A stretch of 34,971 nucleotides of DNA from Gemmatimonadota bacterium. GTDB lineage: Bacteria > Gemmatimonadota > Gemmatimonadetes > Longimicrobiales > Gaopeijiaceae. Below the pieces are notes generated by a model that saw only the letters and a program-made list of their open reading frames with translations, had not been told where the DNA came from and searched no databases. The translations under genes and the position numbers were made by a program. This document shows positions 1 to 34,971 of this stretch, in pieces. Location of the stretch: assembly GCA_009844885.1 (NCBI GenBank), contig VYAQ01000014.1:1-34971 (forward strand), in the 5' to 3' direction. Each line of letters starts with the position of its first letter. Within the stretch, counting starts at the first letter, position 1.

Positions 1-1554
1 GCGGTGAAGGCGGGCGCGCCGGGCGGGCTGGGCGCGGCGGCGATGTCTCCGGTCGCAACGTCGGCGTCTCCCTCCGGGCGCGAGGTCGCGCGCACGCTCG
101 AGATCGCGGATGACGCGACCGGGCGCTTGGTCATGGTGGCCGCGTGGGGAGGGGACGGCGCCGCCGCCCGAGCTGCGCGGCTCGTCGAGCAGGCGGACGC
201 CTGGATCGACGGGGCCCGCAGTGAGTGGCGGCGGCGCCGTCCCCGGGCGGCGGGCCACCCGGACCTGGTGGAGAGCATCGCCGACAACCTCATGTGGACG
301 GTCCTGCTTCAGCCCGAAACGGGACGGCTGTACACCCCCGCGGGCCGCCGCTGGATCTTCCCCCGGCCACGGGCCCTCGCCGATTGGCGCCCGCACCAAC
401 CCGCGGCAGCCGCAGCCAACGCGGACTCCCACCCGGACGCCCGCGGCCACCCGGCCGGGCCCGACGACTGGACCGTCTTCGGCTGGGACAGCTTCTTCAA
501 CGCCCTCGAACTTGCGACCGTGTCCGGCGCCCTCGCCTGGGCTGCGCTTCTTGCCGGCGTGCGGTCCCGCTACCCGAACGGCTGCGTCCCGAACTGGCGA
601 AGCCGCCATGGCGGCACGCCCGACCGGTCCCAGCCACCCATAGGCTCCTGGGCCGCGCTCCGACTTCACCGGACCCACCCCGACCTCGACGCCCTCTCCG
701 CGGCCTTCCCCGACCTCCTCGCCTGGTGCGACTGGTGGGTCGCGGACAAGGGAGGCAGACCGCGCCGAGAGGGCCTGACCCCGGGGCTTCTGGCATGGGG
801 CTCCGACACTGAACTCGTGCCCGGCCCCGGACTCGTGCCGCCCTGGGAGGAGGGCGCCAGCGGCCACCAGCGAGCGGCCTGGGAATCGGGCCAGGACGAT
901 CTGCCCCTCTGGGACGAGGCCGTGTGGGACCCCAAGCGGCAGGTCCTCGCAATGTCGGCAGTGGACCTGTGCAGCTACCGCGCCCTGGACCTCGAATGTC
1001 TGTCAGGGATCGCCCGGATCCTTGGACACGATGGCACCGCCGCGCGCCTCGCTTCCGAACACCGCCACCTTGCCGAACTCATGAACCGCGTGCTCTGGTG
1101 CGAGGAGGCCGGTCTGTACCTGGACGAACTGTCCTCGGGACCGTCCAGGCGGGTTGGCGCCTCGAACTTCCTCCCGCTCGTCGCGGGCATCCCGTCGCCG
1201 GAGCGGGCTCTGCGCATGCTCGAGACGCTGCTCGACCCGGCACGCTTCCGGGGCGATTGGATGCTGCCCAGCATCTCGCGCGACGACCCCTCCTTCGGCG
1301 ACCAGCAGTACTGGCGCGGCTCGATCTGGCCGCCCATGAACTACCTGACCCTGCATGGCCTGCGCCGATACGGCTTTCGCGAACCGGCACATGACCTCGC
1401 CTGGAAGGGCGCGCGCATGTTCCTGGACGATCGGCGGCGCACGGGATTCTGCCGCGAGAACTTCGATTCCCGCAGCGGGGAGGGATGCGGACAGCGCTTC
1501 CAGAGCTGGGCGCCGCTCCTTGCGCTGGGGGCCCTGGAGCAGCTGGGCGAGTGA
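1..1554 (+). CDS. GH63/MGH1-like glycoside hydrolase (5' end possibly outside window)
   Basis: An (alpha/alpha)6-barrel glycosidase resembling the GH63 / mannosylglycerate-hydrolase-like family. These enzymes release glucose or mannose from alpha-linked oligosaccharides or small glycosides. Visible family signatures include VFGWDSFFNALE (about residues 158-169), WESGQDDLPLWD (about 298-309, the region holding the general acid in GH63 enzymes), QQYWRGSIWPPMNYL (about 436-450) and the C-terminal ENFDSRSGEG with a candidate base Glu. The frame is open to base 1. The first possible start is GTG at 4, giving 516 aa, but the gene may begin upstream. No signal peptide is visible from the GTG. It is the only plus-strand gene and ends 6 bases from the opposing lipoprotein gene. 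Exact substrate cannot be told. Confidence 0.8.
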   Translation, partial: AVKAGAPGGLGAAAMSPVATSASPSGREVARTLEIADDATGRLVMVAAWGGDGAAARAARLVEQADAWIDGARSEWRRRRPRAAGHPDLVESIADNLMWTVLLQPETGRLYTPAGRRWIFPRPRALADWRPHQPAAAAANADSHPDARGHPAGPDDWTVFGWDSFFNALELATVSGALAWAALLAGVRSRYPNGCVPNWRSRHGGTPDRSQPPIGSWAALRLHRTHPDLDALSAAFPDLLAWCDWWVADKGGRPRREGLTPGLLAWGSDTELVPGPGLVPPWEEGASGHQRAAWESGQDDLPLWDEAVWDPKRQVLAMSAVDLCSYRALDLECLSGIARILGHDGTAARLASEHRHLAELMNRVLWCEEAGLYLDELSSGPSRRVGASNFLPLVAGIPSPERALRMLETLLDPARFRGDWMLPSISRDDPSFGDQQYWRGSIWPPMNYLTLHGLRRYGFREPAHDLAWKGARMFLDDRRRTGFCRENFDSRSGEGCGQRFQSWAPLLALGALEQLGE

Positions 1555-1560
1555 AGCCGC

Positions 1561-2181
1561 TCAGGCTCCGCCGCAGGCCGAACTCTCCGGGTGCGCGGTC
1601 CAGCTCTCGAAGCTCTCGCCGTCCACCGCCAGCGTGACGGCCATGGACTGCCCCGCAGCGAGATCCTGGCGCTCCGTGGGTCCGAGTTCGGGGCCGCCGC
1701 CCAGGTGAACCTCCACGCGGACGGCACAGATGGTCGCGTCGGTCGCGTTGTGCACGGCTCCCGTGAAGGCATCGCGCGTGGCGTCGTACGAGAGCGTCAG
1801 CCGCATTCCCCGCCGGATGGCGTCCCAGTTCGCGTCGCGACCGATGTAGTCGCCTGATTCCTCACCCTCTTCGCCGTGCTCACCGCCTTCCGAATGCTCG
1901 CCGTCGGCGCGGCCCTCACCGTGTTCGCCGCCTTCGTCGTGCTCCCCTCCCTCTCGGTGCTCACCGCCCTCGCGCTCCTCGCGATGCTCTGCAGGCTCCG
2001 CCGCGTCAGCCTCCGTTTCCATCGTGTACCCTGCTTCCGCCGCCATCGCTCCCTCGGCAGCTTCGCCGTCGTCGACCGCGTCCGGCCGGGGTTGTTCCGC
2101 GCAGGCAATGACCGCAACCAGCCCAAACAGCAACGCGATGGATCCCATTGATGTGGTGGGTGTCCGTGTGACCCCTCTCAT
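1561..2181 (-). CDS. Lipoprotein with His/Glu/Gly-rich repeats and a C-terminal FxLYD-like domain
   Basis: A 206-aa predicted lipoprotein. I chose the ATG at 2181 because a strong ribosome binding site (AGGGGAGGT) lies just ahead of it; an upstream in-frame ATG at 2217 has none. The signal peptide ends in the lipobox VIAC (Cys27). An acidic low-complexity stretch follows. Residues 65-108 hold GGEH-type repeats with six His (66, 75, 81, 87, 96, 102) among many Glu and Gly. Residues about 110-200 form a compact beta-rich domain (GRDANWDAIRRGMRLTLSYD; VRVEVHL; ELGPTE; WTAHPE) resembling FxLYD-type domains of secreted proteins. Function is unknown; the His/Glu tract could bind metal, which is inference. 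It is the last minus-strand gene, 108 bases after lysJ. Confidence 0.75.
   Translation of the reverse strand: MRGVTRTPTTSMGSIALLFGLVAVIACAEQPRPDAVDDGEAAEGAMAAEAGYTMETEADAAEPAEHREEREGGEHREGGEHDEGGEHGEGRADGEHSEGGEHGEEGEESGDYIGRDANWDAIRRGMRLTLSYDATRDAFTGAVHNATDATICAVRVEVHLGGGPELGPTERQDLAAGQSMAVTLAVDGESFESWTAHPESSACGGA
1858..1989 (-). repeat. In-gene GGEH-coding repeat tract
   Basis: Degenerate short tandem repeats inside the lipoprotein gene encode (E/R/S)-GGEH-type units, giving six His in 37 residues. The units are imperfect (GGEHREGGEHDEGGEHGEG). Such a tract may change length by slippage. Confidence 0.7.
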
Positions 2182-2289
2182 GACTACCTCCCCTTTGCTC
2201 TGTTCCGCCATGTTCATCGGTAATCTGATCGGACCGGCGCGTCCGGGCCAGCGTGGCTCATGGCCACCGGCGGCCCCGGCCGTGTGTGC

Positions 2290-3486
2290 TCAGTTCAGCA
2301 CCCGCACCAGGGCGTCCACCACCTCGTCGACCTGCTCCTCGCTGATCACCAGCGGGGGCAGTATCCGTATCACCGTCGTGCCCGCCGGGAGCGCGAGCAC
2401 ACCCTGCTCCATGAGCGCCCTGAGATACGGGACGCAGCGCTCGCGCAATTCGACACCGATCATCAGGCCGACCTGGCGAAGCGCGCGCACGCGAGCGGGC
2501 AAGTGCCGCTCGAACCGGTTGCGAAAGCGGGCGCCGAGGCGTTCCGAACGTTCCGCCAGCCGCTCGTCCTCCATGAACCGGATGGTGGCCAGGGCGGCGG
2601 CGCACGCGAGCGGATTCCCGCCGAACGTCGTGCCATGCTTGCCGACAGGCGGGTTGACGTGGTCGGCAGCGAGAACCGCGCCGATCGGCACTCCGCCCCC
2701 CATCGCCTTGGCCAGGCACAGAATGTCCGGCGTCACGCCGTAGTGCTCGCACGCAAACATCCTGCCCGTGCGGCAGAACCCCGTCTGGATCTCGTCGAAG
2801 ATGAGGAGGGCGCCGGTATCGTCGCAGACCTCGCGCGCCGCCTGGAGGAACTCCGCGCTGGCGGGACGGATCCCACCCTCCCCCTGGACGGGCTCGATCA
2901 CCACCGCCGCCGTTTCCTCGCTTACGGCCGCGCGCAGCCTGTCCACGTTGTTGAACGGCACGAACGAGAATCCCGGGACGAGAGGCCTGAAGAGTTCCCG
3001 GTACTCCTTTTTGTGGGTCGCGCTGAGGGCCCCGAGCGTGCGGCCGTGAAACCCGCGCATGGTCGAGACGACGCCGACACGCCCCGTCACTATGCGTGCG
3101 AACTTGAACGCCGCTTCGATCGCCTCGGTTCCCGAGTTGCAAAGAAAGGCGCGCGCAAGGCCCCTGGGAGCCACCTCGGCCAGCTTCTCCAGCAGCTTCG
3201 CCCGCGCGTCATTGTAGAAGATCCCGGGACAGGTCACCAGCGTGCGCGCCTGCTCGGCAACCGCTCCGGCGACGGCGGAGTTGGCGTGCCCGACACTGGC
3301 CACTCCGATCCCCGCTACGCAGTCGATGTAGCGGCGGCCCCTGTCGTCCCACACCTCCGCCCCCTTCCCCCTTACCACCGTGATGTCACGCTTGGGGTAG
3401 ACCTCGAGCCCGTGGGCACGCTCGATCGCGCGGGCGTCCCGAGGCTCGGGAACGTCGCCGCGAGGCCGGTCCGCGTGCGCGTTCAC
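2290..3486 (-). CDS. lysJ: LysW-linked aminotransferase LysJ / acetylornithine aminotransferase family (ArgD)
   Basis: A class III PLP-dependent aminotransferase of 398 aa. It transaminates the semialdehyde carried on LysW to LysW-gamma-lysine (or LysW-ornithine), using glutamate as amino donor. Visible motifs: [13 protein letters not shown] (116-128) for phosphate and PLP binding, [14 protein letters not shown] (228-241) with the PLP-binding Asp, and the Schiff-base lysine K260 in [23 protein letters not shown] follows. The start is GTG at 3486, whose GTGA overlaps the lysZ stop, indicating translational coupling. The family alone cannot separate LysJ from ArgD; placement in the lysW-X-Y-Z cluster supports LysJ. 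Whether the product is lysine, ornithine or both is undecided. Confidence 0.88.
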
Positions 3487-4274
3487 GGGATCACCGTCCC
3501 GCTGCCCGCCAGCGCATCCGTCAGCGGACTCTCGCGGCGTCCGTCCGCCACCACGACCCGCGTCGACGCCTGTTCGGTGAGCCGCCTGAGGGCCAGCAGC
3601 TTGCGTTTCATGCGGCCTGTCACCCGCCTCTCCCTGTCGGCCAATTCGGCGCGGGTCATGCGGCGGATCAGGGACCCGGGGTCGTTCCGGTCCTCCAGGA
3701 TACCGGGCGCCTCGATCAGCTGCACCACCACATCCGCCTTCAGCACCATGTTCAACTCGGCGACGACATCGTCGTTCTCCGAATTGATCGCAAAGCCGTT
3801 TTCGTCGATGATCGGCACGGTCACAACCGGCGTGAAGCCGTTGTCCAGCAAGAGCCGGAGCAACTGCCGATTCACCGCGACGGGCTTGCCCGACAGGTCG
3901 CGCCTGATCAGGGTCTTCCCACCTTGTCGCACGCGGATGCCCTTGTTGCGCTTTCCGCGCACGAGTGCTCCGTCCAGGCCGGTGAACCCCACCGCGTTCA
4001 TCCCTTCTCTCTGCAACAGCTCTACCAGGCGCTTGTTGCGGAGCCCGGAGTAGGCCATGAGCATCACGTCCATGAGCCCTTCGTCCGTGTACACGCTGGT
4101 GTAGCCCGAGACGGACGTCAGAACCTGCTTTTCCACCCCCAGCCGTCGAGCCAGATCGTCACGCAGCGCGTTCGCCCCGTGTACGATGCAAACGGAGTCC
4201 TCGACGTGGGCAAGATCGCGCGCGATGCCCGCCAGGTTGATCGATTCACCGCCACCGATCTTCAGCAGCAACAC
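3483..4274 (-). CDS. lysZ: [LysW]-aminoadipate/glutamate kinase LysZ (ArgB family)
   Basis: An amino-acid kinase family protein of 263 aa. It phosphorylates the side-chain carboxylate of the aminoadipate (or glutamate) bound to LysW. The N-terminus MLLLKIGGGE is the ATP-phosphate-binding loop. IVHGANALRDDL matches the LysZ version of the ArgB His-Gly-Gly region. VPIIDENGFAINSENDDVVAELN and the C-terminal RMKRKLLAL stretch are typical of LysZ. The start is GTG at 4274 with GGAG about 9 bases upstream. It overlaps lysJ by 4 bases and follows the amidotransferase-like gene after 17 bases. Confidence 0.9.
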   Translation of the reverse strand: MLLLKIGGGESINLAGIARDLAHVEDSVCIVHGANALRDDLARRLGVEKQVLTSVSGYTSVYTDEGLMDVMLMAYSGLRNKRLVELLQREGMNAVGFTGLDGALVRGKRNKGIRVRQGGKTLIRRDLSGKPVAVNRQLLRLLLDNGFTPVVTVPIIDENGFAINSENDDVVAELNMVLKADVVVQLIEAPGILEDRNDPGSLIRRMTRAELADRERRVTGRMKRKLLALRRLTEQASTRVVVADGRRESPLTDALAGSGTVIP

Positions 4275-4291
4275 CTTGTTTCTCCATTCAT

Positions 4292-5023
4292 CTACTCGGA
4301 TCGTTCACCGTCGAAAGTCAGCACCTGACCCTTCGGCAAGGGAATCCAGGCCATGGTCGTGCCCGCGTGCGCTGCGGGCGTACGGGGCTCGGGCAACCCG
4401 CCGGACGACCCGGACGGGCCACGCCTGGCGGACTCGGGATACGGATCGGAACAGATAATCCGGACACAATCCGATTCCGTAGTGTGCATCTGAAAGTACT
4501 CGGGGTCCTCCCGGAAGTTCATCGCAACGTGAACCCGTGCCGACCGGTCGGCCACGATCAGGTTCATTGCACGGATGCGGCGGGTGCGCTTTTCGATCAC
4601 ACCGAGTCCCCTTTGGAGCGCCAAGCGGAAATCGCCTCGATCGAAGCGCTTGACGAAGTTGAACACTTTCTCGGCGCCGATCCGGCCCCGCTCCTTGATC
4701 CTCACCCCGTAGAGTTCGCCGTTGAAGACGAAGACGCGTTCTCCGTCGGTAAAGGGCATGTTGTTCTCCACGCGGATCCCCTCGTCGCGAAACGCGCTTC
4801 TCGCGTGGGCCACGAGCAGTTTCGCGCGACCCGGCGGCCTCCAGGGATCTTCCCAGATCGGCGTGATGTCGTGGTAGAGCTGCCACCCGCCATCTTCAAG
4901 CCATGCGCATCCCCAGCCGTGGCCCTGATACTCACGGCTTTCGCGTGCGATGACGGCGAACGCATCGAGGTGACCCGCCAGCTCGAAGTCGTCGCGGCCC
5001 TGGACGCACAGCAGGCGGCACAT
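4292..5023 (-). CDS. Class II glutamine amidotransferase-like Ntn hydrolase embedded in the lys cluster
   Basis: A 243-aa stand-alone class II glutaminase-fold protein, closest by eye to the YafJ type. The ATG at 5023 is chosen because removal of Met exposes Cys2, the N-terminal nucleophile of the family. It lies one base after the lysY stop. Visible elements: MCRLLCV at the start, GHGWG (34-38), VAHARSAF with Arg75 (the carboxylate-binding Arg of GlmS-type enzymes), ENNMPF (86-91), and Asn101-Gly102 in VFNGEL (oxyanion hole). Where YafJ has TDSEK, this protein has IGAEK (115-119), so the Asp that binds the glutamine alpha-amino group appears lost. The C-terminal 45 residues are Pro/Gly-rich and less conserved-looking. 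No synthetase or acceptor domain is attached. Its role is unknown; position suggests action on a LysW-bound intermediate. Confidence 0.85.
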   Translation of the reverse strand: MCRLLCVQGRDDFELAGHLDAFAVIARESREYQGHGWGCAWLEDGGWQLYHDITPIWEDPWRPPGRAKLLVAHARSAFRDEGIRVENNMPFTDGERVFVFNGELYGVRIKERGRIGAEKVFNFVKRFDRGDFRLALQRGLGVIEKRTRRIRAMNLIVADRSARVHVAMNFREDPEYFQMHTTESDCVRIICSDPYPESARRGPSGSSGGLPEPRTPAAHAGTTMAWIPLPKGQVLTFDGERSE

Positions 5024-5024
5024 G

Positions 5025-6047
5025 TCAGGCCGGGTGAAGGCCCGGAAACTCCAGACCGCGGGTCTCGGGAAGACCGTGCATGACGTTGAAGGCCTGCACC
5101 GCCTGCCCGGCCGCACCCTTCATGAGGTTGTCGATCGCGCTGAGCACCACGACGCGGTTGGCCGACGGGTCACGCTCGAAGCCGACATCGCAGTAGTTGG
5201 AGCCCGCGAGAAGGCTGGGATCCGGGTATCGGTGGATGCCGGAGCGTTCCTTGACGATGCGGACGAAGGGCTCGGCGGCGTAGGCCCTGCGATAGATTCG
5301 CCACAGCGCCTTGTCGTCGAGGTCGCGATTCACGAAGGCGTGACAGGTGGCGAGGACACCCCGCACCATTTCGACCGCGGTGGCCGAAAAGTGAATGTCG
5401 CCCCCAAGCGCCGCGCGGATCTCGGCAAGATGGCGATGCCCGGTGGGCTTGTAGGAACGCATGGCGCCGCTTCGCTCGGGATGATGGCTTCCGGGTGTCG
5501 CGCGGTTGCCGGCTTCGCTCGAGCCTACCTTGACCTCGACCACGACCGAGTCCGCCACCCCTTCCAGGTACAGCGGCCGCAGGCCGAGGATCGCGGCCGT
5601 GGCGTTGCACCCCGCGCACGCCACCAGGTCGGCCTCGGCGAGCGCGCCCCGGTTGAGCTCCGCGATCCCGTACACGAAGCGCCCCAGCAGGTCGGGACGC
5701 GGGTGCGGCCGTCCGTAGAACCGTTCGTACTCCGCGGCGTCACTCAGGCGGAAGTCGGCGCCGAGATCGACGACGCGCGGCGCGACGCGGCGGAAGTCGT
5801 CGATGCGACGGGCGGACTCGCCGTGTGGCAGACAGGAGAAGAGGACGTCGCACTCGTCCAGTTCGCCGAGAGTGCGGAAGCGCAGCCGCGTGGCGCCGCG
5901 CAGATTGGGGTGGGCGCGATGCGCGAACTTGCCCGCCAGCCGTTCCGACGTGATCTGCACGACATCGGCATCCGGGTGCGCCGTGAGCAGCCGCAACAGC
6001 TCACCGCCCGCGTAGCCGGAACCTCCCGCGATTGCGACGCGGATCAT
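5025..6047 (-). CDS. lysY: [LysW]-aminoadipyl/glutamyl phosphate reductase LysY (ArgC family)
   Basis: A 340-aa NADPH-dependent reductase that converts the LysW-bound acyl phosphate to the semialdehyde. The N-terminal Rossmann motif is [16 protein letters not shown] (6-21). The catalytic Cys147 sits in [11 protein letters not shown], the GCNAT form I associate with LysY rather than the GCYPT form of Arg[19 protein letters not shown] (about residues 174-191) is a family motif. [16 protein letters not shown] near the C-terminus is the usual ArgC/LysY NADP-binding segment. The ATG at 6047 shares ATGA with the lysX stop, so the longer upstream open frame is not real coding. The next gene begins one base after its stop. 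Confidence 0.92.
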
Positions 6048-6883
6048 GGGCGGGCCGCCCGCGCAACGTAGGACACGACACGCTCCGGGATGTTCACCCC
6101 GGTAACGTCGATGCTGTTGCGGAACTCCATCGTGTAGTTGACCTCGTTGACAAGGAGGCCGTCCGCGGTCTCGAAGAGGTCGACCGCGAGAACCCCGCCG
6201 CCGACCGCGTCCGCTGCGCGCAGCGCGATCTCGGCAAGCGGGACGGTCACCGGACAGTTGGTGGCACGACCTCCCCGCGCGGTGTTGGTGATCCAGTGCT
6301 CGGACGACCGGTAGATCGCCGCGACGCACTCGTCTCCGACCACGAATGCGCGGATGTCGCGACCGCCCTTCTCGACGTATTGCTGGACGAAGAAGATCGA
6401 ATGGTGGTAGCTGCCCAGGATGGACTTGTGCTCGAGTACGGTCTCCGCCGCATCCCGGTCGTTGATCTTCGACAGCAGACGGCCCCACGATCCGACCGCT
6501 GGCTTGAGCACGGCCGGGTAGCCCAGTTCCTCGATCGCCAGCAACGCCGATTCCGGTGTAAAGGCGACGCGCACTTCCGGCTGTGGCACCCCGCATTCCT
6601 GCAGCGACGCGGCGGTGAGGATCTTGTCCCCGCACCGGCGCGCGACTTCATAGGTATTGACGCACGGTGTGCCCGCACCCTCGAAGAGCCGCAATGCGTG
6701 CATGGCGCGCGAGTGGTTGATCGATCGTTCCAGCACGATGTCGACCTCGGGGGCGCACCCAAGGTCCAAGACCAGTTTGCGGTCGTCCAGGAAGACCAGT
6801 TCCATGTCGTCCCGCTTGCGGACTTCCGCGATCAGGAGCTTCTCGTCCTTCCGGATAAGGGAGTGAAGGAATCCGACCTTCAT
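6044..6883 (-). CDS. lysX: LysW ligase LysX (ATP-grasp; aminoadipate or glutamate to LysW)
   Basis: A 279-aa ATP-grasp ligase of the LysX/ArgX/RimK group. It joins the alpha-amino group of aminoadipate (or glutamate) to the gamma-carboxylate of the C-terminal Glu of LysW. Visible: [20 protein letters not shown] (52-71), [14 protein letters not shown] (122-135) for ATP binding, the NTARGG loop (200-205), and [13 protein letters not shown] (245-257) with the Mg-binding Glu247 and Asn249. The start at 6883 shares ATGA with the lysW stop. I cannot tell from the visible residues whether it selects aminoadipate (lysine) or glutamate (arginine). Confidence 0.92.
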
Positions 6884-7044
6884 TCACCCCAATCCTCTTC
6901 CGCCTCGGGGGCCTCTCCGAGCGTGAGAGGACCCAGCGTCAGGATTTCGAGCTCGACGCCGCACTCCTCGCACTCGAGCAACTCTCCTTCCACGGGATCG
7001 GGAGAGATCTCGACCTCTCCGGCACACACGGGACACTCTGACAT
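6880..7044 (-). CDS. lysW: Amino-group carrier protein LysW
   Basis: A 54-codon gene read by hand-translating the minus strand. It starts MSECPVC and ends EEDWGE; EDWGE is the canonical LysW C-terminus whose last Glu carries the biosynthetic intermediates. Two Cys pairs (Cys4/Cys7 and Cys25/Cys28) form the zinc knuckle. The rest is strongly acidic, as expected for a carrier docking onto basic surfaces of LysX, Y, Z and J. GAGGAG lies about 10 bases before the ATG. Its stop overlaps the lysX start in ATGA. This makes the downstream enzymes a LysW-dependent pathway rather than the acetylated ArgBCD route. Confidence 0.95.
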
Positions 7045-7087
7045 CGTTGGGGATCTCCTCGCGGCATTATGGGGAAACCGAAATCTA

Positions 7088-8995
7088 CTACTTCTCCGCC
7101 AGCGACGACGTCGGAATCTCCCTGGCCTCCACCCTTCGCCCCTCTCGCAGCGTCACGTACGCCTCCATGGCCCGATAGGCCGGCAGACCAAGCGACTGGA
7201 GCAGGTCCGCCGTCCCCCGGTTGCGGTCGACCACGCGCTGCCAGAACTCGCGGTCGTCCGGACCGGGAAAGGGAGCCGAGTCCTTCTGCGACTCGTGCCG
7301 GAAGATCGCCTGCACCTTGGCTCGCATCTCGCCGTCCGAAAGCGGTACCAGCACGGTGGCCTCGTTCACGCTCCATTCCTGCCACGCGCCGCGATAGAGC
7401 CAGAGCCAGGGCGGGTCGCCACCATAGCGTCCGAGAGCCCTTTCGACCGCATCCAGGCACATGCGGTGCGTACCGTGCGGGTCGGACAGGTCGCCCGCGG
7501 CGAAAACCATGGTCGGACGCACGTCCTCGAGCAGGTCGACGACAATTCCCACATCTGCCTCCGAGATCGGGTTCTTCCTGACCTCTCCCGTCTGGTAGAA
7601 CGGCATGTTGAGGAAGCGCGCGTGATCGGCCGAGAGGCCCAGCTCCGCGATGCCCGCCGACGCCTCGCTCTCGCGGATGATCCGCTTCAGGTCCTGCACG
7701 ACCGGGGTATCGACATCCCCCGGCTCCTTCTCCGCCAGATCCTGCTCGACGGATCTCAAGACCGTTTCCAGGGCTTCCCGCTCTCCGAGATCGATGACCC
7801 TGGCCGTCCTGCGCATGAAGTCGAGATAGCGACGCACCTCGTGGTCGAAGACCGCGATGTTCCCCGATGTCTGGTACGCTACGGTAACGTCGTTCCCGTT
7901 CTCGGTGAGCTTCCGCAGCAACCCGCCCATCGAAATAACGTCGTCGTCGGGGTGTGGTGAGAACACCAGCATCTTCTGGCCGCGAGGCAGCCGGCTCTTG
8001 CCGCGGATCTTGGAAATCAGGGCATTGAACACCTCTCCGTTCAGCGGCTCGGCCGACCCGTATCGCGACACCAGGGACCCGAGGCGGTGTTCCCGATAGT
8101 CATCCGTGGCGAGGTGCAGGATCGGCTTGCCGGTGCGCAGGCTGAGCCAGATTACGGCCTCTGTCTCCCAGTGGGGTGTCCACTCAACATCCCCTACCAG
8201 CCACGGGGTGCGGATCCGTGTGAGATCCGCCGCCGCCGCGGGGTCCAGATAGACCGTCGCCGCAGGGTGCTGCTGCAGGAAGGTGGCGGCCACATCGGCA
8301 TGAACCTCGCCCTCGACGGCACGGCGCACGATCGCGGCCTTGTGCTCGCCGGTGGCCAGCAGGACCACTTCGCGGGCCTCCAGGATCGTCGCGACGCCCA
8401 TGGTGATCGCCTGAGGCGGCACGTTCTCCTCGCCGAAAAAATCGGACGCTGCATCGGTCCTGGTTACCGTGTCGAGGTAGAGTTGCCGGGTGCGTGAACG
8501 GCGAGCCGACCCGGGCTCGTTGAATCCGATGTGTCCGGTACGTCCGATCCCGAGGATCTGCAGGTCGATGCCTCCGACAGCCCGAATGCGGTGTTCGAAG
8601 TCCCGACAGTGCGACTCCACCTCGGTCCCGGCCAGGTCGCCACGCGGTATATGACAGCAATCGGGCCGGATGTTGACGTGTTCGAAGAGATTCTCCCGCA
8701 TGTAGCGATGGTAGCTGTGGATGCTCCCGGGCTGCATCGGGTAGTACTCGTCGAGGTTGAAGGTGACGACGTTGGCGAAGTCCAGTCCCTCTTCGCGGTG
8801 CAGCCGGATCAGCTCGCGGTAGACCCCGACGGGCGTCGAGCCGGTCGCAAGACCCAGTACCGCGTCCCGGCCCTCGGCAGCGCGTTGCCGGATGAGCGTC
8901 GCGATTCGCCCGGCCACCTCGGCCGCGATAGCGTCATGGTCCTTAATGACGCGAACGGGGATGTGCTCCCGCCGCGCCGCGTTGGTCCCGTTCAC
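7088..8995 (-). CDS. nagB: Glucosamine-6-phosphate deaminase fused to a PIG-L/LmbE-type deacetylase
   Basis: A 635-aa two-domain protein. Residues about 1-270 are NagB-like: LATGSTPVG (49-57), FNLDEYYP (79-86) and GIGRTGHIGFNEPGS (149-163), including the Asp, His and Glu positions of the isomerase/deaminase centre. It would convert glucosamine 6-phosphate to fructose 6-phosphate and ammonia. Residues about 340-600 are a PIG-L-like zinc deacetylase: SPHPDDD (346-352) and DPHGTH (505-510) supply the metal ligands. The combined protein could deacetylate an N-acetyl-glucosamine derivative and then deaminate it, which is inference. I recall similar fusions annotated nagB in Bacteroidetes and Planctomycetes. 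It lies 43 bases before lysW in the same direction. Confidence 0.88.
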   Translation of the reverse strand: MNGTNAARREHIPVRVIKDHDAIAAEVAGRIATLIRQRAAEGRDAVLGLATGSTPVGVYRELIRLHREEGLDFANVVTFNLDEYYPMQPGSIHSYHRYMRENLFEHVNIRPDCCHIPRGDLAGTEVESHCRDFEHRIRAVGGIDLQILGIGRTGHIGFNEPGSARRSRTRQLYLDTVTRTDAASDFFGEENVPPQAITMGVATILEAREVVLLATGEHKAAIVRRAVEGEVHADVAATFLQQHPAATVYLDPAAAADLTRIRTPWLVGDVEWTPHWETEAVIWLSLRTGKPILHLATDDYREHRLGSLVSRYGSAEPLNGEVFNALISKIRGKSRLPRGQKMLVFSPHPDDDVISMGGLLRKLTENGNDVTVAYQTSGNIAVFDHEVRRYLDFMRRTARVIDLGEREALETVLRSVEQDLAEKEPGDVDTPVVQDLKRIIRESEASAGIAELGLSADHARFLNMPFYQTGEVRKNPISEADVGIVVDLLEDVRPTMVFAAGDLSDPHGTHRMCLDAVERALGRYGGDPPWLWLYRGAWQEWSVNEATVLVPLSDGEMRAKVQAIFRHESQKDSAPFPGPDDREFWQRVVDRNRGTADLLQSLGLPAYRAMEAYVTLREGRRVEAREIPTSSLAEK

Positions 8996-9028
8996 TGCAC
9001 CCTCCGGGTCGATCGTTGTCGGAAGCCT

Positions 9029-9708
9029 TCAAGGTCCCCGCAGACAGCCCCGTCCCGCAAGCGACGAAAATGTGCCTCCCGCCACGATTTTCTGGTCCAG
9101 CACGGGGATGCCCAGCTGGTCTCCCGCCACGCTCAACTGCCGCGTCACCTTGAGATCCTCCGCGGAAGGTTCCGGATTCCCCGACGGATGGTTGTGCACC
9201 AGGATAAGGCCCGCCGCCCTGAGAACGATCGCGTCGCGAAAGACCTCCCGGGGGTGGATGAGGGACGCGTCGAGAATGCCGCGGGTCACCTGTCTCTGGC
9301 AGATCGGGATGTTCTGGGCGTTGAGCAGCAGGACGTGGAATTCCTCGTGGGCGAGGTGGGCCAGGGCGGGCGCAAAGATATCGTGGACGTCTCCGGGGCC
9401 CGAAACGGGATCCTCGTGGCGCGTGCGTGCGGACCCGACGCGCTTGCCCAGTTCGATCGCCGCGACAATCCTCGCGGCCATGGCGGGACCGATGCCCGGG
9501 ATGCCCACCAGAATGCCCGGATCGACCCGGGCCAGGTCGCGAAGCCGCCCCCCGGAAAGGTCCAGTACCCGCTCGGCCAGGCGGTGTGCGGGCATCGCCG
9601 CGCTTCCGGACCCGATCACCAGCGCCAGAAGTTCCTGCTCGGAAAGGGGTCCGGGCCCATGGCGCTGAAGCCGCTCGCGGGGCCGGGCCTCCGGGGGCGG
9701 CGCCGCCG

Positions 9709-9733
<25 letters not shown>
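9029..9733 (-). CDS. radC: RadC-like JAB/MPN domain protein
   Basis: A 234-aa RadC-family protein. The N-terminal part holds a UPF0758 helix-hairpin-helix segment, GIPGIGPAMAARIVAAIELG (77-96). The C-terminal part is a JAMM metalloprotease-like fold with ILVHNHPSGNPEPS (177-190), His180, His182 and Asp193 as metal ligands. The usual C-terminal D-H-I-I pattern reads DQKIVAGG here. The family's biological role is not settled; the old DNA-repair assignment is doubtful. The best start is ATG at 9733, inside the secA end, giving a 25-base overlap. No other good start lies before the conserved region. Confidence 0.85.
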
Positions 9734-13047
<3,314 letters not shown>

Positions 13048-13053
13048 TTCCGC

Positions 13054-13710
13054 TTATCCGGGGTCACCCTCGACGGAAGACACCCGGTCCTCCTGGATTC
13101 GCTGCCCGTCCGCCCCCGCCATCGCGCGGTTGGGCTGTCTGTATAAACCTTCGCTCTCAATAATGGACAAGATGTGGGTCCCCACCATGTCTCGAACGGC
13201 CCTTCGTCCCCTGACGCGCTTCCGGACCCGTGAAGAGGAGACATCGACCCGGGTTACCGGGACGACACTCCCCCGGCAGTCCGACCTGGGTGCCTGTCCG
13301 TCTCTGGACATCACCACCAGCTCCGCCAGCTCGGCGACCGCGTCCGGCTCCTTCCACGCCGACATCCCCGTCACCAGATCCGCTCCCACGATCAGCACCA
13401 GAGACCACTCCGGATGCGCAGCCTTGAGACTCCGCAACGTGTCCACCGTGTAGGATATGCCCCCGCGCACCAGCTCGAGGTCGCAGAGCTCGAAGCGGGG
13501 ATCACGGCCGACCGCCGCCTCGACCATTCGCCGCCGCACGGTGGCCCGTGTCAGACTTCGGTGCCTCTTGTGCGGAGGAATCGCCGCGGGAACCCAGAGA
13601 ACGCGTTCGAGATCCACTGCATCCGCAACCTCCCGGGCCGCCACGACATGGCCGAGGTGGGGCGGGTCGAAAGTACCGCCGAAGATCCCTACCCGCGGTC
13701 GTCGGGCCAT
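13054..13710 (-). CDS. nadD: Nicotinate-nucleotide adenylyltransferase NadD
   Basis: A 218-aa nucleotidyltransferase that adenylates nicotinate mononucleotide to form deamido-NAD in NAD synthesis. GIFGGTFDPPHLGH (8-21) contains the HxGH-type nucleotide-binding motif. PPHKRH, GISYTVDTL and the C-terminal SSSRVRKRV (the family's SSTxIR equivalent) are all in place. The ATG at 13710 lies inside the bamD end (22-base overlap). It stops 6 bases before secA starts. The last 25 residues extend past the usual family end. Confidence 0.93.
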   Translation of the reverse strand: MARRPRVGIFGGTFDPPHLGHVVAAREVADAVDLERVLWVPAAIPPHKRHRSLTRATVRRRMVEAAVGRDPRFELCDLELVRGGISYTVDTLRSLKAAHPEWSLVLIVGADLVTGMSAWKEPDAVAELAELVVMSRDGQAPRSDCRGSVVPVTRVDVSSSRVRKRVRGRRAVRDMVGTHILSIIESEGLYRQPNRAMAGADGQRIQEDRVSSVEGDPG

Positions 13711-14501
13711 CTCGTCAGGAGACGCCGACCGGGAGGCGCCCGGCTCCTGACCGTTGAAACCGTATCGCTGGCGACGGGCGCGTCGAGCTCCCTGGCCTCT
13801 GGCGAGTCCGGATAGCTCTCGCGCAGCCTGACCCTGAATTCTTCCTGCTGCTCACCCCATCCCCAGGCCTCGTATATGTCGATGAGGCGCGCCACGGCCC
13901 GGGGCGCCGCTTCGGTATCCGGGTAGGCTTCCAACAGGTCAAGAAAAACAAGCTCCGCCGACGGGAGGATGTCACGCTGGAAGTAAAAGTAGCCCTCCTG
14001 GTAGGCCTTGTCGCCCAACTTGGCGTGCATGTCCCCCGCAACCATCGCCGCCGAGTCACCGACCGCCGTGCCCTGAAAGTCGTTGGCTACGTTCTGGCAC
14101 GTCGTGCGGGCCTGTATCGTGTACTGCTGGTCCCGCTGTGGATGGGGAGACATGGCCGCGTAGGAACGGCACAGTCCCATGTAGGCCTCGGTGGTGCGTT
14201 CGTGGTCCGGGTATACCTGCACGATGCGCGTAAATTCCGACACCGCGCTCACGAATTCCCCGTCCGAGAAGAAGGTCCTCGCCAGGTAGTGGCGCGCCTC
14301 CACCGCCTGATCGAAGCCGGGGAAGGTCAGCACCAGGCGTTCGAACGCCCGCCGCGCTTCGTCCCAGTTGCCCTGGTCGAAGGCCCTCTGGCCGTGCTCG
14401 TAGAGCTGTTCCGGCGTCCACCCCGAAAAGGGCGGCGCCGAGGAACATGCCGTTCCCAGCAATCCGACCAGAGCCCCGGCGGCCACCGAACGGGTCAGCA
14501 C
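13689..14501 (-). CDS. bamD: Outer-membrane assembly lipoprotein BamD-like (YfiO)
   Basis: A 270-aa lipoprotein with tetratricopeptide repeats, resembling BamD of the beta-barrel assembly complex. It starts at GTG 14501, which overlaps the stop of the preceding TPR gene. The signal peptide ends in the lipobox LGTAC (Cys19). ELYEHGQRAFDQGNWDEARRA, the typical first BamD TPR, follows. FPGFDQAVEARHYLARTFF and YPDHERTTEAYMGLCRSY continue the array. The open frame extends far upstream in an antisense-rich region, but nothing there resembles a protein. BamD is expected at the inner leaflet of the outer membrane. A generic TPR lipoprotein is the alternative. Confidence 0.85.
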   Translation of the reverse strand: MLTRSVAAGALVGLLGTACSSAPPFSGWTPEQLYEHGQRAFDQGNWDEARRAFERLVLTFPGFDQAVEARHYLARTFFSDGEFVSAVSEFTRIVQVYPDHERTTEAYMGLCRSYAAMSPHPQRDQQYTIQARTTCQNVANDFQGTAVGDSAAMVAGDMHAKLGDKAYQEGYFYFQRDILPSAELVFLDLLEAYPDTEAAPRAVARLIDIYEAWGWGEQQEEFRVRLRESYPDSPEARELDAPVASDTVSTVRSRAPPGRRLLTRWPDDRG

Positions 14502-15421
14502 GGCGCGTCCCCCCGCTCCCCGAAGCGGATCTCGTCCACCCGTGCTCTCGCCTGACCCACGAGCGGCCCCGACCCGGAGGGATCCGCATCGCCAACGGCC
14601 CGGAAGGCCTCCACCGCAGAGAGGCAGTCGCCGAGTTGCGCGAGCAGTTCGCCCTTGTCCATGTAGGCCTGGGCCAGCAGCGGCCTGGGTTCCGCCAGAT
14701 CGATCATCGCATCCAGATACAACAGCGCCTCGTCGAGGGCTCCTTCTTCCGCCAGCTCCCTGGATAGCTGGAACGAACAGGAGCCCACGTGCCAGCTGAC
14801 CTCCGCCGTACGCCGCGGCGCCAGTTCCCGAAACTGGTCGAAGTATACCAGAGCCCGCTCGCAGTCGCCGATCTCTTCGTGCGCGAGCGCAGTCTCGAAC
14901 ACGATGTCCGCATCGTCGCGGTTCTGGCCGAGGGCCCTCAGGTAGAGTGGCCGCGCACGCGCGTACTCGCCGCTGTTGCTGTAGTGCCGTGCCATCGGCA
15001 GCGCCAGCCCCTCCACGACGATGCCGGGGCGGAAGTGCAGCGCCGCTTCCATCGCCGAGGCCATTCCGTAGCTGTCGCCCGCCTCGTACTCGCGCCTTGC
15101 CAGGGCGACGAAGTCCGACACCGCCTGATTTGCGTAGGACTCGTCGGCCGCGACGGCCTGCTCGTACAGCGAGCGCGCCTCGTCGACCCGCCCGAGCGCC
15201 AGGTAGGCGTGCGCGGCCCGCACGACGCCGTCCTCGCCAGGATTCTCCCTGAGCAGCGCCAGACGGTACTCGGCGAGCGCTTCCTCGTACTCGCCGCGCG
15301 CGAATGCGCGGTCGCCGCGCAGGAGTGCGGCCGCATCGCCCGGATCCGCTCCACACGCCGGGACCAGAAGCACGAGCGCACCCACGCAGAGTACCGTGCG
15401 GCACGATCGGGCGCCGGTCAC
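14495..15421 (-). CDS. TPR-repeat lipoprotein
   Basis: A 308-aa predicted lipoprotein built mainly of tetratricopeptide repeats. The GTG at 15421 is chosen: it overlaps the preceding stop in GTGA and gives a clean signal peptide ending LLVPAC (Cys23). TPR units are visible from residue about 35 ([94 protein letters not shown]). Such proteins scaffold other proteins, here probably in the periplasm. Direct coupling to bamD suggests a role at the outer membrane, which is inference. No enzymatic domain is visible. Confidence 0.8.
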
Positions 15422-16392
15422 GAGGCCACCTCCCGCATTGCCCGGGACCGCACGTTCGCACCCGCGGCCAGGTCGGCGAAGTAGCGGACAGTCCGCCGCA
15501 AGCCTTCGCGCAGGCCGATGCGCGGCGACCAGCCCAGGCTCCTCCGCGCCACCGCGATGTCCGGACACCTGACGCCGGGGTCGTCGGCGGGCAGCGGAAG
15601 AAACACGGGCGCCCGTGACGACCCCGTCTCCTTCATCACCATGCGAGCGAGCTCGAGAACGGTGACCTCCTCCGGGTTGCCGATGTTGACGGGATCGACA
15701 CGCGTCGACTCGAAGAGTCTGAAGACCCCGTCCACGCAGTCGTCCACGTAGCAGAACGAACGGGTCTGCGAACCGTCGCCGTACACGGTCATCGGCTCCC
15801 TGCGCAGTCCCTGCACGATAAAGTTGGAGACCACGCGGCCATCGTGGGGACGCATGCGCGTACCGTAGGTGTTGAAGATTCGCACGATTCTCGTGTCCAG
15901 CCCATGCGCGCGGTGGTAGGCCATGGTCATCGCCTCGGCATACCGCTTCGCCTCGTCGTAGACGCTCCTGGGGCCGACCGGGTTGACATGGCCCCAGTAA
16001 TCCTCCGCCTGGGGATGCACACGCGGGTCTCCGTAAACCTCCGAGGTCGAAGCCAGCAGAAAGCGGGCGCGGTGGCGCAGCGCGAGGTCCAGCGTGTGAC
16101 GGGCTCCCAACCCTCCGGCGTCGAGCGTCTGAATCGGCAGATCGAGATAGTCGGGCGGGCTGGCCGGCGACGCGAAGTGCAGGACGCCGTCCAACGCCTC
16201 ATCGACGGACAGCGGCGTCGAAACGTCGTGTTCGATGAGCCGGAAGCGCCCGTCCCTTTCGAGATGCGCGAGGTTGCCGGAAGATCCGGTGAGGAAGTTG
16301 TCCGCGCCGACCACGCGGTACCCCTCGGCCAGGAAGCGGTCCGCAAGGTGCGAGCCCAGGAAGCCCGCCACTCCGGTGATCAGCACGCGCAC
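15418..16392 (-). CDS. uxs: UDP-glucuronate decarboxylase (UDP-xylose synthase) / SDR epimerase
   Basis: A 324-aa extended short-chain dehydrogenase. It most likely converts UDP-glucuronate to UDP-xylose using bound NAD. The NAD-binding [10 protein letters not shown] is at 7-16. STSEVYGDP (115-123) with the catalytic Tyr145 and Lys149 in YDEAKRYAE match the UXS subgroup, as does [36 protein letters not shown] is the usual sugar-nucleotide segment. The neighbour just upstream makes UDP-glucuronate, which supports the reaction. Another NDP-sugar epimerase activity remains possible. Confidence 0.88.
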
Positions 16393-16395
16393 CGT

Positions 16396-17718
16396 TCAGC
16401 CCGCCACCGGCCTGGCAGGACGGCGTCCCACCGAGTAATACTCGAAGCCCAGCTCCCGCATGACTCCCGGGGCGTAGAGATTGCGCCCGTCGAAAACCAC
16501 CGCGCTGGCCAGCGCCGTCCGGATCCGCGCGAAGTCCGGGTGCCGATAGGGATGCCACTCGGTGTGGATGAGCAGCGCATCGGCCCCGGCCAGCGCGTCG
16601 TAGTTGCGTTCGCAGTAGTCGATATCGGATCCCAGGATGCGTCGCGCGGCCTCCAGCGCGGCCGGATCGTGGGCGACAACCCTGGCGCCCCGCGCCAGCA
16701 GGCCACGGATCGTCACCAGGCTGGGCGCCTCGCGCATGTCGTCGGTATCCGGCTTGAACGCGAGTCCCCACACGGCGAATACGCGCCCCCGCAGGTCTTC
16801 GCCGAAACGCTCGACCACCATCTCGAGAAGAAGGCGCTTCTGCTTTTCGTTGACGCGTTCGACCGCCTCGAGGATCGACGCATCGACTTCCATCGCATTC
16901 AGGGTCCGCGCGAGCGCGGTTACGTCCTTGGGAAAGCAGGAGCCCCCGTACCCCAAACCCGGAAACAGGTAGGTCGGGCCGATCCGGGCATCCGAACCCA
17001 CCCCCTGGCGCACCATATCCACATCGGCGCCTGAACGTTCGCAGAGGCGGGCGATCATGTTCATGAAGCTGATGCGGGTAGCCAGCATTGCGTTTGCCGC
17101 GTACTTCGTCACCTCGGCCGAAGCCGTGTCCATGACGAGGACCTCCCGCCCCGTCCGCACGAAGGGCGCGTAGAGGCCCCGGAGCACTGCCGCCGCTCCG
17201 AAGTCGTCGACGCCGAGCACTACGCGGTCCGGCCGCTTGAAGTCGCTGATCGCCGCCCCTTCCTTCAGGAATTCCGGGTTGCAGCACACATGCACCGGAT
17301 GATCCGTCTCGGCCTCGATGGCCTCACGCACCATCCGCGTGGTTCCCACGGGTACCGTGCTCTTGGTGACCACGATCCGCTCGCCGTCCATTGCGCGGCC
17401 GACATCGCGCGCCGCCGCAAGGACGTGCTGCAGGTCGGCGGACCCGTCGTCGCCCTGCGGCGTCCCGACGGTGATGAAGACGATGTAGGATTCGCGCACG
17501 GCCATTGCGTTGTCGGTGGTGAAGGTGAGGCGCCCGGCTGCCACGTTCTCCGCCAGCAGCGCGGCCAGACCGGGTTCGAAGAAGGGGACTTCCCCCCGGT
17601 TGAGGGCGTCCACCTTCTCCTGTACGACGTCCGCGCACACGACATCGTTGCCCGTTTCCGCCAGGCACGCCCCGGTCGTCAGTCCCACATACCCGCTACC
17701 CAGCACCGCGATCCTCAT
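16396..17718 (-). CDS. ugd: UDP-glucose 6-dehydrogenase
   Basis: A 440-aa nucleotide-sugar dehydrogenase that oxidises UDP-glucose to UDP-glucuronate with two NAD. GSGYVG (7-12) is the Rossmann loop. STVPVGTT (120-127) and NPEFLKEGAAISDFKRPDR (147-165) are typical of the UDP-glucose branch. The catalytic Cys261 lies in LGYGGSCFPKD. WGLAFKPDTDDMREAPS marks the C-terminal UDP-binding domain. The start at 17718 shares ATGA with the preceding dehydrogenase stop. It feeds the decarboxylase that follows 3 bases later, a two-step route to UDP-xylose. Confidence 0.93.
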   Translation of the reverse strand: MRIAVLGSGYVGLTTGACLAETGNDVVCADVVQEKVDALNRGEVPFFEPGLAALLAENVAAGRLTFTTDNAMAVRESYIVFITVGTPQGDDGSADLQHVLAAARDVGRAMDGERIVVTKSTVPVGTTRMVREAIEAETDHPVHVCCNPEFLKEGAAISDFKRPDRVVLGVDDFGAAAVLRGLYAPFVRTGREVLVMDTASAEVTKYAANAMLATRISFMNMIARLCERSGADVDMVRQGVGSDARIGPTYLFPGLGYGGSCFPKDVTALARTLNAMEVDASILEAVERVNEKQKRLLLEMVVERFGEDLRGRVFAVWGLAFKPDTDDMREAPSLVTIRGLLARGARVVAHDPAALEAARRILGSDIDYCERNYDALAGADALLIHTEWHPYRHPDFARIRTALASAVVFDGRNLYAPGVMRELGFEYYSVGRRPARPVAG

Positions 17719-19067
17719 CCCTTCACGATCCAGCGCTGCGGGCGGGCCGTCCTCCGGGACTCGGGAACCCCGGCCGTGGCATTGCGCGCGTCGACCAGGA
17801 TCGACGACATCCGATAGATCTCCCGCGCGTCGAACGCGGAATGATCCGTCACGATCACGACAGCGTCCGCTCCCTGCAGCAGGCCATCGGCGAAGGGCTG
17901 TGAGCGGAGCACGCGACCGTCCCGCGTCGGCCACTCGGGCACGTGGGGATCGTGGTACAGCACCTCCGCTCCGTCGCGTTCCAGCAGTTCCAGGATGTCC
18001 ATCGCGGGGGATTCGCGCACATCGGCCACATCCGTCTTGTAGGCCACACCGAGCAGAACGATCCGGGACCCGTTGACGGGCTTGCGCGCCCCGTTGAGCG
18101 CGTCCCTAACCTTGCCGACTACGAACGTCGGCATCTCCGCGTTGATCTCGGAGGCCGTCTCGATGAAGCGGGTGCGGTAGTCCATTGCCCGCATCTTCCA
18201 CGACAGATAGTGCGGGTCAACCGGCAGACAATGACCGCCGAGACCCGGTCCCGGCGTGAATTTCATGAATCCGAACGGCTTTGTGGCCGCGGCCTCGATG
18301 ACCTCCCATATGTCGAGCCCGAGCCGGTCCGCTATCAGCGCCATCTCGTTGACCAGACCTATGTTCACCGCGCGAAACGCGTTCTCGAGGATCTTCGCCA
18401 GCTCGGCGGCCTCGGCTGAGGATACTGTCACCACGTCGTCCACGAAGCGCGAGTAGAACGCCGTGCCGACCTCGGTGCACCGCGGCGTGACGCCACCGAT
18501 GATGCGCGGCGTGTTCCCCGTCTTCCAGGTCTCGTTGCCCGGGTCCACGCGTTCGGGCGAGAAGCACAGGTGGAAGTCGGTCCCGGGTTCGAGTCCGCTC
18601 CGGCGCAGGATCGGCAACACGACCTCGCGGGTCGTGCCCGGATAGGTGGTCGACTCCAGCACGATGAGCTGGCCCTCCCGGAGGACCGTGGCCACGGCCT
18701 CAGCGGCGGCCAGAACGTGCGAGATATCGGGATCCCGGGTCTTCGACAGAGGGGTGGGCACGCAAATCGACACCGCGTCGCACCGGCCCAGGCGGCTCAT
18801 GTCCGCGGTCGCCTCGAGCAACCCGCGGTCCCGCGCCCCCGCAACCTCCGACCCAGGCAGATCCGCGATGTGGCTCAGGCCCTCGTTGACGCTTTCCACA
18901 ACCCCGGAATCGACGTCGAATCCGATGACCCGGATCCCGTGCCGGGCGGCCTCCGCGGCCAGCGGCAAGCCGACGTACCCGAGCCCCACGACCCCGAGCA
19001 CGGCGTCACCCGATTCCAGGCGCGACCGCTTCGTCCTGGGTGTGTCGTCCCGACCGGTATCCGCCAT
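17715..19067 (-). CDS. UDP-N-acetylglucosamine 6-dehydrogenase-like (WbpA/WecC type)
   Basis: A 450-aa nucleotide-sugar dehydrogenase of the WbpA/WecC/TviB branch, distinct from its ugd neighbour. It probably oxidises a UDP-N-acetylhexosamine to its uronic acid. VVGLGYVGLPLA (26-37) is the NAD loop; CVPTPLSKTRDPD, ESTTYPGTT and CFSPERVDPGN are branch-specific. The catalytic Cys280 lies in GPGLGGHCLPVDPHYL. VAYKTDVADVRESPA is the C-terminal domain motif. The ATG at 19067 is chosen; further upstream the open frame gives only Ser/Pro/Arg-rich sequence. The exact sugar (GlcNAc or ManNAc) cannot be fixed. Confidence 0.88.
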   Translation of the reverse strand: MADTGRDDTPRTKRSRLESGDAVLGVVGLGYVGLPLAAEAARHGIRVIGFDVDSGVVESVNEGLSHIADLPGSEVAGARDRGLLEATADMSRLGRCDAVSICVPTPLSKTRDPDISHVLAAAEAVATVLREGQLIVLESTTYPGTTREVVLPILRRSGLEPGTDFHLCFSPERVDPGNETWKTGNTPRIIGGVTPRCTEVGTAFYSRFVDDVVTVSSAEAAELAKILENAFRAVNIGLVNEMALIADRLGLDIWEVIEAAATKPFGFMKFTPGPGLGGHCLPVDPHYLSWKMRAMDYRTRFIETASEINAEMPTFVVGKVRDALNGARKPVNGSRIVLLGVAYKTDVADVRESPAMDILELLERDGAEVLYHDPHVPEWPTRDGRVLRSQPFADGLLQGADAVVIVTDHSAFDAREIYRMSSILVDARNATAGVPESRRTARPQRWIVKG

Positions 19068-19131
19068 CTCCCACTGTCCGACTTCGGCCCGCGCCGCCCT
19101 CATTCCCACCGATGCCGGCGCGGAGACCGTC

Positions 19132-19689
19132 TCAGGAGGAAGGCTCGGAAGCCTCGCCGGCCTCGGAGGAGTCGTCACCCGCGTCGCCGCCGAGCACGGT
19201 GACCTCGATGAAGGTCTCCGCGAACTCGGCCGTGAGGCGATCGACATCGTTCGGGAAGGCTCCGGCGGCCTCCCAGGCGTCCAGAATGGAGTCGGACATC
19301 TGCGTGACCGTACCCGTGACGTCCACGACCATCCCCATGTCCACCGACACCGAGTCGGCCAGGAGGGCGTCGGAGAGATGCAGCAGGTAAGCCGTCTGCT
19401 GCTGGTCCACCAGGTTTGTCCAGAAGGCGTGGGGCCGCAACAGGCTGGTCACCGCGACGCTCATCAGGGTGAGTTCCTGTCCCACATAGGTCGCCGGCCC
19501 ACTGGAAAAGTCCGCGAAGGCGACCTCGTTCACGACGACATCGTCCTCGGGCTCCTCGACCACCACCTCGGTCGGCTCTGCCGTGACGGAGAGCCAATAC
19601 AGGAAACCCCCAACCACGAGGAAGCTCAGCAGCATGAGCAGCGTCCCCGGTCGAACCGCACCCGAGCGGGAATTCAGCAACGTTACCAT
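19132..19689 (-). CDS. Membrane-anchored protein of unknown function
   Basis: A 185-aa protein I do not recognise. Residues about 15-36 form one transmembrane helix (TLLMLLSFLVVGGFLYWLSV), so the rest likely faces the periplasm. An acidic linker (VVVEEPEDDVVV) leads to a beta-rich domain with VGQELTLMSVAVTSLL and SVDMGMVVDVTGTVTQM, which reads like an OB-fold-type barrel. The C-terminus is Asp/Glu/Ser-rich. AAAGGACA lies about 9 bases before the ATG at 19689. It follows rplQ after a 73-base gap holding a hairpin, and precedes the sugar-nucleotide genes by 64 bases. Confidence 0.7.
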   Translation of the reverse strand: MVTLLNSRSGAVRPGTLLMLLSFLVVGGFLYWLSVTAEPTEVVVEEPEDDVVVNEVAFADFSSGPATYVGQELTLMSVAVTSLLRPHAFWTNLVDQQQTAYLLHLSDALLADSVSVDMGMVVDVTGTVTQMSDSILDAWEAAGAFPNDVDRLTAEFAETFIEVTVLGGDAGDDSSEAGEASEPSS

Positions 19690-19725
19690 CTGGCCTGTCC
19701 TTTGCGCGTTCCAAGTTCGCCTGTC

Positions 19726-19743
19726 GAGGTTCGGCGGAACCTC
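19726..19743 (-). terminator. Hairpin after rplQ (possible weak terminator or attenuator)
   Basis: A perfect 7-bp stem, GAGGTTC with GAACCTC around a 4-base loop, lies 20 bases beyond the rplQ stop. No T-run follows, so it is not a classic intrinsic terminator. It is the best candidate for a boundary between the alpha operon and the downstream genes. Confidence 0.35.
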
Positions 19744-19762
19744 CCCGTGCCGCCCGATTCTA

Positions 19763-20113
19763 TCACACTAACTCGATCAGCGCCATTTCGGCGGCGTCAC
19801 CCTTGCGGTTGCCCAGCTTGAGAATGCGGGTGTAGCCTCCCGGGCGCTCGGCGTAGCGAGGGGCGATGTCGTCGAACAGCTTGCCGAGCACGTCACGGTC
19901 GGCGATCCGGCGGGCCGCCAGCCGGCGTGCATGCAGGTCTCCCCGCTTGGCCAGCGTGATGAGGCGCTCCACGTAGGGCCGCAACTCCTTGGCGCGCGCC
20001 GTGGTCGTGGTGATTCGCTCGTGCTGGAAGAGCGACATCGCCATGTTCCTCAGCAGCGCCTTGCGGTGGCTCGGCGAGCGCGAGAGGCTTCTACCCTTCT
20101 TTCGGTGACGCAT
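19763..20113 (-). CDS. rplQ: 50S ribosomal protein L17
   Basis: L17 (116 aa), a large-subunit protein near the exit tunnel. [25 protein letters not shown] at the start is the family signature in near-textbook form, followed by [52 protein letters not shown] closes the domain. It starts 3 bases after rpoA ends and closes the alpha operon. Confidence 0.98.
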
Positions 20114-20116
20114 GAC

Positions 20117-21160
20117 CTATTCCCCCGTCGGCTCGACGGCGCCCTCCTGAACGAGGAAGAGCCTCCCGTCGTCTCCCTCCTCGATTCTCATCCCGAACCG
20201 CAGTCCGTGTACCTGCAGGAGCTTGCGCATCTCCTTCAGCGACTTCTTCCCGAAGTTGTCGATGTCCAGCATTTCCTCTTCGGTGCGGCTGATCAGGTCA
20301 CCCAGCGTCTTGATCGATACCCTCTTCAGCGAATTCTGCGAGCGGACACTGATCTCGGCCACGTCGCCGATCGGGGTGTGGAACAGCTCGATCATCTTCT
20401 CCGGGATCGGCGCGAGCGTGCTCGGCTCCTCCTCGGGAAGCCCGCCGATCGAGAAGTAGAGCATGTATTCCAGGTGCTTGCGGACCAGTTCCGCCGAGTA
20501 CCGAATGGCGCTCTCCGGATCAACCGACCCGTCGGTCTCCACATGGATGGAGAGCTTGTCGAAGTCGGTCCTCTGCCCGACACGCGTCTCCTCGACGGTG
20601 AAGTTCGCGCGCAACACAGGGTTATAGATCGCGTCGATGCGAACCAGGTCGACCGGGGAATCCTTCGACACCGGGCCCTGATCCGCGAGCACGAAGCCGC
20701 GCCCCTTGTTGACGCGCAGTTCGATATTGAGTTCCCGGTCGTCCTGCAGCGTGAGGATGTGATGGTCGGGATCGTGGATGGTGACCGACCCGGGTGCCTT
20801 GATCTGGCGCGCGCTGATCGGACCCGCCCTGGCCGCCTGGATCGAGAGCACCGCTTCTTCGATGTCGTCGTCGAGGCTGACCACGAGGGACTTCAGGTTC
20901 TGGATGATCTGGTGCACATCCTCGACGACGGAACCGATGGTCTGATGCTCATGGACCACGCCGTCGATCCGGAATGCCCAAACCGCCGATCCCTTGAGCG
21001 AGGAAAGCAGGACCCGGCGGACCGAGTTGCCCAGCGTATGCCCAAAGCCCCTTTCGAGCGGCTCAAGGACGAAGACCGCAGAACGGCCGTCCTCCGACAT
21101 CTCCGCGATCTCGATGCGCTCGGGAAGAACGAGACCTGAAAGATCAAGCTCCAAAGTCAC
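20117..21160 (-). CDS. rpoA: RNA polymerase subunit alpha
   Basis: The alpha subunit (347 aa), which dimerises to seed RNA polymerase assembly and contacts promoters and activators. LEPLERGFGHTLGNSVRRVLLSS is the N-terminal dimerisation signature. The C-terminal domain carries the helix-hairpin-helix LDIDNFGKKSLKEMRKLL. I chose GTG at 21160: it has AGGGGG about 9 bases upstream and gives the usual spacing to LEPLERG. The GTG at 21238 overlaps the rpsD stop in GTGA but would add 26 residues not typical of alpha; it remains an alternative. Confidence 0.97.
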   Translation of the reverse strand: MTLELDLSGLVLPERIEIAEMSEDGRSAVFVLEPLERGFGHTLGNSVRRVLLSSLKGSAVWAFRIDGVVHEHQTIGSVVEDVHQIIQNLKSLVVSLDDDIEEAVLSIQAARAGPISARQIKAPGSVTIHDPDHHILTLQDDRELNIELRVNKGRGFVLADQGPVSKDSPVDLVRIDAIYNPVLRANFTVEETRVGQRTDFDKLSIHVETDGSVDPESAIRYSAELVRKHLEYMLYFSIGGLPEEEPSTLAPIPEKMIELFHTPIGDVAEISVRSQNSLKRVSIKTLGDLISRTEEEMLDIDNFGKKSLKEMRKLLQVHGLRFGMRIEEGDDGRLFLVQEGAVEPTGE

Positions 21161-21234
21161 CGTAGGTATCCCCCTGGCTGGTTTGTGGCCGTTTGAATCC
21201 CCGTGAACCGTTGACGGTGCGGCTCTCAGCAGGC

Positions 21235-21870
21235 TCACTTGGAATAGAGTTCGACGATCAATTGTTCCTGCGCGGCGAGAGGAATGTCTCCCCGCGTGGG
21301 CGCCCGCACGACCCTGCCGACCCGCTTCTTCTCGTCGAGCGACAGCCAGTCCAGCAGTGGCGGGCGGGTGCGCGCCTCGAGGCTCGCCGCGACCAGATCC
21401 AGATCACGGGACTTCGAGCGCAATGCGACTTCGTCGCCGGCAGAGAGCCGATAGCTCGGAATGTCCACCGTGGATCCGTTGACGGCGACGTGGCGGTGCC
21501 GGACCAGTTGGCGAGCCTGGCGGCGGCTGGCCGTCATGCCCATTCGGAAGACCACGTTGTCCAGACGGCTCTCCAGCGCGATGATGAGATTCTCGCCCGT
21601 GACGCCCGGCCGTCCGGCGGCGTACTCGAACAGGTTGCGGAACTGCTTCTCGTGCAGTCCGTAGATGCGCTTGACTTTCTGCTTCTCGCGCAGCTGCATC
21701 GCGTAGTCCGACTGCTTGCGACGCCGGACCGACGCCGGCCCGTGGTGGCCCGGCGGATACTGGCGTCGCTCAACGGGACATTTCTCGGTGTAGCACTTGG
21801 CGCCCTTCAGGAAGAGTTTCTGCCCCTCCCGACGGCATCGCTTGCAAACCGGACCTGTGTATCGTGCCAT
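21235..21870 (-). CDS. rpsD: 30S ribosomal protein S4 (zinc-binding form)
   Basis: S4 (211 aa), a primary 16S rRNA binder that starts small-subunit assembly and often represses its own operon. The N-terminus keeps four Cys (9, 12, 26, 31) that bind zinc. The S4 RNA-binding domain reads RLDNVVFRMGMTASRRQARQLVRH and VNGSTVDIPSYRLSAGDEV. It lies 23 bases after rpsK and its stop touches the alternative rpoA GTG. Confidence 0.98.
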   Translation of the reverse strand: MARYTGPVCKRCRREGQKLFLKGAKCYTEKCPVERRQYPPGHHGPASVRRRKQSDYAMQLREKQKVKRIYGLHEKQFRNLFEYAAGRPGVTGENLIIALESRLDNVVFRMGMTASRRQARQLVRHRHVAVNGSTVDIPSYRLSAGDEVALRSKSRDLDLVAASLEARTRPPLLDWLSLDEKKRVGRVVRAPTRGDIPLAAQEQLIVELYSK

Positions 21871-21893
21871 TGCTATCGAGTCTCTCTATTCCG

Positions 21894-22286
21894 TCACACG
21901 CGGCGTTTCTTGGGAGGCCTGCAGCCGTTGTGCGGCAGCGGCGTCACATCGTGAATCGAGACGATGTTGAGCCCGGCAGCCGCCAACGCCTGGATCGCGG
22001 ATTCCCTTCCCGAGCCGGGTCCCTGCACACGGACGACGATCTGCCGCACGCCCATGGCGACGGCATCGCGACCGGCCTGTTCGGCGGCCATCGTTGCGGC
22101 GAAGGGCGTGGACTTCTTGGACCCCTTGAAGCCGGCCGTCCCCGCCGTCGCCCAAACCAGGACGTTCCCGGCCTGGTCCGCGATGGTGATGATGGTGTTG
22201 TTGAAGGTCGCCTTGATGTGCGCGACGCCTTCGGCCGCGACGACCTTCTTCGATTTCTTCGTCCGCGTCGATCTGGGGTTTGCCAA
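21894..22286 (-). CDS. rpsK: 30S ribosomal protein S11 (TTG start)
   Basis: S11 (130 aa), on the small-subunit platform near the mRNA exit. [32 protein letters not shown] and [15 protein letters not shown] with the C-terminal [18 protein letters not shown] are diagnostic. The start codon is TTG at 22286: the frame has a stop eight codons upstream and no ATG or GTG between. AGGAAGGT sits just ahead as the ribosome binding site. A 6-bp hairpin lies further upstream in the rpsM-rpsK gap. Confidence 0.97.
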
Positions 22287-22299
22287 CCGGCACCTTCCT

Positions 22300-22316
22300 G
22301 CGGGGCACTACCCCGC
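22300..22316 (-). promoter_or_regulatory. Hairpin in the rpsM-rpsK leader
   Basis: A perfect stem GCGGGG/CCCCGC around a 5-base loop lies just upstream of the rpsK ribosome binding site and contains an in-frame TAG. The 71-base rpsM-rpsK gap is longer than most in this operon. It might hide the ribosome site or bind a ribosomal protein; that is inference. Confidence 0.3.
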
Positions 22317-22357
22317 TCCTGTAATGGTCCGCCCGTTAGGGTATCCGATGCGCCCGA

Positions 22358-22738
22358 CTACTTCTTGGGAGCCTTCTTCTTGCCCGCGATCGCGCGCCTG
22401 GGCCCCTTCTTGGTGCGCGCGTTCGTATGGGTCCGCTGTCCCCGCACGGGCAGGCCCCGACGATGCCGCAGGCCGCGGTAGCAGCCGATGTCCATGAGAC
22501 GCTTGATGTTCATGGACACCTCGGTGCGCAACGCACCTTCGACCTTGTAGTTCTGCTCGATCTCGCGCCGCAGACGACTCGCGTCCTGGTCCGTCAGCTC
22601 GTGCGTGCGAAGATCGGGATTGATGCCCGCAGCCTCGAGTATCTGCTTCGAGGAAGTGCGCCCCACGCCGTACACATAGGTGAGCGCGACCTCGATTCGC
22701 TTGCCCCTGGGAAGATCGACCCCCGCGATACGTGCCAT
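22358..22738 (-). CDS. rpsM: 30S ribosomal protein S13
   Basis: S13 (126 aa), at the small-subunit head, contacting the large subunit and P-site t[29 protein letters not shown] is the family start, which fixes the ATG at 22738. [26 protein letters not shown]-like sequence and a Lys-rich tail end the protein. It starts 10 bases after rpmJ ends. Confidence 0.98.
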
Positions 22739-22748
22739 GTCGCCGTCC

Positions 22749-22865
22749 TCAGCCCTGACGCTGCTTGTGCCGGGGGTTCCGGCTGCAAATAATGCGGACG
22801 ACGCCCTTCCGGCGGACGACGCGGCAGTACTCACACATGGGTTTCACGCTGGTGCGGACCTTCAC
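22749..22865 (-). CDS. rpmJ: 50S ribosomal protein L36 (zinc-binding form, GTG start)
   Basis: L36, 38 codons. It reads [14 protein letters not shown] then [10 protein letters not shown] and ends PRHKQRQG, matching the L36 family throughout. Cys11, Cys14, Cys27 and His33 form the zinc site, so this is the zinc-containing form. The GTG at 22865 has AGGGGGAG about 9 bases ahead. It follows map by 38 bases, with no infA between. Confidence 0.96.
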
Positions 22866-22903
22866 TTTGACGGACTCCCCCTGGTTGGCATTGGCCCAAT
22901 CGT

Positions 22904-23740
22904 TCAAAGCATAGCTTTTAAAGATAGCTGGTATCGTTTTCCTTCGGTAGCCCCGGTCCTGTCCCAGATCCCGCCTCCGGTCAGGATCCGCGGGCCCTCG
23001 TCCGTGATCGCGACCGTGTGTTCGTAGTGGGCGGACAGCGTGCCGTCGAGGGTCGTGACCGTCCACTTGTCGTCGAGGGTCCTGATCTCGTCGGTGCCGA
23101 CCGCGAGCATGGGTTCGATGGCCAGCACCATTCCGGGCCTGAGCGGCACGCCGTAGCCGGCGCGGCCGATGTTCGAAACCTGCGGCTCCTCGTGGATATC
23201 ACGCCCCACGCCGTGCCCCACCAGGTCGCGAATGATCCGGTAGCCGCTCTCGCCCACGGTTTCCACGACCGCAGCTCCGATGTCACCGACGTGGCCACCG
23301 GGCCGGGCGGCGGCCACGGCCGCCACCAGAGACGCGTAGGTCACCGCCGCCAGGTCGGCCGCCTCGGGTTCGATCTCCCCCACGGCGAAGGTGTATGCCG
23401 AGTCGGCGCACCAGCCCTTCCGCCTCACGCCCACGTCGATCGAGACGATATCGCCGTCCCGCAGCGTGCGCTTCGACGGCAACCCGTGCACCACCTCCTC
23501 GTTGATGCTGATGCAGGCGCTGCCGGGGAAGCCGTACAGCCCCTTGAACGCCGGGACCGCGCCCTTGTGAGAGCGCACGAAATCGTCCACGAAACGGTCG
23601 AGAGACGCGGTGGCCACGCCGGGGCGCACGAGCGGCTCCATCTCATCGAATAGACCGGCGATGATGTCGCCGCACCGGGCCATCGCCTGGATCTCGGCGG
23701 GAGATTTCAGGTGGATCGCCCTGCCGGAACGCCTGGCCAT
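22904..23740 (-). CDS. map: Methionine aminopeptidase, type I
   Basis: A 278-aa metalloenzyme that removes the initiator Met from new proteins. [19 protein letters not shown] carries the two metal-binding Asp, [12 protein letters not shown] the metal-binding His, and AIEPMLAVG and [10 protein letters not shown] the Glu ligands. [16 protein letters not shown] is the substrate-side His region. The ATG at 23740 overlaps the adk stop in TGATG; a GTG one codon earlier is also possible. Confidence 0.97.
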
Positions 23741-24432
23741 CACGCCCCCGTCGCGGTAGCGCCGCGCGCAACGCCCACCGCTTCCCGCAGCGCTGCCTGC
23801 ACCTCACCGATGTCGCCCTCGCCGTCGACCCTCACGAGGACTCCCCGCGCGTCGTAATAGCCGACGAGTGGGGCCGTGGCCTCGCGGTAGACCGAGAGCC
23901 GGGTGCGCACCGTCTCCGGCTGGTCGTCGGCGCGATGGATGAGGGGCTCGCCGGTATCGTCACAGAAGCCCGGCCGGCGGGGGGGATCGAAATGGACGTT
24001 ATAGACGCGCCCGCTCGGCGAAGACCGGCGCCCCGAGATGCGCCTCACCAGGACCTCCGCGTCGGCCTCGAGAAGCACGACCTGGTCGACTTGGCGACCT
24101 TCCTCCGCGAGGACGGCGCCCAGAGCCTCCGCCTGCGGCACCGTCCGCGGGAATCCGTCGAAGACGACGCCCCGGTCGGAACCCATCGCTGCAAGGTGTT
24201 CGCGCACCAGGTCAACCATCACCTCGTCGGGCACGAGCTCGCCCGCATCCATGAACTTGCGGGCTTCGAGGCCGAGCGCCGTGCCGGCCTTCAGCGCCGC
24301 GCGCAACAGGTCGCCCGTCGACACATGGGCCCAGCCCATCGCCCCGCTCAGCCGGATCCCCTGGGTGCCCTTCCCGACCCCCGGCGACCCGAGGAGAACG
24401 ATCACCCGGCCCGCGGATTGCGCTCCATTCAT
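23740..24432 (-). CDS. adk: Adenylate kinase
   Basis: Adenylate kinase (230 aa) interconverts ATP+AMP and 2 ADP. The P-loop is GSPGVGKGT (15-23); STGDLLRAAL and VFDGFPRT are AMP-binding motifs. The LID is the long type without zinc Cys clusters (GRRSSPSGRVYNVHFDPP; HRADDQPETVRTRL). The ATG at 24432 is chosen. The frame stays open upstream, but that is the inserted MITE-like element, not adenylate kinase. No clear ribosome binding site precedes the ATG. Confidence 0.96.
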   Translation of the reverse strand: MNGAQSAGRVIVLLGSPGVGKGTQGIRLSGAMGWAHVSTGDLLRAALKAGTALGLEARKFMDAGELVPDEVMVDLVREHLAAMGSDRGVVFDGFPRTVPQAEALGAVLAEEGRQVDQVVLLEADAEVLVRRISGRRSSPSGRVYNVHFDPPRRPGFCDDTGEPLIHRADDQPETVRTRLSVYREATAPLVGYYDARGVLVRVDGEGDIGEVQAALREAVGVARGATATGA

Positions 24433-24445
24433 GTGGTGGGGACCG

Positions 24446-24624
24446 CTAGCAGTCCGTGGATAAAGCCGCCCGAGCACCGAGAGCGGGGAGGCGCCGGGCC
24501 GGCAAGGCGCGACGATAGGGCCAGTAGCAGCGCTACGGGCCCGAGGAGCAACGCAGAGCGAAGCGGTCCGGCACGGATGCATCGCCGTTCGAATGCCGGG
24601 GGGATTTTGTCCACGGGCTGCTAG
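24446..24624. mobile_element. MITE-like element inserted between secY and adk
   Basis: A 179-bp non-coding element with imperfect 19-bp inverted ends: left CTAGCAGTCCGTGGATAAA (24446-24464) and right TTTGTCCACGGGCTGCTAG (24606-24624), 17 of 19 positions pairing. Both ends finish in CTAG, consistent with a palindromic 4-bp target duplication. The right CTAG supplies the secY stop codon. Removing one CTAG plus the element would leave adk 13 bases after the secY stop, the spacing expected in this operon. Internal hairpins are visible, the clearest at 24518-24542 (GGGCC/GGCCC plus GTAGC/GCTAC, one mismatch, 3-base loop). There is no transposase, so it would move only with help from a related insertion sequence. 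Confidence 0.7.
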
Positions 24625-25934
24625 ACGTACCGCTGGCGGCCGCGCATCTTCACGCGCCCCTTCTTCATGAAGCCGTCGTAGTGCCGGAGCAACAGGTGCT
24701 GCTGCGCCTGCTGGACGGTGTCGAGGCCCACGCCTACGACGATGAGCAGGCTGGTGCCGCCGAAGAAGAAGTTCTGGATCGCGAAGATGTCGAATATCCA
24801 GAACGGGACGAGAGCGATCAGCGCGAGGTAGACCGATCCGGGCAGGGTGACGCGGGTGAGGATCCGGTCGATGTACTCGGCCGTGCGCGTGCCCGGCTTC
24901 ACACCCGGGATGAAGGCGCCCTGCTTCTTGAGGTTCTCCGCCAGGTCGACCGGGTTGAAGATGATGGCCGTGTAGAAGTAGGTGAAGAAGATGATGAGCG
25001 CGGCATAGGTGAGGTAGTAGGCCCAGTTCCCGGGCTGGAAGATGTCCGCCATGTCGGCTATGAACGGAACGGAGCTGAAGGCGGCGAGCGTGCCGGGAAC
25101 CACAATGAACGACTGGGCGAAGATGATGGGCATCACCCCGGCCGAGTTGATGCGCAGGGGAATGAAGCTCTTCTGTCCCTCGCGGATGCGGCCGCGTCCG
25201 ACGACCTTCCGTGGGATCTGTACGGGTATTTTTCGAGCCGCCATGGTCATCGCCACGACCCCCGCCGTGATGCCCACGACCACCGCGAGCAACGCCACGA
25301 TTTCGAACAGGCCGATCTCGCCGATCATCAGCGATTCCCAGGTGCGCACGATGGCCTGCGGGAAACCCTGGATGATCGAGAAGAAGATCATCAGCGACAT
25401 TCCGTTGCCGATGCCCCGCTCCGTGATCTGCTCACCCATCCACATGATGAAGATGCCGCCGACGGTGAGTGTGATCACCGTCGAAAAGACGAAGCCCATG
25501 CCGGGCACGCGCACGGCCTCGCCCAGGCTCTGCAGGAACGAGGCGTACGCATACGACTGGATGAGGCAGAGCAGGACCGTGGTGTAACGGGTCCACTGGG
25601 TCAGCTTCTTCCGCCCCTGTTCGCCCTCCTTCTGCAGCTTTTCCACCGTCGGGAAGACCGCGGCGAGCAGCTGGAACATGATGCTCGCCGAGATGTAGGG
25701 CATGATCCCCAGCGCAAAGACCGTGGCCCGGCTCAGGCCTCCGCCGACAAACATGTCGTACACGCCGAGGAACGTGCCGGAAAACTGGCCGGAAAGCGCC
25801 TGGAGCGCGCCGACATCGACGCCGGGCACCGTGATGTGCGATCCGATCCGGTACACGAACATGATCAGGAGCGTGAAGAGGATCTTCTTCTTCAGCTCCG
25901 GGGCACGGAAGAGATTCGGAATCGGATTAGCCAT
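24621..25934 (-). CDS. secY: Preprotein translocase channel SecY
   Basis: SecY (437 aa), the ten-helix inner-membrane channel through which SecA pushes preproteins. Hydrophobic segments are spread along its length, starting at about residue 18 (ILFTLLIMFVYRIGSHI). The plug region follows TVPGVDVGAL. FALGIMPYISASIMFQLL, GIGNGMSLMIF and the cytosolic loop QIPRKVVGRG with IPLRINSAGVMPIIFA are diagnostic. Its TAG stop lies in the CTAG end of the MITE-like element. SecA is encoded further along the same strand. Confidence 0.98.
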   Translation of the reverse strand: MANPIPNLFRAPELKKKILFTLLIMFVYRIGSHITVPGVDVGALQALSGQFSGTFLGVYDMFVGGGLSRATVFALGIMPYISASIMFQLLAAVFPTVEKLQKEGEQGRKKLTQWTRYTTVLLCLIQSYAYASFLQSLGEAVRVPGMGFVFSTVITLTVGGIFIMWMGEQITERGIGNGMSLMIFFSIIQGFPQAIVRTWESLMIGEIGLFEIVALLAVVVGITAGVVAMTMAARKIPVQIPRKVVGRGRIREGQKSFIPLRINSAGVMPIIFAQSFIVVPGTLAAFSSVPFIADMADIFQPGNWAYYLTYAALIIFFTYFYTAIIFNPVDLAENLKKQGAFIPGVKPGTRTAEYIDRILTRVTLPGSVYLALIALVPFWIFDIFAIQNFFFGGTSLLIVVGVGLDTVQQAQQHLLLRHYDGFMKKGRVKMRGRQRYV

Positions 25935-25970
25935 TGTCGGGACCCCTCCCCATGTCCTCGGCGGGACGCA

Positions 25971-26444
25971 CTATTGGTCTTCCTCCTGGTCTTCCCCCCC
26001 GCGCAGGGAGAGAATCGCCACCGAGCCGCCGGCAGCCTCGATCTTCTTGCGGGCACTGGCGGACACGGCATGCACCGAGCAGGTGACCGCAACGGCGATT
26101 TCACCGCTTCCGAGAATCTTCACCGGACGACGAAGGGACCGGACCAGTCCCGCCGCCTTCAGCCCCTCGGGCGTCGCGTCTCCATCCACGATGTGCAGGT
26201 CACCTACGTTGACGACCTGGTATTCGATTCGGTTGCGGTTCTTGAATCCCCGCTTCGGGATCCGCCGCTGCAGGGGCATCTGGCCGCCCTCGAACCAGGC
26301 CGGCACACCGCCGCCCGAGCGCGAATTCTGACCCTTTTCTCCTCTGCCCGACGTCTTGCCCTTGCCGGAGCCGGGGCCACGCCCCACGCGCTTGCGCGAT
26401 CGGTGGGACCCCTTCGGGGACCGCAGATTGTGAAGCTCGATCAC
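25971..26444 (-). CDS. rplO: 50S ribosomal protein L15
   Basis: L15 (157 aa), an early 23S rRNA-binding protein. The Gly/Arg/Lys-rich start (MIELHNLRSPKGSHRSRKRVGRGPGSGKGKTSGRGEKGQ region) and GGQMPLQRRIPKRGFKN are typical. The start is GTG at 26444, 3 bases after rpmD ends. The tail is unusually acidic (GGEDQEEDQ). secY begins 36 bases later. Confidence 0.97.
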   Translation of the reverse strand: MIELHNLRSPKGSHRSRKRVGRGPGSGKGKTSGRGEKGQNSRSGGGVPAWFEGGQMPLQRRIPKRGFKNRNRIEYQVVNVGDLHIVDGDATPEGLKAAGLVRSLRRPVKILGSGEIAVAVTCSVHAVSASARKKIEAAGGSVAILSLRGGEDQEEDQ

Positions 26445-26447
26445 CGG

Positions 26448-26633
26448 TCAATCCACCTCCGTCACCTCTACCAGATAGTCCACTTTCGCGATCATTCCGC
26501 GGATCGCAGGGGTGTCGTCGTGGACCACCGCCTGCTGGTGGCGCCGGATTCCGAGCGCCTGGAGGGTGCGTCGCTGCACCTTCTGACGCCCCACGGCGCT
26601 GCGTACCTGCGTGATCCTGATACGCCTAGCCAC
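26448..26633 (-). CDS. rpmD: 50S ribosomal protein L30
   Basis: L30 (61 aa). [26 protein letters not shown] and [27 protein letters not shown] follow the family closely. The start is GTG at 26633, inside the rpsE end (8-base overlap), so it is likely coupled to S5 translation. Confidence 0.96.
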
Positions 26634-27147
26634 GATTCACCATCCCGAGTTCTTCAACCGAAATGCCCCGCTCGGCAGCGACATCATACGCGGTGACCAG
26701 GTTCTCGAGCCCGTGGACCGTCGCGCGCACCACGTTGATCGGGTTGTTCGTGCCCAGGCTCTTGGTCAGCACGTCGGTGATGCCCGCCGCCTCGAGCACG
26801 GCGCGCACCGGACCGCCGGCGATCACCCCCGTCCCCGGCGCGGCGGGACGCATCAGCACACGGCCCGCGCCCCAGCGCCCGATGATCTCGTGGGGAATGG
26901 TCCCCTGCGTGACCGGTACGTCGATCATGGCTCGCCGGGCCTGCTCGAAGGCCTTGCGGATCGCCTCCGCCACCTCGTTGGCCTTGGCGTGGGCGATTCC
27001 CACGCGACCGGCCTGGTTGCCCACCGCGACCAGTGCGGTAAAGGAGAAGCGGCGCCCCCCCTTCACGACCTTGGCCACGCGGTTGATATGGATCAGGTTC
27101 TCGACCTGCTCGGCCCCCTCGCGGGGGGGTCGCTTGTCTCTGGCCAT
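26626..27147 (-). CDS. rpsE: 30S ribosomal protein S5
   Basis: S5 (173 aa), at the mRNA entry site and important for decoding accuracy. The double-stranded RNA-binding-like N-domain reads [52 protein letters not shown] is the C-domain signature. It starts in a TGATG overlap with the rplR stop. Confidence 0.98.
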
Positions 27148-27539
27148 CAGAACGACAGACCTCCTGCGCGCGCGCCTTCCGCGAACGCCCTGACACGACC
27201 GTGATACCGGAAGCCGCCCCGGTCGAACACGACCCGGGTGACGCCTTGCTCGCGCGCCCGTTCGGCCAGCAGTCTGCCCGCAGCGCGGGCCGCCTCCACC
27301 TTGCGGCTTCCCTCGTCCGGGGCCGCACCCCTCAGTTCGGGGGCGAGCGTGGAGAGACCCATCAGGGTCCGGCCCGACTCGTCGTCGATCAGCTGGCCCT
27401 GGATGTTGCGGATCGACCGGTGCACCGCCAGCCGGGGCCGATCCCCCGTCCCGTGCACGCGTTTGCGGATGCGCGCGTGGCGCCGCTCGCGCTGCAGGCG
27501 GCGGCTCTTTCTCAACTTGCTGGGCTTGATCATCGTCAT
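27147..27539 (-). CDS. rplR: 50S ribosomal protein L18
   Basis: L18 (130 aa), which binds 5S rRNA. The Arg-rich start ([19 protein letters not shown]) then [20 protein letters not shown] and [22 protein letters not shown] are diagnostic. The ATG at 27539 shares ATGA with the rplF stop; another ATG lies two codons in. Confidence 0.97.
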
Positions 27540-28084
27540 GCTCCGGCCGTCTTGCCGGCCTTACGCCGGACGTGTTCGTCCTTGTATCTCACACCCTTCC
27601 CCTTGTACGGCTCCGGGGGACGAAAGGCCCGTATCACGGCAGCCGTGTGACCCACCTGCTGCTTGTCCGCGCCCTTTACCACGATCGTCGTCTGGTTTGG
27701 AGTCTCGAAACTGATGCCGTCCGGAGCCGGAAAGTCGATCGGATGCGAGAACCCCAGGCTCAGCCGGAGGCCCTTGCCCTGAGGCTGGACACGGTAGCCC
27801 ACGCCCACGATCTCGAGGGTCTTGCTGAACCCCTGGCTGACTCCTTCGACGATATTCGCGATCAGGGAACGGGTCAGCCCGTGCAGCGCCCGGTTCTGCT
27901 TATGGTCGTCGGGTCGGGTAACCAGAATCGTCTTGCCCTCCTGACCATCCCAGCCCACGCGGATCGGGGCCCGAACCTGCAGTTCCAATTCTCCGTTGGG
28001 ACCTCTGGCGGCAACCCGCTGTCCGTCCAGGGTGACCGTGACGCCGGCGGGGATGGTAACCGGCTTCTTGCCAATTCTTGACAT
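27536..28084 (-). CDS. rplF: 50S ribosomal protein L6
   Basis: L6 (182 aa), near the factor-binding site at the base of the stalk. [21 protein letters not shown] opens the protein. The C-terminal [30 protein letters not shown] is the family hallmark. It lies 9 bases after rpsH ends. Confidence 0.98.
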
Positions 28085-28093
28085 CGAAACCTC

Positions 28094-28486
28094 CTACCAG
28101 ATCACCGCGAGAAGTTCGCCGCCCACGCCGGCCTGGCGGGCGGCACGGTCGGAGAGCAGACCCCGGGAGGTGGAAAGCATGGCCATTCCCAGTCCGTTGC
28201 GGACTCGCGGAATCTCCTCGACACCCACGTAGCGCCGCCGTCCCGGCCTGGATACCCGGGCGATGCGCCGAATGACGTGTTCACCTTCGTGGTACTTAAG
28301 GTACACGCGAACAAGGCCGTGCCGGCCATCGTTGAGAACCTTGAAGTCGTGGACGAACGCGTTCTCCTTCAGGAGCCGCGCCACCTCCACCTTGAGCTTT
28401 GACAGCGGCACGTCGGCCCAGCGGTGCCCCGCGCTCCCGGCGTTCCGGATTCGGGTGAGCATGTCCGCGATGGGATCGGTCATCAT
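28094..28486 (-). CDS. rpsH: 30S ribosomal protein S8
   Basis: S8 (130 aa), a primary binder of the 16S rRNA central domain; in E. coli it represses the spc operon. MTDPIADMLTRIRNAG starts the family and NGLGMAMLSTSRGLLSDRAAR ends it. Two adjacent ATG codons (28486 and 28483) could start it. The preceding gene is rplE, 22 bases upstream; rpsN, usual in this position, is absent. Confidence 0.98.
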   Translation of the reverse strand: MMTDPIADMLTRIRNAGSAGHRWADVPLSKLKVEVARLLKENAFVHDFKVLNDGRHGLVRVYLKYHEGEHVIRRIARVSRPGRRRYVGVEEIPRVRNGLGMAMLSTSRGLLSDRAARQAGVGGELLAVIW

Positions 28487-28508
28487 GGCTGGTTCCGTCT
28501 CTCCTCGT

Positions 28509-29081
28509 TCAGGCCTGGGCTCCGATAATCAGCGGGACTTCGCCACGGAACGGGAATCCAAGCTGCCGCAGAAGCGCGTACGCCTGATCGTCCTTGGCGG
28601 TCGAAGTCACGATCGTAACGTCCATGCCGTGGATGCTCTTGACCTTGTCGTAGTCGACCTCGGGGAAGATGATCTGCTCCCTGATCCCGACCGTGTAGTT
28701 GCCGCGGCCGTCGAAGGAGCGCGTGTTGAGACCCCTGAAGTCACGGATGCGGGGGACGGCGACCGAGACGAAGCGGTCGATGAACTCCCACATGCCACGC
28801 CTTCTCAGCGTCACGGAGGCGCCCACCGGCATGCCCTCGCGGAGCCGGAAGTTGGAGATCGACCTCCGGGCCCGCGTGATCACGGCCTTCTGTCCCGAGA
28901 TCACGGCCAACTCCCCGGCAACCGAATCCACCAGCTTGCGGTCCCGGCTGCCCTCACCGACGCCGACGTTGAGGGTAACCTTCACGACGCGGGGAATCTG
29001 GTGAGGGTTGGCAAAGCCGAACTGCTCCTGCAGCGCCGGCCTGGCAACGTCCTTGTAGTGGGTCAACAGCCGTGGTTCCAT
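28509..29081 (-). CDS. rplE: 50S ribosomal protein L5
   Basis: L5 (190 aa), which binds 5S rRNA and contacts P-site tRNA. VVKVTLNVGVGEGSRDRKLVDS, ARRSISNFRLREGMPVGASVTLR and DFRGLNTRSFDGRGNYTVGI are typical. I chose the ATG at 29081, matching the family start; the open frame continues 25 codons upstream into the spacer after rplX. Confidence 0.97.
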   Translation of the reverse strand: MEPRLLTHYKDVARPALQEQFGFANPHQIPRVVKVTLNVGVGEGSRDRKLVDSVAGELAVISGQKAVITRARRSISNFRLREGMPVGASVTLRRRGMWEFIDRFVSVAVPRIRDFRGLNTRSFDGRGNYTVGIREQIIFPEVDYDKVKSIHGMDVTIVTSTAKDDQAYALLRQLGFPFRGEVPLIIGAQA

Positions 29082-29115
29082 CTTCCTCTCGTATCCTCGC
29101 TTCAATGCCGCGGGA

Positions 29116-29445
29116 TCAGGCTCCCTTCGGCACGGGGTTTCCGCTCCTGACGGCAATGCGTTCCTTCAGTCCATCGGGCTCCACGCGCATCCGCACGCGG
29201 CTGGCCTCGCCGGTCGCCGGTTCGATCAGCATCACGTTCGAGATGTGGATCGGGCCCTCGAAGGTGATGATGCCCCCCTCGGGGTTTTCCTGTGACGGCC
29301 GCGTGTGCCGCTTCCGCATGTTCACGCCCTGCACGACGACCTGGCGGGTCTTCCGGATCACACGGAGCACCGTTCCCTCCGCGTCCCGGTGGTTGCCCCG
29401 GATCACCCTGACCCGGTCGCCCTTGACGATCTTCGTCCAGCCCAT
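29116..29445 (-). CDS. rplX: 50S ribosomal protein L24
   Basis: L24 (109 aa), an assembly initiator near the exit tunnel. The KOW motif reads KIVKGDRVRVIRGNHRDAEGTVLRV. GVNMRKRHTRPSQENPEGGI and SNVMLIEPATGEASRVRMRVE complete it. It starts 2 bases after rplN ends. Confidence 0.97.
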   Translation of the reverse strand: MGWTKIVKGDRVRVIRGNHRDAEGTVLRVIRKTRQVVVQGVNMRKRHTRPSQENPEGGIITFEGPIHISNVMLIEPATGEASRVRMRVEPDGLKERIAVRSGNPVPKGA

Positions 29446-29447
29446 GA

Positions 29448-29816
29448 TCAAAGCACCTCCGGTGCCAGGGAAACGATCCGCATGTAGCGCTTTTCGCGCA
29501 GCTCGCGCCCCACGGGCCCGAAGATCCGGGTACCGCGCGGTTCCTGCTGGGCGTTGATGAGCACGGCCGCGTTGTCGTCGAACCGGATGTAGCTTCCGTC
29601 GCGTCTGCGCATTTCCTTGGCCGTACGCACGACGACCGCCTCCATGACCTCGCCCTTCTTGATCGGCGCGTTGGGCACCGCGTCCTTGATCGTAACGATG
29701 ACCCTGTCGCCTATCCGGGCATAGCGCCGCCCCGATCCACCGAGCACACGGATGCACAGCGCCCGCTTCGCACCGGTGTTGTCGGCGATCTTGAGCATCG
29801 ATTCCTGTTGGATCAT
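29448..29816 (-). CDS. rplN: 50S ribosomal protein L14
   Basis: L14 (122 aa), at the subunit interface. [33 protein letters not shown] and [28 protein letters not shown] are family signatures; [15 protein letters not shown] ends it. The length is exactly that of most bacteria. Confidence 0.98.
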
Positions 29817-29846
29817 CGGATCTCTCCGGTCCTCTACCCGCGGACG

Positions 29847-30113
29847 TCAGGCGGGCCGTTCGATGAGTTCAACGACGCGCCATCTCTTGGTCTTCGAGAG
29901 CGGGCGCGTTTCCATGATCGAGACCGTGTCACCGACCCGGTACTCGTTGGTTTCGTCGTGTGCGTGGTACTTCCTGGTGCGCTTCACCTGCTTGCCGTAA
30001 AGCGGGTGGGCGAAGCGGCGTTCCACGATCACCGTCACCGTCTTCTCGGCGCCGTCGCTGACCACCACCCCGGTACGCACCTTGCGCCGGCTGCGCTCGT
30101 CGTTCGCGTTCAT
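29847..30113 (-). CDS. rpsQ: 30S ribosomal protein S17
   Basis: S17 (88 aa), an early 16S rRNA-binding protein with an OB fold. [32 protein letters not shown] and the hallmark [21 protein letters not shown] are present. Its ATG shares ATGA with the rpmC stop. Confidence 0.98.
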
Positions 30114-30319
30114 TGCTGCTCCGCCTCCGCCGCCGCGCGGCGCTCGTGCAGAATCGTCCTGATGCGTGCGATGTCCCGCCGGATCTCGCGCCGCAAGCTC
30201 GGGTTTTCAAGCTGCATGATCGCGCTGCGGAAACGGAGCCGGAACTGCTCCAGCCGCAGCTCGCCCAGCCGATGGTTCAACTCGGCGTCGTCAAGCTCGC
30301 GAATCTCTTCTGCCTTCAC
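30110..30319 (-). CDS. rpmC: 50S ribosomal protein L29
   Basis: L29 (69 aa), two helices near the tunnel exit. [30 protein letters not shown] fits the family start, so I chose GTG at 30319 with AGGGAG about 10 bases ahead. An ATG at 30364 would add 15 residues and overlap rplP by 26 bases; it is less likely. The C-terminal part is Ala/Glu-rich. Confidence 0.93.
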
Positions 30320-30338
30320 CTGTATCTGCTCCCTGGTC

Positions 30339-30755
30339 CTAGAGTTGAGATTCCCGGTCGACAAACCTGGTCTTCACGGGAAGCTTGAAGGAGGCCAGCT
30401 GCATCGCTCTGCGCGCCACATCGACGGGCACGCCTTCCAGTTCAAACATGATCCGCCCCGGCTTTACCACGGCGACCCATTCCTCCGGGTTCCCCTTCCC
30501 TTTCCCCATGCGGGTCTCGGCGGGCTTCTTGGTGATTGGCTTGTCGGGGAAGATCCGGATCCACACCTTCCCGCCCCTCTTGACGTGCCTGGTGATCGCC
30601 ACACGGGCGGACTCGATCTGGCGGTTGGTAATCCAGCTCGCCTCGAGCGCCTGGAGGCCGTATTCCCCGAACGAAACCCTGCTTCCCCGGTAGGCCTTCC
30701 CGCGCATCTTCCCCTTGTGGGTCTTCCTGCGCTTTACCCGTTTCGGTGCCAGCAT
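30339..30755 (-). CDS. rplP: 50S ribosomal protein L16
   Basis: L16 (138 aa), close to the A-site tRNA. The start [19 protein letters not shown] is typical. [36 protein letters not shown] is the conserved core with the tRNA-facing loop. It lies 22 bases after rpsC. Confidence 0.98.
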
Positions 30756-30777
30756 TGCTCTATCTCCTCACGGTCTC

Positions 30778-31443
30778 CTAGGCGTTCGGTCCGGCCGAAT
30801 ACGTCCGACCGAAGCGGTCTTCGATCATTTCGCCCTTGAAGATCCAGCACTTGACGCCGACGGTCCCGTACGTGGTGCGCGCCTCGACGTGCGAGTAGTC
30901 GATCTCCGCACGCAGCGTGTGCAGGGGAACCCGGCCTTCGTTGTAGCCTTCGGTGCGCGCAATCTCGGCGCCGCCCAGCCTGCCGGCGCACTGGATGCGA
31001 ATCCCTTCGGCGCCGGCACGCATGGCCGACTGGACCGCGCGCTTCATCGCTCTCCGGAAGGAGATGCGCTGGCGGATCTGGTGAGCCACGTTGTCGGCGA
31101 CCAGGCGCGCGTTCAGCTCGGGGCGCTTGATCTCCTCGACGTTGACGGAGACCTCGCTATTGGTCAGCACCGCCAACTCGTCCCGCAGCTTGTCCACCTC
31201 GGCCCCCCTCTTGCCGATCACGACGCCCGGCCGTGCCGTGTGCACCGTAACGACGAGCTTGGACGGCTTGCGCGCAATCTCCACCGTTGCCACCGCGGCG
31301 TGATGAAGCCGCCGGTGAAGGTATTCGCGAATCGTCTGATCCTCCTTGAGGAGCGCGGGGAAGTCCCGTTCGGCGTACCAGTGGGACCGCCAGTCCGAAA
31401 CGATCCCGAGCCGGAATCCGTGGGGGTGGGTTTTCTGGCCCAT
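30778..31443 (-). CDS. rpsC: 30S ribosomal protein S3
   Basis: S3 (221 aa), at the mRNA entry tunnel. [14 protein letters not shown] opens the family. The KH domain carries [39 protein letters not shown] and [23 protein letters not shown] are the C-domain signatures. Confidence 0.98.
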
Positions 31444-31447
31444 CCGC

Positions 31448-31801
31448 TTAGTTCTCCTTCGCTGTCACGACGACCGTGATGTGGCTCGTCCTGCGGCGAC
31501 GAGGTGTCGCTCGTCCCATCGCAGCCGCCCTCCATCGCTTGAGTGAGGGGCCCGGGTCGACGAAGACGCGGCTCACCACGAGATCGTCCACATCCAGGGA
31601 ATCCCCGTCCCGGTCCGCCTTCTCCCGCGCGTTGGCCACGGCGGACAGGAGAGTCTTTTCCACCGGACCCGCAGCCGCCTTCTTCGAGAAACGAAGTACC
31701 GAAGTGGCCTCGCTGACGGGCCGGCCCCGAATCTGATCCACTACGAGCCGCACCTTTCGTGGGCTCATCCTGATGTCCTTGGCGATCGCGTGCGCCTCCA
31801 T
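31448..31801 (-). CDS. rplV: 50S ribosomal protein L22
   Basis: L22 (117 aa), whose beta-hairpin lines the peptide exit tunnel. [22 protein letters not shown] starts the fold. [25 protein letters not shown] is the tunnel hairpin, where macrolide resistance changes are known in other species; it looks ordinary here. rpsC follows after 4 bases. Confidence 0.98.
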
Positions 31802-31805
31802 GATC

Positions 31806-32090
31806 TCAAATCCTCGACCGCTTGTCGGCCAGCTTCCCGCCGTGACCCCTGAAGAGGCGCGTGGGGGCGAACTCGCCGAGCTTGTGACCGACCATGTTCT
31901 CGGTGATGTACACCGGAATGAACTTGTTGCCGTTGTGAACCGCGACGGTGTGTCCCACGAAGTCGGGAGAGATCGTCGACGCGCGGGACCAGGTCCGGAT
32001 CACGGACCTTTCGTTACGCGCGTTCATCTGCTCCACCCTTCGCAGCAGCTTCTCGTCGATGAACGGGCCCTTCTTGACGCTTCGCGGCAT
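31806..32090 (-). CDS. rpsS: 30S ribosomal protein S19
   Basis: S19 (94 aa), on the small-subunit head with S13. [40 protein letters not shown] and [17 protein letters not shown] are diagnostic. rplV follows after 4 bases. Confidence 0.98.
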
Positions 32091-32122
32091 TGGCTCCTAC
32101 CCGGTCCTCTCGCAGCCCATGG

Positions 32123-32962
32123 TCAGCGCGTCGCCTTGCCGCGCTTGCGCCCACGGACAATGAACTTGTTCGACTGCTTCCTCTTCTTGCGTGTCTTCGT
32201 ACCCTCGGGCTTGCCCCACGGGGTAACCGGCGGCCGCCCTCCGGACGCCTTGCCCTCGCCGCCACCCAGCGGATGGTCCACGGGATTCATGGCGACTCCG
32301 CGCACCTTGGGACGGCGGCCCCTCCAGCGGCTGGCGCCCGCCTTGCCCAGCGAGCGCAGGTTGTGGTCCGCGTTGCCCACCTGGCCCACGGTGGCCAGAC
32401 ACCGCTTATGGATGCGCCGTACCTCGGTCGACGGAAGGCGCAAGGTGACGTAGTCGCCCTCCTTGGCCACCACCTGCACTCCCGACCCGGCCGAACGGGC
32501 CATCTGCCCACCCTTGCCCGGCTTCATCTCGACATTGTGAACCGTCGTGCCCAGCGGGATCCGCTCGAGGGGCAGCGCGTTGCCCGGCCGAATGTCGACA
32601 TCGGGACCGGACACCACCACATCCCCGACGCCCATGCCCCGCACGTAGAGGATATAGCGTTTTTCGCCGTCCTCGTAGTGCACCAACGCAATGAATGCGG
32701 ACCGGTTCGGATCGTACTCGATCTCGGCGATCCGGCCGGAAACACCGTGCTTGTTGCGCTTGAAGTCCACCTTGCGGTACCTGCGTTTGTTGCCCCCGCC
32801 GCGGCGCCTGATCGTGATGCGGCCGTGGTGGTTGCGCCCGCCCGACCTCTTCAGGGGCTCGGTGAGGGCCTTCTCGGGCTCCTTGCGGGTGACCACATCC
32901 TTGGCCGTGACCGAACGGAACCGGGTCCCCGGCGTCACGGGTTTGAATTTCTTCAGCGCCAT
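32123..32962 (-). CDS. rplB: 50S ribosomal protein L2
   Basis: L2 (279 aa), needed for subunit joining and close to the peptidyl-transferase centre. [18 protein letters not shown] starts it. [21 protein letters not shown] holds the conserved functional His. The C-terminal [14 protein letters not shown] is typical. It starts 3 bases after rplW. Confidence 0.98.
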
Positions 32963-32965
32963 GGA

Positions 32966-33277
32966 TCAACCCATCTCGTAGAATTCGATCTGATCGCCCT
33001 CGACCAGCTGCACCACCGCCTTCTTGTACGAAGGCCGCCGACCGAGGTCCCAGTTCTTGACCATCCGTCCCAGGAGGGCCCGCTTCGCCTTGCCGGGATA
33101 CCGCATGGTGCGCACGCCGGTGACCTTGACGTCCCACAGCGCCTCGACCGCCCTCGCGATCTCGTGCTTGTTGGAGCGCTTGTTCACGACGAAGGTGTAC
33201 CGGCTCGCTTCCATCTGCTCGGTGGTCTTTTCGGTGACCACCGGCGCAACGATCACGTCGTAGGCCTCCCGCATCAT
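32966..33277 (-). CDS. rplW: 50S ribosomal protein L23
   Basis: L23 (103 aa), at the tunnel exit where signal recognition particle and trigger factor dock. VIVAPVVTEKTTEQMEASRYTFVV, KHEIARAVEALWDVKVTGVRT and RRPSYKKAVVQL are family motifs. Its first ATG shares ATGA with the rplD stop. Confidence 0.97.
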   Translation of the reverse strand: MMREAYDVIVAPVVTEKTTEQMEASRYTFVVNKRSNKHEIARAVEALWDVKVTGVRTMRYPGKAKRALLGRMVKNWDLGRRPSYKKAVVQLVEGDQIEFYEMG

Positions 33278-33951
33278 GCCTCCTCTCGCCCGATGGGACG
33301 CCGGCGCGGCCGCTCGTCGCCGGCCGACGCGTCACCAACCGCGGCGAGCGCGGCTTCCTCGATGATGACCGTGCCGGACCAGACGACATCGTAGGTCGAC
33401 TCCAGCCCGAACGGCATGACCCGCACGTCGGGGAGGTTGCGCCCCGAGAGGTACAGTTCGCGGTTCAACCCGTTCGTCAGGAAGAGGATCTTGCCGGGCT
33501 GGTCGATCTTGCCGAGCAGCCGGGTCAGCTGGCGGGTCTTCGGCGCCTCGAAGTCGAACCCCTCGATGACCGCCACGCGCCCCGCCTCGGCGCGGCTGTT
33601 GTACGCGGAACTGCGGGCGAGGGTCCGGAGCCGTCTCGGAATCTTCTGGTTCCAGGAATGGGCCTGGGGCGGAAACGCTATCCCGCCGCCTCTCCATTGA
33701 GCCGCCCGGATCGTGCCCTGACGTGCCCGGCCCGTGCCCTTCTGCCTCCACGGCTTGCGGCTCCCGCCCCGGACGGCGCTCCGGTTCTTCCTGGATGCCG
33801 TGCCCTGGCGACGATTGGCCATATGGGCCTTGATCACCTGGTGGAGCGCAGCTTCGTGAATCACGCCGTCGAAGAGTGCGCTCGGGAGCGTGACCTCCGC
33901 ACCCGCCGAGCCGTCCGTCTTGAAATAGGTGGCTTGATACATGTCAGTCAC
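33274..33951 (-). CDS. rplD: 50S ribosomal protein L4
   Basis: L4 (225 aa), with a long loop lining the exit tunnel; in E. coli it represses the S10 operon. The loop region reads ASRKNRSAVRGGSRKPWRQKGTGRARQG. The start is GTG at 33951, overlapping the rplC stop in GTGA; an ATG three codons later is an alternative. The C-terminus is Glu/Arg-rich. Confidence 0.97.
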   Translation of the reverse strand: MTDMYQATYFKTDGSAGAEVTLPSALFDGVIHEAALHQVIKAHMANRRQGTASRKNRSAVRGGSRKPWRQKGTGRARQGTIRAAQWRGGGIAFPPQAHSWNQKIPRRLRTLARSSAYNSRAEAGRVAVIEGFDFEAPKTRQLTRLLGKIDQPGKILFLTNGLNRELYLSGRNLPDVRVMPFGLESTYDVVWSGTVIIEEAALAAVGDASAGDERPRRRPIGREEA

Positions 33952-34568
33952 TGTTTCCGGATCAGGACGTAGCTGTTCCTGCTGCCCGGAATCCCGCCCT
34001 TGACGAACAGCAGATTGCGCTCCGAATCGACCCGCACGATTTCCATGTTGCGGATCGTCTTTCTGTTCCCGCCCATGCGGCCGGGCAGCTTCTTTCCCTT
34101 GATGACCCGAGAGGGGTCGGTACCCGGACCCATCGAACCGGGGGTGCGGGACATGGGGTGTCCGTGGCTGGCCGGCCTGCCGGCGAAGCCGTGCCGCTTG
34201 ACGACACCCTGGAAGCCGCGCCCCTTCGTGACGCCGGTGACCCGGACCCGCTGGCCCTCGGCGAACAGGTCGACCGTGAGTTCCTGACCGGGTTCGTAGC
34301 TGTCGCCGTCAGCGGGCGGGAATTCGCGGATCAGGCGAGGAGCCGCATCGAGTCCGGCCTTGGCCGCGTGACCGAGCCGGGGCTTGCTGGTCCTCTTGTG
34401 TTTCATGGCGCCAAAACCGACCTGGACCGCCTCGTAGCCGTCGGACGTGTCGGTCTTCACCTGCAACACCGAACAGGGTCCGGCTTCCAGCACGGTTACG
34501 GGCACGGCACGCCCCTCGTCCGTGAAGACGCGAGTCATTCCGATCTTCCTGCCGATAAGTCCTGGCAT
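33948..34568 (-). CDS. rplC: 50S ribosomal protein L3
   Basis: L3 (206 aa), an assembly initiator reaching the peptidyl-transferase centre. MPGLIGRKIGMTRVFTDEG opens it. VTGVTKGRGFQGVVKRHGFAG and the central loop GSMGPGTDPSRVIKGKKLPGRMGG are family signatures. It starts 3 bases after rpsJ ends. Confidence 0.98.
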   Translation of the reverse strand: MPGLIGRKIGMTRVFTDEGRAVPVTVLEAGPCSVLQVKTDTSDGYEAVQVGFGAMKHKRTSKPRLGHAAKAGLDAAPRLIREFPPADGDSYEPGQELTVDLFAEGQRVRVTGVTKGRGFQGVVKRHGFAGRPASHGHPMSRTPGSMGPGTDPSRVIKGKKLPGRMGGNRKTIRNMEIVRVDSERNLLFVKGGIPGSRNSYVLIRKQ

Positions 34569-34571
34569 CTG

Positions 34572-34880
34572 TCAGTCCACCTTGATCTCGACGTCCACGC
34601 CGGCGGGGAGATCCAGCTTGGTCAGCGCGTCGATGGTCTGGGGGCGGCTCTCGACGATGTCGATCAGGCGCTTGTGCGTCCTGAGCTCGAACTGCTCCCT
34701 GCTCTTCTTGTCGATGTGGGGCGACCGCAGCACCGTCCACCGCTGGCGGCGCGTCGGAAGGGGGATCGGCCCGCGGATCCTGGCGCCGGTTTTCTGCGCC
34801 GTACGCACGATGTCGGCGGCGGTCTGGTCCACCACCCAGTGATCGAACGCCTTCAGACGAATCCGTATTCTGTTCGTCAT
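34572..34880 (-). CDS. rpsJ: 30S ribosomal protein S10
   Basis: S10 (102 aa), on the 30S head and also the NusE antitermination partner. [51 protein letters not shown] and [12 protein letters not shown] are diagnostic and fix the ATG at 34880. An in-frame ATG 13 codons upstream lies close to the tuf stop and is less likely. It opens the S10 block, 44 bases after tuf. Confidence 0.98.
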
Positions 34881-34924
34881 CCCCTGCTGCCCTTCCGCCG
34901 TGCCGCGGTTCACTGCCATGATGT

Positions 34925-34971
34925 CTACTCGATGATTTCGGTAACGACGCCGGCACCGACGGTGCGGCCGC
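34925..34971 (-). CDS. tuf: Elongation factor Tu, C-terminal fragment (gene continues beyond window)
   Basis: The last 14 codons and TAG stop of tuf, translated by hand: [14 protein letters not shown], the canonical C-terminus of bacterial EF-Tu, which delivers aminoacyl-tRNA to the ribosome. The rest lies off the right edge. Its position just before rpsJ is the common str-S10 arrangement. Confidence 0.93.

Follow-up and report, generated by a model that had tools for sequence, protein, structure and literature searches.

The route by which lysine or ornithine is built on the carrier protein LysW had seemed to need LysK, a LysK/ArgE-type [LysW]-lysine/ornithine hydrolase. The M20 enzymes, to which LysK belongs, are metallopeptidases. 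The protein considered here, a stand-alone Ntn hydrolase with a predicted class II amidotransferase fold (hereafter GAT), appears to take the same place in the pathway with an unrelated fold and chemistry, being a cysteine Ntn hydrolase; the two arrangements are lysWXYZJK, as in two clusters of our phylum sample, and lysWXY-GAT-ZJ. Its nearest fold is predicted to be that of EgtC, the amidohydrolase of ergothioneine biosynthesis (PDB 4zfj/4zfk/4zfl), which cleaves a gamma-glutamyl amide and is 15-19% identical to GAT. The substrate of EgtC has a free alpha-amine on its Glu, whereas in the proposed substrate of GAT that nitrogen lies in the LysW chain, and an active-site Asp has been lost. The stand-alone amidotransferases of the YafJ/GATase_4/GATase_6 type give a weak profile match over the N-terminal half of GAT. 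Dug3 of the yeast Dug2-Dug3 complex, also of class II amidotransferase type, is described in passages of PMC6508711 as part of a complex which degrades glutathione by cleaving its gamma-glutamyl amide; unlike GAT, it needs a partner (Dug2) and its substrate is glutathione, and the two are likened by description only.

Within the open-access literature, no paper was found to join LysW with "glutamine amidotransferase", nor LysW and LysK with "amidotransferase". In passages of the Caldithrix abyssi genome paper, LysWXZYJ and Hcs are assigned to a locus with eight tags, and its lysine pathway is considered either to be possibly incomplete or to rely on non-orthologous gene displacement (PMC5317091); passages of the GapMind paper leave the lysine gap unmentioned (PMC7311316), and the passages of a Gemmatimonadota paper dealing with the LysW-glutamate pathway mention it without a GAT gene (PMC11651109). 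In the branch of the pathway treated here (Gemmatimonadota, Gammaproteobacteria, Ignavibacteria, Calditrichota and others) no LysK over cut-off occurs in the genomes searched, and pathway tools may therefore call such organisms incomplete or auxotrophic. Judged by sequence comparison, many bacteria and at least one archaeon which build lysine or the arginine precursor ornithine on LysW seem to release the product with a glutaminase-like enzyme instead of LysK. As a release enzyme, GAT would supply the missing step of a basic pathway, and gaps such as that of C. abyssi could be closed by one assayable gene; the loss of one substrate-binding residue could have shifted the specificity of a glutaminase fold, so that a protein C-terminus is accepted in place of free glutamine.

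Operon organization and the GAT protein

The window, which is the whole stretch of 34,971 nucleotides analysed from a Gemmatimonadota bacterium (contig VYAQ01000014.1), carries on its minus strand the genes lysW-lysX-lysY-GAT-lysZ-lysJ in this order (Table 1). As given in the preliminary description, GAT is wedged between lysY and lysZ, with a gap of one base to the former (end 5025) and 17 bases to the latter (start 4274). The NCBIfam cut-offs were passed by lysX, lysY and lysZ; lysW scored 53.3 bits against TIGR01206, barely over the cut-off of 53.2, and 54.1 against Pfam Zn_ribbon_LysW (cut-off 27), and lysJ passed the argD subfamily model, its top match being LysJ_Th_th, under the cut-off of that model. 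No lysK was seen around the operon within the window. Read by eye, a fusion of glucosamine-6-phosphate deaminase with an LmbE/PIG-L-type deacetylase lies just upstream of lysW (7088-8995, minus strand), and a short protein with His/Glu/Gly-rich repeats and a lipoprotein-like start lies downstream of lysJ (1561-2217, minus strand).

Table 1. Genes of the LysW operon and putative active-site positions of GAT in the window.
Feature	Position	Strand	Remarks
lysW, carrier protein	6880..7044	-	54 aa, C-terminus EDWGE; Glu54 codon 6883-6885
lysX, ATP-grasp ligase loading LysW	6044..6883	-	
lysY, argC family reductase	5025..6047	-	
GAT, stand-alone class II amidotransferase-fold Ntn hydrolase	4292..5023	-	243 aa, ATG start; proposed LysW gamma-amide hydrolase
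lysZ, LysW-aminoadipate/glutamate kinase	3483..4274	-	
lysJ, argD-family aminotransferase	2290..3486	-	
Cys2 codon	5018..5020	-	N-terminal nucleophile once Met is removed; role by homology
Arg75 codon (HARSA motif)	4799..4801	-	proposed alpha-carboxylate anchor; role by homology
Asn101-Gly102 codons (FNGEL)	4718..4723	-	proposed oxyanion hole; role by homology
GRIGAEK	4667..4687	-	in place of canonical xxTD[ST]E; Gly116 where Asp sits

GAT is a real gene, since codon comparison with relatives shows a protein under constraint (dN/dS 0.069/0.315 against a relative at 89% and 0.25/1.46 against one at 64%) and a scan of GTDB genomes found 239 relatives, the best 80 of which were kept. Cys2, Arg75, Asn101 and Gly102, all noted from the window itself, are invariant in 45 of 45 aligned sequences and again in 80 of 80 (the best 80 of 239 relatives). 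The by-eye reading that IGAEK stands where TDSEK normally sits proved correct: TD[ST]E is kept by seven of seven canonical class II relatives in the alignment (six sequences of the phylum sample and a seventh from the class sample), whereas the ten aligned GAT members have IGAEK. The Asp of TD[ST]E is the residue which binds the alpha-amine of free glutamine in ordinary class II amidotransferases; the roles of Arg75 and Asn101-Gly102 are assigned by homology. The loss of the Asp is family-wide, with GRIG[AG]E in 80/80 of the best 80 of 239 relatives.

In profile searches GAT stayed under the cut-offs of Pfam GATase_4 (18.1 bits, cut-off 23), GATase_6 (19.2, cut-off 27) and the EgtC equivalog TIGR03442 (26.7, cut-off 218.65), and a 15-row GAT profile run against the PDB matched 3mdn (37 bits) and EgtC (28 bits). 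Both marks of the superfamily are present, a Cys nucleophile after the Met and, by prediction, the Ntn fold of class II amidotransferases, whilst the Asp that marks the glutamine-hydrolysing members is Gly116 in the window. No M20 family appeared among the Pfam and NCBIfam matches of GAT; in profile and fold comparisons alike it matched class II amidotransferases.

Distribution of GAT, LysW and LysK

LysK was sought with the M20 model TIGR01902. The source genome has no LysK over the cut-off of 163.1 bits (best 60.9), and a LysK elsewhere in that genome was rejected, as all 16 of its M20 matches fell under the cut-off. In the phylum sample of 200 genomes, 37 matched GAT at E 0.001, 28 of them with true members, defined by E below 1e-40; among the nine weak matches the six fetched are canonical amidotransferases with TD[ST]E (G101, G156 and G196 lie outside the six). 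LysW exceeded its cut-off in 35 of the 200: the 28 GAT genomes, G013, G199 and five that were set aside. Two of these, G097 and G178, were rejected as pathways, the ~18 kb around the match holding no lysX, lysY, lysZ or lysJ above chance; in the other three (G055, G079, G080) the match lay inside frames of 452-662 aa, and over-cut-off LysW matches in G338, G403 and G419 of the class sample described below were also set aside, the six frames being of 317-662 aa. LysK exceeded its cut-off in two of the 200, G013 (330 bits) and G199 (303.5 bits), each with lysW-X-Y-Z-J-K in one cluster and no GAT. The 30 pathway genomes thus comprise 28 with GAT and no LysK over cut-off, two with LysK and no GAT, none with both and none with neither, a mutual exclusion which in this sample depends on two LysK genomes of a single clade. 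Where LysK is absent, it is GAT that is encoded with lysWXYZJ.

The 28 GAT genes of the phylum lie between lysY and lysZ in 26 cases; another sits next to lysZ where a contig ends (L042), and the last is off the operon (L034, genome G161). Neither GAT nor LysW was found in three genomes of the source genus (G139, G193, G198). In G165, LysZ and LysJ form one fused frame of 699 aa directly after GAT (L089, 880-2979), and in G109 a threonine synthase-like gene, identified by eye, directly follows lysJ (L085, 6370-7692, minus strand).

A class sample of 217 genomes around a Melioribacter MAG held strong GAT matches in 20, together with one weak canonical relative (G396); in the same 20 the LysW match is strong and lysX lies within the 3.1-kb locus around it, and LysK was over cut-off in 0/217. 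A LysW-like match in G405 was rejected as a pathway, no lysX being present in its 3.1-kb locus. It had been proposed that GAT would accompany lysW in genomes from which lysK is missing, and this was borne out in both samples (28 vs 2 in the phylum, 20 vs 0 in the class); in none of the three sets searched (200, 217 and 12 genomes) did GAT occur together with a LysK over cut-off. The Melioribacter run consists of lysW, a homocitrate synthase-like gene (343 bits, under the model cut-off), lysX, lysY, GAT, lysZ and lysJ.

Among the best 80 of the 239 GTDB relatives, whose taxa are those given in the record titles, 79 have at least one of lysX, lysY, lysZ or lysJ in the same locus and on the same strand, and 71 have lysY before and lysZ after GAT; chance association was rejected, given this frequency across several phyla. 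The exceptions are L141 (from genome G161), L144 and L177 (KSB1, with only lysZ and lysJ beside GAT) and six loci in which one flank is missing (L129, L134, L135, L138, L148, L161). Three of the records are labelled Calditrichota (L161, L165, L172). Two LysK queries matched no LysK-like M20 gene within the 80 loci. Three loci of gammaproteobacterial type (L134, L135, L138) have lysWXY-GAT and a LysW ending in Gln, with no lysZ or lysJ match in the available flank; a fourth (L129) has lysY-GAT only: its 8 kb upstream contain no match to either lysW or lysX, and the available flank likewise none to lysZ or lysJ. One GAT operon (L153, 5260-6938) contains two tandem LysX-like ligases, which may handle aminoadipate and glutamate respectively and share carrier and release enzyme.

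The clearest case is the archaeon GW2011_AR15, in which a single run contains lysW, a homocitrate synthase-type gene, the large and small subunits of an aconitase-family enzyme, an isopropylmalate/homoisocitrate-type dehydrogenase, lysX, lysY, GAT, lysZ and lysJ; on this reading, only LysK is missing from a complete aminoadipate route. The homocitrate synthase-type gene scored 427 bits (cut-off 413.55); it also passes the isopropylmalate synthase subfamily model (528.6 vs 517), and no second copy of the four upstream genes was found in the chromosome, so these may serve leucine as well or instead. ArgG was found, followed directly by a frame read by eye as argininosuccinate lyase, and DapB was not found. 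The LysK model gave 0 candidates; across 60 pieces (1,187,190 bases with overlaps, 2,673 N) there was no match with 15 M20 queries and the best E of the M20 HMM was 3.3, whilst the GAT HMM on the same pieces recovered GAT at 348.9 bits. Whatever its product, this LysW pathway has GAT and no M20 found, and the softer reading of the product leaves the case unchanged, because the absence of M20 is independent of it.

Proposed function of GAT and alternative explanations

The proposal that GAT acts as the release enzyme in place of LysK is supported by comparative evidence, namely the lack of a LysK over cut-off, the co-occurrence with LysW and the lost Asp. We put at roughly 0.8 the probability that GAT is the terminal hydrolase of the LysW pathway, doing the job of LysK with an unrelated fold. 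The reaction and the roles of its residues, as we infer them, would be as follows. Cys2 would attack the gamma-amide between the C-terminal Glu of LysW and the alpha-amine of the finished lysine or ornithine, with the free alpha-carboxylate of that Glu held by Arg75 and the oxyanion hole formed by Asn101-Gly102; free lysine or ornithine would leave, and water would resolve the LysW-gamma-thioester to regenerate LysW-Glu. The Asp would be dispensable in GAT because the nitrogen it would otherwise bind sits in the peptide chain of LysW.

A second role is suggested by carriers which end in Gln. The C-terminus EDWGQ, with CAA and CAG codons, occurs in 21 loci (18 distinct records: four f4 Gemmatimonadota, eight gammaproteobacterial loci, one Melioribacteraceae, one Calditrichia and four from the Melioribacter class), all in GAT genomes and with lysX found beside LysW; in the two LysK genomes, which belong to f4, LysW ends in Glu. 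When the terminal residue was mapped on a LysX+LysY tree with 71 tips (Gln in 13, Glu in 58), it changed at least 6 times, against a shuffled mean of 12.2. LysX needs a gamma-carboxylate, and LysW-Gln must therefore first be deamidated; such carriers would be tolerated if an enzyme hydrolysed the gamma-amide at the LysW C-terminus. In these lineages conversion of LysW to the Glu form would come first and would use the same active site, a maturation step that the release hypothesis predicts. The chances seem evenly balanced that GAT is bifunctional in this sense, one active site activating the inert LysW-Gln to LysW-Glu and later releasing lysine or ornithine from LysW-gamma-Glu; if true, an amino-group carrier would be activated by a step new to such pathways, and in several phyla LysK would have been replaced completely by a non-homologous enzyme, for lysine and arginine alike.

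Deamidation, for which a glutaminase fold is well suited, might be all that GAT does, with product release left to an unrecognised hydrolase such as an M20 paralog, and the 18 Gln-ending records agree with this. However, Glu is the last residue in 58 of the 71 LysW loci compared, and 56 of these 58 belong to GAT genomes, which keep GAT though no deamidation is needed; AR15 combines EDWGE (L166) with GAT and no M20 found, and the absence of LysK would be left unexplained. As most GAT operons encode LysW-Glu, deamidation cannot be the core function of GAT, whereas release can, and we consider maturation alone unlikely. A protective or regulatory role had also been put forward: GAT might edit, for example by unloading mischarged LysW, with a divergent M20 enzyme outside the operon as the release enzyme. 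M20 proteins under the LysK cut-off are indeed common (197/200, 11/12 and 173/217 genomes searched), but this reading fares worse than release and is very improbable in view of the inclusion of GAT and exclusion of over-cut-off LysK in the phylum and class samples, the lack of any M20 gene resembling the LysK queries within the 80 loci (best 80 of 239) and the M20-free result for AR15. The earlier alternative of an ordinary glutaminase subunit, supplying ammonia to LysX-like chemistry or nitrogen metabolism, has the class II fold and nucleophile in its favour but is rejected as scarcely credible, as the glutamine-binding Asp is Gly in 80/80 (best 80 of 239), profile searches found no synthase domain in GAT and, to our knowledge, neither LysX and LysJ nor any other step from aminoadipate/glutamate to lysine/ornithine on LysW uses free ammonia.

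Lysine or ornithine as the product

ArgB over cut-off was found in none of the 13 genomes of the source genus or the eight of family f7, and in the source genome lysZ is the only argB-type match. All 33 genomes searched for ArgG gave a match (32 of them over cut-off), and DapB occurs in the source genome and in 18 of the 21 from the two groups. Ornithine is the likelier product in the source organism, its genus and f7, because no other acetylglutamate-type kinase exceeds the cut-off and ArgG and DapB are present. By the same gene content, G109, G121 and G133, together with G209 and G210 of the Melioribacter class, appear to be of the lysine type, with ArgB present and no DapB; lysine is probably the product in the Ignavibacteria, and AR15 may make lysine, ornithine or both. 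Both ArgB and DapB were found in G041, and neither was over cut-off in G053, G064, G174, G070, G161 and G165. As the GAT genomes include ornithine-type and lysine-type sets, GAT goes with LysW and not with one product; passages on bifunctional archaeal pathways likewise describe single enzyme sets serving both products (PMC10433800). The LysX motif was rejected as a product marker, since NYTME, NHTME and NHTLE, among the loci in which a pattern could read a motif (some gave none), do not separate lysine from ornithine.

Exchange of GAT and LysK, and plasmid-borne LysW

In the tree the LysK-type operons (G013, G199 and Deinococcus) form one group (support 83) next to the GAT types, and G165 is basal; midpoint rooting instead places G165 with the LysK-type operons (0.977). 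Because of this grouping and the basal position of G165, the number of swaps between GAT and LysK can be given only as at least one exchange. GAT had no match on plasmids. LysW was found in eight plasmid records (two identical), in non-GAT clusters and always ending in Glu; an M20-type gene is annotated nearby in five, was detected by tblastn in a sixth (L254, unannotated) and did not appear in the stretch read of L252 and L253. On a plasmid of Staphylococcus epidermidis (L248, NZ_CP043848.1) lysW is clustered with a RimK-type ligase, an aminotransferase, argC and an M20 gene; this cluster resembles one on a Pseudalkalibacillus plasmid (L251) and looks like a system for natural-product chemistry on a carrier, with release by an M20 enzyme.
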